Assembly: GCF_900091515.1 (NCBI RefSeq)
Contig: NZ_LT607410.1
Coordinates: 558,001-622,000 of the forward strand
DNA from: Micromonospora purpureochromogenes
GTDB taxonomy: Bacteria > Actinomycetota > Actinomycetes > Mycobacteriales > Micromonosporaceae
Length of the DNA stretch: 64,000 nucleotides
Reading direction: 5' to 3'
The notes beneath the pieces are model-generated. The model ran no database searches. It saw nothing but the letters and a program-made list of their open reading frames with translations, and was not told where the DNA came from. Shown one piece after another: positions 1-64,000 of the stretch. Each line of letters opens with the position of its first letter. Position 1 is the first letter of the stretch. A program made the position numbers and the translations under genes.

Positions 1-1260
1 ATCGACTGGGCACCGGCCGAGCCCGCCGCCGCCGGCGCCGCCTGGTACGCCAGCCTCGCCTGGGCGACCTGGATCGCGGCCGTCTCCACCATCGCCGGGG
101 CCGTCTGCGCCCAGCGGCTGGAGGAACGGGGACACGACGGCGCTGCGCCGGGCGGCACGCTGCGCCGGATGACGCTCGCCGTGGCCGGCGCGGTGGGCGC
201 GCTGATCACGGTGCTGCTGGTGGCCGTGCCCGCCCGGGCGGCGACCGTGCCCGACACCTTCTCGCCACAGAGCCTGGCCGCCGGGTACGCGGCGGTCGGT
301 GTGCTGGTCGGGCTGCTGACCGCGATCTGGGCGCTGCACACGCGGGCCGTCGCGACCAACGTGATCGCCACGGTGGGCTGGATCTGGCTGCTCGCCGTGG
401 TGTCGGTCGCGGACGGGGTGCTCGCGGGACGCGGGTTGACCACCGCCCAGCTCGGGATCTGGCAGATCAGCACCGACAGCGCCGGCTTCTGGCTGCGGGA
501 CTACGTCTACTGGCCGGGGATGCTGCTGGCCGCCGGTTCGGCGCTGCTGATCGGCGCGCTGGCCGCGCGGCGTACCGCCCGGATGGAGGAGGGTCGGCTC
601 GGCGCGGCCGTCTCCGGTGCGGCGGGTCCACTGCTCGTCGCGGTCGCCTACTTCGTCGCCGTGCCCCGGCTGGCCGAGGTCACCCCCGCGCAGGTCTCGG
701 CGCACTTCGTCGCGCCGTACGCAGTGCTCGTCGGCGCGGCCGGCTCGGTGCTGGTGGCCGCGCTCGCCCAGCGCGCCGAACGGCGCACGGCCGCTCGCCC
801 GGCGGTGGTGCCCCGGCAGCGCACCGGCGACCTGGACGACCGCGGGTTCGACGGCGACCTCGCGTCGGCCGGCGACCCCTTCGACACCCCCGGCCCGTCC
901 GGCCTCACGGGCGACCCGGGCTCCGGCGCGGCCACCCGACCGACGGTCGGCACGGCGACCAAGACCGCGACCCGACCGGACGGGACAGCGCTCGCCGATC
1001 CGCTCGGTGCGGAACCGGCCCCGGCCGACACCCGGCCGGACGAAACCGGCCGCCCGGACGACGGCTCGCCCACCACCGGCACCGGACGGACCCGCCCGGC
1101 CCGCCGCGGCCGGGCCACCCCTCCCGCCCGGGATTCCGGCGCGCACCCGGCGACCTCCACCGACGAGACCGCCCCCGACCCGACGCCGGAGACCACCGAC
1201 CCCTCGGACGCGCCACCGGCCACCGCCCCCCGGACCCGCCCGTCCCGCCGCCCCCGCTGA
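1..1260 (+). CDS. Polytopic membrane protein with disordered C-terminal tail (5' partial)
   Basis: The reading frame is open from base 1 to the TGA at 1260, so the start lies left of the window. An internal ATG at 169 is not the true start, because coding sequence rich in Trp and Ala continues upstream of it. About seven hydrophobic segments fill the first 255 codons (examples: WYASLAWATWIAAVSTIAG and the segment after the ATG at 169). The last 160 residues are Pro/Thr/Arg/Asp-rich and look disordered and cytosolic. I do not recognise a family or catalytic motif. It is convergent with the ligase gene to the right, and a long hairpin separates them. Confidence 0.75.
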   Translation: MDWAPAEPAAAGAAWYASLAWATWIAAVSTIAGAVCAQRLEERGHDGAAPGGTLRRMTLAVAGAVGALITVLLVAVPARAATVPDTFSPQSLAAGYAAVGVLVGLLTAIWALHTRAVATNVIATVGWIWLLAVVSVADGVLAGRGLTTAQLGIWQISTDSAGFWLRDYVYWPGMLLAAGSALLIGALAARRTARMEEGRLGAAVSGAAGPLLVAVAYFVAVPRLAEVTPAQVSAHFVAPYAVLVGAAGSVLVAALAQRAERRTAARPAVVPRQRTGDLDDRGFDGDLASAGDPFDTPGPSGLTGDPGSGAATRPTVGTATKTATRPDGTALADPLGAEPAPADTRPDETGRPDDGSPTTGTGRTRPARRGRATPPARDSGAHPATSTDETAPDPTPETTDPSDAPPATAPRTRPSRRPR

Positions 1261-1300
1261 CCGCCGCCCACTCGCGGCCACACCCGGCCCAGGATTGAAG

Positions 1301-1360
1301 GCACTTTCACGGAATGAGTGGCTATCCGACGCGGAATAGCCACTCTTTCCGTGAAAGTGC
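1301..1360. terminator. Long inverted repeat between convergent genes
   Basis: Arms 1301-1325 and 1336-1360 are complementary at 24 of 25 positions around a 10-nt loop. It begins GCACTTTCACGG and sits 41 bp after one stop codon and 33 bp before the other convergent stop. It should act as a bidirectional terminator. It is much longer than needed for that, so it may also be a dispersed repeat copy. Confidence 0.75.
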
Positions 1361-1392
1361 AGCGCCAGGGCGGCCCGGTGACGAGGAGTGGG

Positions 1393-2871
1393 TCAGTCGA
1401 CGGGCCAGGTGTGCACGGGTTCGTTGCTGCGCTGGAGTTCGGCGTAGCGGCGGGCCATGTGGTGCAGGGCCGCCTCGCGGTCCATGCCCCGGTGCCGCTC
1501 GGCCGCCCAGACCGCCTCGGTCTGCCACACCGCGCCGTTGCGGCCGGTACGGCAGCGCTGCTCGATGATGCCGAGCAGCCGGTCCCGCTCGGCCGGGTCG
1601 ACGCCGAACCGGTCCAGCCCGGTCGCCGCCGTCGGCAGCAGCGTGTCGAGGACCAGCTTGGCCACCGGCACGTCCCCGAGGCGGGGCCAGTGCAGGACGG
1701 CGTCCATTCCGCGCCGGGCGGCGGCGTGGAAGTTCTCCTCGGCCGAGCTGAAGGTGAGCTGGCTCCAGATCGGCCGGTCCGACTCGGCCAGCCCGCGGGC
1801 CAGCCCGAAGTAGAAGGCGGCGTTGGCCAGCATGTCCACCACGGTCGGGCCGGCCGGCAGCACCCGGTTCTCCACCCGCAGGTGGGGGCGGCCGTTCATG
1901 ATGTCGTAGACCGGCCGGTTCCAGCGGTAGACCGTGCCGTTGTGCAACCGCAGCTCCGAGAGCTGGGGGACCCCGCCGGCGTGCAGCACCTCCACCGGAT
2001 CCTCGTCCTCGCAGATCGGCAGCAGCGGCGGGAAGTACCGGACGTTCTCCTCGAACAGGTCGAAGATCGAGGTGATCCAGCGCTCGCCGAACCACACCCG
2101 GGGTCGTACGCCCTGGGCCTTGAGTTCGTCGGGGCGGGTGTCGGTGGCCTGCTCGAAGAGGGCGATCCGGGTCTCGGCCCAGAGCTGCCGCCCGTAGAGG
2201 AAGGGGGAGTTCGCGCCGATCGCCACCTGGACCCCGGCGATCGCCTGGGAGGCGTTCCAGTAGTCGGCGAAGCTGTCCGGCGCGACCTGGAGGTGGAACT
2301 GGAGGCTGGTGCAGGCCGCTTCGGGGGCGATCGAGTCGGTGTGGGTCTGGAGCCGTTCCACGCCCCGGATGTCCAGCTCGATGTCCTCGCCCCGGGCGCC
2401 GACGATCTGGTCGTTGAGCACCCGGTAGCGCTCGTTGGTGGAGAGGTTGTCCACCACCAGGTGCCGCTCGGTGAGCGTGGGCAGGATGCCGACCAGGACG
2501 ATCCGGGCGTCCGACTTCGCCGCCCGCTCATCGGCGCGGGTCAGGCTGCTGCGCAGGTCGGCCTCGTACTCGGCGAACCCGCTGCCCTCGATCAGCCGGG
2601 GCGCGGCGTTCAGTTCGAGGTTGAACTGGCCGAGTTCGGTCTGGAAGAGCGGGTCGGCGATGGCGGCCAGGATCTCCTCGTTGCGCATCGCCGGCTCACC
2701 CGCCGGGTCCATCAGGTTGAGCTCGATCTCCAGGCCGGTCATCGGCCGGTCCGCGTCGAAGCCGAAGTCGTCCAGCATCAGCGCGAAGACGTCCAGACTG
2801 CGCCGAACCTTCTGCCGGTAGCGGACCCGGTCTTCCCGGGAGAAGGCGCCCTGCTCGACGTCCCTACCCAT
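1393..2871 (-). CDS. Glutamate-cysteine ligase type 2 (GCS2) family protein
   Basis: 492 residues. I chose the ATG at 2871 because GGAGGG lies 5 nt upstream; the frame stays open further 5' but that part is compositionally poor. The body has the carboxylate-amine ligase pattern: GLEIELNL near residue 55, a run with FNLELNAAP, a His/Phe-rich core (TSLQFHLQV) and NRVLPAGPT. This family forms gamma-glutamyl or related peptide bonds with ATP. The exact substrate (cysteine, as in glutathione or ergothioneine routes, or another amine) cannot be told from sequence. It is monocistronic; an AT-rich stretch at 3024-3045 upstream could carry its promoter. Confidence 0.82.
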   Translation of the reverse strand: MGRDVEQGAFSREDRVRYRQKVRRSLDVFALMLDDFGFDADRPMTGLEIELNLMDPAGEPAMRNEEILAAIADPLFQTELGQFNLELNAAPRLIEGSGFAEYEADLRSSLTRADERAAKSDARIVLVGILPTLTERHLVVDNLSTNERYRVLNDQIVGARGEDIELDIRGVERLQTHTDSIAPEAACTSLQFHLQVAPDSFADYWNASQAIAGVQVAIGANSPFLYGRQLWAETRIALFEQATDTRPDELKAQGVRPRVWFGERWITSIFDLFEENVRYFPPLLPICEDEDPVEVLHAGGVPQLSELRLHNGTVYRWNRPVYDIMNGRPHLRVENRVLPAGPTVVDMLANAAFYFGLARGLAESDRPIWSQLTFSSAEENFHAAARRGMDAVLHWPRLGDVPVAKLVLDTLLPTAATGLDRFGVDPAERDRLLGIIEQRCRTGRNGAVWQTEAVWAAERHRGMDREAALHHMARRYAELQRSNEPVHTWPVD

Positions 2872-3064
2872 GTGCCCTCCCGGCGCGAGGCGCGCGGGAC
2901 CGTGTCGTCCCGCCCGCGTTGTGAACAACCACGGTAAGAGCGCCACCTCCCCAGGGCCAGTGGCCCCACGAATACGCGCTGTGGCCCTCTCTACCCAGCG
3001 GCCACCGCGGGCACCGGCGCGGCTGACTAATAATTCGTGACAATTTGCACCCGGAGACGGGGCG

Positions 3065-3092
3065 AGGCCCCTGCTCAGGAGAGCAGGGGCCT
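3065..3092 (-). terminator. Rho-independent-type hairpin after yceI
   Basis: Perfect 12-bp stem (3065-3076 with 3081-3092) with a 4-nt loop, 21 bp downstream of the yceI-like stop codon on the minus strand. No clear T-run follows, as is usual in high-GC actinomycetes. Confidence 0.75.
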
Positions 3093-3112
3093 GCCGGGAG
3101 GGGTCCGCAGGA

Positions 3113-3691
3113 TCAGGCCTGACGGACGGCCTCACCCTCGATCTCGATCTTGATCTTCTTGCCGACCAGCACGCCGCCGGTCTCGAGCGCCACGTTCCAG
3201 GTCAGACCGAAGTCCTCCCGGTCGATCTCGGTGCTCGCGGAGAAGCCGAAGATGTCCTGGCCGAACGGGCTGCGGCCGACGCCCTCGAACTCGACGTCCA
3301 GCTCCACCGGCCGGGTGACGCCCTTGATGGTGAGCTCACCGAGCAGCACGAACTCGTTGCCGTCCCGGGACTTCACACCGGTGCTGCGGTACTCCAGCGT
3401 CGGGAAGGCCTCGACGTCCAGGAACTCCGGGCTGCGCAGGTGGGCGTCCCGGTCGGCCTGGGCGGTGCTGATGCTGGCCGCCTGGATGGTGGCGGCGACC
3501 GAGGACTGCATCGGGTCCTCGGCGATGGTGATGGTCGCCGAGGCGTCGGCGAACTCGCCGCGTACCTTGCTGACCATCATGTGCCGGGCGACGAAGCCGA
3601 CCCGCTTGTGAGCCGCGTCCAGCAGGTAGGTGCCGGCGGTCGGGACGGTGAGGCCCTCCCAGTCGCGGGTAACCGACTCGGTGCTGGTCAT
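3113..3691 (-). CDS. YceI family protein
   Basis: 192 residues. The ATG at 3691 is preceded by GGAGGA with a 7-nt spacer; the longer upstream frame is only a run-through. The sequence matches the YceI lipocalin-like barrel: GTYLLDAAHKRVGFVARHMM at the start, then FEDVEAFPTLEYRS-like strands (here LDVEAFPTLEYRSTG), GELTIKGVTRPVELDVEF, and a C-terminal EIDREDFGLTWN. YceI proteins bind polyisoprenoids or amphiphilic lipids. No signal peptide is seen, so it is probably cytosolic. It is divergent from a MarR gene, its likely regulator. Confidence 0.9.
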   Translation of the reverse strand: MTSTESVTRDWEGLTVPTAGTYLLDAAHKRVGFVARHMMVSKVRGEFADASATITIAEDPMQSSVAATIQAASISTAQADRDAHLRSPEFLDVEAFPTLEYRSTGVKSRDGNEFVLLGELTIKGVTRPVELDVEFEGVGRSPFGQDIFGFSASTEIDREDFGLTWNVALETGGVLVGKKIKIEIEGEAVRQA

Positions 3692-3743
3692 GGTGCGTCC
3701 TCCAGGGAAGAGATTGTTTAGAAGCCCAACGACTGACGTAGCA

Positions 3744-3774
3744 ACTATAACCGCAACAATATTCCCCGTGTCAA
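3744..3774 (-). promoter_or_regulatory. yceI promoter with candidate MarR operator
   Basis: On the minus strand there is TTGACA (3769-3774) and TATAGT (3744-3749), 19 nt apart, giving a transcript for the yceI-like gene. Direct repeats GCAACTATA (3741-3749) and GCAACAATA (3753-3761) overlap the -10 and spacer. They are a plausible binding site for the divergent MarR product. The repeat role is inference. Confidence 0.55.
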
Positions 3775-3793
3775 GCACTGTTAGGATGGCCAG

Positions 3794-4294
3794 GTGGATC
3801 AGAACGTGTTCGACGACCCCCGGATCACCGCCGTCGGCCTCCTCGTCGAGGCGTACGCCGGGCTGTCGGCCCGGTTCGCCGACCAGTACGAGGAGCACGG
3901 CCTCTCCGCCGTCGAGTTCGAGGTGCTGATGCGGCTCGCCCGGTCCCCCGGGCACCAACTGCGGATGACCGACCTGGCGGCGCAGACCTCGCTGTCGACC
4001 AGCGGGGTGACCCGCGTGGTGGACCGGATGGAACGCGACGGCCTGCTGTGCCGCCGGGCCTGCCCGTCCGACCGCCGCAGCTCGTACGCGGTGGTCACCC
4101 CGTCGGGGCTGAAGCGCCTCGACGAGACCCTCCCCGGTCACCTGCGGATCATCGAGCAGTGGTTCACCGGCCAGCTCGAACCCGCGGCGCTGGCGGCGAT
4201 GCTCGACGGCCTGCGCCGGGTGCGGGACGCCGTCCACCCGGGGGCGACCGCCGGCAGCACCGAGCCGGCCCACGCCAACGAACCGGCGGCCTGA
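3794..4294 (+). CDS. MarR family transcriptional regulator
   Basis: 166 residues with a GTG start. A -10 hexamer TAGGAT (3782-3787) ends 6 nt before the GTG, so the mRNA is probably leaderless. The winged helix is visible: LRMTDLAAQTSLSTSGVTRVVDRMERDGLLCRRACPSDRRSSYAVVTPSG follows the MarR order of recognition helix, D-R wing and strand, at about residues 55-105. The dimerisation helices flank it. It is divergent from yceI and shares a 102-bp control region, so autoregulation plus control of yceI is the simplest reading. The ligand is unknown. Confidence 0.88.
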   Translation: MDQNVFDDPRITAVGLLVEAYAGLSARFADQYEEHGLSAVEFEVLMRLARSPGHQLRMTDLAAQTSLSTSGVTRVVDRMERDGLLCRRACPSDRRSSYAVVTPSGLKRLDETLPGHLRIIEQWFTGQLEPAALAAMLDGLRRVRDAVHPGATAGSTEPAHANEPAA

Positions 4295-4437
4295 CGCCGG
4301 CACCCCGCCTCGCGCTACCGGCAGAACCACCGGCAGAACTGGTCACGCCGGCGGGACAAGCCCGTGAAGCCGCGCAAAGCGGACGTCACGGGTGACTAGC
4401 CTTCGTCCAGCGCGGGGGGAGCACCTGGGGGGGTGCC

Positions 4438-4489
4438 GGCGCGAGCGATTGAGCGAGGGGTGTCATCAGGGGGCTTGTTCGCTCGCGCC
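4438..4489. terminator. Inverted repeat between convergent marR and the large regulator
   Basis: GGCGCGAGCGA (4438-4448) and its exact complement (4479-4489) lie 30 nt apart in the 248-bp gap between two convergent stops. A terminator role is likely but the loop is long. Nothing else recognisable occurs in 4295-4542. Confidence 0.45.
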
Positions 4490-4542
4490 TCCCCCGCCCC
4501 CGGCGGCCGCACGGGGCGAGCCGGCAGCAGCCAGGGCGGGCC

Positions 4543-7332
4543 TCAGCCGACCGGACGGAGCCCGCGGAGCAGATCCTGCTCGTACGGCAGCAGGCGGATC
4601 CCGCTCTCCCGGCAGGCCCGGTCGAGACGGTCCAGCACGGCCGGGTCGCCCGTGCTCGCCGCCAACCCCACCAACGCCTCGACCACGTCCCGCCGGTACT
4701 GCCCGTCGACCCCGGCTTCCACCGCCGCCCCGAACCACTCCGCGGCCAACTCCCGGTCGCCCCGGTGCAGCGCCACCGTCCCCTCGATCAGGGCGACGAT
4801 CCCCTCCTCCGGCTGCGGGGTCGCCACCGCCGTGCCCGCGCGCCCCTGCCCCACCGGCCACCCGGGCCGGGCCGACCCGGACGGCGACGGCACCACAGCT
4901 CCCGACGACACCGGCCCGGAGCGGGCCGGGACCGGACCGTCCGGCAGCGCGGATCCGGACGGGACCACCTCGCGGCGCGGCACGGAGGCGACCGCCAAGG
5001 GTCCGTCGACCGGGACGGCCGGACCCGACCCGAGCGGCACCGGGCGTGCCTCCGCCCGCAGCTCGGCCAGCACGTCGACGGCCTCGTCCAGCCGACCGTC
5101 CCTGGCCAGCGCCAGGCCGACCGTGCCGAGCACCCGGCGCCGGTGCCCCGGGTCGCCCAGGTCCGCGAGCGCGCCGGCGACCCGGCGGCCCTGCTCCACC
5201 GCCTCGGCGTACCGGCCCTGGAGGCGGGCCACGTCGGCCAGGTTGGCCCGGGCCAGCAGGCGCAGCCGCCGTTCGTCGCACTGGGCGGCCAGTCGGTCGA
5301 CGATGGCCAGCCGCCGCCGGGCGCCGGTCAGGTCGCCGAGGCGGATCTCGTGCCAGGTGAGGTTGTTCTGGGCCACCGCCATGTCGCGTACCCGGCCATG
5401 CCGGGTGGCCAGCGCCAGCACGGCCTGCGCCTGCTCGCGTGCCTCGTCGTGCTCGCCGGTGGCGACGAGCAGCGCGCAGAGCACCGTCCGGGCCTCCAGT
5501 TCGCCGGTGACCTCGGCGTGTGCGGCGAAGACGTCGAGCGCCGCGCGGGCCGCCGGCAACTCCTGCGCCCCCGCGCCGTGCTCGGCGGCGAGCCGGGCCA
5601 CGCCGAGCAGCGCCCAGGCCCGTAGCACCGGGTCGGCGTCGGCGGTACGCGGGTCGGCCAGCAGCCGGCGCAGCCACTGCCGCCCGGAGACGTCCCGCCC
5701 CCGCAGCCGCCACCAGCGGGTCAGCGCCGCCGCCAGCCGCAGCGCGGTGAGCGGGTCGTCGGTGGCGGCGTGCGCCAGGGCGGCGCTGATGTCGCTGGTC
5801 GCCTCGTCGAGCTGGCGTACGGCGGCGGGCAGTTTCGCCCCGACCAGGTCCGGTGCCGTCCGGGTGACCAGTCGGGCCACGACGACGGCGTGCCGGCGGC
5901 GGATCGCGGTCAGCTCGCCCAGGCCGGCGGCCCGCTCGACGGCGAAGTCCCGGACCGCGTCGAGCAACCGGAACCGGAACGGACCGGCCCCCCGGACGCT
6001 GAGCAGCCCCAGCTCCACCAGCCGGTCCAGCAGCGGGACCGGGTCGACGACGACCGCGCCGTCCCGATCGGCCTCGTCGGCCAGCAGCTCCTCGGCCAAC
6101 TCCACCGACCAGCGGTTGGCGAACGCGGAGAGTCGGCGCACGGCCGCGCGCTCCGAGGCGGCGAGCAACCGGTAGCTGGTGGCCACCGCCTCGCGCAGGG
6201 TCACCGCCACCGCCGCCCGCGCGCGGCCCGACCCCGCCGGCTCGGCGGCCTCCCAGCCGCGCCGGCCCAGGTCGGGGCTGGCCAGGTCGAGGACCCGGTC
6301 GCCGTACCGGTCGAGCAGTTCGTCGAGGTCGAGGATCCGGCCCCGGGCCGCCATCAGCTCGATCGCGAGCGGCAGCCCGCCGAGCCGGCGCACCAGGGCG
6401 GCCAGCGCAGGCAGCTCCCGCGGGTCGGGCGGCTCCGGGCGTACCCGGGCGAGTCGCGCGGCGAAGAGCGCCGCCGCCGGGTAGCGGGCCAGGTCGGCGG
6501 CGTCCACCGCGTCGGCCGGGGGCACGTCCAACGGCGCCACCGGGCGGACCAGTTCCCCGGGTACGCCCACCGGGTGCCGCCCGGTCACCAGCACCCGCAG
6601 GCTCGGCATCGCGTCGGTGAGCTGCCGCAACGCCTCGGCCAGCGGGTCCGGGGCGCGCTCGGCCGCGTCCACCAGCAGCAACGCCGGCCGGTTGCGCAGC
6701 CGGACGGCCAGGTCGGGCAGGCGGGACGCGCCGAGCACGGCGCTCATCGCGGCCAGCACGTCGGCGGCGTCGGAACCCTCGCCGACCAGCACGCCGGCCA
6801 CGCCGCCGGGATACGCGGCGACGACCTCGTGCGCCACCGCCAGGGCCAGCGCCGTCTTACCCACGCCGGCCAGCCCGACCAGGGTCACCACCGGCGGCCA
6901 CTGGTCCGTGGTGAGCAGCGCGGCGAGGTCGGCCAGGTCCCGCTCCCGCCCGATCAGCTCGACCGGGGGCGGGAGCGCGATCGGCGTACCCGAGGGGTCG
7001 GGTTCGCGGGGCGCGGACCCGGCGGCCGGCGCGCGGCCCGGGTCCGCGGCGACGGCCGGGATGGTGACCCGTCCACGGGCGGTGGTGAGGAAGGCGGCGC
7101 GGGGCCCGTCGGTGAGGCCGAGCGCGTCGGCGAGCAGCTCCACGGTGGTGCGCTGGGGCCGGCTGGACCGGCCGCGCTCCAGGTCACGGACGGTCCGCAC
7201 GCCGATTCCGGCCCGCTGGGCCAGCTCGGCCTGGGTGAGACCGGCTCGGAGCCGATGCCCCCGCAACAGCTCCGCCAGCGGGGTACGACCACCCGGCGCC
7301 AACTGGTGATCATGAGCCGGTGTCATGGCCAC
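4543..7332 (-). CDS. XRE-type HTH / NB-ARC-like ATPase / TPR regulator
   Basis: 929 residues from the GTG at 7332, or 927 from the ATG at 7326; the latter is favoured because TACCCT ends 8 nt before it. Domain order: HTH at about 20-60 (AELAQRAGIGVRTVRDLERG), an ATPase starting with ELIGRERDL and Walker A GLAGVGKT at 153-160, then a winged helix, then TPR-like helices in the C-terminal half. This is the architecture of large actinobacterial STAND regulators, in which nucleotide binding gates activation. A Pro/Ser/Gly/Val-rich insert of some 80 residues interrupts the TPR region around 740-825. Target genes are not evident, since both neighbours are separately transcribed. Confidence 0.82.
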   Translation of the reverse strand: MAMTPAHDHQLAPGGRTPLAELLRGHRLRAGLTQAELAQRAGIGVRTVRDLERGRSSRPQRTTVELLADALGLTDGPRAAFLTTARGRVTIPAVAADPGRAPAAGSAPREPDPSGTPIALPPPVELIGRERDLADLAALLTTDQWPPVVTLVGLAGVGKTALALAVAHEVVAAYPGGVAGVLVGEGSDAADVLAAMSAVLGASRLPDLAVRLRNRPALLLVDAAERAPDPLAEALRQLTDAMPSLRVLVTGRHPVGVPGELVRPVAPLDVPPADAVDAADLARYPAAALFAARLARVRPEPPDPRELPALAALVRRLGGLPLAIELMAARGRILDLDELLDRYGDRVLDLASPDLGRRGWEAAEPAGSGRARAAVAVTLREAVATSYRLLAASERAAVRRLSAFANRWSVELAEELLADEADRDGAVVVDPVPLLDRLVELGLLSVRGAGPFRFRLLDAVRDFAVERAAGLGELTAIRRRHAVVVARLVTRTAPDLVGAKLPAAVRQLDEATSDISAALAHAATDDPLTALRLAAALTRWWRLRGRDVSGRQWLRRLLADPRTADADPVLRAWALLGVARLAAEHGAGAQELPAARAALDVFAAHAEVTGELEARTVLCALLVATGEHDEAREQAQAVLALATRHGRVRDMAVAQNNLTWHEIRLGDLTGARRRLAIVDRLAAQCDERRLRLLARANLADVARLQGRYAEAVEQGRRVAGALADLGDPGHRRRVLGTVGLALARDGRLDEAVDVLAELRAEARPVPLGSGPAVPVDGPLAVASVPRREVVPSGSALPDGPVPARSGPVSSGAVVPSPSGSARPGWPVGQGRAGTAVATPQPEEGIVALIEGTVALHRGDRELAAEWFGAAVEAGVDGQYRRDVVEALVGLAASTGDPAVLDRLDRACRESGIRLLPYEQDLLRGLRPVG

Positions 7333-7400
7333 GAAGGGTACGGACCGGATACGACGGTCGACACGGGTGCGTCGTCCAGCCGACGCGCCGGAATCCGACA

Positions 7401-7432
7401 GGCCCCTACCGTGCGGCGGCGCGGCAGGGGCC
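7401..7432 (-). terminator. Terminator hairpin after acyl-CoA dehydrogenase
   Basis: GGCCCCT (7401-7407) pairs with AGGGGCC (7426-7432), with an inner CCG/CGG pair, 10 bp beyond the dehydrogenase stop on the minus strand. Confidence 0.6.
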
Positions 7433-7442
7433 GGGGGCCGGA

Positions 7443-8597
7443 TCAGACGCCCAGGTCGCGAGCGATGATCATGCGCTGCACCTCCGAGGTTCCCTCGCCG
7501 ATCTCCAGGATCTTGGAATCCCGCCAGAACCGGGCGACCGGGTACTCGTTCATGAAGCCGTAGCCGCCGTGGATCTGGGTGGCCTCGCGGGCGTTGTCCA
7601 CCGCGATCGTGCTGGCGTGCAGCTTGGCGATCGCCGCCTGCCGCTTGAACGGCTCACCGGCCAGCATCCGCGCGGCGGCGTCGTAGTACGCCAGCCGGGC
7701 GGTGTGCGCCTTCAGCTCCATGTCGGCGATCTTGAACTGGATCGCCTGGTAGTTGCCGATCGGCTGGCCGAAGGCGTGCCGCTCCTTCGCGTACTTGATC
7801 GACTCGTCGACGCAGCCCTGGGCGAGGCCGACGGCGAGCGCGGCGATGGCGATCCGACCCTCGTCGAGGATGCGCAGGAACTGCGCGAAGCCCCGACCCC
7901 GCTCACCGAGCAGGTTCGCCGCCGGCACCCGGCAGTCGTCGAAGGTCAGCTCGTGGGTGTCCGAGGCGGTCCAGCCGACCTTGGAGTAGCCCGGCGCCAC
8001 CGTGAAGCCCGGCGTCCCCGTCGGCACGATGATGGTCGACAGCTCCTTCGAGCCGTCCGGGTTCGTGCCGGTGACCGCGGTGACGGTGACCAGCGCGGTG
8101 ATGTCGGTCCCCGAGTTGGTGATGAACGCCTTCGAGCCGTTGATCACCCACTCGTTGGTCGCCTCGTCCAGCACCGCGCGGGTCTGGGTGCCGCCGGCGT
8201 CGGAGCCGGTGCCCGGCTCGGTCAGCCCGAAGCCGGCCAACGCCTCGCCGCTGAGCAGCTTCGGCAGCCAGGTCGCCTGCTGCTCCGGAGAACCAAATCG
8301 GTAGATCGGCATCGCGCCGAGGGAGACCGCCGCCTCCAGGGTGATCGCCACGCTGGAGTCGATCCGGGCCAGCTCCTCCAGGGCGAGGCAGAGCGCGAAG
8401 TAGTCGCCGCCCATGCCGCCGTGCTCCTCACCGAAGGGCAGGCCGAACAGGCCCATCTTGCCCATCTGGCGGATCACCTCGTACGGGAAGGTGTGCTTCT
8501 CGTAGTGCTCGGCGATGACCGGGGCGACCACCTCACGCGCGAAGTCCCGCACGCTGGACCGCAGCGCCTCTTGTTCCTCGGTGAGCCGGAAGTCCAT
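7443..8597 (-). CDS. Acyl-CoA dehydrogenase (isovaleryl-CoA dehydrogenase-like by context)
   Basis: 384 residues; the ATG has AGGAGG upstream with a 5-nt spacer. Typical ACAD features are present: an N-terminal helical domain, GFGLTEPGTGSDAGG in the FAD beta-domain, the ATQIHGGYGFMNEYPVARFWRD signature, and EIGEGTSEVQRM, where the Glu before GTSE is the expected catalytic-base region. The enzyme oxidises a short acyl-CoA to its 2-enoyl form using FAD and passes electrons to ETF. Its position after a carboxyltransferase, an HMG-CoA-lyase-type gene and a biotin carboxylase suggests isovaleryl-CoA in leucine breakdown. The substrate is inferred from neighbours only. Confidence 0.87.
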   Translation of the reverse strand: MDFRLTEEQEALRSSVRDFAREVVAPVIAEHYEKHTFPYEVIRQMGKMGLFGLPFGEEHGGMGGDYFALCLALEELARIDSSVAITLEAAVSLGAMPIYRFGSPEQQATWLPKLLSGEALAGFGLTEPGTGSDAGGTQTRAVLDEATNEWVINGSKAFITNSGTDITALVTVTAVTGTNPDGSKELSTIIVPTGTPGFTVAPGYSKVGWTASDTHELTFDDCRVPAANLLGERGRGFAQFLRILDEGRIAIAALAVGLAQGCVDESIKYAKERHAFGQPIGNYQAIQFKIADMELKAHTARLAYYDAAARMLAGEPFKRQAAIAKLHASTIAVDNAREATQIHGGYGFMNEYPVARFWRDSKILEIGEGTSEVQRMIIARDLGV

Positions 8598-8670
8598 CTG
8601 ATCCTCCTGTGTGGACGTGCCGCCCGGGCGCTCGTGACGCCGGGACGGTGCTGCGGACTGAGGGGCCGGG

Positions 8671-10203
8671 TCAGACCGGAGTGACGCCGTGCCGGCGCCG
8701 GGAGAAGTGCCGGTCCTTGGTACGCACGGCGGCGAACCGGCGGACCAGCTCGGCGCGCAGCTCGTGCGGCTCGACGATGGCGTCGACCACCAGTTCGCTG
8801 GCGAGCCGGACGACGTCGATGTCCCGCTCGTACTCCTCGCGCTTCGCGGCGACGAAGGCGGCCCGCTCGGTCTCGTCGGCGATCGCGGCGATCTTGTTGG
8901 CGTAGACGGCGTTCACCGCGGCCTCCGCCCCCATCACCGCGATCTTCGCGGTGGGCAGCGCGATGGTCGCGTCCGGCTCGAAGCCCGGCCCGGCCATCGC
9001 GTACAGGCCGGCGCCGTACGCCTTGCGGACCACCACGCAGATCTTCGGCACGGTCGCCTCGGAGATCGCGGTGATCATCTTGGCGCCGTGCCGGATGATG
9101 CCCTGCTTCTCCACCGCGCTGCCGACCATGAAGCCGGGGACGTCGCTCAGGAAGAGCAGCGGCACGTTGAACGCGTCGCAGAGCTGCACGAACCGGGTCG
9201 CCTTGTCGGCCGAGTCGACGAAGAGCACGCCGCCCTTGAACATCGAGTTGTTGCCGACCACGCCGACCACCTCGCCGTTCAGCCGGCCGAAGCCGATCGT
9301 CAGCTCCTTGGCCCAGAGCGCCTGGATCTCGAAGAACGAGCCGTCGTCGAGCAGGCCCTTGACGTACCGGCGCATGTCGAAGGCCTGCCGCTCGCTGGCC
9401 GGGACCAGCGCGGCCAGGTCGGCCTTCTCCGGCGCTTCCTGGGCGGGCGCCGACGGCGGCTGCTGCTGCCAGTTCGCCGGCAGGTACGACAGGTAGCGCT
9501 TCACCACGTCCAGCGCGTCGGCCTCGGTCTTGCAGAGGAAGTGCCCGACCCCGGACTCGGCGCAGTGCACCTTGGCGCCGCCCATCGCCTCCAGCGTCGT
9601 CTTCTCGCCGGTGACCATCTCGACCATCCGGTCCGAGCCGAGGTACATGCTGGCGTTGCCGTCCACCATGGCCACCACGTCGCAGAACGCCGGGATGTAC
9701 GCCCCGCCGGCCGCGCTCGGTCCGAACAGGGCGCAGACCTGCGGGATGGAACCCGAGGCGCGAACCTGGTTCCAGAAGATCTTGCCGGCGCCGCGCCGAC
9801 CCGGGAACAGGTCGACCTGGTCGGTGATCCGGGCGCCGGCCGAGTCGACCAGGTAGACCATCGGCACGGCGGTCGAGTAGGCCCGCTCGATGATCCGGAT
9901 GATCTTCTCGACCGTCCGGGCGCCCCAGCTGCCGGCCTTGACCGTCGAGTCGTTGGCCATCAGGCAGACCTGCCGGCCGTCGATGGTGGCGGTGCCGGTG
10001 ACCACGCCGTCGGCGGGCAGCCCGTCGGCCATCGCGTTCGCGTACAGGCCGTCCTCGACGAAGGAACCCTCGTCGACCAGGAGCGCGACCCGCTCGCGGG
10101 CGAAAAGCTTGCCCTTGGCGGCGTTCGCCGCGTGGTACTTGTCCGCACCGCCGGCCCGGGCGCGCTTGCGCAGCTGCTCCAGTGCCTCACCGTCGAGCGT
10201 CAC
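8671..10203 (-). CDS. Acyl-CoA carboxylase beta (carboxyltransferase) subunit
   Basis: 510 residues from the GTG at 10203, which has GAGGGAG upstream; the extra 53 codons upstream read through the promoter. Two crotonase-like halves are seen, with GPSAAGGAYIPAFCD (N-half oxyanion region) and a C-half with LFLSDVPGFMVG and RKAYGAGLYAMAGPGFEPD. It transfers carboxyl from carboxybiotin to an acyl-CoA; methylcrotonyl-CoA is the likely substrate from context. It is 73 bp upstream of the acyl-CoA dehydrogenase and probably co-transcribed. A separate promoter and palindrome precede it, and a hairpin separates it from the HMG-CoA-lyase-type gene. Confidence 0.87.
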   Translation of the reverse strand: MTLDGEALEQLRKRARAGGADKYHAANAAKGKLFARERVALLVDEGSFVEDGLYANAMADGLPADGVVTGTATIDGRQVCLMANDSTVKAGSWGARTVEKIIRIIERAYSTAVPMVYLVDSAGARITDQVDLFPGRRGAGKIFWNQVRASGSIPQVCALFGPSAAGGAYIPAFCDVVAMVDGNASMYLGSDRMVEMVTGEKTTLEAMGGAKVHCAESGVGHFLCKTEADALDVVKRYLSYLPANWQQQPPSAPAQEAPEKADLAALVPASERQAFDMRRYVKGLLDDGSFFEIQALWAKELTIGFGRLNGEVVGVVGNNSMFKGGVLFVDSADKATRFVQLCDAFNVPLLFLSDVPGFMVGSAVEKQGIIRHGAKMITAISEATVPKICVVVRKAYGAGLYAMAGPGFEPDATIALPTAKIAVMGAEAAVNAVYANKIAAIADETERAAFVAAKREEYERDIDVVRLASELVVDAIVEPHELRAELVRRFAAVRTKDRHFSRRRHGVTPV

Positions 10204-10260
10204 GCCGACTCCCTCAACCGCCTGTGGCCGGGCCACCTCGTGAGCGGACCGACTGACCTG

Positions 10261-10276
10261 AACGATCGTTAGGCTA
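10261..10276 (-). promoter_or_regulatory. Palindromic operator and -10 upstream of the carboxyltransferase
   Basis: A perfect 10-bp palindrome AACGATCGTT (10261-10270) directly follows a minus-strand -10 hexamer TAGCCT (10271-10276), so it would overlap the transcription start. This is the usual geometry of repression by a TetR protein; the TetR gene at 13031 is the obvious candidate. Assignment is inference. Confidence 0.5.
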
Positions 10277-10336
10277 GCGCATCGGGCCACCCTCCGGCGA
10301 CCCGCCAACCGGCGGCCGACCCGCCGCTCGAACATG

Positions 10337-10373
10337 GTGATCAGGAGGCGTGCGGTGCACACCTCCTGATCAC
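10337..10373 (-). terminator. GATC-type hairpin after the HMG-CoA-lyase-like gene
   Basis: Stem GTGATCAGGAGG (10337-10348) pairs exactly with 10362-10373, and after one mismatch GTG/CAC extend the stem. It lies 18 bp beyond the lyase stop, between it and the carboxyltransferase promoter. Confidence 0.7.
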
Positions 10374-10390
10374 GGCGAGGAAGGGGCGGG

Positions 10391-11311
10391 TCAGGTCGGC
10401 AGCGGCGTCAGCCGGGTGCGGGGGCCGGCGCGCAGGACCCCGGAGGAGAGCTTCTTGCCGACCAGCTCCTCGGCCAGCTCGGCCGCCTCGATCAGCGCGT
10501 CCAGGTCGATACCGGTGGCGATGCCCATGTCGTGCAGCATGTGCACCGCCTCCTCGGTGGCCAGGTTGCCGCTGGCTCCCGGGGCGTACGGGCAGCCGCC
10601 GAGGCCGCCGACGCTGGCGTCGAACTCGGTGACGCCCAGCTCCAGCGCGGTCAGCAGGTTGGCCAGGGCGGTGCCCCGGGTGTTGTGGAAGTGCAGCAGC
10701 ACCGGGATGTGCGCGTTGCGGTCCCGGACGGCGGTGACCAGCTCGCGGACCCGCCGGGGCGTACCCATGCCGGTGGTGTCGCCGAACGCGACCCGGTCGG
10801 CGCCGTCGCGGACGACCCGGTCGACGATGCCGGCCACCCGCTGCGGGTCGATGTCGCCCTCGTAGGGGCAGCCGAAGCTGGTCGCCACGATCACCTCGGC
10901 CCGGGCGCCGGCGCCGTGCAGCAGGTCGATCAGCTCGGCGATGTCGTCCAGCGACTCCTCGGTCGAGCGGTTCACGTTGCGCCGGTTGTGCGTGTCGCTG
11001 GCCGAGACGACCACCTCGATCTCGGTGAACCCGGCCGCGAGGGCCCGCTGCGCACCCCGGGTGTTGGGCACCAGGGCCGAGTAGTGCACCCCCTCGGCCC
11101 GGGTGGCGCGCTGCCACACCTCGTCGGCGTCGGCCATCTGCGGGATCGCCTTCGGGTGCACGAACGACACCGCCTCGATCCGCTTGACGCCGGTGCTGGA
11201 GAGCGCGTCGAGCAGCCGCACCTTGGCGTCGGTGGGGATCGGCTCCTCGTTCTGGAGCCCGTCCCGCGGCGCGACCTCACGAATGGAGACGAAGTCCGGC
11301 AGTTCCGCCAT
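10391..11311 (-). CDS. Hydroxymethylglutaryl-CoA lyase
   Basis: 306 residues; ATG with GAGGTG upstream. DRE-TIM barrel hallmarks are clear: APRDGLQNE at 14-22 (Arg16-Asp17), the VHPKAIPQM loop, LHFHNTRG, and the family signature GGLGGCPYAPGASGN with the active-site Cys. It cleaves HMG-CoA to acetyl-CoA and acetoacetate, the last step of leucine degradation. It lies between the biotin carboxylase and carboxyltransferase genes on the same strand. Confidence in the family is high; HMG-CoA as natural substrate follows from the signature and the cluster. Confidence 0.9.
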   Translation of the reverse strand: MAELPDFVSIREVAPRDGLQNEEPIPTDAKVRLLDALSSTGVKRIEAVSFVHPKAIPQMADADEVWQRATRAEGVHYSALVPNTRGAQRALAAGFTEIEVVVSASDTHNRRNVNRSTEESLDDIAELIDLLHGAGARAEVIVATSFGCPYEGDIDPQRVAGIVDRVVRDGADRVAFGDTTGMGTPRRVRELVTAVRDRNAHIPVLLHFHNTRGTALANLLTALELGVTEFDASVGGLGGCPYAPGASGNLATEEAVHMLHDMGIATGIDLDALIEAAELAEELVGKKLSSGVLRAGPRTRLTPLPT

Positions 11312-11391
11312 AAGGGGTCACCTCACTGTGACGTAGTGCTGTGCTGGTTCCCCCACCCTCCCACTCCGCACCGCCCGCCCGCACCCCACCC

Positions 11392-11455
11392 GTCGATCAT
11401 GAAGTTGTCGCCCGCGCCGATGGCTCGGGGTCGGGGCGACAACTTCATGATCGAC
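11392..11455 (-). terminator. Perfect 22-bp GATC-type hairpin
   Basis: Arms 11392-11413 and 11434-11455 are exactly complementary over 22 bp with a 20-nt loop; the arm begins GTCGATCATGAAGTTG. It lies 16 bp after the biotin carboxylase stop codon on the minus strand. Confidence 0.8.
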
Positions 11456-11470
11456 CGGGGTCAGGGGGGG

Positions 11471-12838
11471 TCAGCGCATGCGGGAGACGATGCCGGTGTC
11501 GTAGTCGCCGGAGAGGAACTCGTCGTTCTCCAGGAGTTCGGCGAAGAAGGGGAGGTTGTTCTTCGGGCCGGTCAGGTCGAAGGCGGCGACGGCCGCCCGG
11601 GCGCGCTCGATGGCCTCGGCGCGGGTGGCGCCGCTGACGATGAGCTTGGCCATCAGGCTGTCGTAGAACGGGGTGACCGTGTTGCCCTCGGTGTAGCCGG
11701 AGTCGACGCGGACGCCCTCGCCCGTGGGCTCGACCCAGGTCTTGATCGCGCCGGGTCCGGGCAGGAAGCGCTTCGGGTCCTCCGCGTTGATCCGCAGCTC
11801 GATGGCGTGCCCGCGCGGGGCGAGCGCGTCCGGGTCGAACGTCGGCGCCAGGCCGGCCGCCACCCGCAGCTGCTCCTCCACCAGGTCGACGCCGTAGACC
11901 AGCTCGGTCACCGGGTGCTCGACCTGGAGGCGGGTGTTCATCTCCAGGAAGAAAAATTCTTCGGAGCCGGCGCCATCCTCCTCGAAGTCCCGCTGACGCG
12001 GGACCAACAGGCACTCCACCGTGCCGGCGTTGCGGTAGCCGACCGCCTCACCGGCCCGTACCGCCGCCGCCAGGAACCGCTCGCGCAGCTCGGGGGAGAC
12101 CGCCGGCGACGGGGACTCCTCGACCAGCTTCTGGTTGCGCCGCTGCACCGAGCACTCCCGCTCGCCCAGCGCCACCACCCGGCCGTCGGCCAGGCCGAGG
12201 ATCTGCACCTCGACGTGGCGTACCCGGGGGAAGTACCGCTCGATCAGCACCGAGCCGTCGCCGAACATCCGCTCGGCGAAGGAGCGCACCTTGTCGTACT
12301 CGGTGCGCAGCGCGGTCTCGTCGGTGGCCACGCCCATGCCCATGCCGCCGCCACCGGCCGCGGCCTTCACCATCACCGGGTAGCCGATCTCCGCGGCGGC
12401 CGCGACCGCCGCGTCCAGGTCGGCCGCCGGGTCGGTGGTGCCGGGCGCGACCGGAACACCGGCCGCCGCCATCAGGTTCCGGGCATTGATCTTGTCGCCC
12501 ATCGCGGTGATCGCGTCCGCGCCGGGCCCGACCCAGATCAGGCCGCTGGCCTCGACGGTACGGGCGAAGTCCGCGTTCTCCGACAGGAAGCCGTAGCCGG
12601 GGTGGATCGCCTGCGCGCCGGTGGACTTGGCGGCGGCGAGGATCGCCTCGACGTTCCGGTAGCTCTGCGCCGGGTTGGCCGGGCCGACGCAGACCGCCTC
12701 GTCGGCCTCGGTGACGAACGGCAGGCCGGCGTCGGCCTCCGAGTGCACCGCGATCGCGCGGATACCGAGCCGCTTGGCGGTACGGATGATCCGGCGGGCG
12801 ATCTCGCCCCGGTTGGCGACCAGCAGCGACTCGATCAT
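11471..12838 (-). CDS. Acyl-CoA carboxylase biotin carboxylase subunit (no carrier domain)
   Basis: 455 residues; ATG with GGGAGGAAAC upstream. It has the biotin carboxylase fold in order: MIESLLVANRGEIARRI, the ATP-grasp Gly-rich loop AAAGGGGMGMG, HVEVQILG, GERECSVQRRNQKLVEESPSP, and the FFFLEMNTRLQVEHPVTE active-site block. ATP-dependent carboxylation of biotin is the expected reaction. The protein stops right after the BC domain; the usual 590-670-residue alpha subunit with a C-terminal biotinyl (MKM) domain is not seen, and no separate carrier gene is in the window. A 9-residue acidic insert (QRDFEEDGAGSEE) precedes the FFFLEMN strand. Confidence 0.87.
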   Translation of the reverse strand: MIESLLVANRGEIARRIIRTAKRLGIRAIAVHSEADAGLPFVTEADEAVCVGPANPAQSYRNVEAILAAAKSTGAQAIHPGYGFLSENADFARTVEASGLIWVGPGADAITAMGDKINARNLMAAAGVPVAPGTTDPAADLDAAVAAAAEIGYPVMVKAAAGGGGMGMGVATDETALRTEYDKVRSFAERMFGDGSVLIERYFPRVRHVEVQILGLADGRVVALGERECSVQRRNQKLVEESPSPAVSPELRERFLAAAVRAGEAVGYRNAGTVECLLVPRQRDFEEDGAGSEEFFFLEMNTRLQVEHPVTELVYGVDLVEEQLRVAAGLAPTFDPDALAPRGHAIELRINAEDPKRFLPGPGAIKTWVEPTGEGVRVDSGYTEGNTVTPFYDSLMAKLIVSGATRAEAIERARAAVAAFDLTGPKNNLPFFAELLENDEFLSGDYDTGIVSRMR

Positions 12839-12938
12839 GTTTCCTCCCGACGTCCAGGGGTGGGGACGGGTGCCAGGTAACCACGAGCCGCCGGTTACTC
12901 ACGAGTCGCCCGGCCCCCACCGGCGCGCATCGGCGCGG

Positions 12939-12994
12939 TGATCAAGAAGTTTGCGTCGGCTTGAGCAAGATTCCTGACCCAAACTTCTTGATCA
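12939..12994 (-). terminator. GATC-type hairpin after tetR
   Basis: TGATCAAGAAGTTTG (12939-12953) pairs perfectly with 12980-12994 over a 26-nt loop, 36 bp beyond the TetR stop codon on the minus strand. Confidence 0.7.
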
Positions 12995-13030
12995 ACCAAA
13001 GCGGGCGGGCCGCGAGGGGGCCGGAGTGGG

Positions 13031-13657
13031 TCAGGCGGGGTCGGTGGGGGCGAGGAGGGCGGCGAGGGAAGCGGCGCGGAGCAGTTCGGCGCGGCGGCGG
13101 CGGTCGACCTCGCCGCCGAGGAACGGCGTGGAGTTCATCAGGCCGAAGGCGGCGTGGGCCAGCACCCGCGCCTCGCCGTCGGGCAGCCCCGGGTGCAGCG
13201 CGGTCAGCACGGTCACCCACTCCTCGACGTAGAGCCGCTGAAGTCGGCGGATCTTGCGACGCGGCTCGTCGGGAAGCCGGTCCAGCTCGTGCAGGTGCAG
13301 CGCGATCACCGCCGGGTTGGCCAGCGCGAAGTCGACGTGGAAGTCGATCAGCGACTCCAGCGCGCCACGCGGGTCGTCCGGGTGGCCGGCGGCCCGGTCC
13401 CGGCCACCGGCGAGCAACCCCTCGCTGACCGGGATCAGCGCGGCGACCAGCATCGCCTCCTTGCCGGCGAAGTGGTGGTACAGCGCCGGCCCGGTCACGC
13501 CCGCGGCGGCGCCGATGTCGTCCATCGACACGCCGTGGTAGCCGCGTGCGGCGAAGAGGCCGACCGCGATCTCCAGGATCTCGTCCCGACGGGACCGGCG
13601 TCGGCCCGCGCCCGTCGCGCCGTTCGCTCCGCCCCGCGCCTGCTGCTCCACCGCCAC
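13031..13657 (-). CDS. TetR/AcrR family transcriptional regulator
   Basis: 208 residues, GTG start. TAGGCT (minus strand, 13664-13669) ends 6 nt before the start, so a leaderless mRNA is likely. The HTH is at about 25-70: RRDEILEIAVGLFAARGYHGV followed by MDDIGAAAGVTGPALYHHFAGKEAML. The C-terminal half is a helical ligand domain (LESLIDFHVDFALANPAVIALHLHE). It lies at the head of the acyl-CoA catabolic cluster, same strand, and probably represses it in response to an acyl-CoA intermediate; that role is inference. Confidence 0.87.
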   Translation of the reverse strand: MAVEQQARGGANGATGAGRRRSRRDEILEIAVGLFAARGYHGVSMDDIGAAAGVTGPALYHHFAGKEAMLVAALIPVSEGLLAGGRDRAAGHPDDPRGALESLIDFHVDFALANPAVIALHLHELDRLPDEPRRKIRRLQRLYVEEWVTVLTALHPGLPDGEARVLAHAAFGLMNSTPFLGGEVDRRRRAELLRAASLAALLAPTDPA

Positions 13658-13859
13658 CGGGCAAGCCTAGACCGCGCACCGGCCGTGGTGGAGGCTCGGT
13701 TACCCGTCGGTCGGTTCACCGCCCCGCCGCCGGCCCACCGCGTGCTCCCCGGCCGGCTGGCCTGGCCGAGTCGGCACGGCCGGACCGGGCTGGGTCAGCC
13801 GGGCCCGACCGGCCGGGACGAGGCAGCGCCGACGCCGCCGCCCGGGACGGCGACCGCCG

Positions 13860-16697
13860 TCAGTCCTCCTCGATCCCATGGTCGGCGCGCAGCTTCGCCG
13901 CCTCGGCCGACCGGCCCAGCTCGTCCAGGGCCCGGGCGAGCAGCCAGGCCGCCTGGCCGGCCGGCCGGGAGCCGGGCGGCAGTCCGCCCAGCACCTCGCG
14001 GAGCAGGCGCTCCGCGTCGCCCGGCCGGTCACCGCGCAGCAGCAGGTCACCGGTGAGCAGTTCGACCTGCGCCGCCTCACCGAACGCCTCGATCGACCGC
14101 AGCCGGCCGGCCACGCCGTCCAACCGGTCCAGCGCCGCGACCGCGCGGCCCTCGGCGGTCAGCACCCGGGCCACCGCCTCGGCCGCGAGGGCCCGCTCGT
14201 ACGTCACCACGGGCGGCTCCTCGGGCAGCCCGGTGAGCGCCGCCGCGGCCTCGTCCACCACGTCGATGAGCGCCGCAGCGGCCGGCAGGTCACCGGACCA
14301 GAAGAGCGCCAGCAGCTGCCGCCGCCGGGCCCGCAGCTCGTCCAGCGGCAGCTCCGCCAGCCGGTACGCCGACGCCGACGCGGCGAACCGCTGCGCGGCC
14401 AGCGCGTCCCGGTCGGCCTCGTAGAGGATGCCGCCGGCCTCCTCCAGCACCTGCGCCCGGTGCGGGAGGTTGTCCGGGCTGTCCAGGTTCTCCGCGAGCT
14501 GTTCCAGCAGGGCGAGCGCGGGGTCGATCTCGCCCAGGCCCTCGTAGACGCCGGCCAGCAGGTGCCGGCACCGGTCCGCCTCGGCCTGGGCGCCGAGCCG
14601 GTCCAGCCCGAGCACCGCCTCCTCGGCCACCTCGGCGGCCTCGCTCAGCCGGCCGGCCACCCGGTAGGCGTTGGCCAGCTCCCACCGCAGGAAGGCGTCG
14701 CCCTCGGCGCCCTGCTCCACGCAGAGGGTCACCGCCTCGGCCAGGTCGTCCACCGCGTCGGCGGCGCGGTCGGCGGCGAGCAGCGCCCGGCCCCGGGCCA
14801 CCCGGACCGCCAGTCGGGCGTTCGCCGGGGCCACCCGCAGCGCCTCGTCGCAGGCGGCGACGGCCTCGGCCGGGTCGTCGGCCCAGCGGGCGTACGCCAG
14901 GCAGGCGGCGACCAGCATGCCGGCCGAGCCCACCTCGCGGCTGAGCCGGCGGGCCCGCTCGGCCGCCCCGCTCATCTCCTCGCCCCGGTCCAGCTCCTCC
15001 AGGACGTGCGCGCGGTGCAGCGCCACCCGGGCCGCCAGCCACGGGTCGACGTCCGCCTCGGCGGCGGCCCGGTCGATCTCGTCCAGCGCGTCGGCCCAGC
15101 GCTGCCGGTGCACGTACGCCAGGGCCAGCCGGTCGTGCGCGGCGGCCCGCTCCCGCTGGTCGCCGTGCCGGTCGAGCTGGTCGGCCGACTCGCGGGCCAG
15201 CGCGAGCCCCTCCTCGGCGCCCTCGTCGGTCATGCAGAGCAGCGCGCCGAGGCGCCCGGACACCACCTGGGCGCGCACCGGGTCGGGCACCGCCCGCCAG
15301 GCGGCCAGCGCCACCCGGTTGGCCTCGATGGAGGCCGACGGGTCACCGTCGTCGTTCAGCTCGCCCGCGCGCAGCTCCAGCCGTCGTGCCACGGTGGCCG
15401 CCGGCAGCTCGGCGTCGCCGAAGCGCTCGTCGTACGCCTTGAGGACGGTGGCGCAGTCGTCGGTGCGGTGGGTGCGCCAGCACTCGTCGGCGAGGGCGAG
15501 CAGGTCCTCGGCGCTCGCCCCGGCCGGCACCCGCACCGGCTCCGCCCCGGCCGCGTCGGCCGGGGCCGGCTCGGGGGTGCGGGTCGGGCGGCGACGCAGG
15601 CTGGCCGAGAGCGGCAGGTGCTCCCCGACGGGCTGCACGGCGAGCCGCCGGGCGACCACCTCCGACTGGTACGCCGTGCCGTTGCGCCCGTCGAACCGGG
15701 CGGCCAGCGCGGTCGCCGTGTCGGTCAGCTCGGCGGCGAGGGTGCTCACCGGCACCTCCCCGGCCGGCCGGTCGCCGGACGCCCGGCGGTGCACGGTCAG
15801 CTCGCCCGGCACCTGCCGCAGCGCGGCCGCGGCGGTGGCGGCGAAGTGCATGGCGGCGGCCGGGGTGGGCGCCCGGTCCAGCCAGTCCAGGTGCCGCTCG
15901 ACAAGCTCCAGGGCGCGGGCGTCGTTCCCGGTCAGGGTGCAGAACTCGACGTGGTCGGCGATCTCCCACAGGTCGGAGAGGTTCGACCGCAGCCGCCGGT
16001 ACGCCTCCCGGTGCGCGTCCCGCGCGGCCTCTGACCGGCCGGTACGCAGGTACGCCGGCAGCAGCGCGGTGAGGATCGCCTGCGGCTGCTCGGTGCAGCT
16101 GAGCCGGCCGGCGAGCACCGGCTCGGCCAGGGCCACCGCCTCGTCGTGCCGGCCCACCTCACACAGGTGGTGCACCTGGGTGGTCGGGTCGCAGCCGGCG
16201 CAGTCGGAGAGGGCGTCGCGGGGGGTGGTCATCCACCGGCGGTACCACTCGGCCGCCTCGTCGTGCGCCCCGAGGTGCGACGCCACCAGATAGCGGTGCT
16301 TGTACACGGCCTGGAGCGAGTGCCCGGTGTCCCGGTAGCGCCGCTCCATGTCGTCCAGCACCGCGTAGGTGCGGTCCAGCGGCAGCTCGGGGAACTTCAG
16401 CATGGCGCTGACCATGTACTTGAAGTGCCAGAGCAGCTGGTGGGCGAAGCGCTGGTGGTAGGGCTGCGGGTCCCGGTCGAACTCGGCGAGGCACCAGGAG
16501 AAGGTCACGAAGGACTTCGCCGGCTCGCCGCCGTAGACGTACCCGGTGGTGGCCTGCATCCGGGCGGCGAAGGCGAGGTGCCGGTCGTCGCCCGCGTCGG
16601 CCCGCCGGATCAGCTGTTCCAGCGCGGCGGTCTGCCCCGCCCCGTACGGCATGTTGTGGGCCTCGTGCAGCAGCCGCCACAGGTCGTCGTCGCTCAC
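13860..16697 (-). CDS. Large TPR protein coupled to an HSP90 homologue
   Basis: 945 residues, GTG start with GGGAG inside the end of the upstream gene; only 7 nt separate the two genes, so translation is coupled. The chain is nearly all helical with repeated Ala/Leu-rich TPR-like pairs, for example DRLALAYVHRQRWADALDEI, LRWELANAYRVAGRLSEAAE and RHLLAGVYEGLGEIDPALAL. There is no membrane segment, signal peptide or catalytic motif. TPR proteins commonly bind chaperone partners. Given the tight operon I infer that it acts with the HSP90 homologue as a co-chaperone or client adaptor. No known family name can be assigned. Confidence 0.78.
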   Translation of the reverse strand: MSDDDLWRLLHEAHNMPYGAGQTAALEQLIRRADAGDDRHLAFAARMQATTGYVYGGEPAKSFVTFSWCLAEFDRDPQPYHQRFAHQLLWHFKYMVSAMLKFPELPLDRTYAVLDDMERRYRDTGHSLQAVYKHRYLVASHLGAHDEAAEWYRRWMTTPRDALSDCAGCDPTTQVHHLCEVGRHDEAVALAEPVLAGRLSCTEQPQAILTALLPAYLRTGRSEAARDAHREAYRRLRSNLSDLWEIADHVEFCTLTGNDARALELVERHLDWLDRAPTPAAAMHFAATAAAALRQVPGELTVHRRASGDRPAGEVPVSTLAAELTDTATALAARFDGRNGTAYQSEVVARRLAVQPVGEHLPLSASLRRRPTRTPEPAPADAAGAEPVRVPAGASAEDLLALADECWRTHRTDDCATVLKAYDERFGDAELPAATVARRLELRAGELNDDGDPSASIEANRVALAAWRAVPDPVRAQVVSGRLGALLCMTDEGAEEGLALARESADQLDRHGDQRERAAAHDRLALAYVHRQRWADALDEIDRAAAEADVDPWLAARVALHRAHVLEELDRGEEMSGAAERARRLSREVGSAGMLVAACLAYARWADDPAEAVAACDEALRVAPANARLAVRVARGRALLAADRAADAVDDLAEAVTLCVEQGAEGDAFLRWELANAYRVAGRLSEAAEVAEEAVLGLDRLGAQAEADRCRHLLAGVYEGLGEIDPALALLEQLAENLDSPDNLPHRAQVLEEAGGILYEADRDALAAQRFAASASAYRLAELPLDELRARRRQLLALFWSGDLPAAAALIDVVDEAAAALTGLPEEPPVVTYERALAAEAVARVLTAEGRAVAALDRLDGVAGRLRSIEAFGEAAQVELLTGDLLLRGDRPGDAERLLREVLGGLPPGSRPAGQAAWLLARALDELGRSAEAAKLRADHGIEED

Positions 16698-16704
16698 GGT
16701 CGGT

Positions 16705-18492
16705 TCACTCCCGTCCCGGTACGGCCCGGCCGAGCAGGCCGAGGAAGGAACTGTTCAGCAGGGCGGCGTCGGCCGCGCGGATGGGGTGGTGCCCGAGCAG
16801 CAGCGCCTGCCCGTAGAGCGCCTCGACGGCGAGCCCGACCAGCTCCGGGTCGGTGAGCGTGGTGACCCGGCGGACCAGCGGGTTGCGGTGGTTGAGCACC
16901 AGTTGCGGGCGGTCCGGCGGGGCGGAGGCGGCCAGCGCGTCCAGCACGCCGCCCCACAGCTCGTCGGCCTTCTCCCGGCTGGCGGCGAGCTGGTCGTTGA
17001 ACGCCGCCGAGCGGCTGACCAGGTAGAGCGCCGGCAGCGAGACCGGGTCGTACGCCCGGACCACCACCTCGCAGCCGAGCCGTTCCAGGGCTCGCTGGGC
17101 GCCGGTCAGGAACGGCCGCAGGGCCAGCTCGACGTGCGGTTCGAGCGCGTCGAAGCGGGTGGTCAGGTCGCTGGGCTCCAGCCGTTCGATCAGCACCGAC
17201 CGGTCCACCGCGGGCAGTCGCTCGATGAGCTCGGTGTCGTACGTGTAGCCGCCGTTGACGACGGCCAGGTCCTGCGCCGCCGCGACGGCGGCGAGCTGGC
17301 GGAACTCGTCGAGGCTGGCGGCGTACCGGAGCAGGCCGTGGCGCTGCCGGAACTCGGCGAGGGTGAGCGTGCCGACGTTGGTCTCCATCGGCCACCACTG
17401 GTCGACCAGGCGCAGCATCTCGTCGTCGTGCAGGGCGAGCGCCTTGACCCCCAGATGGTGCACCTGGAGGAACTCGGCGAGCCGGCGCGGGTCGTGCTTC
17501 GCCAGCCGGACCAGCCAGCCGCGCACCTGGTCGCCGAGGGCGTCCCGGGTGCCGGTGAGCAGGGTGTCCTCGTAGAGCGCCTCGCGGCTGGCGGTGGGCC
17601 GCAGCTCGCTGGCGTCCACCACGCAGTGGGCGAAGAAGGCCCAGTCCGGCAGCAGCCCGTCGGCGTGTTCGGTGAGCAGCATCCGCTTGAGGTAGACCCG
17701 GTGCCCGGCCCGCGCCGCCGGGTTCACCGGGGTGGGCAGGATGAAGGCCACCCCGGTCAGCCCGGCCTCCGGCACCGCCAGCGGCACCACGTCGAACGGG
17801 ACGAAGCCGAGGGTGTCCTGGGCGTACCGGACCAGGGCCGCCCGGTCCAGCGGCGCGCCGGGGGCGGTCGGCCAGGGCGGCGGCCCGGCGGTGGTCGGGG
17901 TGTCGCCGACCCGCACGTCGACCGGCAGCAGGCTGCCGTAGAGCCGGGCCAGCTCGGTCACCGTCGGCACGCCGAACCACTGGTCGGCGTCGCGACGGGG
18001 CACCAGCGTGACCGTGGTGCCGGGCTCCGGGCGGGCCTGCTCGGGCGGGGCGAGCCGGACGGCGTACCGGCCGTCGGACCAGCCCGTCCAGAGCACGGTC
18101 GGCTGGTCGGCGTGCCGGGTGACCACCCGGATCTCGTCGGCGACCAGGAAACAGGAGAGCAGGCCGATGCCGAACTGGCCGAGGAACTCGTGCCGGGAGA
18201 AGCCCAGCTCGTCGCGCTTGGAGCTGCGACCGATGGTGGCCAGCAGCTCGTGCACCTGCGCCTCGGTGAGGCCGACGCCGGTGTCGTGCACCCGCAGGGT
18301 GCCGTCGCCGGTCAGCTCCGGCGGCTCGATCCGTACCCGGGCGGGGGCGTCCGGTTCGGTGGCGCGGCGGGCGGTGATCGCGTCGACGGCGTTCTGGAGC
18401 AGTTCCCGGACGTACACCCGTGGGCTGCCGTAGAGGTGATGACTGAGCAGGTCGACCACGCCACGGAGGTCGACCTGGAAGGTGCGGTCCAC
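16705..18492 (-). CDS. HSP90 family ATPase/chaperone
   Basis: 595 residues from the GTG at 18492, preferred because GGGGAG lies 5-7 nt upstream; a GTG at 18522 would add 10 residues but lies in a short dyad with no ribosome site. The GHKL ATPase is intact: E30 and N34 in ELLQNAVDAI, DTGVGLT at 70-76, and GQFGIGLLSCFLVAD. A middle domain with PTASREALYEDTL follows. It is like HtpG but somewhat short and divergent after residue 180. There is no MEEVD tail. It is first gene of a two-gene operon with the TPR protein; this is a distinct HSP90 subgroup from classical HtpG. Confidence 0.85.
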   Translation of the reverse strand: MDRTFQVDLRGVVDLLSHHLYGSPRVYVRELLQNAVDAITARRATEPDAPARVRIEPPELTGDGTLRVHDTGVGLTEAQVHELLATIGRSSKRDELGFSRHEFLGQFGIGLLSCFLVADEIRVVTRHADQPTVLWTGWSDGRYAVRLAPPEQARPEPGTTVTLVPRRDADQWFGVPTVTELARLYGSLLPVDVRVGDTPTTAGPPPWPTAPGAPLDRAALVRYAQDTLGFVPFDVVPLAVPEAGLTGVAFILPTPVNPAARAGHRVYLKRMLLTEHADGLLPDWAFFAHCVVDASELRPTASREALYEDTLLTGTRDALGDQVRGWLVRLAKHDPRRLAEFLQVHHLGVKALALHDDEMLRLVDQWWPMETNVGTLTLAEFRQRHGLLRYAASLDEFRQLAAVAAAQDLAVVNGGYTYDTELIERLPAVDRSVLIERLEPSDLTTRFDALEPHVELALRPFLTGAQRALERLGCEVVVRAYDPVSLPALYLVSRSAAFNDQLAASREKADELWGGVLDALAASAPPDRPQLVLNHRNPLVRRVTTLTDPELVGLAVEALYGQALLLGHHPIRAADAALLNSSFLGLLGRAVPGRE

Positions 18493-18605
18493 ACGCTCTC
18501 CCCGGTCGGATTCGGCGCTCACCGTACCGGTGATGACTGACGCTGTCCGACCCCTTTCCGGTCGCCTTGACCCTCGACCCGGTCGAGGCGGCAGGGTCCG
18601 TCGGC

Positions 18606-19964
18606 ATGATCACCACCCCACTCGGCCGGGACTACCGGCTGCTCTGGTCCGCCGCCGTCTCCTCCCGGTTCGGCGACGCCCTGCGTACGCCGGCGCTGGC
18701 CCTGCTGACCGCGACGCTGACCCGCGACCCCCGGGCGGTGGCCGTGGTGGCCGTCGCGGCGCACCTCCCGCCGCTGCTGCTCGGCCTGCTCGGCGGCGTG
18801 TACGCCGACCGCTGGGACCGCCGCCGGACGATGGCGCTGGTGGACGCCCTGCGGGCGGCCGTGGTCGCGGCGCTGGCCGCCACGGTGGCGGTGGATCGGG
18901 CGGGTGTGCCGGCGCTGGTGGCGACGGCGTTCCTGCTCGCCGCGCTCGGCGTCCTCTTCGACGCCGCCTCGTTCGCGCTGCTTCCCGCGCTGGTGCCCGC
19001 GCCGGCCCTGCCTGCCGCCAACGGCCGCCTCCAGGCCGGCACCGCACTGGCCGGCGGCCTGCTCGGCGCCCCGCTGGCCGGTGTGCTCTTCGCGGTCTCG
19101 CCGAGCGTCCCGCTCACCGTGGACGCGGCCACCTTCGCCCTCGCCGCCCTGCTCACCCTCGCCCTGTCCCGATCCGCCGCCGGCCCCGGTCGCGGCGCCC
19201 GGCCGGGCAGCGACCGGTCGGCACCCGGGCCCGGTCGCCGGGGCACCGCCGCTGGCCCCGACGGGCGCGCGGGCCGCCGCGGGCGCGGCAGCGCAGAGCG
19301 CTCGGTGTGGCGGGAGGCGGCCGACGGGGTGCGGTGGCTGCGGGGGGAGCCGACGATGTGGCGGATCACCCTGCTCAGCGCGGGGACGAACCTGGCGATC
19401 AGCGCGCTGCTGGCGGTGCTGGTCCTCTACGCGCTGGACGTGCTGCGGGTGCCGCCGGCCGGGTACGGGCTGTTCATGGCGGCGGTCGTGCTCGGCGGGC
19501 TGGCCGGGGCGCTCGGGGCGGGGCGGCTGGCCGCCCGGCTCGGCACCACTCCCGCGCTGCGCGCGGTACTTCTCACCCAGACCGTCGCCCTGGCCGGGTT
19601 CGCGCTGGTCCGGCACCCGGTGCCGGCCGCGCTCGCGCTGGCCGTCTTCGCCGGTGGGAGCACGGTGTGGAACAGCCTGTGGGCGGCGTACGGGCAGGGC
19701 CGGGTGCCGGCCGCGCTGCTCGGTCGGGTGGGTGCCACCCAGCGGATGGCGGCACTGCTCACCGCGCCGGTCGGCGCGACGCTCGCCGGGCTGGCCGGGG
19801 CGGCGTACGGGGTGGGCCCGGTGGTCGGGGCGGCGGCGGTGGTCTTCGCGCTGGTCACGCTCGCGGCGTGGCGGGCACTGCGGCCGGTCGCGCCGGCACC
19901 GGACGACGCCCCGCCCACCACCGCCGGGACAGCAGCCCGGCCAGGGCCGCTCCGGTCGCGTTGA
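18606..19964 (+). CDS. MFS transporter
   Basis: 452 residues from the ATG at 18606; a TTG at 18567 would add 13 residues. About twelve hydrophobic segments are present, and the MFS loop 2-3 motif appears as GGVYADRWDRRRTM near residue 55. A Gly/Arg-rich cytoplasmic loop of about 50 residues separates the two halves. It resembles DHA-type exporters of the macrolide-efflux group; no substrate can be named. It is divergent from the HSP90 operon, and its last 110 bp overlap the convergent VanZ-like gene. Confidence 0.85.
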   Translation: MITTPLGRDYRLLWSAAVSSRFGDALRTPALALLTATLTRDPRAVAVVAVAAHLPPLLLGLLGGVYADRWDRRRTMALVDALRAAVVAALAATVAVDRAGVPALVATAFLLAALGVLFDAASFALLPALVPAPALPAANGRLQAGTALAGGLLGAPLAGVLFAVSPSVPLTVDAATFALAALLTLALSRSAAGPGRGARPGSDRSAPGPGRRGTAAGPDGRAGRRGRGSAERSVWREAADGVRWLRGEPTMWRITLLSAGTNLAISALLAVLVLYALDVLRVPPAGYGLFMAAVVLGGLAGALGAGRLAARLGTTPALRAVLLTQTVALAGFALVRHPVPAALALAVFAGGSTVWNSLWAAYGQGRVPAALLGRVGATQRMAALLTAPVGATLAGLAGAAYGVGPVVGAAAVVFALVTLAAWRALRPVAPAPDDAPPTTAGTAARPGPLRSR

Positions 19965-20424
19965 GCAGCACGTCGTCGACGGAGGTGACCCGGCCGAGGT
20001 CGAGCGCGTACTGGGCGGACTCGACCAGCGCGGAGGCGGCGGCGCCGAGCAGGAAGAGCCGGCCGACGCCGGCGAGGGCGGCGGAGCGTACCGGGGCGAG
20101 GAAGCCCAGCGCGGCGAAGACCAGCAGGTTGCCGACCACCTGGACCACGACGGTGGCCGGTGGGCCGGCCGCGACGAGATCGACCAGGTCGCGCAGCGGC
20201 ACCAGCTTGACCTCGCCGGGCGCGGCGCGCGGCGTGAGGATCATCCACACCCAGGGCAGCGTCCCGGCGACCATCCCCACCTCGACCGCGCTGCGCCGCC
20301 ACGCCTCTCGGCGGGTCGGCGCGGCCCTGACCCGGGCCAGCAACGCGACCAGCAGCACCGTCACCGGCACCGCGACCAGCGTGGCGAGCAGCACGTCGCC
20401 CCACTCCTGCCACACCTGCCCCAT
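19855..20424 (-). CDS. VanZ family membrane protein
   Basis: 189 residues, ATG start. TAGGCT (20431-20436, minus) ends 6 nt before the ATG, so a leaderless mRNA is likely. It has four to five membrane segments and VanZ-like features: NLLVFAALGFLAPV, SALVESAQYALDLGRVTSVDDVLLNATGAALAGLL. VanZ proteins give low-level teicoplanin resistance in enterococci, but most actinobacterial members have no tested role. Its 3' 110 bp are antisense to the end of the MFS gene; the C-terminal Pro/Arg tail is the overlapping part. Confidence 0.82.
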   Translation of the reverse strand: MGQVWQEWGDVLLATLVAVPVTVLLVALLARVRAAPTRREAWRRSAVEVGMVAGTLPWVWMILTPRAAPGEVKLVPLRDLVDLVAAGPPATVVVQVVGNLLVFAALGFLAPVRSAALAGVGRLFLLGAAASALVESAQYALDLGRVTSVDDVLLNATGAALAGLLSRRWWAGRRPVPARPAAVPATPRA

Positions 20425-20433
20425 CGGGGCAGC

Positions 20434-21426
20434 CTAGCCGGGGCGCTGGGCCAGCCCGGAGAGGCGCAGCGCCAGCCGCCGACGGACGGTCGGCGCGCCG
20501 GCGACGGCGCGGAGCAGCAGGTCGCGCAGCGGGCGGACGGCCGGCGAAACGGTGGCGAGCCGGGTCAGCCGGTCGGCGAAGCCGACCACCTCCTCGGCCA
20601 GCGGTCGGCGCGCGGCCGAGTAGTCGTCGAGCAGGCTGTCGGGTCCGCCGGCGAACACGTCGGCCAGGGTGTCGCCGAGGGTTACCGCGTCGCAGATCCC
20701 GAGGTTCATCCCCTGCCCGCCGGCCGGGCTGTGCACGTGCGCGGCGTCGCCGGCCAGCAGCACCGGGCCGGCGCGGTAGGTCTCGGCGACCCGGTGGTGG
20801 ATCCGGAACCGGGAACTCCAGGTCACGTCGGTGACCCGGTCCGGCCGCCGGGCCGGCCCACGCTCGTCGAGCAGCGCCTGGAAGTAGGCGGCGTCCCGCA
20901 CGCGTGGAGCCTGGGCGACCGAGGCGACCACCCGGACCACCCCGTCCGGCAGCGGCGCCCAGATCAGCGGCCCCGGCCGGGCCAGGAAGAGCGCGATCTC
21001 GTCGCGGGGCAGCACGCTGCGCACCCGCACGTCGGCGAGGACGAACGACTCGCCCCGGCCGTCCGGTCCGCCGAAGCCGATCCCGGCCAGCTCCCGCACG
21101 GTGCTGTGCATGCCGTCCGCGCCGATCACCCACCGGGCGCGGACGCGGCCGCCGTCGGCGAACCCGACCACCGCGGCGGTCTCGTCGCGGTCCAGGCTGG
21201 TCACCTCGTACGGCCGGTGGACCCGGGCGCCGAGCGCGGTGAGCCGGTCGGTCAGCACGGCCTCGGTGACCGCCTGGGAGATCAGCAGCGCGTACGGGTA
21301 GCGGCTCGGCAGGTCGTCGAAGCCGACGCCGAACAGCACCCGGTCGCGGTCGCGGACGGTGAACCGGCGCGACGCCGCTCCCCGGGCCACCAGCGGCACG
21401 GCGGCGCCGATCCGTGACCGCCGCAA
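20434..21426 (-). pseudogene. FAD-dependent monooxygenase lacking its N-terminal FAD-binding segment
   Basis: 330 residues in the frame. The PHBH-type motifs WVIGADGMHSTVREL and VLLAGDAAHVHSPAGGQGMNLG are present, as is a normal C-terminus. What is missing is the first 80-100 residues with GxGxxG and the adenosine-binding strand; the reading frame instead begins at a mid-domain segment and its first 13 bp overlap the start of a divergent TetR gene. No frame upstream encodes the missing part. A deletion that removed the 5' end and any intergenic promoter is the simplest cause, so the gene is probably dead. Confidence 0.72.
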
Positions 21427-21998
21427 CCCCCGCCCGCCGCTCGGACGCCACCCGCGCCGCGATCCTGCGCGCCGCCCGGGAACGGTTCGCCGCCGACGGA
21501 TACGAGCGCGCCACCATCCGCGCCATCGCCGCCGACGCCCGGATCGACCCGTCGATGGTGATGCGCTACTACGGCAACAAGGAGGGCCTGTTCGCGGCGG
21601 CGGCCGAGTTCGACCTGCGGCTGCCGGACCTGGCCGACGTGCCGACCGGGCAGCTCGGCGAGGTGCTGGTCCGGCACTTCCTGGACCGCTGGGAGGGCGA
21701 CGAGACGCTCGCCGCCCTGCTCCGGGCGGCCAGCACCAACCCGCGTGCCGCCGAGCGGATCCGCGGCATCTTCGCCGACCAGCTCGGCGCGGTCGTGGCC
21801 CGGTTCGGCACCGACCCGGCGACCACCGCCCGCCGCGCCGGCCTGGTGGCCAGCCAGATCCTCGGCCTGGCCTTCACCCGCTACATCGTCGGCCTGCCGC
21901 CCATGGTGGACGCGGCGCCGGTCGAGCTGGTCGCCTGGGTCGGCCCCACCCTCCAGCGCTACCTGACCGGGGCGGCCCCGGACGGGCGTACCCCGTGA
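21414..21998 (+). CDS. TetR/AcrR family transcriptional regulator
   Basis: 194 residues, GTG start. HTH at about 13-58: RAAILRAARERFAADGYERATIRAIAADARIDPSMVMRYYGNKEGLF. The C-terminal domain (ETLAALLRAASTNPRAAERIRGIFADQLGAV) resembles the TetR_C group often found beside FAD monooxygenase genes. It is divergent from the truncated monooxygenase and the two frames overlap, so the original operator region seems lost. No promoter could be identified upstream. Confidence 0.87.
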   Translation: MTAATPARRSDATRAAILRAARERFAADGYERATIRAIAADARIDPSMVMRYYGNKEGLFAAAAEFDLRLPDLADVPTGQLGEVLVRHFLDRWEGDETLAALLRAASTNPRAAERIRGIFADQLGAVVARFGTDPATTARRAGLVASQILGLAFTRYIVGLPPMVDAAPVELVAWVGPTLQRYLTGAAPDGRTP

Positions 21999-22001
21999 CG
22001 A

Positions 22002-22039
22002 CGACGGCCGTGGTCACCCGGCGGTGACCACGGCCGTCG
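22002..22039. terminator. Perfect 17-bp hairpin between convergent genes
   Basis: Arms 22002-22018 and 22023-22039 are exactly complementary with a 4-nt loop, 4 bp after the TetR stop and 16 bp before the rhodanese stop. Strong bidirectional terminator. Confidence 0.85.
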
Positions 22040-22054
22040 GTGGCGCGGGACGGA

Positions 22055-22957
22055 TCAGGCGGCGATGCCGCCCGGCTGGTCACCCTTGGCGACGGGCGCC
22101 CGGACCAGGTTGCCCCACTCGGTCCACGAACCGTCGTAGTTGCGCACCTGCGGGTAGCCGAGCAGGTGCCGCAGCACGAACCAGGTGTGGCTGGACCGCT
22201 CACCGATCCGGCAGTACGCCACCACGTCGTCCGACGGGCTCAGCCCGAGCTGGTCGGCGTAGATGGCGCGCAGCTCGTCGGCGGACTTGAAGGTGCCGTC
22301 CTCGTTGGCGGCCGACTTCCACGGCTTGCTGACCGCGCCCGGGATGTGCCCGCCGCGCAGCGCGCCCTCCTGCGGGTAGTCCGGCATGTGCAGCATCTCG
22401 CCGGTGTACTCGCCGGGCGACCGGACGTCCACCAGCGGCCGGCCGGCGGCCACGTGCGCCATGACCTGCTCCCGGTACGCCCGGATCGGCGTGTCGTCGC
22501 GCTGCGGCACCGGGTACTCGGCGCGGGGACGGGTCACCTTCTCCCGGGTCAGCTCCCGCCCCTCGGCGATCCACTTCTGCCGGCCGCCGTCGAGCAGCCG
22601 GACGTCGGCGTGGCCGAAGAGCGAGAAGACCCAGAGCGCGTACGCGGCCCACCAGTTGAAGTTGTCGCCGTAGAAGACCACCGTGTCGCCCCGGCCGATG
22701 CCCTTGGCGGCGCACAGCTCGGCGAAACTCTTCGCGTCGAGGTAGTCCCGGGTCACCTGGTCGTTCAGCTCCGTGTGCCAGTCGACCTTGACGGCACCCG
22801 GGAGGTGACCGGTGTCGTAGAGCAGCACGTCCTCGTCGGACTCCACCACGACGAGGCCCTCGTCGCCCAGGTGCTCGGCCAGCCACTCCGTGGTGACCAG
22901 GCGCTGCGGATCGGCGTACGACTGGAGGCGGGAATTCGGATCGCTCGGCACAGGCAT
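22055..22957 (-). CDS. Thiosulfate sulfurtransferase (tandem rhodanese, SseA/CysA-like)
   Basis: 300 residues. I chose the ATG at 22957; TACCTT (22965-22970, minus) ends 7 nt before it, again suggesting a leaderless mRNA. Two rhodanese domains are seen: an N-terminal one with [17 protein letters not shown], and a C-terminal one with [13 protein letters not shown] and the active-site loop CRIGERSS (Cys249). It moves sulfane sulfur from thiosulfate or 3-mercaptopyruvate to an acceptor. In many actinobacteria it is next to a SufE-like gene; here a SufE-like gene lies 10 kb away. Confidence 0.92.
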
Positions 22958-23066
22958 GATCCCCAAGGTACGCCGGATCCCGGCCCGGCGGCCGGCCATC
23001 GGAAATCGGGTGCAGCGGATGTGACCGCCGGCACGCGACCACTGAGGATCGACGCACGCCCGGGGT

Positions 23067-23513
23067 TCAGGCGCGGCGGTGCACCAGCCGCCCGGCGACC
23101 ACGGTGGCCAGGCAGCGGCCGTCGTCGGCGAGGACGGCCAGGTCGGCGCGGCCGCCCGGCACCAGCGCCGGCGGGCGTACCCGGTCGAGCACCGCGACGT
23201 CGTTGCGGGCGGCGGCGGCCCGCAGCGCCGGGTCGGTGACGTGCGCGGCGAGCACCGCGGCGACGCCGAGCCGGAACAGCGCGTGCACCCGCTCGCGCGG
23301 GCTCGGTGCCGGCGGCAGGGGCCCGTCGTGCACCTGCGCCGGCCCGAGGGTGCCGGCCCACCGCCGCACCCGCACCTGCGGGTACGCCTCCGTCAGCTCG
23401 TCCAGCGGCGCGACCGCCTCGATCCGGTTGCCGGTGACGAGCACCGCGTGGCCGGCGACCGGCTCGTCGTCCGGCGTCGACCGCAGCAGCGTGGCGGCGT
23501 GGATGGTCCGCAC
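23067..23513 (-). CDS. Amidohydrolase-like protein without the catalytic barrel
   Basis: 148 residues, GTG start 2 nt after the stop of the SGNH hydrolase gene (coupled). The N-terminus ([31 protein letters not shown]) and the C-terminus ([27 protein letters not shown]) match the two beta-sandwich ends of imidazolonepropionase-type amidohydrolases. The 250-300-residue metal-binding TIM barrel that normally lies between them is absent, replaced by a short helical linker. It cannot be a metallohydrolase; its function is unknown, perhaps binding. Genes of this reduced type may be conserved in actinomycetes, which I recall but cannot check. Confidence 0.7.
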
Positions 23514-23515
23514 GG

Positions 23516-24283
23516 TCAGTCGCTGACCGGCCCGAGCAGCGGGCGCTTGGCGGTGACGGTGTCGCCCGAGGACCGCCCGGTCAGCCGGCGCTTGATCCAC
23601 GGGGCCAGGTGCCGGCCGGCCCAGCGCAGGTCGGCGGCGCGGGCGGCCAGCCAGGGCGTGGGAGCCGGCTGCTCCGGGACCAGCAGCCACTCCTCGTCGC
23701 AGCCCACCCCGAGCGCGGTCAGCACCTGGGCGGCGACCCGCCGGTGCCCGGCGGCCGACAGGTGCAGCCGGTCGGTGCTCCACAGCATCGGGTTGAGGAA
23801 GGTGTCGTCGGCGTACAGGTCGACCAGGATCGCGCCGTGCCGCTCGGCGGTCTCGCCGACCGCCCGGTTCATCAGCTCCATCCGGGGGGCGACCAGGCGC
23901 TGGCCGGGCAACCGCGCCATCACGTCGGCAAACCGGAAGAGGATCACGTCGGCGCCGCCGGAGCGGAGTTGCCGCACCACGTCGTCGAAGCGGGTGACCA
24001 GGGCGTCCGGGTCGAAGGTACGGCGCAGCGCATCGTTGCCGCCGGCCGCGAAGCTGATCAGATCGGGCTTCATCGCCAGGGCGGCGGGCACCTGCTCGGC
24101 CACCACGCTGGGGAAGAGCCGGCCCCGGATGGCCAGGTTGGCGTACCCGAAGTCCGGGCCGGCCTCGGCGGCCAGCCGGGTCGCCACCAGGTCGGCCCAC
24201 CCGCGGTAGGTGCCGTCCGGGTACGCGTCATCCATGCCCTCGGTGAAGCTGTCCCCCACCGCGACGAAGCTGCGCCAGCGCAC
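23516..24283 (-). CDS. SGNH/GDSL family hydrolase
   Basis: 255 residues, GTG start with GGGAGGCGGC upstream. The four SGNH blocks are visible: GDSFTEG at 9-15 (nucleophile Ser), Gly in LAIRGRL, GGND (oxyanion Asn) and DRLHLSAAGH with the catalytic Asp-His. No signal peptide, so probably a cytosolic esterase or lipase. Substrate unknown. It is first in a two-gene unit with the barrel-less amidohydrolase-like gene. Confidence 0.9.
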   Translation of the reverse strand: MRWRSFVAVGDSFTEGMDDAYPDGTYRGWADLVATRLAAEAGPDFGYANLAIRGRLFPSVVAEQVPAALAMKPDLISFAAGGNDALRRTFDPDALVTRFDDVVRQLRSGGADVILFRFADVMARLPGQRLVAPRMELMNRAVGETAERHGAILVDLYADDTFLNPMLWSTDRLHLSAAGHRRVAAQVLTALGVGCDEEWLLVPEQPAPTPWLAARAADLRWAGRHLAPWIKRRLTGRSSGDTVTAKRPLLGPVSD

Positions 24284-24404
24284 GCCGCCTCCCTCATGCT
24301 CTTCGTTGCCTGCGGCGACCAGTCTGTCACCGGGTCGGTTCCCGGCGCTGCCACCCGTCGGGCGAACGTGGCGGAGGTCATCGATCCGGTTCCACCAGGG
24401 GCCG

Positions 24405-24866
24405 CTACCCGGTCAGGTACCGGGTGATGGCGGCCCGCAGTTCGTCGTGCTGCTCGCTCAGCGCCGAGGCGGGATCGCGCCACTTCGACGCCGGGTACAG
24501 CCAGACCGGCTTGCCGACGATCTCCGGCGGCTCCCACTCGTACCTCGGCCAGACATGAGCGTGCAGGTACGGGTCCGTGTTGCCGAGGATCTCCAGGTTG
24601 ACCCGGCGGAAAGCGGGGTCGGCCTCGGCGCAGGCCCGCTCGACCGCCTCGCCCAGCCGGTCCATGCTCTCCAGGTACGCCAGCCGCTTCGCCCTGGGCA
24701 GGTCGGTGAGCCGCTGCACGGCCGGGTTGTCCGCGAGCAGCACGCAGTAGCCCGGAAGCCACTGCACGTCTCCGATCACGGCGAACCCGCCGGGAAGCCG
24801 GGCCAGGACGGTGGGGTTCTCTCCGCGCAGTGCCGAACCGATCCGGTCGAGTCGCCAATCGATCAT
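24405..24866 (-). CDS. HIT family hydrolase
   Basis: 153 residues from the ATG at 24866 (an ATG at 24884 would add 6). The HIT motif is seen at about residues 101-108 as LHAHVWPR, a variant of the HxHxHxx nucleotidyl-transfer motif, preceded by NLEILGNTDPY. HIT proteins hydrolyse phosphoramidate or dinucleoside-polyphosphate substrates. The central position is Ala-His-Val rather than a third His. This resembles the diadenosine-tetraphosphate-hydrolase-like branch; substrate is uncertain. Confidence 0.78.
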   Translation of the reverse strand: MIDWRLDRIGSALRGENPTVLARLPGGFAVIGDVQWLPGYCVLLADNPAVQRLTDLPRAKRLAYLESMDRLGEAVERACAEADPAFRRVNLEILGNTDPYLHAHVWPRYEWEPPEIVGKPVWLYPASKWRDPASALSEQHDELRAAITRYLTG

Positions 24867-24953
24867 GATCAGATGTTGCCTCATCCGAGGTCGACGTGGT
24901 GATCGCCGGCTTGGCTGCCCACCTCCGCGTGCCGCCACTCGCACTCCGACACG

Positions 24954-24994
24954 ACGACGGCGGGCCACCCCCCGTCGGTGTGGCCCGCCGTCGT
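24954..24994 (-). terminator. Terminator hairpin after the lipoprotein gene
   Basis: 15-bp perfect stem (24954-24968 with 24980-24994), 11-nt loop, with further partial pairing outside, 19 bp past the lipoprotein stop. Confidence 0.75.
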
Positions 24995-25012
24995 TCGAGT
25001 GCAGGATCAGGA

Positions 25013-26149
25013 TCAGCCGAGCAGGCGACCCCAGGGGGTGCCGGCAGGCGTCGGCAGGTTGCCCAGGACCCGGCCGTTGGCGGCGTACCGGACGAGGCGG
25101 TAGGCGGGGGCGTCGGCACCGAGGGTGGCGGTGTTGACCTGGGCGACGAGCGTGCCGTCCGGGAGGAAGCGGACCTGCTCGGTCAGGCCGTGGCCGGTTG
25201 CCTTCCGCCAGGCGGGGTCGAGCGGGGCCAGCTCGGTGGCGGCGCCGGTGCCGAGGTCCACCCGGTAGTTGCGGATCCGCCAGGTGCAGCCGCACTCACC
25301 CGCGTTCGGCACGTGGGTGCTGATCACGGCGTGCCGGGCGTCCAGGGAGAAGCCGGCCAGTCCGTGGATCTTCAGGTCGGCCGGAATGCGGGGCGTCACC
25401 GTGCGGAACTTGCCGCTGGCGTCACCGATGCGCAGCGAGCGGGCCCCGACGAAACCGACCATGCTGTGTCCGGCCTCCGGGCAGCTCTGCTGGTGGGTGG
25501 CGATCACGTGGCGCGCGCCCCCGTCGGCCCGAACCTCGATCACGGTCCAGTCGCCCCGCCGGCCCTCGGCGTACACCACGCTGAGGTTGTCCAGCCAGCG
25601 CGGCGCGCAGTCGAGGTCCCCCGCGAGCGGGACGGTAGCGACCGGGCCACCCTCGAACCGGCTGATCATCAGCCGGTTCGGCGTCGCCGCCAGCCAGGCC
25701 GCCCGCCGGCCGTCCGGGGAGGCCGCCACCCCGCGCTCGGCGATCCGGTCACCGGGCCGCCCCTCCCGGACGACCTCCCAGCGCCCGTCCGTGGTGCTGC
25801 GCCAGATCCGTGCCGGCGCCTCAGCCGAGCCGCCGTACACCTGGTCGGCGGACCAGGTGAGCTGCGGCCAGCTCAGCTTGCGGGCGGCGGCGGGCGGGGT
25901 GGCCGGGCGGGCGGCGGACACGCCGGACGCCTGCGCGACGGAGCCCCCGACACCGCCGCCGTCCGTCGTGGTCGGCGTGTCCGTCACGGTCACCGGCGGG
26001 GCGGCGGCGGCCGTGCCGGACGGCGCGGCGCAGCCGGCGGCGGCGATCGGGAGCAGCACCAGGGCGGCGGCGCCCATCAACGCACGGGGGCGCAGGGCCC
26101 GCCGCAGCGCCGAGGTGATGACGGTACGGGGGGTGAGGATGCTGTTCAT
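25013..26149 (-). CDS. TolB/beta-propeller-like lipoprotein
   Basis: 378 residues; GGAGG lies 8 nt before the ATG. A signal peptide with lipobox (LLPIAAAGC, Cys at about 39) marks an exported lipoprotein. A Thr/Ala/Gly-rich linker follows. The mature part has repeated propeller-like strands such as GVAASPDGRRAAWLA, LDNLSVVYAEG and HGLAGFSLDARHAVIST. It is a sequence-diverged relative of the membrane propeller protein at 28661, which is paired with a sigma factor. Upstream minus strand is AT-rich around 26235-26250 with a TTGTCA, a possible -35. Ligand unknown. Confidence 0.75.
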   Translation of the reverse strand: MNSILTPRTVITSALRRALRPRALMGAAALVLLPIAAAGCAAPSGTAAAAPPVTVTDTPTTTDGGGVGGSVAQASGVSAARPATPPAAARKLSWPQLTWSADQVYGGSAEAPARIWRSTTDGRWEVVREGRPGDRIAERGVAASPDGRRAAWLAATPNRLMISRFEGGPVATVPLAGDLDCAPRWLDNLSVVYAEGRRGDWTVIEVRADGGARHVIATHQQSCPEAGHSMVGFVGARSLRIGDASGKFRTVTPRIPADLKIHGLAGFSLDARHAVISTHVPNAGECGCTWRIRNYRVDLGTGAATELAPLDPAWRKATGHGLTEQVRFLPDGTLVAQVNTATLGADAPAYRLVRYAANGRVLGNLPTPAGTPWGRLLG

Positions 26150-26304
26150 GGGGGTGGCCTCCGGTGCGCCGAACTCGCTCTGACACCACCCAAGACGCGT
26201 CCCTTGTAGATCTCAGTTGCCGCTGGTGATCGCCTTTTATTGACAAACATTTCCGGCTCACGACGGCAACCATCCGGGCACCTGCACGCATCAGGCGGCG
26301 CGGC

Positions 26305-26700
26305 TCACCGGTCGTCGTCCGGGGGCTCGACCATCGGCCGCCGGTACGGCCCCCACGCGACGAACCGGGCGAACAACTCCCGTGGGGTGGGCCCGTCGTG
26401 CGGGTTCAGCCGGAACAGGTCGTGGGTGGCCTCGTGATAGAGCCCGGAGAGGTAGATGGCCAGGTCGACCGGCTGATCGGCGTACTCGATCTTGAGCAGC
26501 AGCCGGGCCTCGGCGCAGGGCCACGGCAGGCCGCAGCCCCGGCACACCCAGAGCGGGCGGATCGGCAGGTGCGGTGGACGGCCCGGCGGATACGCGCGAG
26601 GCCGTTCGGCGTACGGGCCGAGGCGGGGTACCGGGAGCTGACCGAAGATCACCGACTGCTCCCGTTCGTCCGCCACAACGCGGGCCGGCACCGTAACCAC
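26305..26700 (-). CDS. Hypothetical CxxC protein next to a DUF5753 regulator
   Basis: 131 residues from the GTG at 26700; the start is uncertain. It has WVCRGCGLPWPC (three Cys, knuckle-like) and a conserved-looking block LLLKIEYADQPVDLAIYLSGLYHEATHDLFRLNP. Proteins of this kind commonly sit beside XRE/DUF397 gene pairs in Micromonosporaceae, from memory. The best ribosome site in the region (GAGGAGG) belongs to an out-of-frame 22-codon ORF at 26649-26717, which overlaps this start. Function unknown. Confidence 0.6.
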   Translation of the reverse strand: MVTVPARVVADEREQSVIFGQLPVPRLGPYAERPRAYPPGRPPHLPIRPLWVCRGCGLPWPCAEARLLLKIEYADQPVDLAIYLSGLYHEATHDLFRLNPHDGPTPRELFARFVAWGPYRRPMVEPPDDDR

Positions 26701-26933
26701 GGGAGCGGTTGGCGCATCTGGACCTCCTCGGGACGTGGGGTGGGGGCCGCCCCTGCACGGGGGGTCACGGGCGGCCCCGGAGCGGGCCGGACGGAAGGCG
26801 ACCCGCTAGGTGACAGTCTGCTGAGGACGCCACTACTGTCGGAAGGCATCGACCCTGGTCGGGGCGAGGCCCGGTCAGCTATTCCGGGCGCGGGGACCGG
26901 CTGTGGAAAGGCCGAGGGAATCGTGGAGGAACT

Positions 26934-27737
26934 ATGGAAGGCGAGCCGACCGCTGAGCTGATCCGGGCCCAACTGCGCCGGCTCCGGGTGAACGCCGAGC
27001 TGAGTCAGGAGGAGTTCGGGAAGCTCGTCCACTTCTCCGGTTCCCAGGTCTCCGCGGTCGAGTTGGGTCAGCGCCCGCTCGACCGGTTCTTCCTCAAGCG
27101 GGCGGACGAGGTGCTCGGCACGGGTGGGCTGTTGACGTCGCTGCTGAAGCTCGCGGAGCGGGACGGGCAGCCGAGCTGGTTCCGGCCGTGGCTGGAGGCG
27201 GAGCGGCAGGCCCAGCAGCTCCGCTGCTACCAGCCGAGCATCATTCCGGGCCTCCTACAGACGGAGAACTACGCCCGGGCGGTGATCCGTACCAACGACA
27301 TGCTGAGCGACGACGAAGTGGAGAGGCGGCTGGCCGTCCGAATGGATCGGCAATCCATCCTCACGCAGTCGGGAGCGCCTCAGTTCGTGGCGGTGATCGA
27401 GGAGGTTGTCCTCCGCCGGGCCGACGAGGGATTCAAAGGGCTCATGACCCAGCAGATCGCGCACCTCATCGATTGCATCGGCCGCCCCCAGGTCAGTGTT
27501 CATGTCATCCCCGCCGAGGTCAGTGTGCATGTTGGACTCGCCGGGCCATTCACTTTGGCTCGAACGACGGACGGCGGATGGGTCGGACACCTGGAGCACC
27601 AACTCGGCGGCGAAGTGGTCGACAACGATGAAGGGATGACTATCCTGCTGGCGAGGTGGGAGAGCGTCCGCAGTGAGGCCCTGCCTCATCGGCAGTCGAT
27701 CGAGCTGATGAAGGAAGTGATGACGTCATGGAGCTGA
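26934..27737 (+). CDS. XRE regulator with DUF5753 (Scr1-type, antitoxin-like)
   Basis: 267 residues, ATG with GGAGG 6 nt upstream. HTH at about 8-60: LRRLRVNAELSQEEFGKLVHFSGSQVSAVELGQRPL. The DUF5753 domain follows from residue 85, with the family hallmark YQPSIIPGLLQTENYARAV. This class is paired with a DUF397 protein in actinomycetes, and the pair has been described as toxin-antitoxin-like. The next gene overlaps it by 10 bp and encodes that partner. Confidence 0.9.
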   Translation: MEGEPTAELIRAQLRRLRVNAELSQEEFGKLVHFSGSQVSAVELGQRPLDRFFLKRADEVLGTGGLLTSLLKLAERDGQPSWFRPWLEAERQAQQLRCYQPSIIPGLLQTENYARAVIRTNDMLSDDEVERRLAVRMDRQSILTQSGAPQFVAVIEEVVLRRADEGFKGLMTQQIAHLIDCIGRPQVSVHVIPAEVSVHVGLAGPFTLARTTDGGWVGHLEHQLGGEVVDNDEGMTILLARWESVRSEALPHRQSIELMKEVMTSWS

Positions 27738-27910
27738 TCGGCGTTACCTGGCGCAAGTCCACCCGCAGCGCACAGGGGGAGTGCGTGGAGGTGGCCGACA
27801 ACCTGCCCGGTGTCATCGGCGTCCGCGACAGCAAGGACCCGGCCGGCCCGGTGCTCACCTTCGACCCACAGACCTGGCGAGCGTTCGTCACCCTCCTCAA
27901 GCGGCATTGA
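27728..27910 (+). CDS. DUF397 domain protein (partner of the DUF5753 regulator)
   Basis: 60 residues, start ATG inside the end of the upstream gene (10-bp overlap, coupled). It has the DUF397 pattern: ITWRKSTRS-like N-terminus (GVTWRKSTRSAQGECVEVA), VRDSKDPAGPVLTF and a Trp in FDPQTWRAFV. These small proteins are regulatory or toxin-like partners of XRE/DUF5753 proteins. Typical length. Confidence 0.92.
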   Translation: MELIGVTWRKSTRSAQGECVEVADNLPGVIGVRDSKDPAGPVLTFDPQTWRAFVTLLKRH

Positions 27911-27940
27911 TCCCGAAGGCTCCCCACGCTTGCACCGGAT

Positions 27941-27961
27941 GCATGCATAATGAATGCATGG
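27941..27961 (+). promoter_or_regulatory. vapBC promoter and operator
   Basis: CATAAT (27946-27951) is a -10 exactly 6 nt before the vapB ATG, giving a leaderless mRNA. ATGCAT occurs on both sides (from 27940 and 27954), forming an inverted repeat over the -10 and start. This fits autoregulation by the ribbon-helix-helix antitoxin. Confidence 0.6.
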
Positions 27962-28212
27962 TTGCTCTCCAGATTCGTGACGTACCGGAAGAGGTACGGG
28001 ACGCTTTGGCCGCCCAGGCCAAGGCCCGGGGTCAGTCGCTCCAGGCGTACCTGCTGGAACTGGTGGAGACACAGGCCCGACGCCTGCGCAACACCTCGCT
28101 CCTCGACCGTTTCGGGGGCAGATCGGACGGAACGCGCTCGCTGCCGGGTGAGAGCGCGGCCGAGTTGGCCGACCAGCGTGAGCGGCGCGGACCCTGGGGG
28201 GATGCGGCGTGA
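27958..28212 (+). CDS. VapB/FitA-like ribbon-helix-helix antitoxin
   Basis: 84 residues. Start ATG at 27958: the frame is open upstream, but the -10 and operator define the start. Its N-terminus (MVALQIRDVPEEVRDALAAQAKARGQSLQAYLLELVE) is a textbook FitA-like RHH fold; the C-terminal 40 residues should bind the toxin. It overlaps the toxin start by 4 bp (GTGA). Confidence 0.88.
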   Translation: MVALQIRDVPEEVRDALAAQAKARGQSLQAYLLELVETQARRLRNTSLLDRFGGRSDGTRSLPGESAAELADQRERRGPWGDAA

Positions 28213-28610
28213 TCGTCGTCGACGCGTCCGTCCTCGCGGATGCCCTGGTCGACGACGGTCCGGTGGGTGACGCGGCTCGGTCCGAGCTGACCGGGGACCC
28301 GCACTGGGCGGCGCCGGCGCACCTGCTCGTCGAAGTCATGTCCGTCATCAGGGGCAAGGTGCTCGGCGGGAAGCTCGGCCTCCCCCGAGCGCAGGAAGCG
28401 GTCGACACCCTGCCCTCGTTGGTCATCGATGAGATCCAGACCCCTGTCCTGCTCGACCGGATGTGGCAACTACGCGGCAACGTCTCGGCCTACGACGCGG
28501 CATACGTGGCGGCGGCCGAGTTGCTGGCGTGCCCACTCGTGACCGGTGATGGCCGACTCGCCAAGGCGAGCGGTGTTCGCTGCGAGATCCGACTGATAGC
28601 CGCCGCCTGA
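28209..28610 (+). CDS. VapC family PIN-domain ribonuclease toxin
   Basis: 133 residues, GTG start overlapping the antitoxin stop. The acidic PIN residues are all in place: Asp5 (MIVVDAS), Glu42, Asp96 (SAYDAAYVAAAELL) and Asp114 (VTGDGRLA). The toxin should cut RNA, often tRNA, in a Mg-dependent way and be held inactive by the antitoxin. The module looks intact. Confidence 0.9.
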   Translation: MIVVDASVLADALVDDGPVGDAARSELTGDPHWAAPAHLLVEVMSVIRGKVLGGKLGLPRAQEAVDTLPSLVIDEIQTPVLLDRMWQLRGNVSAYDAAYVAAAELLACPLVTGDGRLAKASGVRCEIRLIAAA

Positions 28611-28614
28611 CGAA

Positions 28615-28643
28615 GGGCGGGTCGCCCGGAGGACGGCCCGCCC
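28615..28643. terminator. Short GC hairpin between convergent vapC and propeller gene
   Basis: GGGCGGG (28615-28621) pairs with 28637-28643 in the 50-bp gap between two convergent stop codons. Confidence 0.5.
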
Positions 28644-28660
28644 CTGTCGTACCCGGTGGG

Positions 28661-29830
28661 TCAGTCCACGGCGGCAATGATCTGCATCGACGCCAGGCTG
28701 CTCGGCTCCGCCTTCTCGGCGACCTTCTTCCCGGCCTTGTCGACGAGGACCAGGGTGTACCGGCTGCCGCTGCGCACCCGGGCCACCAGCGAGCCGTCCG
28801 CCTGGAAGTAGGCCTGCCGCAGTTCGCGGCCGCCCAGCGGCAGGCTGATCTCCTTGCCGGTCCGGGTGTCGAGCACGGCATTCACGATCAGGTCGCGGGC
28901 GGCGTCGCCATAGGTGCCGTCGCGGTCGATCCGGAACAACGCGATCCGCCGCCCGTCCGGGGAGATGCTGGCGACGTCGAAGCAGACGTACCGGCTGCCC
29001 TTGCTGCCGAGGCCCGGGATGGTGCGCCGCCCGGCGCCGGTGCGGTCGGTGACGACGACGGTGCCGTTCGAACCGTCGGCGAAGGCCACCGTGCCGTTGG
29101 CGGCCCAGACCGGGTGGCAGCCGTCGAAGCCGGCCACCTCGGTGAAGGCGCCCGACGACACGTCCAGCAGGCCGGCTTTGGAGTAGCTGCCGTCCGCCGC
29201 GCCCAACCGCACGGTGAGCTGCCGGGAGTTCGGCGACCAGGTGGGCGACCAGCACATGTTGTCGACCAGGTCGTGGAGCTTGCGCTTGCCGGAGCCGTCG
29301 AGGGCGGACGTCCACAGCGCGCCGCCGTCCTCGACCCAGGCCACCCGGCGGCCGTCCGGCGAGACGGCGGCGTTGAGCTGCGCCGGGTTTACCGGCAGGG
29401 CGAGCCGCCGGACGGGGGTGCCACCCGGCGTCCACGAGTAGAGGTGAGCGGTGTCGGCCCCGCCCGGAGTGAACGGGCCGTAGTGGAGCCGGCCGAAGCT
29501 GGCGCTGCTGGCGGGCTGGCTGCTGGTCGACGTGGCCGGCGGGGCGATCGACGGGCTGCCGGAGGGCGACGGGGTCGGGGACGCGGTGGGCGACGGGCTG
29601 GCGGTGACCGAGGGCGTGCCGCCGGGGACCGGGTCGCCGCCCCGGTTCGGCAGGATCGCGAACGCGGTGCCGGTGGCCGCGCCGAACAGCACCACCGCCG
29701 CAGCCGAGGTGGCGATGGCGCGCTGGATGCCGATCCGGCGGGACGTCCGCAGGGCGCGGTCCCGCAGGTCGACCGGGGTGACCTCCTCGGCCAGGTCGGT
29801 CAGGTCGAGCCGGAGACGCTGGTCGTTCAT
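28661..29830 (-). CDS. Membrane-anchored beta-propeller (TolB-like) protein, partner of a SigE-family sigma factor
   Basis: 389 residues; the ATG overlaps the sigma-factor stop (ATGA). One membrane segment at about 35-60 (IQRAIATSAAAVVLFGAATGTAFA) separates a short cytosolic N-terminus from an outside domain. A Pro/Thr/Ser linker (SPSPTASPTPSPSGSP) follows, then propeller-type strands (AAVSPDGRRVAWVEDGG, SPTWSPNSRQLTVRLG, ASISPDGRRIALFRIDRDG). No classical anti-sigma zinc motif. By position it may sense the envelope and control the sigma factor; that is inference. Confidence 0.78.
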   Translation of the reverse strand: MNDQRLRLDLTDLAEEVTPVDLRDRALRTSRRIGIQRAIATSAAAVVLFGAATGTAFAILPNRGGDPVPGGTPSVTASPSPTASPTPSPSGSPSIAPPATSTSSQPASSASFGRLHYGPFTPGGADTAHLYSWTPGGTPVRRLALPVNPAQLNAAVSPDGRRVAWVEDGGALWTSALDGSGKRKLHDLVDNMCWSPTWSPNSRQLTVRLGAADGSYSKAGLLDVSSGAFTEVAGFDGCHPVWAANGTVAFADGSNGTVVVTDRTGAGRRTIPGLGSKGSRYVCFDVASISPDGRRIALFRIDRDGTYGDAARDLIVNAVLDTRTGKEISLPLGGRELRQAYFQADGSLVARVRSGSRYTLVLVDKAGKKVAEKAEPSSLASMQIIAAVD

Positions 29831-30357
29831 CGGGCGCTTCCTTCCAGGACGTACAGCTCGGCGAGCTCGGGCGCGACGGTGCGCAACTTGGCCAGTGCCT
29901 TGGAGGTCTGGCTCTTGACGGTGCCGACGGTGACGCCGAGCAGCTCGGCGGCCTCGACCTCGGTGCGGTCCTCGAAGAAGCGCAGCACCAGCACGGCCCG
30001 CTGCTTCGGGGAGAGCTTGGCCAGGGCGGCCCGCAGGGTCAGCCGCAGGGTGGTCTGGTGGGCGTGGTCGGGGCCCGAGTCGCCTCCGCGTGGTTCGGGC
30101 AGCTCGCCCGTCATCGACTCGGGCACCCGCCGGCGTCGCCACCAGGAGACCTGCAGGTGGTACATGATCTTGCGGGTGTACGCCTCGGCGTTGCCGCTGT
30201 CGTGCAGCCGGCCCCATGACCGGTGGGTACGGGCCAGCGCCGACTGGACGAGATCCTCGGCGAGGTGCTGGTCACCGGTGAGCAGGTAGGCCGAGCGCAG
30301 CAGCGCCGGCGTCCGGGTACGGACGAACGAGTCGAACTCACTCAGGAGAGGGTCCAC
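29827..30357 (-). CDS. SigE-family ECF RNA polymerase sigma factor
   Basis: 176 residues, GTG start with GGAG in the preceding 10 nt. Sigma region 2 is at about 15-80 (LLRSAYLLTGDQHLAEDLVQSALARTHRSWG) and region 4 at about 110-165 (LSPKQRAVLVLRFFEDRTEVEAAELLGVTVGTVKSQTSKAL). It directs RNA polymerase to a few stress or envelope promoters. It forms an operon with the membrane propeller protein. Confidence 0.9.
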   Translation of the reverse strand: MDPLLSEFDSFVRTRTPALLRSAYLLTGDQHLAEDLVQSALARTHRSWGRLHDSGNAEAYTRKIMYHLQVSWWRRRRVPESMTGELPEPRGGDSGPDHAHQTTLRLTLRAALAKLSPKQRAVLVLRFFEDRTEVEAAELLGVTVGTVKSQTSKALAKLRTVAPELAELYVLEGSAR

Positions 30358-30511
30358 ACGAGCCGATCCTTGGGGTAGTCGTTGATGCCTTTCCAGACGC
30401 CACCCCGGGATCGCCGGGTTGCCGTCCGGCAGCCGATGTGCGCGCCAAGTTTCGACACCGACCCGCGTAATGGCGTCGCCGGCCCCGTCGCGCCGGTCGT
30501 ACGCTGCGCGA

Positions 30512-32281
30512 ATGCTGCTACGTACGTCGACCCTGCTGCTGCGGACCCTGCGCGAGGATCCGGCGGACGCGGAGGTGCCGAGCCACCGGCTCCTGCTGCG
30601 CGCCGGTTACATCCGTCGCGCCGCGCCGGGCGGCTACACCTGGCTGCCGCTGGGCAAGCTGGTGCTGGACCGGGTCACCGAGATCGTCCGCTCGGAGATG
30701 ACCGCCATCGGCGACCAGGAGGTGCACTTCCCGGCACTGCTGCCGGCGGAGCCCTACCGGACCAGCGGCCGGTGGACGGAGTACGGCGACCTCCTCTTCA
30801 CCCTCGCCGACCGCAGGGGCGCCGAGCACCTGCTCGCCCCGACGCACGAGGAGATGGCCACGCTGCTGGTGAAGGACCTCTTCACCTCGTACCGGGACTT
30901 CCCGGTGACGCTGTTCCAGATCCAGACGAAGTTCCGCGACGAGGCCCGGCCCAGGGCCGGCCTGCTGCGCGGGCGCGAGTTCCTGATGAAGGACGCCTAC
31001 TCGTTCGACCTCGACGAGACCGGCCTTCAGGCGTCCTACGAGCGGCACCGGGCGGCGTACCGGCGGGTCTTCGACCGGCTGGGGCTCGACTACACGGTGG
31101 TCCACGCGACGTCCGGAGCGATGGGCGGCTCGGCGTCGGAGGAGTTCCTGGCCGCGACGCCGGTCGGCGAGGACACCTTCGTCGGCTGCACGGAGTGCGA
31201 CTACGCGGCGAACACCGAGGCGGTGACCACCCCCGCCCCGGCCACCGGGGACCCGGACGCGCAGCGGGCCAGCGAGGTGCACGACACCCCGGAGACGCCC
31301 ACCATCGCGTCGCTGGTCGAGTTGGCGAACACCCGCCGGCTGGCCGACCGGGACGACTGGACCGCCGCCGACACCCTGAAGAACGTCGTGCTGAGCGTGC
31401 ACCGGCCGGGCGCGGAGTCGTCGGACCTGCTGGTCATCGGGCTGCCCGGCGATCGGGAGGTGGACCTGAAGCGGGTCGAGGCGGCCCTGCACCCGGCCGC
31501 CGTGACCGTCTTCGACGACTGGGCCGCCCATCCCGAACTGGTCCGCGGCTACATCGGACCGCAGATCATGGCCAAGCTCGGCATCCGCTACCTGGTCGAC
31601 CCGAGGGTGGTCACCGGCAGCGCCTGGCTGACCGGCGCGAACGAGCCGGGCCGGCACGCCACCAACGTGGTCGCCGGCCGCGACTTCATCCCGGACGGCA
31701 CCATCGAGGCGGCCGAGGTGCGCCCGGGCGACCCCTGCCCGGCCTGCGGCACGGGTGAGCTGACCATGCGCCGGGGCATCGAGATCGGGCACATCTTCCA
31801 GCTCGGCCGCCGGTTCACCGACGCGTTCGCCCTCGACGTGCTGGGCTCGGCCGGCAAGCCGGTCCGGCCGACCATGGGCTGCTACGGCATCGGAGTGTCC
31901 CGGGCGGTCGCCGCGATCGCCGAACAGCACCACGACGAGCGGGGACTCGTCTGGCCGGCGGCGATCGCGCCGGTCGACGTACACCTGATCGCCGCCGGGA
32001 AGGGGCCGCAGCTCGACGCGGCGCTCGACCTCGGCGGGCGGCTGTCCGCCGCCGGCCTGCGGGTGCTGGTTGACGACCGGGTGAACGTCTCCGCCGGGGT
32101 GAAGTTCACCGACGCGGAGCTGATCGGCATCCCGCGCGCCGTCGTGGTCGGGCGCCGGCTCGCCGACGGGTACGTCGAGCTGCGCGACCGGGCCGGCGGT
32201 GAGCGGGTGGAGCTGCCGGTGGACGGGCTGGTCGAGCGGCTGGTCGACGAGGTGCGCCGCGCACTCGGCAACCGGGTGTAG
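30512..32281 (+). CDS. proS: Prolyl-tRNA synthetase
   Basis: 589 residues. ATG at 30512; TACGCT (30500-30505) ends 6 nt before it, so the frame extension upstream is not coding and the mRNA is probably leaderless. Class II motifs are visible: motif 1 around [17 protein letters not shown], motif 2 [25 protein letters not shown], the editing INS domain at roughly 225-400, motif 3 near [18 protein letters not shown], and a C-terminal anticodon-binding domain. It charges tRNA-Pro. The presence of the INS domain marks the bacterial type. Confidence 0.95.
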
Positions 32282-32339
32282 CGGGCGCGCCACGGGGTAC
32301 CGCTGCGGGATCGACCAAGGGTGTTTTTCGGAGGCTCTC

Positions 32340-32759
32340 ATGTACCGGGTCAGTGACGTGATGACGAAGCAGGTGGTCTACCTGTCGGCGGAGACCACCC
32401 TGGACGAGGCGGCCAGGGTGATGAAGGAGGCGGACATCGGCGACGTGGTGGTCACCGACGGCGCCACCCTCGCCGGCGTGCTGACCGACCGGGACATCGT
32501 GGTCCGGGCGGTGGCCGAGCGCAGCGACCCGTCGACCACCACCATCGGCTCGATCACCACCCGCGAGGTGGTGATGATCGAGCAACACTCCACCGCCGCG
32601 GAGGCGGCGTCGCTGATGCGCGAGCGCAACATCCGGCGGGTGCTGGTCTGCGACAACGAGCGCAAGCTGGTGGGCATCGTCTCCCTGGGCGACCTGGCCA
32701 TGCAGCTCGACCCGACCTCGGCGCTGGCCGACATCAGCGAGGCGGCGCCGAACGCCTGA
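32340..32759 (+). CDS. CBS-domain pair protein
   Basis: 139 residues, ATG at 32340 with GGAGG 5 nt upstream. Two CBS motifs: one from 1-60 (VSDVMTKQVVYLSAETTLDEAARVM and GVLTDRDIVVRAV) and one from 70-130 (MIEQHSTAAEAASLM, VGIVSLGDLA). Such pairs bind adenine nucleotides and act as energy or stress sensors. It is a paralogue of the gene at 44456. Confidence 0.88.
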   Translation: MYRVSDVMTKQVVYLSAETTLDEAARVMKEADIGDVVVTDGATLAGVLTDRDIVVRAVAERSDPSTTTIGSITTREVVMIEQHSTAAEAASLMRERNIRRVLVCDNERKLVGIVSLGDLAMQLDPTSALADISEAAPNA

Positions 32760-32895
32760 CCCGTGATCGACCCGGTGCCGCTCGCTCTTTTTGAGCCTGG
32801 CGGTGCCGGGTCGACGCCCCGGCCGCGACCTTCGTCACCGGGAGCCGGTCCGCCGACCGCCGGGCGTCCCCGCCCGGCGGCGGTAGCCTGGCGGG

Positions 32896-33321
32896 ATGCC
32901 CGAGATGCCGACGAAGCTGGCCGAGATCGTCGAGGAGTTCGCCGCCGCGCCCCGCGACGTGGTGCTGGAGATGCTGCTCGAATACGCCGACGTCATCCCG
33001 CCCCTGCCGCCGGGCGTGGACCGGGAGGGCATGGAGCAGGTGCCCGAGTGCCAGACCTCGTTCTTCCTCCGCGCCGAGGTCAACCCGGACCGGACGGTGA
33101 GCACGATCTTCGACTGCCCGCCGGAGGCGCCGACCACCCGCGCCTTCGCCGGCATCCTCGCCGAGGGCCTGGACGGGGCGAGCACGGAGCAGGTGCTGGC
33201 CGTGCCGGACGACCTCTACCAGCGGATGGGGTTGGCCCAGGCGATCAGCCCGCTACGGGTGCGCGGCGGCACCGCCATCCTGGCCCGACTCAAGCGCCAG
33301 GTCCGGGAACAAGCGGGCTGA
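32896..33321 (+). CDS. SufE-like cysteine desulfurase-associated protein
   Basis: 141 residues. TAGCCT (32884-32889) ends 6 nt before the ATG at 32896. The SufE core is present: residues 30-60 ending in VPECQTSFFLRAE, with Cys52 as the sulfur acceptor, and the C-terminal helix ISPLRVRGGTAILARLK. It accepts sulfane sulfur from a cysteine desulfurase or rhodanese for Fe-S cluster or thiolation pathways. Confidence 0.85.
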   Translation: MPEMPTKLAEIVEEFAAAPRDVVLEMLLEYADVIPPLPPGVDREGMEQVPECQTSFFLRAEVNPDRTVSTIFDCPPEAPTTRAFAGILAEGLDGASTEQVLAVPDDLYQRMGLAQAISPLRVRGGTAILARLKRQVREQAG

Positions 33322-33341
33322 GCTGGCTGTTCACCCCCGTT

Positions 33342-33974
33342 ATGGAGATCGAGATCTACGCCGACGTGGTCTGCCCCTGGTGCTGGATCGGCAAGCGCCG
33401 GCTGGAGCAGGCGTTGGCGTCGTACGGCGGTGAGGTGACCGTCCGCTACCGCCCCTTCCAGCTCGACCCCACGCCGGTGACCGAGCCGAAGCCGCTGGTC
33501 GAGGCGATGGCCGCCAAGTTCGGTGGCCGGGAGCGGGCGGAGGCGATGTTCGCCCAGGTCACCCAGGTCGCGGCCGGGGTGGGGCTGGACATGCGCTTCG
33601 ACCGCGCGGTGCAGGCCAACACCTTCGAGGCGCACCGGCTGATCCGGTACGCCGCCGAGCACGGCCTGGCCGAGGAGACGGTCGAAGCCCTCTACGCGGC
33701 GCACTTCACCGACGGGGTGGACCTCGGCTCGCGGGACGCGCTGGTCGAGCTGGCCGGCAAGGTCGGCCTGGACGAGACCGAGGTCCGTGACCACCTCGAC
33801 TCCCCGGTCGGACGCCGCGAGGTGGCCGCCGACCTGACCGCCGCCCAGCAGCTCGGGGTGAGCAGCGTGCCCACCTTCGTGCTGGCCGGCAAGTACGCGG
33901 TCACCGGCGCGCAGGAGCCGGAGACGCTGCTGGCCGCGCTGTCCGAGGTGGAGCGCCGCGAGTCGGGCGCCTGA
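33342..33974 (+). CDS. DsbA family (FrnE-like) oxidoreductase
   Basis: 210 residues, ATG at 33342. Active site C11-P-W-C14 in ADVVCPWCWIGKRRLE, then a helical insertion and GVSSVPTFVLAGKYAVTGAQ (cis-Pro loop). No signal peptide, so it is a cytosolic disulfide/FrnE-type enzyme; FrnE was named for a polyketide cluster, but no such cluster is here. Confidence 0.9.
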   Translation: MEIEIYADVVCPWCWIGKRRLEQALASYGGEVTVRYRPFQLDPTPVTEPKPLVEAMAAKFGGRERAEAMFAQVTQVAAGVGLDMRFDRAVQANTFEAHRLIRYAAEHGLAEETVEALYAAHFTDGVDLGSRDALVELAGKVGLDETEVRDHLDSPVGRREVAADLTAAQQLGVSSVPTFVLAGKYAVTGAQEPETLLAALSEVERRESGA

Positions 33975-33994
33975 CCGGACATCGATCCCCGTGA

Positions 33995-34010
33995 TGTTTC
34001 ACGTGCAACC
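33995..34010. other. parS-like ParB binding site
   Basis: TGTTTCACGTGCAACC matches the bacterial parS consensus TGTTTCACGTGAAACA at 14 of 16 positions. It is intergenic, between two convergent genes, and lies about 30 kb from the gyrase genes that mark the oriC region, where parS sites cluster in actinomycetes. Confidence 0.6.
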
Positions 34011-34043
34011 ACATCGACGGACGTGCCGGGCCGGCCTCACAAG

Positions 34044-34592
34044 CTAGGCCGGTCGGGCCAGCCCTTCGACCACCCGGGCGCCGGGCAGCGCGCCGAGCGC
34101 CGGGCCGGGCAGCGCGATCTTGCTGTGCCGGACACCGGATCCGATGATCACGTGTGGGGTCGCGACCACCCGGGAGTCGACCAGGATCGGCCAGCCCTCC
34201 GGCAGGCCGATCGGCGTGATCCCGCCGTACTCCATGCCGGTCAGCTCGACCGCGTCGGCCATCGGGGCGAAGCTGGCCTTTCGCACGTCGAGCGCCCGCC
34301 GGACCACCCCGTTGACGTCCGCGCGGGTGGTGGCGAGCACGATGCAGGCGGCGTAACGGATCTCCCCCTCGCGCTTGCCGGCGACCACGACGCAGTTCGC
34401 CGACACGTCCAGCCCCACCTCGTACGCCGCGCAGAAGGCGGCGGTGTCGGCGAGTGTCGCGTCGATCGGGGCGACCAGCACGTCGTCGACGTCCACCGGA
34501 GCCTCGACCGGCCACTGCGCCAGCGCGGCGGCGACCGGCGCCGCCAGCAGGTCGAGTCGGGTGCGGGCGGGCTCGGTCTTCAACGTCCCCAT
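34044..34592 (-). CDS. YbaK/EbsC family protein (tRNA deacylase-like)
   Basis: 182 residues from ATG at 34592; the longer frame upstream is a run-through. YbaK-type features: SANCVVVAGKREGEIRYAACIVLATTRADVNGVVRRAL, GMEYGGITPIGLPEGWPILVDS and GSGVRHSKIALPG. This family clears mischarged tRNAs, chiefly Cys- or Ala-tRNA-Pro. It is 1.8 kb from proS, on the opposite strand. The specific substrate here is not known. Confidence 0.82.
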   Translation of the reverse strand: MGTLKTEPARTRLDLLAAPVAAALAQWPVEAPVDVDDVLVAPIDATLADTAAFCAAYEVGLDVSANCVVVAGKREGEIRYAACIVLATTRADVNGVVRRALDVRKASFAPMADAVELTGMEYGGITPIGLPEGWPILVDSRVVATPHVIIGSGVRHSKIALPGPALGALPGARVVEGLARPA

Positions 34593-34657
34593 CACGGTTG
34601 CGATCCTCGCACCCGCCGCCCCGATCCGCCCGTCGGCACCCGCCCCGCCGGCGGGGT

Positions 34658-34733
34658 TGATCGACCCCGCTCGCGGCGTGTCGCGGTGTCCCACGCTGCC
34701 GAAGCCGCGACACGCCGCAAGCGGAGTGGATCA
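34658..34733 (-). terminator. GATC-type long hairpin
   Basis: CGGCGTGTCGCGG (34674-34686) pairs with 34705-34717; pairing continues outward with one mismatch, and GATC occurs near the base on both sides (34659-34662 and 34729-34732). It follows the small membrane protein gene on the minus strand. Confidence 0.65.
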
Positions 34734-34754
34734 CGCCGGTCCGGAACGGCGGGC

Positions 34755-34949
34755 TCAGCTGCCGCTGAGGAAGGCGTTCTCGCGGATGAAGGCGCGGTCG
34801 TCGGCGAAGGCCGACTGGGCGACCCGGTGGACCTGCGGCCGGCGGGCCTCCAGGTCCTCCATGCCGTGCCGGACGGCGAGCCGGATCACGCCGTAGAGGA
34901 AGACGAACCCGAAGACGTAGAGGATGACGGTGGCGATGACGGTGAACAT
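34755..34949 (-). CDS. Small single-span membrane protein
   Basis: 64 residues. ATG at 34949 with TACCGT (34956-34961, minus) ending 6 nt upstream, so leaderless. One membrane helix at the N-terminus (VIATVILYVFGFVFLYGVI) and a charged C-terminal tail with several Arg and Glu. No family recognised. Confidence 0.7.
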   Translation of the reverse strand: MFTVIATVILYVFGFVFLYGVIRLAVRHGMEDLEARRPQVHRVAQSAFADDRAFIRENAFLSGS

Positions 34950-34986
34950 GGCGCCACGGTAAGGCGAACGTGAACGGGATGAGGTT

Positions 34987-35769
34987 TCATCTTCGGCCGG
35001 TTCCCCCATACGTGTCAGCCAGGTGATCCGCCCAGGTCCGGCGGCCCGGCGGGGTGGCGGTGGTGGTCAGCCCGCCCGCGCGCAGCGCGCTGCCCAGCCG
35101 GCCGGGAATCCGCACCGGCAGCAACGGCCGGCGCGAGCCGCGGGCCGCCCGCCAGGCGCGTACCGCCTCGTCGAAGCGGAGCACCTGTGGACCGCCGTAC
35201 TCCTCGATGCCGCCCAGCGGGCCGGCGGTGAGCCGTTCGCCGAGCCGGCCGGCCACCTCGTGCTGGTCGACGGGCTGGGCGAGGACCGCCGGGTCGCCGA
35301 TCACCGGGCCCAGCCGACTCGCCGTACGCAGCAGCGCGTCGAGGAACGGCGGGAACTGGGTGGCCCGCAGCACCGTCCACGGCACCGGGCCGGCGGCCAC
35401 CACCCGCTCGGCCGCCAGCTTGTGCCGGTAGTAGGCGTAGGGCACCCGGTCGACGCCGACGATCGAGACGTACACCAGGTGGGCGACGCCGGCCGCCCCG
35501 GCGGCGACCGCCAACTCGCGGGTGCCGACCACGTCCACCCGGTGGGTACGCCGGCTGTTCGGCAACGACGCCAGGTGCAGCACCGCGTCCACGCCCGCCA
35601 CCGCCTCGGCCAGCCCCACCCCGGTCTCCAGGTCGGCGACCACCCACTCCGCCGCCGGATCGTGCCGGGGCCGCCGGCTCATCGCCCGCACGTCGAACCC
35701 GTCCGCCCGCAGCCGGGGCAGCACCGCGCGCCCCAATGTGCCACCGGCACCGGTGACCAGCACCTTCAT
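34987..35769 (-). CDS. NAD(P)H-binding short-chain dehydrogenase-like protein
   Basis: 260 residues, ATG at 35769 with GGAAGGAG upstream. Atypical SDR/NmrA-like fold: MKVLVTGAGGTLGRAVLPRLRADGF (GxxGxxG at 7-13) and an Asp/Arg loop (MSRRPRHD) that suggests NADP. The YxxxK motif is present as YYRHK. It may be a sugar- or flavin-type reductase or a regulator; no neighbour gives a clue. It is followed by the small membrane protein at 34949. Confidence 0.83.
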   Translation of the reverse strand: MKVLVTGAGGTLGRAVLPRLRADGFDVRAMSRRPRHDPAAEWVVADLETGVGLAEAVAGVDAVLHLASLPNSRRTHRVDVVGTRELAVAAGAAGVAHLVYVSIVGVDRVPYAYYRHKLAAERVVAAGPVPWTVLRATQFPPFLDALLRTASRLGPVIGDPAVLAQPVDQHEVAGRLGERLTAGPLGGIEEYGGPQVLRFDEAVRAWRAARGSRRPLLPVRIPGRLGSALRAGGLTTTATPPGRRTWADHLADTYGGTGRR

Positions 35770-35822
35770 TCCCGACTCCTTCCGGTCGACAGCTCGACGG
35801 GGCTGGCCGGCCGATCGTGACG

Positions 35823-36467
35823 TCACCTGAGCAGGTCGACCCCGGTCATCAGGATGAAGAAGGCGACGACGATCTCGCTGACGATCCAGGAGTTGTGGTC
35901 GGCCCAGTCCCGCATCCTCGGCAGCGCGCGCTCGGCCCGCCGGCCCAGCACCAGCAGCGCCAGCAACGGCAGGGCGAGCAGCAGCAGGGTGAGCAGGAGG
36001 AACGGCACCAGGTGCCACCACGGCAGGTCGTACCGGACGACGTTCGCCCCCACGGTGGCCATGGTGAGGTCGTCGACGGGCATCGCCACCATGATCAGCA
36101 GACCGAGCCGGAACGCGTACCCGGGACCCGCGTGCTGCAGCCGGCTCATCCAGGCCGGCTGACCTTTCGAGTGCCGGCGCAGGAACACCACCACGGCCAG
36201 CGCCACGAGCAGCGCCAGCACCACCTGGCCGATGGCGGTCCGAATCTGCTCGCGGGGGCCCGCCCCGACGTCCTCGGCGAGGCCGGTCACGCGCCGGGTG
36301 ACCAGCCAGGCGGTCGTCGTGCCGGCGACCACCACGACCGCCGCGCCGGCCAGGAAGCCCAGCGACGCCTGCCGCGGCCGGTTGCCGGAGGCGAGGAAGA
36401 CCGCCGCGACCAGCTGCGTGCCGGCCACCATGACCACGGCCAACGGCAGGACGGTCAGGAAGCTCAT
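35823..36467 (-). CDS. GAP family membrane protein (Sap/LysE-like)
   Basis: 214 residues, ATG at 36467. Six or so membrane segments, starting VLPLAVVMVAGTQLVAAVFLASGN and ending IVSEIVVAFFILMTGVDLL. The GxxP-rich family (pfam11139 type) includes the mycobacterial Sap export helper for glycolipids. No substrate can be stated. It lies upstream of the SDR gene on the same strand. Confidence 0.75.
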   Translation of the reverse strand: MSFLTVLPLAVVMVAGTQLVAAVFLASGNRPRQASLGFLAGAAVVVVAGTTTAWLVTRRVTGLAEDVGAGPREQIRTAIGQVVLALLVALAVVVFLRRHSKGQPAWMSRLQHAGPGYAFRLGLLIMVAMPVDDLTMATVGANVVRYDLPWWHLVPFLLLTLLLLALPLLALLVLGRRAERALPRMRDWADHNSWIVSEIVVAFFILMTGVDLLR

Positions 36468-36660
36468 CGCCTGCCCATCCTCCCGGCCCACCCCGCCGGC
36501 CAGGGCCGATTCGCCGCATCTCCCGACGGATACGGATCGCCCCCCAGGTCGCGCGATCCTCCGGCGGACAGCCGCCGCCCACCCTGCCGGCGAAGCTGAG
36601 CGGGCAGCCGCCCGGTCCGGCCATCCGTTAACCTCTGCTCCGATTCGACCCAGGAGCGGC

Positions 36661-37266
36661 ATGGCAGACAGCGGTACGTCCCCCACCTTCCGTCCGACCC
36701 TCGTGCGCCGCGTGCTGCTGGTGGCGGGAGCCCTCATGCTCACCGCCGGGTGCTCGACCGCGTCCGGCGGCACCGACGCAGCGGCAACGCCGAGCCCCTG
36801 GCCCGTGGCGGGGCGAAAGCTGCAGAAGCCGGAGACCCTGCTCGGCCTGCCCTCGTCGTCGAGCCGCGAGCTGACCGGAGTGCCCGAGTCCCGACTGGAG
36901 GACCTCAAGCGGCAGGTGGGCGAGCTGACCAGTGCCGTCGCCTGGGCCTACGGGGGCGAGACGGAGGACGCGGACGCGGTGCTGATCAGCGGCGTCTCGG
37001 GGACGGTGGCCGATCCGGCGGGGGCGGTGAGCCGGGCTCTCCAGCCGTATCGGATCTCCGACGTCCGGCCCGTGGCGGCCGGTCCGCTCGGTGGCGAGGC
37101 CCGGTGCGGCCGGGGACGCACCGAGGAGGGCAGTCACCTCACCGTCTGCGGCTGGGCCGACCCGCAGACGATCGGCGTGGTGGCGCTCGTGTCGTCCCAC
37201 CCTCAGGGGGACCTCACCAGCAAGTTTCACCAGGCACGCGAGGAGATGCAGCGCCCGCCCGCCTGA
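36661..37266 (+). CDS. Lipoprotein of unknown function
   Basis: 201 residues; ATG preceded by AGGAGC with a 6-nt spacer. Signal peptide LVRRVLLVAGALMLTAGC ends in a lipobox (Cys31). The mature part has one likely disulfide (RCGRGRTEEGSHLTVC). No family recognised. Confidence 0.75.
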   Translation: MADSGTSPTFRPTLVRRVLLVAGALMLTAGCSTASGGTDAAATPSPWPVAGRKLQKPETLLGLPSSSSRELTGVPESRLEDLKRQVGELTSAVAWAYGGETEDADAVLISGVSGTVADPAGAVSRALQPYRISDVRPVAAGPLGGEARCGRGRTEEGSHLTVCGWADPQTIGVVALVSSHPQGDLTSKFHQAREEMQRPPA

Positions 37267-37281
37267 GGAGGCGGTGGCGGG

Positions 37282-38649
37282 TCAGCGGGGCACCACCCGC
37301 CCGGCGAACAGCAACCCGAGCAGGCCGCAACCCGCCGCGACCGCCAGCATCCCCGCGTAGTCGACCGGACCGGGCGCCGCCCCGGCGGCCAGCACGGTGC
37401 CGGTGAGCGCCAGCACCGTTGCGGCGAAGAGCGAGTCGCCCAGTTGCAGCGACGAGCTGTTGCGCCCCTGCTCGCCGGGGGCGGACAAATCCAGGGTGAG
37501 CACCGACAGGGACGGGAAGAGCAGGCCCATCCCGGTGCCGGCCACCGCCCAGCCCGCCACCGCGACCGCCACCGGCACGGCCGGGGCGACCGCCAGCGCG
37601 ACCGTCGCGGTCCCCAGCGTGATGCAGGCCAGCCCGGCCCGGGGGAACGTCGCCGAGGAGCGCGGCGCCGGCAGCCGCCCCTGCAACCAGGAGCCGGCCG
37701 ACCAGGAGACCGCGCCGACGGTGAGCACCAGACCGGCGGCGGTCGGCGTGAAGCCGCGCTCGCGGGAGAGCATCAGCGGGATCACCACCTCGGCCCCGGT
37801 GAACGCCGCCGAGGCCAGGCCCCGCAGGCCGATCACCGTGGGCAGCCCACGCGCCGCCCGCAGGAACCCCGCCGGCAGCAGTCGGGGCGCGCAACAGGCC
37901 AGGCCGACCAGTGCCAGCACCACCAGCGGTACGGCGAGCGGGCCGCGCTGCTGCCCCCCGTGGTGCAGCAGTGCGGCGCTCACCCCCGCCCCGGCCGCCC
38001 AGCCGATCCTCGCCAGCGCCCCGACGGGCACCCGACCGCCGACCGGCGCGGGCAGGGTGCGCAGGCCGGAGTGGACCAGCAGCGCCGCCGGGACCGCCAC
38101 CGCCGGCACCACGAGGAAGACCCAGCGCCACCCCAGGTGCTCCACGATCAGCCCGGCCACCGCCGGCCCGACCAGCGACGGTACGACCCAGGCGGCGGCG
38201 AACGCCGCGAACACCCGCCGGCGCAGCTCCTCCGGGTACGCCTGCCCGACCACCACGTACAACGCGACCGAGAGCAGCCCGGAGCCGAAGCCCTGCACGG
38301 CCCGGCCGACGACGAGCTGCCCCATCGCGGTGGCGGTGCCGGCCAGCAGCAGCCCGGCCATGAAGAGCCCGACCCCGCTCCACATCGGCACCCGGGGACC
38401 CCGGGCGTCGCACCAGATGCCGGAGAGCACCATGGCGAGCACCCCGGCGGCGAACGTGCCACCGAAGGCGAGCGCGTACAGGGCGAGACCGTCCAGCGCG
38501 CGAGCGACCGTGGGCATCGCGGTGCCGACCGCCAGCGCCTCGAACGCCAGCAGGGAGACCAGGGCGACGCTGCCCACCGTCATCGCCCGCAGGCGCGGGT
38601 CGTACAGGCGGGCGGCCGGGGTGACCGGCGGCGTGGCGGTGGCCGTCAC
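37282..38649 (-). CDS. MFS transporter under a MerR-type promoter
   Basis: 455 residues, GTG start that overlaps the stop of a 12-codon leader ORF (GTGA). About twelve or more membrane helices, with MFS motif A as GIWCDARGPRVPMW near residue 80 and QGFGSGLLSVALYVVVGQA in the fourth helix. It is probably a drug/proton antiporter. No substrate is evident. It is induced, by inference, by a MerR-family regulator not encoded next to it. Confidence 0.87.
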   Translation of the reverse strand: MTATATPPVTPAARLYDPRLRAMTVGSVALVSLLAFEALAVGTAMPTVARALDGLALYALAFGGTFAAGVLAMVLSGIWCDARGPRVPMWSGVGLFMAGLLLAGTATAMGQLVVGRAVQGFGSGLLSVALYVVVGQAYPEELRRRVFAAFAAAWVVPSLVGPAVAGLIVEHLGWRWVFLVVPAVAVPAALLVHSGLRTLPAPVGGRVPVGALARIGWAAGAGVSAALLHHGGQQRGPLAVPLVVLALVGLACCAPRLLPAGFLRAARGLPTVIGLRGLASAAFTGAEVVIPLMLSRERGFTPTAAGLVLTVGAVSWSAGSWLQGRLPAPRSSATFPRAGLACITLGTATVALAVAPAVPVAVAVAGWAVAGTGMGLLFPSLSVLTLDLSAPGEQGRNSSSLQLGDSLFAATVLALTGTVLAAGAAPGPVDYAGMLAVAAGCGLLGLLFAGRVVPR

Positions 38650-38684
38650 CGGCCCGACCGGGCCCGGCGAGATGTGATCGACAT
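38646..38684 (-). CDS. Leader ORF MSITSRRARSGR upstream of the MFS gene
   Basis: Twelve codons. The ATG at 38684 is 6 nt after the putative -10 (CAGGCT) of the MerR-type promoter, so it would be the first codon of a leaderless mRNA, and its TGA overlaps the GTG of the MFS gene. It may serve only to deliver ribosomes to a gene with no Shine-Dalgarno. Conservation is untested. Confidence 0.4.
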   Translation of the reverse strand: MSITSRRARSGR

Positions 38685-38690
38685 GGGTTC

Positions 38691-38721
38691 AGCCTGCGAC
38701 CTCAACCGGGGTTTAGGTCAA
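38691..38721 (-). promoter_or_regulatory. MerR-type operator and promoter for the MFS gene
   Basis: Minus-strand TTGACC (38716-38721) and CAGGCT (38691-38696) are spaced by 19 nt, the abnormal spacing of MerR-activated promoters. Between them is a dyad GACCTcAA / TTtAGGTC (38698-38719). Confidence 0.65.
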
Positions 38722-39008
38722 CCGTGAGCCCGGTCTCGTCAGGCCGACTGAAGCGCCTCGCCGAGCCCCTTGGCCAGGCCGGACATGTGCTGGTCGGCGA
38801 GGAGGTGACCGCTCCGACGTCCGCCCGGATTCCACGTCCACCCCGCCTCCATGCGCCCCCACCGGCGCAAACTTCCCTCCTCGCGACGGAATAACGGGCG
38901 GCTCGCCGGGAAGCCAGGCCGCCTGACGAGCGCGGGAGGCGAAATGGCGTACGGCAGCAGCGGCGGGCACAGCGGGGAGCGGGGCCGGCGGCTCGGCCGT
39001 ACCGCTCG
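38722..39008. other. Spacer between the MFS promoter and the P-type ATPase
   Basis: Beyond the MerR-type promoter I see no gene here. The region is divergent and includes GGAGGCGAAATG (38928-) and other near-start motifs, but the frame they open is short. A promoter for the ATPase is presumably near 38880-39000 but is not obvious. Confidence 0.4.
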
Positions 39009-43526
<4,518 letters not shown>

Positions 43527-43585
43527 GGCGGCGGGCCGCATGGCCGCGCCCGGGCGGGGTACGGCCGGGGGTGGAGGTGGGACGC

Positions 43586-44383
43586 GTGGAGACGGACCAG
43601 CCGAACGTGACGTTCATCGGCACCGCGACGACGGTGCTGCGGATCGGGGGCTTCACCCTGTTGACCGATCCGAACTTCCTGCACCGGGGCCAGCGGGCGT
43701 ACCTGGGCAAGGGTCTGTGGTCCCGCCGCAGCACCGAGCCGGCGCTGACCATCCCCGAACTACCCGCCCTGGACGCGGTGGTCCTGTCCCACCTGCACGG
43801 CGACCACTTCGACCGGGTGGCCCGCAAGGGGCTCGACCGCGAGCTGCCCATCATCACCACCCAGGCGGCCGAGCGGAAGCTGCGCAAGTGGGGATTCCGG
43901 GCGGCCGAGGGGCTGCCCACCTGGCGGTCACGGGAGCTGAGGCGGGGGTCCAGCACCCTGCGGCTGACCTCGTTGCCCGGTCAGCACGGCCCGGGGGCGC
44001 TGGACCGGCTGCTGCCCGACGTGATGGGCACGATGATCGACCTGGACCGGGACGGGACGCGCCGGTTCCGCCTCTACGTCACCGGGGACACCCTGCGCCG
44101 CCCGCAGCTCGCCGAGATCCCGCAGCGCTTCCCGGACATCGACGCGATGCTGATCCACCTGGGCGGCACCCGGATCGCCGGCATCCTGGTCACCATGGAT
44201 GCGAAGCAGGGCGCCGACCTGGTCGAGCTGATCCGGCCGAAGCTGACCGTGCCGATCCACTACGACGACTACCCGGTGTTCCGGTCGCCGCTGCGGCACT
44301 TCGTCGAGGAGGCGAAGCGGCGCGGGCTGGTGTCGGGGGTGCGCACCATCCTGCGTGGCGAGATCGTGCCGCTGACCGTCTGA
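43586..44383 (+). CDS. MBL-fold metallo-hydrolase
   Basis: 265 residues from GTG at 43586, with GGAGG 8 nt upstream. The metal motif is seen as LSHLHGDHFDRV, followed by conserved GQHGP, TGD and a terminal IHYDDYPV. It resembles UlaG/NAPE-PLD-like soluble hydrolases of unknown substrate. It begins 59 bp after the P-type ATPase stop, so it could be cotranscribed with it. Confidence 0.82.
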   Translation: METDQPNVTFIGTATTVLRIGGFTLLTDPNFLHRGQRAYLGKGLWSRRSTEPALTIPELPALDAVVLSHLHGDHFDRVARKGLDRELPIITTQAAERKLRKWGFRAAEGLPTWRSRELRRGSSTLRLTSLPGQHGPGALDRLLPDVMGTMIDLDRDGTRRFRLYVTGDTLRRPQLAEIPQRFPDIDAMLIHLGGTRIAGILVTMDAKQGADLVELIRPKLTVPIHYDDYPVFRSPLRHFVEEAKRRGLVSGVRTILRGEIVPLTV

Positions 44384-44400
44384 GCCGGGTCTCCGTACAC

Positions 44401-44441
44401 CGATCGCCGCCGTCCGGCGCGGAGCCGGAGGGCGGCGATCG
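44401..44441. terminator. Hairpin between convergent MBL and CBS genes
   Basis: CGATCGCCGCC (44401-44411) pairs with 44431-44441, plus an inner CCGGC/GCCGG stem. It lies 17 bp after the MBL stop and 14 bp before the CBS stop. Confidence 0.75.
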
Positions 44442-44455
44442 ATGCTGGGACGGGA

Positions 44456-44875
44456 TCAGGAGCGCTCGGAGATGGCCTCGATCAGGTCGCCCACCGGGCG
44501 TTCGGGCAGCGACCGCGCCACGTCGGCCACCGCCACGATGCCGACGAGCTGGTGCCCGTCGATCACCGGCAGCCGGCGCACCTTGTGCTGGCCCATCGTG
44601 CGCAGGATCTCCGCGGCGTCGTCGTCGGCGCCGATGGTCACCGCCTCGCCCTGGGCCAGCTCGCCGGCGGTCACGTTGGCCGGGTCCTTGCCCTGCGCGA
44701 GAACCTTCACCACGATGTCGCGGTCGGTGAGCATGCCCTTCAGCTTGTTGTCGTCGCCGCAGATCGGCAGCGAACCGACGCCCAGCTCGGCCATCCGCTT
44801 GGCGGCGGCCCGCAGGTCGTCCTGCTCACGGACGCAGGTCACGTCGCTGGTCATGATGTCGCGTGCGGTCGGCAT
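44456..44875 (-). CDS. CBS-domain pair protein
   Basis: 139 residues; start at 44875 chosen for GAGGTG upstream. CBS 1: ARDIMTSDVTCVREQDDLRAAAKRM, GMLTDRDIVVKVL. CBS 2: AVTIGADDDAAEILRTM, VRRLPVIDGHQLVGIVAVADVA. Paralogue of the gene at 32340; both may sense nucleotide state. Confidence 0.88.
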   Translation of the reverse strand: MPTARDIMTSDVTCVREQDDLRAAAKRMAELGVGSLPICGDDNKLKGMLTDRDIVVKVLAQGKDPANVTAGELAQGEAVTIGADDDAAEILRTMGQHKVRRLPVIDGHQLVGIVAVADVARSLPERPVGDLIEAISERS

Positions 44876-44991
44876 GGTGACACCTCGCTTTCCGGGGGGG
44901 TTGTTGCCTGTTCTCCTACCCCGGCGGTCGAAAGGCAATCCGGCACATGAACGGCGACCTGGCGGGAACCCAGTCGCCGGAGGTGATCGAC

Positions 44992-45285
44992 ATGCCGTTC
45001 GTCCAGGTCATCGAGTACGAGACGGACCGCCCGGCCGAGGTGCGGGCGCTCAGCGAGGAGTGGGGACAGCAGCAACTGGCCGGCGCCCCGGCACGGCTCA
45101 CCGTCGCCGAGGACCTGGAGCGGCCCGGCCACTTCGTCATGGTTGCCGAGTTCGACAGCTACGACCAGGCGATGGCGCACAGCGCCCAGCCCGAGACCGG
45201 CGGGTACGCCGACCAGCTGCGCAGGTTGGCCAAGGGTGAGCCGCGCTACCTCAACTTGGAGGTCGCCGTTCGACAGACGAGGTGA
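44992..45285 (+). CDS. Small ABM/dabb-fold-like protein
   Basis: 97 residues from the ATG at 44992, with GGAGG 8 nt upstream; the frame opens earlier at 44947 but without ribosome site. Single alpha-beta ferredoxin-like repeat (FVQVIEYETDRPAEVRAL, ERPGHFVMVAEFDSYDQAMAHSA). No ligand. Confidence 0.6.
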   Translation: MPFVQVIEYETDRPAEVRALSEEWGQQQLAGAPARLTVAEDLERPGHFVMVAEFDSYDQAMAHSAQPETGGYADQLRRLAKGEPRYLNLEVAVRQTR

Positions 45286-45369
45286 GCCTGCTCCGCTGCG
45301 TGCGCAACCTCGTCCCCGCGCCGATGTCGGTCGGGTGTAGCGACGGCCACGGCTGGAAAGATTGATCCG

Positions 45370-46905
45370 GTGCTGAGACGTGTGCTGGACGGCCGCTACC
45401 AGTCCGAGGAACTGCTCGGCAGCGGCGGCATGGGCGAGGTGTGGCGCGGCCGGGACCTGCGACTGGACCGGCCGGTGGCGATCAAGGTGCTGTCCGCGGC
45501 CGGCCTCGAGGAGCCGATGGCCGCCGAACGCTTCGATCGTGAGGCGCGGGCAGCCGCGCGGCTGACCCACCCCCACATCGTCGGGGTGTACGACTTCGGC
45601 ACCGAGGGGGACGACTCCTACCTGGTGATGGAGCTCGTGGAGGGACGGACCGTGTCGGCGCTGATCGTCGACGGCCCGCTCCCCGTCGAGCAGGCCGTGT
45701 CGATCGCGGTGCAGGCCTGCGACGCGATCGCCGCGGCGCACGCAGCCGGTGTGGTCCACCGGGACGTGAAGCCGGGGAATCTGATCGTCACGCCGTCCGG
45801 CATTGTGAAAATCTGCGACTTCGGCATCGCCCGCCTGGCGGAGACCGCCGGCCACAACACCCTCACCGGTCCGGCGACCAAGCTCGGCACCAGTTCATAC
45901 ATGGCGCCGGAGCAGGCGCTCGGCAAGCCGGTCGACCCGCGCACCGACCTGTACGGCCTGGGCTGCACCCTCTACGCCATGTTGGCCGGCGCTCCGCCGT
46001 TCTCCGGCGATCCGCTGAGCGTCCTGCACCAGCACGTCAACGACCCGCCCGCGCCGCTGCGCGACCGCCGGCCGGACGTACCCGTCGCGCTGGACGCCCT
46101 GCTGTCCGAGTTGCTGGCGAAGGACCCGGCGGCCCGTCCGACGAGCGCCCGAGAGGTCCGCGACCGCCTCGCGGCGCTCATGGCCTCGCCCGATGTCCTG
46201 CCGGCGGCCGGCACGCCGCTCGTTTCCGGCACGGTGGCGCCAGCCGGCGCGCCAGGTCCGTCCGACCCCGGCGCGGCCGGTGCCGGTCCGAGCGCTCCGG
46301 ACCCGGTCGCTCCGGTGGAAGGTCCCGGCACCGGAGGGCGGCCGGTGCGGCGGCGCCGGTTGGCGGTACTGCTGGCGGCGGGCATCCTCGGCGTCGCACT
46401 GCTCGCGCTCGCCGCCGCTGCGCTCCGGGCCCCCGCCGGCGACACGTCGGCAGACCGCGGCACGAGGGCCGCGCAGCCCACAGTCGCGCCCGCCCCCGCC
46501 AGTACGGCCGCACAGCCGAGCGTGGGGGCCGCGCCGGTCACGGTCGCACCGACCACCCCGTCGCTGCGGACGGTCGCTCCCACCACCCCCACCAGCCGGG
46601 CGCCCAGCCCGCGGGCCGCGTCGCGGACGCCGGCCCCGCCGGCGGACCCCGTCGTCGCGATGCGGCTGTCGATCCAGGAGCAGGTGGAGGCCGGCCAACT
46701 GAACCCCGACGCGGCCAAGGACCTGCACAGCAAGGTGGACGCGATCGCCAAGGAGATCGCCGAGGACGACCCGGAGCAGGCCGAGGAGCAGGTCAAGAAG
46801 CTCCGCGACAAGCTGAGCGAACTGCTCCGGGGCGGCAGGCTCACCGCCGCCGGCTACGACGACCTGACGGCCGGCGTCGACCGGATCGCCGCCGCGCTGC
46901 AGTGA
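45370..46905 (+). CDS. Membrane Ser/Thr protein kinase with C-terminal FIMAH-like domain
   Basis: 511 residues, GTG start. PknB-type kinase domain 1-270: Gly loop LLGSGGMGEVW (16-25), Lys39 (VAIKVL), catalytic HRDVKPGN (Asp132) and DFGIA (Asp150). One membrane helix at about 330-350 (LAVLLAAGILGVALLALAAAAL). A Pro/Thr/Ala linker leads to a coiled C-terminal domain of 80 residues (VEAGQLNPDAAKDLHSKVDAIAK) that resembles FIMAH. No PASTA repeats. The outer domain is probably the sensor. Confidence 0.87.
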   Translation: MLRRVLDGRYQSEELLGSGGMGEVWRGRDLRLDRPVAIKVLSAAGLEEPMAAERFDREARAAARLTHPHIVGVYDFGTEGDDSYLVMELVEGRTVSALIVDGPLPVEQAVSIAVQACDAIAAAHAAGVVHRDVKPGNLIVTPSGIVKICDFGIARLAETAGHNTLTGPATKLGTSSYMAPEQALGKPVDPRTDLYGLGCTLYAMLAGAPPFSGDPLSVLHQHVNDPPAPLRDRRPDVPVALDALLSELLAKDPAARPTSAREVRDRLAALMASPDVLPAAGTPLVSGTVAPAGAPGPSDPGAAGAGPSAPDPVAPVEGPGTGGRPVRRRRLAVLLAAGILGVALLALAAAALRAPAGDTSADRGTRAAQPTVAPAPASTAAQPSVGAAPVTVAPTTPSLRTVAPTTPTSRAPSPRAASRTPAPPADPVVAMRLSIQEQVEAGQLNPDAAKDLHSKVDAIAKEIAEDDPEQAEEQVKKLRDKLSELLRGGRLTAAGYDDLTAGVDRIAAALQ

Positions 46906-46923
46906 GGACGGGCCGCCCCGTCC
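46906..46923. terminator. Short hairpin between convergent kinase and Sua5 genes
   Basis: GGACGGG (46906-46912) and CCCGTCC (46917-46923), 4-nt loop, directly at the kinase stop codon. Confidence 0.55.
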
Positions 46924-47024
46924 GGCTGCTCACGACCACCGGGATGCCGGGCGAACGCGGCCCCGAGCATTTTCACCGGCGGCGCGGCTTCCGGCTGACG
47001 GCCAACTGGACCGCTGACGTGGCG

Positions 47025-48002
47025 TCAGTGCCAGGTGGCTGCGGCGCGCCGCAACCGGTCGTTGATCGCCCGCCCCACCCCGGTGTCGGGCACCGCCTCG
47101 GCCAGGATCTCGGTCACCCCGGCCGCGTCCAGCCGGTGCAGGGCGTCGAAGAGCCGGGCGGCGGCCTCGGTCACGTCCCCGGCGGGTGAGAGCACCTCGA
47201 CCGCCGCGTACCCGTCGGCCGGCCGCTCCCGGAAGGCCAGGAAACCGCGCCGGCCGCCGTCGGCCGGCGCCGGCTGCGCCCCCGCCACCACCCGCAACGG
47301 GGTACGCGGCGCGTAGTGTGCGGCCAGCGTCCCCGGCGCCACCGGCTGCCCGGAACTGCCCGGCCGGACGCTCACCGGCCCGACCGCCTCGATCAGCTCC
47401 TCCAGGGCGAGCGCGCCGAGGCGCAGCACCACCGGCTGCGCGCCGCGCGCGTCGACGATGGTCGACTCGATCCCGCACCGGGTCGGCCCGCCGTCGAGCA
47501 CCACGTCCACCGCCGCGCCGAGCCCCTTGACCACGTGCTCGGCCCGGGTCGGGCTGAGCTGCCCGAACCGGTTCGCGCTCGGCGCCGCCACCGGTACCCC
47601 GGCGGCCCGGATCAGGGCCCGCGCGGAGGGCTCGTCCGGCACCCGGACGGCCATGGTGTCCAGCCCCGAGGTGACGATCGGCGGAATCTCGGCGGGCCGG
47701 TCCACGATCAGCGTGAGCGGCCCCGGCCAGAACCGCTCGGCCAGCGCGGCCACCGCCGGGGGCACCGGTCCGACGAGCTTCTCCAGGTCGGCGGCGTCGG
47801 CCAGGTGGGTGATCAGCGGGTCGAAGCTGGGCCGGGCCTTGGCCTCGAAGATCCGGGCGGCGGCCCGGGCGTCCAGGGCGTTCGCGCCGAGGCCGTAGAC
47901 GGTCTCGGTCGGGAAGGCCACCAGCCCGCCGTCGCGCAGGACGGCGGCGGCCTCGGCGATGCCGCTGTCGGCGGGCAGGACACGTGGGGATCCGGTGCTC
48001 AC
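47025..48002 (-). CDS. L-threonylcarbamoyladenylate synthase (Sua5-type)
   Basis: 325 residues, GTG start. TAGCGT (48009-48014, minus) ends 6 nt upstream, so it is leaderless. YrdC domain: GGLVAFPTETVYGLGANALD, KARPSFDPLITHL, PAPSANRFGQLSPT; then a Sua5 C-terminal domain from about 215. It makes threonylcarbamoyl-AMP for t6A37 of ANN-decoding tRNAs. Confidence is high on fold. Confidence 0.92.
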   Translation of the reverse strand: MSTGSPRVLPADSGIAEAAAVLRDGGLVAFPTETVYGLGANALDARAAARIFEAKARPSFDPLITHLADAADLEKLVGPVPPAVAALAERFWPGPLTLIVDRPAEIPPIVTSGLDTMAVRVPDEPSARALIRAAGVPVAAPSANRFGQLSPTRAEHVVKGLGAAVDVVLDGGPTRCGIESTIVDARGAQPVVLRLGALALEELIEAVGPVSVRPGSSGQPVAPGTLAAHYAPRTPLRVVAGAQPAPADGGRRGFLAFRERPADGYAAVEVLSPAGDVTEAAARLFDALHRLDAAGVTEILAEAVPDTGVGRAINDRLRRAAATWH

Positions 48003-48051
48003 GCCCCGACGCTAGCCTGCCGACGTACCGGTCCTCCGGTCGGCCGCGCGA

Positions 48052-48324
48052 TCACCCGCCCTCGGCCCGGCACGCACCGCCCCGGAACTCCACCCCCGGC
48101 ACGTCGTCGAGGATGCGGCTGATGTCGGCGACCGACCCAAGGGCACGGGCCGGGTCGCCGCACAGTTCCGCGACCGCCGAGGCCAGGTCGTCCTCCTCCC
48201 GCGACCAGTCGACGCCGGCCGCGCGGAGCTGGGCCACCGCGTGTGCGGTCAGGGCGGCGGGGTTGGTGACGGACACCTCCACCCGGCAGTACAGCTGGAG
48301 GACCTGCGGCGTGGGGTCGCTCAT
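48052..48324 (-). CDS. Hypothetical 90-residue protein
   Basis: ATG at 48324 overlaps the stop of a 38-codon membrane ORF (ATGA). Contains the run LYCRVEVSVTNPAALTAHAVAQLRAAGVDWSREEDDLASAVAEL; no family assigned. Probably translated with the upstream small ORF. Confidence 0.6.
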   Translation of the reverse strand: MSDPTPQVLQLYCRVEVSVTNPAALTAHAVAQLRAAGVDWSREEDDLASAVAELCGDPARALGSVADISRILDDVPGVEFRGGACRAEGG

Positions 48325-48437
48325 CGACTGTTGCGCGAGCGACGGGCCGCCCGGACCCCGCCCACGATCGCCGCCGTGATCGGCAGGAGCACACAGATCA
48401 TCAGAACCAGCAGATGCCACAGCTTGAGAGCGACCAT
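48321..48437 (-). CDS. 38-residue membrane miniprotein
   Basis: ATG at 48437, encoding MVALKLWHLLVLM... then a single hydrophobic helix and a basic tail RAARRSRNSR. TATCCT (minus) ends 7 nt before the start, so a leaderless mRNA is plausible. It is coupled to the next gene by ATGA. Too short for usual ORF cutoffs. Confidence 0.5.
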   Translation of the reverse strand: MVALKLWHLLVLMICVLLPITAAIVGGVRAARRSRNSR

Positions 48438-48495
48438 GGCGCAGAGGATAGGTAGCGCCTGCCACCGCCCGCTGTCCCGGCCGACGAAGGCCGAC

Positions 48496-48532
48496 AGGCT
48501 TGGCTGTACGGATAGCCCGTACGGCCAAGCCT
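48496..48532 (-). terminator. Hairpin after arsI
   Basis: GGCTTGGC and GTACGG (48497-48511) pair with 48517-48531, 5-nt loop, allowing one wobble pair. It follows the ArsI stop. Confidence 0.65.
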
Positions 48533-48584
48533 CGTCGTTCCTGCCACACGACCGCGGGTCCGGTGGGGCAGGCGGCCACGACGG

Positions 48585-49043
48585 TCAGCAGCAGCTTGCG
48601 GCGGCTCCGCTGGTGGCGGGCTCCTTCTCGGCGGCCGGGGTGCAGCAGGCGCTCTCGGTCGCCTTCTCCAACTGCGGGGAGTCGGCCTTGACGGTGTAGA
48701 CCTCCCACGGCTCGTTGCCCGGTCCGCGTACCCAGACCTTGTCCTGGAGGGCGTAGCAGCACTCCGTGCTCTTCTCCTCCAGCGTGATCAGGCCGGCGTC
48801 GGTGAGGCGCGTGGTCGCGGCGTTGACCTCGTCCGTGCTGAACACCTCCACCCCGAGGTGGTCCATGACGGTGGGCTGGTCGGGCTCGCCTTCGAGCAGG
48901 ACGAGCTTCAGCGGCGGGTTCTCGACGGCGAAGTTGGCGTAGCCGGGGCGACGCTTCGCCGGCTCGACGCCGAACAGCTTGGAGTAGAAGGCGACGGAGC
49001 CCTCGAGGTCGGAAACGCGCAGGGCGAGCTGGACGCGGGACAT
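48585..49043 (-). CDS. arsI: ArsI/CadI family dioxygenase-like metalloenzyme
   Basis: 152 residues, ATG. Vicinal-oxygen-chelate fold (LALRVSDLEGSVAFYSKLFGVEP). Fe ligands at the expected spacing are Gln5, His62 and Glu114, and the arsenical-binding pair Cys95-Cys96 (TECCYALQDKVWV) is present. ArsI cleaves the C-As bond of methylarsenite; CadI is a cadmium-induced homologue. A Cys-rich tail (ACC near 133 and SCC at the end) adds possible metal sites. Divergent from an ArsR gene. Confidence 0.88.
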   Translation of the reverse strand: MSRVQLALRVSDLEGSVAFYSKLFGVEPAKRRPGYANFAVENPPLKLVLLEGEPDQPTVMDHLGVEVFSTDEVNAATTRLTDAGLITLEEKSTECCYALQDKVWVRGPGNEPWEVYTVKADSPQLEKATESACCTPAAEKEPATSGAAASCC

Positions 49044-49089
49044 GGTTCTCCTCCTGTGACGGTTCAGCGGATGTGCTGTCTAGATGATT

Positions 49090-49127
49090 TTCGAAGCAGT
49101 GACCTCACTGTGGCACCTTGCTTTGAA
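49090..49127. promoter_or_regulatory. Candidate ArsR operator
   Basis: TTCGAAGCA (49090-49098) and TGCTTTGAA (49119-49127) form an inverted repeat with one mismatch in the 102-bp divergent arsI/arsR region. Confidence 0.5.
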
Positions 49128-49145
49128 GTCTGTCAACCTAGAGGC

Positions 49146-49529
49146 ATGCCGAAACAAACGCTGCCGGTGGTGGACCTGCAAGCGGTGGCCTGCTGCCCTC
49201 CGATCGCCGCGAGTCCGCTGGACACCGCGCAGGCGAAAGTCGTCGCGCCGATGTTCAAGGCCCTGGGTGACCCGGTCCGGCTGCGGCTGATGTCGATGAT
49301 CGCCTCGGTGCCGGAGATCTGCGTCTGCGACCTGACCCCCGCGTTCGACCTGTCCGGGCCGACCATCTCCCACCATCTGAAGGTGCTGCGCGAGGCCGGT
49401 CTGGTCGACTCGGAGCGGCGCGGCACCTGGGTCTGGTACCGGGTCAAGGCCGAGGCGTTCCGCCAGCTCGGCCTGCTCCTGGACATCCCGGCCCGGCCCG
49501 CCGTCGAGGCCGGCCGTGAGCGACGGTGA
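49146..49529 (+). CDS. arsR: ArsR family regulator
   Basis: 127 residues. ATG at 49146. Winged helix with FKALGDPVRLRLMSMIASVPEICVCDLTPAF: Cys59 and Cys61 are the As(III)-binding pair of the ELCVCDL class, and there is another pair at 16-17. Recognition helix SGPTISHHLKVLREAGLV. Represses the divergent arsI gene by inference. Confidence 0.92.
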   Translation: MPKQTLPVVDLQAVACCPPIAASPLDTAQAKVVAPMFKALGDPVRLRLMSMIASVPEICVCDLTPAFDLSGPTISHHLKVLREAGLVDSERRGTWVWYRVKAEAFRQLGLLLDIPARPAVEAGRERR

Positions 49530-49971
49530 CCTTGCGGCCCTGGTGCGCTCGTACCTGGACGACGACGAGGTGATGCTGCTGGCCGACGACCCTGATCGCG
49601 AGTGTCGCGTGAACACCTGGTGCTACGGGGTGCCCGACGCCGCGATCGACGTGCCGGCAGTGGTCGCAGCGCTTCATCTCGTGCACCGCGAACTCGGACG
49701 ACGGCGGGCCAGCCCGGGCACCTTCTATGCCTGGTACGACGAACCGGCTGGCCAGCTTCGGTGCTCGTTGACTTCGGCACCCGCCGACCGGCTTCCGTTT
49801 GCGGCGCCGTACCGCTCGACCACCGATGCCGCGGAGGTCGTCGCCCTGGTGGCCGCTGATCCCAACCCTGGATTCGTTCCATGCTCAGAGCTGGCAACCG
49901 TCGAGCCCGCCGTGGCCTCGGTCATCGCCGAGCCGCCGCCGATGCCCGTCTGGGTCGCACCTCTTCCGTGA
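49516..49971 (+). CDS. Hypothetical protein overlapping arsR
   Basis: 151 residues, GTG start 14 bp before the ArsR stop. Begins MSDGDLAALVRSYLDDDEVMLLADDPDRECRVNTWCYG; no membrane helix or known domain. It could be a cotranslated partner, or unrelated. No recognisable ribosome site of its own. Confidence 0.55.
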   Translation: MSDGDLAALVRSYLDDDEVMLLADDPDRECRVNTWCYGVPDAAIDVPAVVAALHLVHRELGRRRASPGTFYAWYDEPAGQLRCSLTSAPADRLPFAAPYRSTTDAAEVVALVAADPNPGFVPCSELATVEPAVASVIAEPPPMPVWVAPLP

Positions 49972-50063
49972 ATCCGGACCGGCCCTGCTCTGCGAAGACC
50001 AAGCCCCGGTTTGTCCGCCAAAACCGCCTTGTTGTGCTGCTGGCCCGTGTCTACCGTGCAGTG

Positions 50064-50771
50064 ATGCTCTCACGAATGCTGACGGTGACCTTCGATGCGC
50101 ACGACCCGGCTCGCCTGGCGCAGTTCTGGGCCGGCATGCTCGGCCGAGATGTCGTCGAGGACGCCGGCGGTGCGCTCCTGCCTGGTGACGACACGCAGCT
50201 CAGCCTCCGGTTCGTCCGGAGCGGCGCGGAGCAGGTGGGGCCGAACCGCCGCATGCACCTTCACCTGACCAGCGCCAGCGGCGCCGACCAGCAGCACACG
50301 GTGGCGACGGCGCTGGGGCTCGGCGCCGGCCACCTCGACGTCGGGCAGCGCCCCGAGGAGGGGCACATCGTCCTGGCCGACCCCGAGGGCAACGCGTTCT
50401 GCGTGATCGAGCCGGGCAACGCCTTCCTCGCCGGGTGCGGCCTGCTCGGGGAGCTCGCCTGCGACGGCACGCGGGAGGTCGGCCTCTTCTGGAGCGAGGC
50501 GCTGGGCTGGCCGCTGGTGTGGGACCAGGACCAGGAGACCGCGATCCAGTCACCGCACGGCGGCACGAAGGTCGCGTGGGGCGGGCCGCCCGTGGCCCCG
50601 AAAAAGGTGAGGAACCGGCAGCGCTTCGACCTCGCCCCGGCCGGTGGCGACCAGCGAGCGGAGGTCGACCGGCTGGTCTCCCTCGGGGCCACTCGGCTCG
50701 AGGTCGGTGAGGACGGCGCCGTCGTACTGGCCGATCCCGACGGCAACGAGTTCTGCGTCAGAGGGAACTGA
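50064..50771 (+). CDS. VOC family protein (two glyoxalase-like domains)
   Basis: 235 residues, ATG at 50064. Two VOC modules: FDAHDPARLAQFWAGMLGRDV with HIVLADPEGNAFCVIEPG, and a second ending VVLADPDGNEFCVRGN. Substrate unknown; many such genes in actinomycetes. A relative of the 56959 VOC gene but with two modules. Confidence 0.85.
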   Translation: MLSRMLTVTFDAHDPARLAQFWAGMLGRDVVEDAGGALLPGDDTQLSLRFVRSGAEQVGPNRRMHLHLTSASGADQQHTVATALGLGAGHLDVGQRPEEGHIVLADPEGNAFCVIEPGNAFLAGCGLLGELACDGTREVGLFWSEALGWPLVWDQDQETAIQSPHGGTKVAWGGPPVAPKKVRNRQRFDLAPAGGDQRAEVDRLVSLGATRLEVGEDGAVVLADPDGNEFCVRGN

Positions 50772-50827
50772 CCACAGCGCGGCGGGGTAGCCCGGCCGCG
50801 ACCGAACCAGCCCGGAAACCTATACGG

Positions 50828-51655
50828 TCACAGCTTCTGGCTTCGGCTGCCGATCATCGACATCAGCAGCCCGTGGGTCTCGGCGTCGCCGGCCACCACG
50901 AGCCCGCGGCCTGGCCCGATCGGGGCGCCGTCGATTCCGGTGACGACGCAGCCGGCGGCCCGGCACAACGTGATGCCGGCGGCGAAGTGCACGCTCTCGG
51001 CCAGGTCACCGCCATCGCTGACGTATGCGGCGCGCTTGCCGGCCGCGACCCAGGCCAAGGCCAGCGTCGTGGACACGACCCGAGGCCGGAACCGTTCGAC
51101 GAACCCAGGGTGGGCCAGCAGGTCCACGGCCCGGAATCCGGGCGCGCTCGGAAACGGCGGATCCAGGTTGACGTCGACCAGCTGGGTGGCAGGTGTGGGC
51201 GTCAGCTGCTCATCGACACCGTCCTGCCGCACCCAGGCGGTCTCACCGTCAGTGAAGAAGACCTCGCCGCTGAACGGGTCGGCCACGGCCGCTGCCCCGT
51301 CGCGCAGCGCCACGTTGACGGCCACCAGCATGTTGCCGACGGCGTAGTTCAGCGTGCCGCACAGGGGATCCACCAACCACTGGCGCACGACGTCGGCCGC
51401 GCCCCGCTGCCCGCCTTCCTCGCCGAGCACCGCGTCATCGGGCCGAGCAGCGCGGATGACGTCGAGGGTCGCCTGCTCAGCCTCCACATCGGCAGCGGTG
51501 GCGAAATCCCCGGCCCCTTTGTCGATACGGGTGAGGCGCCGGCCGTACATGTTGCGCACCACGTCCGCGCCGGCATGTGCCGCGGCTACCGCAACCTCGG
51601 CATCGTCAAGGCTCGCGTACGAGTTGATCACGCCGTGCACCATATCGGGGGCCAC
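50828..51655 (-). CDS. Inositol monophosphatase family protein with altered metal site
   Basis: 275 residues from the GTG at 51655; an in-frame ATG at 51643 is a possible alternative. The fold matches IMPase/FBPase: DKGAGDFATAADVEAE, AVLGEEGG (Glu79/80), and Asp96. The DPxDGTxN motif is DPLCGTLNYA: the second metal-binding Asp is Cys99. The C-terminal WDxAxG motif is replaced by DLAESVHFAAG. The enzyme may be inactive or changed in specificity. Confidence 0.78.
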   Translation of the reverse strand: MAPDMVHGVINSYASLDDAEVAVAAAHAGADVVRNMYGRRLTRIDKGAGDFATAADVEAEQATLDVIRAARPDDAVLGEEGGQRGAADVVRQWLVDPLCGTLNYAVGNMLVAVNVALRDGAAAVADPFSGEVFFTDGETAWVRQDGVDEQLTPTPATQLVDVNLDPPFPSAPGFRAVDLLAHPGFVERFRPRVVSTTLALAWVAAGKRAAYVSDGGDLAESVHFAAGITLCRAAGCVVTGIDGAPIGPGRGLVVAGDAETHGLLMSMIGSRSQKL

Positions 51656-51677
51656 CGGTCAGGCCAGAACCGGCAGC

Positions 51678-51708
51678 GGGCCCGCCCACCACAACGGTGG
51701 ACGGGCCC
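51678..51708 (-). terminator. Terminator hairpin after the secreted repeat protein
   Basis: GGGCCCG plus CCACC pair with GGTGG plus CGGGCCC (51678-51708), loop ACAAC, just after the 51724 gene end. Confidence 0.7.
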
Positions 51709-51723
51709 TCGGCCTCTCTGGCG

Positions 51724-53511
51724 CTACGCCGCCGGCACGGTGATCGTGATGCCGGTGACGGCCTCACCCGCCGTGGTGTGGATCAGGTCCGGGTACGCCA
51801 CCCGGCCGTCGCCCACGCTGTAGAGGAGCCGCACGTCCTGCGTGTTGAGGCCCTTCATGGTGAACGTGCCGTCCGAGCGGACCGACGGCTGGATGCCTGC
51901 CCAGTCACCGGTCGTCGCGTCGACGGCAGTGATGCCCACGCACGTCCGGCAGGTGCCGTCGGGCACGGTGACGGTGCCGCTGATCGTGCCCGTGGCCGGC
52001 AGTGCCGCATCCAGCGTGACGGTTTCGCCGGCCACCACCTGCACCGGCGTCGCGGACGCCCGGTTCACCGCGTCGCCCGACCATGCCCACGCGTGCTTGC
52101 CGTCGTACGCCGGGAAGGCCAGCTTCCACTGGTACGGGCCGAGGTTGCGGATCGTGTACTGACCGCCGTCGTAGGTGCAGTTGGCGTTGGGACCCTCGGT
52201 GTAGGAAAAGGCCGGTCCGGTCGGGGTCGGGCAGACGGCACGTACGCCGGCTCCCGTCGCGGCGTCCCGCACGACGCCGGTCACGCTGCCGGCGCCGTCC
52301 AGCTTGACGGTCACCCGGATGCGCTCGCCCGGCACCGGCTTGAAGACCTTGGCCTGCGCCGGGTCGCCCGTGCCGCCACCGGTCGTCGAGACCCACTGCG
52401 CGCCGTGCTCCCCGTCGTACGGAGCGACGAAGAGCCGGAAATGGTCCTCGGCGAACAGGTTGTTGTAGTCCGCCTCGGAACCGCATCTGCCGTTCTGGCC
52501 GACGTCGGTGTACACCGGGTCGGCCAGGGTGACGCAGGCGCCGCTGACCGGGTCGCCGGTGGCCGCGTCGACGAAGTCGACGTGCAGGCTGACCGACTTC
52601 TCCAGCTTGACGGTGGTCCAGGTCGTCTCGTTCTCGGTCACGGTCACCGGGCCGAACAGACCGTTGACGTAGACCTCGTTGGGGTCGTAGCCGCCGCCGC
52701 GGTAGGTGCCGACCGGCATGTCCGGGAACCGGGCCCGGCCCAGTTTGTCGGTGCAGGTGGTGTGGAACGAGAACGGGCCGTCCTGCGGGTACCAGCAGTA
52801 GCCGGCGATCGCGGCGCCGGTCTCCTTGTCGACCGCGCGGACGATGAGGTTCCCGACCGGGGGCCGGGTGAGGTTGACGGTGGTCGTCTTGTCCGCCGTC
52901 ACGGTGAAGGGGGGAGCGTCGTACTCGGACTCGACTCCGCCGTTGAAGAGCACCTGGCCGCTCGGGAGGGTGAACTGTGCCGTGTAGTTGGAGTCGGTCT
53001 CGATCCGCTCGAAGCGGTACCGCCCCTGGTCGTCGGTCGCCGTGTCGCCCACCCAGTTGCCGCCGCGTCGCAGCTGGACCCCGACGTGGGCGATGCCCGT
53101 ACCCTTCTGGTCCACCACCCGGCCGGCGACGTCGCCGTACTGGATGGGCATCAGCGGGATCTGGAGGGTGGCCGGGACCGTGATCAGGTCGGCCTCCCAG
53201 CTGTTCCGGTGGCCGTAGAGGTACTCCTCGACGTAGCCGTTCGCGTTGACCTGGACGGTGTACTCGCCGGCCGGCGTTTCCGGGAAGGCGAAGCGCCCGT
53301 CGGTGTCGCTGTTGGTGAAGTTCCAGTTGGAACCGTCCTGCTGCTGGATCACGATTCCCGCCCCGGCGACGGGCTCGCCGGTCAGCTTGTTGGTGATCGT
53401 GCCGTCCAGCCCGGCGGCCTCCGCCGCCTGCGCCGGCCCGGTGAGGCCCATGACGGCCATCAGCCCGGCCATCGCTGCGGCGCCCAGTGCGCGCAGCATC
53501 CTGCTTTTCAT
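51724..53511 (-). CDS. Secreted protein with carboxypeptidase-regulatory-like repeats
   Basis: 595 residues from the ATG at 53511, with GGGGAAGC upstream. Signal peptide MLRALGAAAMAGLMAVMGLTGPAQA ends in AQA. Then repeated CarboxypepD_reg-like beta sandwiches, e.g. LDGTITNKLTGEPVAGAGIVI, GDVAGRVVDQKGTGIAHVGVQL, GSVTGVVRDAATGAGVRAV and a last one near TISGTVTVPDGTC. No catalytic peptidase domain and no LPxTG. Probably an extracellular adhesive or wall protein. Confidence 0.8.
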   Translation of the reverse strand: MKSRMLRALGAAAMAGLMAVMGLTGPAQAAEAAGLDGTITNKLTGEPVAGAGIVIQQQDGSNWNFTNSDTDGRFAFPETPAGEYTVQVNANGYVEEYLYGHRNSWEADLITVPATLQIPLMPIQYGDVAGRVVDQKGTGIAHVGVQLRRGGNWVGDTATDDQGRYRFERIETDSNYTAQFTLPSGQVLFNGGVESEYDAPPFTVTADKTTTVNLTRPPVGNLIVRAVDKETGAAIAGYCWYPQDGPFSFHTTCTDKLGRARFPDMPVGTYRGGGYDPNEVYVNGLFGPVTVTENETTWTTVKLEKSVSLHVDFVDAATGDPVSGACVTLADPVYTDVGQNGRCGSEADYNNLFAEDHFRLFVAPYDGEHGAQWVSTTGGGTGDPAQAKVFKPVPGERIRVTVKLDGAGSVTGVVRDAATGAGVRAVCPTPTGPAFSYTEGPNANCTYDGGQYTIRNLGPYQWKLAFPAYDGKHAWAWSGDAVNRASATPVQVVAGETVTLDAALPATGTISGTVTVPDGTCRTCVGITAVDATTGDWAGIQPSVRSDGTFTMKGLNTQDVRLLYSVGDGRVAYPDLIHTTAGEAVTGITITVPAA

Positions 53512-53533
53512 GCTTCCCCGTTTCTGCCATGAG

Positions 53534-53581
53534 TCCATGGAGGATCCGACTGGCCTGGTCGGATACATCACGCTCCATGGA
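53534..53581 (-). promoter_or_regulatory. Composite stem-loop in the leader of the secreted repeat protein
   Basis: TCCATGGAG (53534-53542) pairs with 53573-53581 and ATCCGAC (53544-53550) with GTCGGAT (53558-53564). It starts 23 bp upstream of the ATG. It could be an operator or a 5' leader structure. Confidence 0.45.
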
Positions 53582-53700
53582 TGGTGTCAGGACCGTACCA
53601 GCGGCCGGCGTCGCCGGCTGCTCCCCCGGACGGCGGGGAGGCCATCCGCCGGCTGGTCATCCGGATGGAAGCGTTGCCGGTCCTGTGATGTCGCACCGGG

Positions 53701-53820
53701 GTGCGAGAAGGCGTCTTCATGCATAAGACGCTGCGGATCACGTTGGAGACGTACGTGCACTGGTGGCCGAAGCGGGAGCGTTGGCGCGGTCCTGCAAGCG
53801 GTCGCGACTCGGGCGCATCG
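53701..53820 (+). pseudogene. Tyrosine-recombinase C-terminal relic
   Basis: In frame from 53719: MHKTLRITLETYVHWWPKRERWRG. The segment TLETYVHWWPK with the catalytic-type Tyr and the basic tail is typical of the end of actinobacterial phage or ICE integrases. No catalytic box upstream. The frame does not continue; the next bases read in another frame as an AVLQAVATRAHRA-type tail. Assignment from pattern memory. Confidence 0.55.
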
Positions 53821-54406
53821 AGCCCGGCCAGGCTCTGGCCACCGACTACGACAGCTTCGCCGAGGCGTACGCCACCGGGACCGAGTCCAACCTCATCAAC
53901 GGCTACTACACCCGGCCGGCAATGCTGGACTTGGCCCGGCAGCGGCTCGGCGATGGCACGGCCCTGCATCAGGGCGGTCTGGGCGGCGATCCGCTACCGT
54001 TCCCCGACGCCTCGTTCGACGAGGCCATCGCCTGCCTCGTCCTTCACTACCTAGAGGACTGGACGGCACGCTCGCCGAGTTGCGACGCGTCCTCGTACCC
54101 GGCGGCCGACTCATCGTGGCCGTCAACCATCCCTTCGTCTACCACCTGATCAGGCCCGAAGGCGACTACTTCGCCACGGAACAGTGGACCGACGAGTACA
54201 CCTTCAACGGCCAGCCCGCCGAGCTGACGTACTGGCACCGGCCACTGCACGCAATAGCCAACGAGTTCACCGCAGCCGGCTTCCGGATCGCCGTCGTGAG
54301 CGAACCACCTCCCGCGCCCGGTGCCCGCGAGGCGTTCCCCGACCTCGTGACCTCCCCCTCGGGGTACATCCTGTGCTTCCTGTTCTTCGTCCTCGAGGCT
54401 GCGTAG
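53763..54406 (+). pseudogene. SAM-dependent methyltransferase remnant
   Basis: Two frames together make a degraded class I methyltransferase. Frame A (53763-54149) has DYDSFAEAYATGTESNLINGYYTRPAMLDLARQRLGDGTA and then FDEAIACLVLHYLEDW; frame B (to 54406) continues LDGTLAELRRVLVPGGRLIVAVNHPF to LCFLFFVLEAA. A frameshift lies near 54055, and the SAM-binding motif I (D-x-G-x-G) is missing between PAML and ARQRL, indicating a deletion of roughly 30 residues. Dead gene. Confidence 0.75.
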
Positions 54407-54553
54407 TGCGATGGCACGCAACGACCGGGCGCACGTAGCCTGATACGGCACTTGTCGCGCCCTGCGACACGGGTCACGCGGGGGATACCGAACCCGGCCG
54501 GGTGCCGATAGTGTCCACGGATCGCACCGCCCGTTCATCCGGAGGGCTCCGTC

Positions 54554-55759
54554 ATGAGGTTCGGACTTCCGTGGCTGCCCCGAACGGTGGCCACCGTGCT
54601 GCTTCTTCTCGGAGGGGTCGGCGTGCCCGCCGCGTCCGCCTCGGCGGCGCCGGCGGGGGCGGACCTCACTGTCGACCTGGCCGGCGCGACGATTCCGCTG
54701 GGGGTCACGAAGAAGACGCTTCACCTGAAGATCAGCAACCGGGGCGACGCGACCCCGACCCGGGTCGTCGTCCGGGTCGATGCGTCGGAGCTGGATAGGT
54801 TCGATTTCGGGATCATGCTCTGGCCGACCGGCGGGCCGCGTGACTGCGACGGCGATGTCTCCGGCTGGTACTGCGACCTGCTGCCGGATCAGCTTCCGGG
54901 GCCGGGCGAGACGGTGGAGCTTCCCATCCTCGCCACCGTCCAGACCGGAGAGCCCCTCGCGGGCCGGATCAAGGTGACGGTCGAGGTCAAGCCGGTCGAC
55001 ACGAATCCGGCCGACAATACGAAGTGGTTCCCGATCCAGGTGGTGGATCACCCTGAAGCCGACCTTTCGGTGGTCGCGCCGGACGTGACGCAGTCGGTGC
55101 GGATCGCTGCCGACGGCAGGCTCGCATCCACCGGCACGTTGAATCCGGGCGAGACGGGCGCGGTGCGCTACACGATCGCCAACCAGGGGCGGAAGCCGGT
55201 CGATGGCGTCAAGGTCGAACTGCGCGTGCCCACGGGCGCGACGTTCACCAGGCCGCCGGATGAATGCGTCCTCAGTGACGCCGGGCGTGCGGCGGTCTGC
55301 ACCTACGACCGGCTGGCCCTCGTTCCTGTCGACCAGGACACCGACCCGAACGACCAGCTCCACTCCGCCGTCGAGCTGTACCACCTGGTGACGGTGTCGG
55401 CCGCCACGAAGGCGCCGGTCACGTTGCGGAACGGGACCGTCCGGGTCGAGGGCCTGAGCGACCCGCGGTCGGACCTTTCCGGCCCGGCGCGGAGCGACCT
55501 TCCCACGAACGCCGTCGCCGTTCGGGCGGTCGACGTGGACGACAGCGACAACCAGGACGGGTTCGCGGTCGTGGTGGCCGCGAACAGCAGCGGCGGAGGT
55601 AGTGGCGGCAGCCCCGGTGACGGTGGTGGCGCTGGTGGTGGCGGCAGCTTGCCGATCACCGGGTCCCAGGCCGGGCTGACCGCCGGGGCCGGCCTCGCCA
55701 TGCTGGTGGGTGGCGGCGTGCTGCTGCTCCTGACCCGACGACGCCGGGCCATCCGGTGA
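54554..55759 (+). CDS. LPITG-anchored surface protein
   Basis: 401 residues, ATG with GGAGGG 6 nt upstream. Signal peptide to about residue 32 (ASASA). Ig-like or DUF11-type beta domains (ADLTVDLAGATIPLGVTKKTLHLKISNRGD, LNPGETGAVRYTIANQGRKPVDGVKVELRVPTGA). C-terminus is a Gly/Ser linker, LPITG, a hydrophobic stretch and RRRRAIR: a complete sortase sorting signal. No sortase gene in the window. Confidence 0.85.
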   Translation: MRFGLPWLPRTVATVLLLLGGVGVPAASASAAPAGADLTVDLAGATIPLGVTKKTLHLKISNRGDATPTRVVVRVDASELDRFDFGIMLWPTGGPRDCDGDVSGWYCDLLPDQLPGPGETVELPILATVQTGEPLAGRIKVTVEVKPVDTNPADNTKWFPIQVVDHPEADLSVVAPDVTQSVRIAADGRLASTGTLNPGETGAVRYTIANQGRKPVDGVKVELRVPTGATFTRPPDECVLSDAGRAAVCTYDRLALVPVDQDTDPNDQLHSAVELYHLVTVSAATKAPVTLRNGTVRVEGLSDPRSDLSGPARSDLPTNAVAVRAVDVDDSDNQDGFAVVVAANSSGGGSGGSPGDGGGAGGGGSLPITGSQAGLTAGAGLAMLVGGGVLLLLTRRRRAIR

Positions 55760-55919
55760 CCCTCGACGGGTGACCGGTGTCGGCGGTGGGCAGCTGGCCC
55801 TCCAGGATCCCGACCGCCGGGCCGACGATCCCGAGGGCCGCGAGGAGCGCAGATCCGGACGTGTAGGCGTCCCCTTTGGCTGGAGCGAGCTTGTCCTATC
55901 CCTGTGCGCTAATTCCGTC

Positions 55920-56432
55920 ATGGATGTCGTCGTCACAGGCGCACTCGTTGAAAACGGCGCGGTCCTGCTAGTACACCGCAGGCCGACCAAACGGGCATAC
56001 CCAGATGTCTGGGATCTGCCCGGGGGGCAGGTCGAGGCGGGTGAGTCGGAGCTACAAGCCCTCGCGCGTGAGATGCACGAGGAGCTCGGTGTTCACATTG
56101 CGGCGGAGTCCGCTTCACGGTTGGGCGTCTTGCATGCCGGCAGTGGTGAGGACGCCGTTCACGTGGGCGTCTGGCAAATTGGAGACTGGGTTGGCTCTCC
56201 GACCAACCGTGCACCTGACGAGCATGACGACATCGCATGGGTCGGGATCAGCGAGCTGGGCGGTCTTCCCCTCGTGCATGGCGTCTTGGCGGCAATGGTT
56301 CGTTCTCTGCCTGAGTTTGAGTGCGCCCGCAGGCACTCAGATGTCACCGACTGTAACCAGGATGACCGAGGAACCAAGGCCGGCTGTCGTGCATGTGCTG
56401 GGACGGATTCGTCAAGCAGGTGGTGGGACTAG
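55920..56432 (+). CDS. NUDIX hydrolase
   Basis: 170 residues; ATG at 55920. The Nudix box GxxxxxExxxxxxxREUxEExGU is perfect: Gly36, Glu42, Arg50, Glu51, Glu54, Glu55, Gly57. Preceded by LLVHRRPTKRAYPDVWDLPGG, MutT-like. Activity on an (oxidised) NTP or other nucleotide diphosphate is likely. Its C-terminal 35 residues after SLPEFE are low-complexity and probably run into the adjacent integrase relic; native length would be near 135. Confidence 0.85.
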   Translation: MDVVVTGALVENGAVLLVHRRPTKRAYPDVWDLPGGQVEAGESELQALAREMHEELGVHIAAESASRLGVLHAGSGEDAVHVGVWQIGDWVGSPTNRAPDEHDDIAWVGISELGGLPLVHGVLAAMVRSLPEFECARRHSDVTDCNQDDRGTKAGCRACAGTDSSSRWWD

Positions 56433-56448
56433 ACACCGTGCTGCCCTG

Positions 56449-56544
56449 GAAGGGCGCCGACACCTATGGGCACGTCCTGCCGGCGCGGCTCGTCAGGCTG
56501 CCTCGGCCATCGATCGCGTGCTGGGCGAGGAGGGGACGGCGTGA
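56449..56544 (+). pseudogene. Tyrosine-recombinase tail relic next to the att copy
   Basis: GADTYGHVLPA in one frame joins, after a single-base shift near 56490, ARQAASAIDRVLGEEGTA and a TGA at 56544 in the next frame. TYGHVLP with the catalytic Tyr and the RQAA-AIDRVL tail are typical integrase ends. It stops 56 bp before the tRNA-Ala-derived repeat. Confidence 0.6.
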
Positions 56545-56599
56545 CCGCTTGGCTGTACGAATGGCTGTACTCGGGACCGAGGTCAACCGGGGAAAGTGC

Positions 56600-56647
56600 T
56601 GGTGGAGCCCAGGGGACTCGAACCCCTAACCCCTGCCTTGCAAAGGC
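56600..56647. repeat. att-like 48-bp direct repeat of the tRNA-Ala 3' end
   Basis: Identical over 48 bp to 58326-58373, the 3' half of the tRNA-Ala gene including encoded CCA and the anticodon stem-loop. After it the sequence diverges at once. This is the classic tRNA-gene integration scar (attL or attR). Confidence 0.85.
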
Positions 56648-56958
56648 GGCTCCACACAGTTGATGCTTGCTGATCAATGCAGACGACTGGTGTTGTCGTC
56701 CGGGACTTTGCTGTCCCGTACCAACGGTTGACGGCTGTTGTCCCGCGTCTCGCTGACTTCCTGCTGACTGACGACCGTCAGCCCCGCCGGTCCTCACCTC
56801 GGGCCGGCGAGCGGTGCTGGGCTCAGCTCGACGGGCACCCTCGTCCAACCCCGCTCGCCTCGCCCGGTACGATCGCGAGCTTGTTCTCACTGCAGGGAGC
56901 CCATGAGATCCGCGTGCGGCCGCCCCGGCAGTTCCCATGCTGAGAGTAGGTTTCGTCA
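56648..56958. other. Gene-free accessory spacer
   Basis: No supported gene. A short hairpin GGGACTTTGCTGTCCC and a GACTGACGACCGTCAGC-type repeat near 56765 are seen. Probably internal DNA of the decayed element. Confidence 0.5.
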
Positions 56959-57339
56959 ATGGCATGCCGTATCAGTGAGCTCGTGCTCAAGTGCCGCGAC
57001 CCCGAGGTGCTGGCGCGGTTCTGGTGCGAGGTCCTGGACTTCATAGAGCTCGATCGCGAAGAGGGGGTCTACATCGAGATAGGTCCGCGCGAAGGGTTCG
57101 GCGGCCCGCAGCCGACGATCTTCCTCATCCGCAACGACGAGCCGAAGAACGGGCATTCCCGGCTGCACATCGACGTCAACCCCACCGACCGCGATCAGGA
57201 CGCCGAGCTCGAACGCCTCCTGGCCGCCGGGGCCAAACTCGTCGACATCGGTCAGCCCGCGGAGGCGTCCTGGCACGTCCTCGCCGATCCAGAAGGCAAC
57301 GAGTTCTGCCTGCTCAAGCGCCGCCTCGACCCACTCTGA
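56959..57339 (+). CDS. VOC family protein
   Basis: 126 residues, ATG. Glyoxalase-like: CRISELVLKCRDPEVLARFWCEVLDF and LADPEGNEFCLLKRR. It is the only intact gene inside the tRNA-Ala repeat-bounded segment. Substrate unknown. Probably carried in by the element. Confidence 0.82.
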   Translation: MACRISELVLKCRDPEVLARFWCEVLDFIELDREEGVYIEIGPREGFGGPQPTIFLIRNDEPKNGHSRLHIDVNPTDRDQDAELERLLAAGAKLVDIGQPAEASWHVLADPEGNEFCLLKRRLDPL

Positions 57340-57985
57340 CGGCCCTCGCCCAAACGATCGACGCAGCCGCCACCCCGCAGCCGCCGACAAGATCTGGCGA
57401 CCCCCATCAATAGCTGGGGGGCCGGGTGGACGCTCGACCCGCCCCGTGTCGCATGCGTGTTGGTGAGGCATTGACCCAGCCAGCGGAACCTCGCCATCCC
57501 GTCGCCGTCGACCCGCCCTTGTGGGAGCGGGCCGCCGTCGGGGCCGCCACGTCAAGACGGCCTTGACGCACGGACGGACGCTGGCGGTCCCGGCGGCGGT
57601 CTGCTCGGCTCGCCCCGGGTCTTCGGCGGTGGGATGGCGCTACCGCAACCACCCACGGACCGCGACCCGCCGACGGAGCCCCGGCCATCCTGGAGCCGGA
57701 GCGCCCCCGCCGGAGGCGCACTAGCCGCAACCCCGCGACCGCCGGCAGTTCGCCGACGCGGCTGGCGTGCCCTCCCCTACGCGGCGCGGGCACGTGGCTG
57801 CGCGGCCCGGCCGGCTGCCGGCCCACCCCTCACTCGTCAACGGTCTGTCGTTCTGCGGCGGCCCCCGGGCTTCCCGCTGTCCGCGCCAGCCGCCGGGCGT
57901 CAGGCGTGACGGCCGCAGAGCGACAGCGGCAGCGGCCGGCGCGCGCCCAGGCGGCGGCGCGTGCGGCCCGTTGCGGGCCGCCTTG
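57340..57985. other. Long gene-free accessory stretch
   Basis: 646 bp without a convincing ORF: frames open here are high-GC shadows of low-complexity Pro/Arg composition and lack a ribosome site or known motif. Consistent with decayed mobile DNA. Confidence 0.55.
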
Positions 57986-58310
57986 ATGCTGCCTAGCAAC
58001 TTCCGGCGTCAGGTCTGGCGCCCGTCGCTTGTCCGGGCAGGGCTTCTCGGCCAAGTGACCGAGTCCGGGCCCTTCAAGTTCCGCGCGAGCTGGCCCGACC
58101 GCGACGGCGTGGAATGGTCCGCGGAGTTCACCACCGAGCGGGAAGCGGTCGACTGCGTGGCGAGCAAGGCGGCCGGCGGACTCGCATACTCCGGCGGATT
58201 TCCACGAGTCGGTGCGCAGGGTCTTCGACAGTTCTACTGACGATTCGCTGACGACCGTAGAAGATCCTCAATCCGACGGCGATCCAGTCGAGGGAGAAGA
58301 CAGCCCGTGA
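57986..58310 (+). pseudogene. Tyrosine recombinase relic with catalytic core deleted
   Basis: Frame 1 gives MLPSNFRRQVWRPSLVRAGL and KFRASWPDRDGVEWSAEFTTEREAVDCVASKAAGGL, typical of an actinobacterial integrase just before its HDLRH motif; the frame then fails. A second frame gives DFHESVRRVFDSSTDDSLTT and ends at TGA 58308-58310, the usual integrase C-terminus. The R-H-x-x-R and Tyr core between is lost. It ends 15 bp before the tRNA-Ala repeat, the normal place for int beside att. Confidence 0.6.
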
Positions 58311-58325
58311 CCAGGCTGAATGGTG

Positions 58326-58401
58326 TGGTGGAGCCCAGGGGACTCGAACCCCTAACCCCTGCCTTGCAAAGGCAGTGCTCTGCCAGTTGAGCTAGGGCCC
58401 C
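58326..58401 (-). tRNA. tRNA-Ala (TGC)
   Basis: 73-nt cloverleaf (58401 to 58329) plus encoded CCA (58328-58326). Acceptor stem GGGGCCC/GGGCTCC with one G-U pair, anticodon TGC in CTTTGCAAG, T-loop GGTTCGAGTCC. Its 3' 48 nt are the attachment target repeated at 56600. Confidence 0.97.
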
Positions 58402-58444
58402 GAGGGCGGTCGGTGCCGCCTGGTGCTGGCCGCTGCCAGCGGGA

Positions 58445-58573
58445 TCAGCGCAGGTCGGGCGCGGTGGTGGCCTCGTGCCAGAGAGCGCGCTCGTCGTTGG
58501 AAGCCTTGACCTTCTTGGCGACCAGGGCGGCCACGCCGACGACGCCGACCAGGAACAGAAGCTTCTTGAACAT
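58445..58573 (-). CDS. DLW-39 family small protein
   Basis: 42 residues, MFKKLLFLVGVVGVAALVAKK..., then ASNDERALWHEATTAPDLR. One hydrophobic helix and a conserved LWxEAT tail place it with the DLW-39 family, usually found beside this tRNA pair in actinomycetes. Function unknown. Confidence 0.8.
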   Translation of the reverse strand: MFKKLLFLVGVVGVAALVAKKVKASNDERALWHEATTAPDLR

Positions 58574-58617
58574 GGGGCGACCCCTCGCGCTCGACTAGCC
58601 GTCGGAACGGTGTGCGG

Positions 58618-58691
58618 TGGGGCTAGCTGGAATCGAACCAGCGACCTCAGAGTTATCAGCTCTGCGCTCTAACCGACTGAGCTATAGCCCC
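58618..58691 (-). tRNA. tRNA-Ile (GAT)
   Basis: 74 nt from 58691 to 58618. GGGGCTATAGCTC start, anticodon GAT in CTGATAACT, T-arm GGTTCGATTCC, 3' end CTAGCCCCA; CCA is not encoded (next bases CCGC). Confidence 0.97.
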
Positions 58692-58935
58692 GCGTGGCGA
58701 CGAGCAAGGTTAACCCATCGCCACGTCCCGCCCCAAATCGGGGTGGCCGTGGCGCCCGTCCCACTCGTGACCGTACCCGTACCGACGGCGGGGCGGCGAC
58801 CGCTTTCCCCGGGCGGCCCTGCGCCGAGATCAACTCCGCCCGTCCGAGCCCCGCGACGGGCGGGGCGGGTGAAGAGAGCCGGACATGGCGACGCCGGGGC
58901 GACCGCGGTTGGCGGTGCCCCGGCGTCGTCGGGTG

Positions 58936-59820
58936 TCAGTCGCGCTCGGCGAGCGTCAACTCGATCCCGCCGACCAGGTCGGCGCAGACGTTGTAGACGA
59001 ACGCGCCGAGGGTGGCGAGCGCCGTGAACAGGACGACGTTGACCAGGCCGATCAGCGCCGAGCTGAGGATCACGCCCTTGGCGGTGATCTGGAACCCGCC
59101 GGAGCTCTGCCCGCCGGCGTTGACCAGGTCGGTGAGGCTGTCGTTGACGCTCTGGAAGACGCCCATCGCGTCCAGGGCCAGGTAGAGCACCGAGGTGGCG
59201 ACGACCACCACGATGAAGAGCACCACCGAGACGGCGAAGGCGAACTTCATCACGGACCACGGGTCGATCCGCTTGAGGTTCAGCCGGGCCCGGCGCGGCC
59301 CGCGGGACGCGGCCGAGCTGACCGAGCTACGCGCGGCGCGTACCGCGTCACCCACGCGCGCGGCTCCGACGGCCGCCGCTCCGCTGATACCCGGCGGCAG
59401 GCCGCCGCCGTTGGCGGGGCGGGCGGTGCCGGCCGGGCGGCCGCCGTCGGGCGACGGCCTGGTCGGGCCGCCCACCTTCGGCTGGGTGCCGGTGCCGGAC
59501 GGGGACGTGGCGGTGCCCGCCTTGATCGGCTGCGTGGTGGTGCCCGGCGCGACCGGGGCGCTGACCGGGGCGGCCGCGGAGGTCGGCGCGTCGCCCGGTG
59601 TCTCGGCCTTCTCGCTCGCCCCCGAGTCCTCCCCGGGCTTGTCCGGCGGCGGTGCCATGCCGGGGGCCCGGGTGAACTTCGGGGCAGGCGCGTCGGCGGG
59701 GACGGTCGCCCGGCCCACGGCAGCGCGGCCGGCCGCCGATGTGCCGCTCGTGGCGGCCTCTTCGTCGACCGGGGTGGCCGAGGTCCCCTTGTTCCCCGAC
59801 TTCGCCTGTGTCTCCGTCAT
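58936..59820 (-). CDS. DUF3566 membrane protein
   Basis: 294 residues, starting 4 bp after the gyrA stop. The N-terminal 165 residues are Pro/Thr/Gly-rich and disordered. The C-terminal DUF3566 part has two helices (KFAFAVSVVLFIVVVVATSV and ILSSALIGLVNVVLFTALATL), with LNLKRIDPWSV before the first. This is the usual gyrA neighbour in actinobacteria (Rv0007 type). Role not known. Confidence 0.92.
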   Translation of the reverse strand: MTETQAKSGNKGTSATPVDEEAATSGTSAAGRAAVGRATVPADAPAPKFTRAPGMAPPPDKPGEDSGASEKAETPGDAPTSAAAPVSAPVAPGTTTQPIKAGTATSPSGTGTQPKVGGPTRPSPDGGRPAGTARPANGGGLPPGISGAAAVGAARVGDAVRAARSSVSSAASRGPRRARLNLKRIDPWSVMKFAFAVSVVLFIVVVVATSVLYLALDAMGVFQSVNDSLTDLVNAGGQSSGGFQITAKGVILSSALIGLVNVVLFTALATLGAFVYNVCADLVGGIELTLAERD

Positions 59821-59824
59821 TCAA

Positions 59825-62344
59825 CTAGTCCTGTTCGTCAGGCTCGTCGGCATTGCGAGCAATCGCCACGATAGTCACGCCGTCCGGGAGGTCCATCAGC
59901 TTGACCCCCATTGTGTTCCGGTCACGCGTACGGCGTACAGGCTTCACCGGAGTCCGGATGACGCCGCCGTTGCTCGTGATCGCGAACAGCTCGTCCTCCG
60001 GGTCGATCACGACCGCGCCGACCAGACCACCGCGTCGCTCGGTGATCTTGGCAGTCAGCACGCCCTTACCTCCCCGGCCCTGGACCGGGTATTCCTCGAT
60101 CGGGGTACGTTTCGCGTATCCCCCGTTCGTGGCCACCAGAACGTCCAGACCCTCCCGAACCACCTCCATGGCCAGGAGCACGTCGTCGTCGGTGAAGCGC
60201 ATGCCGATCACGCCCGTGGTCGCCCGCCCCATCGGCCGCAGCGCCTCGTCGGAGGCGTTGAACCGGATCGCCTGCGCCTTCTTCGACACCATCAGCAGGT
60301 CGTCGGTGGGCGCGACGAGGGCAGCACCGACCAGCTCGTCCTCATCGCGCAGGTTGATCGCGATGATGCCGCCGGAACGGGGGGAGTCGAACTCCTCGAG
60401 CCGCGTCTTCTTCACCAGGCCGTTCTTCGTGGCCAGTACCAGGTAGGGAGCCACCTGGTAGTTCGGAATTTCGATGATCTGCGCGATCTGCTCGTCCGGT
60501 TGGAAGGCGAGCAGGTTGGCCACGTGCTGGCCCTTGGCCACCCTACTGGCTTCCGGCAGCTCGTACGCCTTGGCCCGGTAGACGCGGCCCTTGTTCGTGA
60601 AGAAGAGGATCCAGTCGTGGGTGGAGCATACGAAGAAATGGCTGACGATGTCGTCCTGCCGCAGGGTGGCGCCGCTGACGCCCTTGCCGCCGCGCCGCTG
60701 GGAGCGGTAGAGGTCGACCTTGGTCCGCTTGGCGTACCCGGTGCGGGTGATCGTGACGACCACGTCCTCGCGGGCGATCAGGTCCTCCATGGAGACCTCG
60801 CCCTCGAACGGCACGATCTTCGTGCGCCGCTCGTCGCCCCACTTCGCGACGATCTCACCGAGCTCCTCAGAGACGATCCTCCGCTGCCGCTCCGGCTTGG
60901 CGAGGATGTCCTTGAGGTCGGCGATCTCGATCTCGAGCTTGGTGAGGTCGTCGATGATGCGCTGCCGCTCCAGGGCGGCCAGGCGGCGCAGCTGCATGTC
61001 CAGGATCGCGGTCGCCTGGATCTCGTCGATCTCCAGCAGCCGGATCAGGCCCTGCCGGGCGTCGTCCACCGTGGGCGAGCGCCGGATCAGGGCGATCACC
61101 TCGTCGAGGGCGTCCAGCGCCTTGGCCAGACCGCGCAGGATGTGCGCCCGCTCCTCGGCCTTGCGCAGCCGGAACGCGGTCCGTCGGCGGATGACGTCGA
61201 TCTGGTGCTCGACGTAGTAGCGGAGGAACTGGGCCAGGTTGAGCGTGCGCGGCACCCCGTCGACCAGGGCCAGCATGTTGGCGCCGAAGGTCTCCTGGAG
61301 CTGGGTGTGCTTGTAGAGGTTGTTCAGCACCACCTTGGCGACCGCGTCGCGCTTGAGCACGAGCACGATCCGCATGCCGGTACGCCCGGAGGACTCGTCG
61401 CGGATGTCGGCGATGCCGGCGAGCTTGCCCTCTTTGATCAGCTCGGCGATCCGCTCGGCCAGGTTGTCCGGGTTGACCTGGTAGGGCAGCTCGCTGACCA
61501 CCAGGCAGGGGCGGCCGCGCTTGTCCTCCTCGACCTCCACCACGGCGCGCATCCGGATCGAGCCGCGCCCGGTCCGGTACGCGTCCTGGATCGCGGCCTG
61601 GCCGACGATCAGGCCGTAGGTGGGGAAGTCAGGGCCCTTGACGATCTCCAGTAGCGCTTCGAGGGTGGTCGCCTCGTCCGCCTCCGGGTGCTCCAGGCAC
61701 CACTGCACCGCCGCGCCGATCTCGCGCAGGTTGTGCGGCGGGATCTTGGTGGCCATGCCGACCGCGATGCCCTCGGAGCCGTTGACCAGCAGGTTGGGGA
61801 TCCGCGACGGCAGGATGGTGGGCTCCTTGGCCCGGCCGTCGTAGTTGTCCTGCAGGTCGACGGTGTCCTCGTCGATGTCCCGCAGCATCTCCATGGCCAG
61901 CGGGTCGAGCTTGCACTCGGTGTACCGCATGGCGGCGGCCGGGTCGTTGCCCGGGGAGCCGAAGTTGCCGTTGCCGTCCACCAGCGGGTACCGCAGCGAC
62001 CAGGGCTGCGCCATCCGGACCAGCGCGTCGTAGATCGCCGAGTCGCCGTGCGGGTGGAACTGACCCATCACGTCACCGACGACCCGGGAGCACTTCACGT
62101 AGCCGCGGTCCGGCCGGTAGCCGGAGTCGAACATGGCGTAAAGGATCTTGCGGTGGACCGGCTTGAGCCCGTCCCGGACGTCCGGCAGGGCCCGCCCGAC
62201 GATGACGCTCATCGCGTAGTCGAGGTACGAGCGCTGCATCTCGACCTCGAGGCCGACCGGCTCGATCCGGTCGTGCGCCACGACGGCCGCGGTTGTCTCC
62301 GGGATCTCCGGCTCGCTCGGGGTGGACTCGGGAGTATCGGTCAC
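59825..62344 (-). CDS. gyrA: DNA gyrase subunit A
   Basis: 839 residues. N-terminus: [27 protein letters not shown]; catalytic Tyr141 in MRYTECKL. Quinolone-determining region [15 protein letters not shown] has Ser102 and Asp106, the sensitive-type residues. GyrA box QRRGGKG at about 547-553, then the C-terminal DNA-wrapping propeller. With GyrB it introduces negative supercoils. Gap of 128 bp from gyrB. Confidence 0.98.
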
Positions 62345-62380
62345 TGTTAACCCTTATCAGACTCAGAGTCGTTTTCGTGC

Positions 62381-62420
62381 TGTGGATAACGGCTGTGGAA
62401 ACCGGCCAAGCTGTGGATAA
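62381..62420. other. Two perfect DnaA-box sequences between gyrB and gyrA
   Basis: TGTGGATAA at 62381-62389 and 62412-62420 (complement TTATCCACA, the DnaA consensus), 31 bp apart, with related TGTGGAAAC and TGTGGACCG beside them. They could bind DnaA and regulate gyrA, or belong to the wider oriC region. Confidence 0.65.
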
Positions 62421-62472
62421 CTCTGTGGACCGGCGGGTCGGCCGGGAGCGCCGGCCGACCCACCCACCACCG

Positions 62473-64000
<1,528 letters not shown>

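Follow-up and report, generated by a model that had tools for sequence, protein, structure and literature searches.

A 48-bp tRNA-Ala repeat in Micromonospora purpureochromogenes as the probable seam of a decayed element tandem around an intact VOC gene

The window analysed here, a stretch of 64,000 nucleotides of Micromonospora purpureochromogenes (contig NZ_LT607410.1, positions 558,001 to 622,000; genome G000, 6.67 Mb in a single contig), contains an intact tRNA-Ala(TGC) gene on the reverse strand (58326–58401; ARAGORN, and Rfam RF00005 at 58329–58401), followed by tRNA-Ile and adjoined by gyrA. The 3′ half of tRNA-Ala, the attachment site, is repeated on the same strand: 58326–58373 and 56600–56647 are identical (0/48 mismatches; start-to-start distance 1726), as a preliminary description had reported, and an exact match of 48 bases within 64 kb is not a chance event. 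That description had also proposed integration at the tRNA 3′ end, and the arrangement is that of a tRNA-sited element remnant, with the intact tRNA on one side, the partial 3′ copy on the other and an integrase relic beside the attachment site. From left to right the window carries the border of an element B, the 48-bp copy, a probable border of an element A, a VOC gene, a dispersed repeat of ~0.5 kb, a relic of integrase A and tRNA-Ala. The VOC gene (56959–57339, forward strand; PF18029, E 4.7e-23) and the integrase relic had both been noted between the copies, and are borne out; the remainder had been taken as non-coding DNA, much of which is the 0.5-kb repeat (57492–57986), found throughout the genus.

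Relics of three tyrosine-integrase families (A, B and C) are present in the window, and each family adjoins tRNA-Ala in relatives. The relic of integrase A (57986–58304, forward strand) derives from the C-terminus of a tyrosine integrase of 427 aa and is split over two frames (76% and 49% identity, E 3.3e-35), which correspond to residues 281–348 (57986–58189) and 386–426 (58182–58304); it stops 22 bp from tRNA-Ala. Residues 349–385 are missing, and with them HDLRH (349), HEQ (375) and the tyrosine of TLNRY (381). Of integrase B, ~28 C-terminal codons remain (56456–56541, forward strand; 84–96% DNA identity to B elements), a relic that is weak as protein (E 4.9e-6), its tail alone matching well; together with the element B border (56546–56599, forward strand) it accounts for a DNA match over 56456–56599 that touches the partial tRNA copy just outside the copies, on the left. 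Integrase C is represented by 23 aa further left (53722–53790, forward strand; 87% identity, E 1.8e-10). All three integrases are dead in the window. In a reversed-sequence control the best match of the relic search reached only E 0.05.

Among 60 orthologous loci, integrases of family A (427 aa in L122) terminate at most 50 bp from tRNA-Ala in 8 (window included), those of family B (383 aa in L104) at most 70 bp away in 21 and those of family C (279-aa piece in L125) at most 101 bp away in 4 (L125, L100, L099 and L133); L099 belongs to the genome that best matches the window in its gyrA-side flank. Matches to A of at least 67% identity, a line drawn after inspection of the data, occur in 9 of 160 genus genomes and lie at tRNA-Ala in 9/9; partial matches of 50–66% identity sit elsewhere in other genomes where positions were compared. 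Integrase C is followed in the window by a broken methyltransferase (53722–54406 for both), and in L121 a bit of the methyltransferase from this region is fused directly to the tail of integrase B beside the tRNA. The gene next to the B relic (55920–56432, forward strand) encodes a NUDIX protein (PF00293, E 4e-19) and is a possible cargo gene of B: 55858–56384 is 87% identical in L132, there upstream of a B-integrase fragment. According to PMC3218068, the NUDIX protein Pif of the actinomycete integrative conjugative element (AICE) pSAM2 prevents redundant transfer, and a relation of the window gene to Pif may be worth considering.

The comparison with other strains proposed in the preliminary description was run on related genomes, one per species, as 60 orthologous loci (L098–L157, window included) of ~20 kb each, three of them shorter. 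The sample is non-random, many loci having been chosen for a match to the B border or because they come from complete genomes. Only one tRNA-Ala copy is present in 39/60 loci, and in the other 21 a second copy (up to 12/48 mismatches accepted) lies 1.1–17.3 kb away; L103 represents a near-empty site, and L104, L105 and L107 contain apparently full elements. This variable presence refutes the idea of a conserved RNA with a function of its own, or of half a tRNA duplicated by chance, as the source of the partial copy, which is extremely improbable; the copy is exact over 48 bases, as such an origin would allow, but an Rfam scan of the window gave no match at gathering score apart from the two true tRNAs.

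A gene at 47025–48002 (Sua5/YrdC-like by eye) is conserved on the far side in many loci, while from ~48.3 kb to tRNA-Ala the loci have little in common, so that the hot spot in the window spans ~10 kb (48.3–58.3 kb) and the 1.7-kb segment first described as the remnant is a fraction of the variable region. tRNA-Ala(TGC) next to gyrA is a genus-wide integration hot spot. At its far edge a glyoxalase-family gene lies beside an ArsR-type regulator (48585–49529), and a stretch 78% similar to this region sits 62 bp from tRNA-Ala in L103. In one relative, G096, the tRNA-Ala/gyrA-side region occurs twice, on two contigs (C4:2555-4197 and C3:234404-236042), from duplication or as an assembly effect.

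The DNA on either side of the partial copy identifies it as the junction of two elements. The border immediately to its left joins integrase B to the true tRNA in L104, L105, L107, L153 and others. The same seam (B border, core with 0 mismatches, A) recurs in 4/59 other loci, L122, L123, L124 and L127. The reading frame of integrase A is open in three of them (L122, L123 and L127), whereas L124 has it in two frames; in these four, as in the window, two element borders share one att core. A and B are in reverse order in L137, and the several seams together with this reversal indicate that stacking took place more than once and in either order. The probable far border of element A (56648–56840, forward strand) is placed by reference to L127, the one locus in which 56456–56768 is matched (86%) at the far tRNA copy. 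For B and C, a search that allowed up to 12/48 mismatches detected no left-hand att copy in the 17 kb read on that side of the tRNA.

The locus had originally been explained by a single element at tRNA-Ala that shrank to 1.7 kb, in which case the left border would belong to the same element or to old chromosome. The repeat and the inner integrase relic would, taken alone, be compatible with such a history, but what adjoins the copy on its left is the border by which integrase B is linked to the true tRNA in many loci, and A and B are found separately in others. With the partial copy lying at the seam of two integrase families and a third relic further left, a single element is largely refuted and appears very unlikely. 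The preliminary description was right that much element DNA has been lost, A, B and C all surviving as relics.

The B element of L104 measures 11,078 bp from the tRNA to the second att copy (3 mismatches) and contains, besides its integrase, RepSA (E 3.8e-105), an FtsK-type translocase (E 1.4e-8) and two further genes that by eye look GntR-like and NUDIX; with its att-tra-rep-int-att order it is apparently an intact AICE, judged by gene content. For element A of L122 three proteins were scanned, giving the integrase, HTH_17 and AAA_25, and no translocase was recognised by eye in the gene lists of L122, L123 and L126, of which some genes were profile-scanned; a larger island in L127 has an FtsK/TraB-like protein that scores below curated cut-offs. 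Between the att sites of the window rep and FtsK/Tra genes are absent and gene finding gives only VOC, so the segment itself counts as an AICE remnant at most.

The 48-bp repeat is therefore, very probably, the A/B seam of a decayed tandem of elements at tRNA-Ala in which the VOC gene stayed intact and the elements were cut down. Tyrosine integrases of at least three families (A, B and C) would act on an element site that bears the tRNA 3′ half and recombine it with the corresponding part of the tRNA-Ala gene, so that the tRNA is restored and the element ends, on its other side, in a partial copy. This genome acquired elements of each of the three families, A coming to sit between the tRNA and the B border, with 56600–56647 as the seam. 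In the course of decay, presumably by deletion, integrase A would have been stripped of its catalytic part, B reduced to an integrase tail and one border, and C to 23 codons; VOC, which probably arrived with A, most likely stayed intact because the cell benefits from it. The geometry permits A before B or B before A, and any order of arrival, like any exact crossover point, would be an inference.

The 0.5-kb repeat (57492–57986, forward strand), which abuts the relic of integrase A, is GC-rich, highly conserved and present in multiple copies in the genus (L002, L003, L017–L037). In G000 it is represented by three long copies, along with two pieces of lesser length and four scraps, and three other complete genomes have 18, 6 and 8 matches (8, 3 and 2 of them >275 bp). 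Strong inverted repeats mark the family, and the left part of the sequence is able to form a long one; in the window the repeat has no Rfam match at gathering score that would make it a known RNA. It breaks off after GCCGCCTTG or one base later in 5/29 readable right ends (window, L191, L193, L030 and L035), and most others share an extension. The left arm and VOC, with or without the repeat (56631–57986), recur as a block in L187, L189, L190, L191 and L193. This block was considered as a clean transposon and rejected: its left edge in L187, L189 and L190 retains 17–48 nt of the tRNA-Ala 3′ half, and its right edge adjoins different DNA.

The VOC gene (Glyoxalase_6; also PF00903, E 2.6e-5) is intact, encodes 126 aa and lies within a module of ~56843–57450. 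Matches (E up to 1e-60) were found in 45 of 160 genus genomes, one in each, and VOC lies between the conserved 47025–48002 gene and tRNA-Ala in 6/60 loci, with a further case in G091 (L191); the gene is thus not specific to the tRNA-Ala locus. Thirty-two of the 45 genomes were examined (all except G113, G069 and the 11 lowest-ranked), and the reading frame is intact in 32/32 copies. For the 31 copies of equal length (465 pairs), mean dN divided by mean dS gives 0.285, a value that indicates purifying selection. Between the window and G078, G122, G133 and G168 the VOC module is 97–98% identical, compared with 85–86% for the gyrA-side flank, so the module has moved horizontally; outer flanks of VOC are unrelated, save among the loci at tRNA-Ala and apart from short matches (42–110 bp). 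The best named match is in M. tarensis (94%). A single-sequence search of solved structures returned no VOC relative, a profile search gave a weak match to the uncharacterised protein 4lqb (E 1.9e-4), and no NCBIfam model matches the protein. Among 28 aligned proteins H70 is invariant and E7 and E115 are nearly so; these three residues could, we assume, form a metal site. VOC was also considered as part of a complete element, and in the 32 loci no rep/tra match was found within 6 kb (15 query proteins from L104, L105, L122 and L127), the search returning only integrase pieces, a B integrase of almost full length in L128 and, in L115, a PP2C-like match. In 5/32 loci VOC has an integrase motif no more than 5.5 kb away, several loci being just 2–3.5 kb long.

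A tRNA or tRNA piece lies within 1.2 kb of VOC in 16/32 loci (14 when two 17-nt pieces are set aside) and within 5.5 kb in 18/32, and in 18/18 of the latter the nearest piece is antisense to VOC; these 18 are non-independent, since eight lie at tRNA-Ala or a relic of it and in a ninth (G078) the nearest piece is 19 nt of tRNA-Ala. Among VOC homologues of named genomes (78/80 from other genera) a tRNA piece was found within 1.2 kb in 5/80, whole tRNAs in 4/80. Far flanks of the Micromonospora VOC loci gave 2/20 with a tRNA piece, far flanks of the named loci seven (n = 72 by rule, approximate) and loci of the 0.5-kb repeat 2/21 with a tRNA. The half-tRNA library comprised 20 isoacceptors from the compared loci, so that counts may run low, a bias that the controls share. 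In 10/32 loci VOC has copies of a single tRNA on both sides, and five tRNA genes are involved: tRNA-Ala (G000, G022, G091, G002 and G138, the left copy of the last resting on 25 nt with two mismatches), Gly-TCC (G122 and G094), Gly-CCC (G078), Val-CAC (G024) and Arg-CCT (G030, which rests on a 16-bp repeat). VOC stands alone between tRNA-derived direct repeats ~0.6 kb apart in L118, L128 and L205.

These patterns can be read in two ways: VOC is cargo kept through the collapse of elements or, less likely, a mobile one-gene cassette. In the second reading the VOC unit would be a minimal, non-autonomous cassette with a tRNA-derived att site on each side, mobilised in trans by integrases resident in the genome, which is unlikely but in keeping with the three ~0.6-kb units, the bracketing at five tRNA genes, the lack of rep/tra matches, the few integrase motifs and the nearly full-length B integrase that adjoins the L128 unit. 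The same pattern would, however, result if larger elements collapsed around a gene under selection; VOC has integrase fragments beside it in the window and in loci such as L188 and L191, there is no tRNA piece within 5.5 kb in 14/32 loci (some of them short), the sizes and right ends of the units differ, and neither a circle nor an empty-site pair was seen. That VOC in the 1.7-kb segment came by arrival of a cassette, and not by collapse of a larger element, would be compatible with stacked relics and has a small probability. Nor is it probable, in broader terms, that minimal VOC islands of ~0.6 kb, lacking an integrase, use those of several unrelated resident elements in trans, as a chromosomal cassette system built from tRNA halves; if they do, VOC would have spread in this way over many tRNA genes of the genus. 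An integron gene cassette is a single gene between recombination sites, in fixed orientation and with no recombinase of its own. The VOC units of L118, L128 and L205 are alike in these respects, but their sites are tRNA halves. The cut-off for an integron integrase is 265 bits; integrase A reaches 35.9 and integrase B 65.4. The most economical reading remains one in which tRNA-sited elements, belonging to several integrase families, carry VOC and the gene persists through their collapse.

Accretion and decay of this kind have already been published, and the window fits the known type. In AICEs (pSAM2, pMR2 and relatives) a tyrosine integrase adjoins the 3′ end of a tRNA and direct repeats form the att sites, as here, and the B element of L104 likewise has RepSA and an FtsK-type translocase, whereas of the elements in the window nothing but integrase tails and borders is left; a Micromonospora rosaria record of 11.2 kb, the size of pMR2, encodes an integrase with 26% identity to integrase A. 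Published cases include an AICE with a 43-nt att segment at tRNA-Pro (PMC3364876) and tandem AICEs in Frankia and S. avermitilis (PMC3218068); the latter source considers chromosomal fragments with at most two core components to be, in all likelihood, remnants of AICEs, prophages, transposons or islands of another kind. AICEs with different integrases accrete at one Streptomyces tRNA-Arg, and AICE decay is also described (PMC9513070). Stacked elements with different integrases, direct repeats and remnants are common to that site and the window; the window differs in genus and tRNA, in that all three elements are dead, and in that the surviving gene is a VOC gene recurring at other tRNA genes. 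Among literature titles and abstract openings, none concerned the tRNA-Ala locus, the VOC gene or the 0.5-kb repeat. Less expected is the VOC pattern, an intact gene under purifying selection, in mostly unrelated loci and in 10/32 of them bracketed by tRNA copies.

A bare repeat thus becomes a readable history, in which three integrase families used one tRNA and their elements stacked and decayed. Near-empty, full, tandem and collapsed forms of the locus across the genus offer material on the accretion and death of AICEs, and VOC provides a testable case of a cargo gene that may outlast its vehicles, recurring in one orientation at several tRNA genes.
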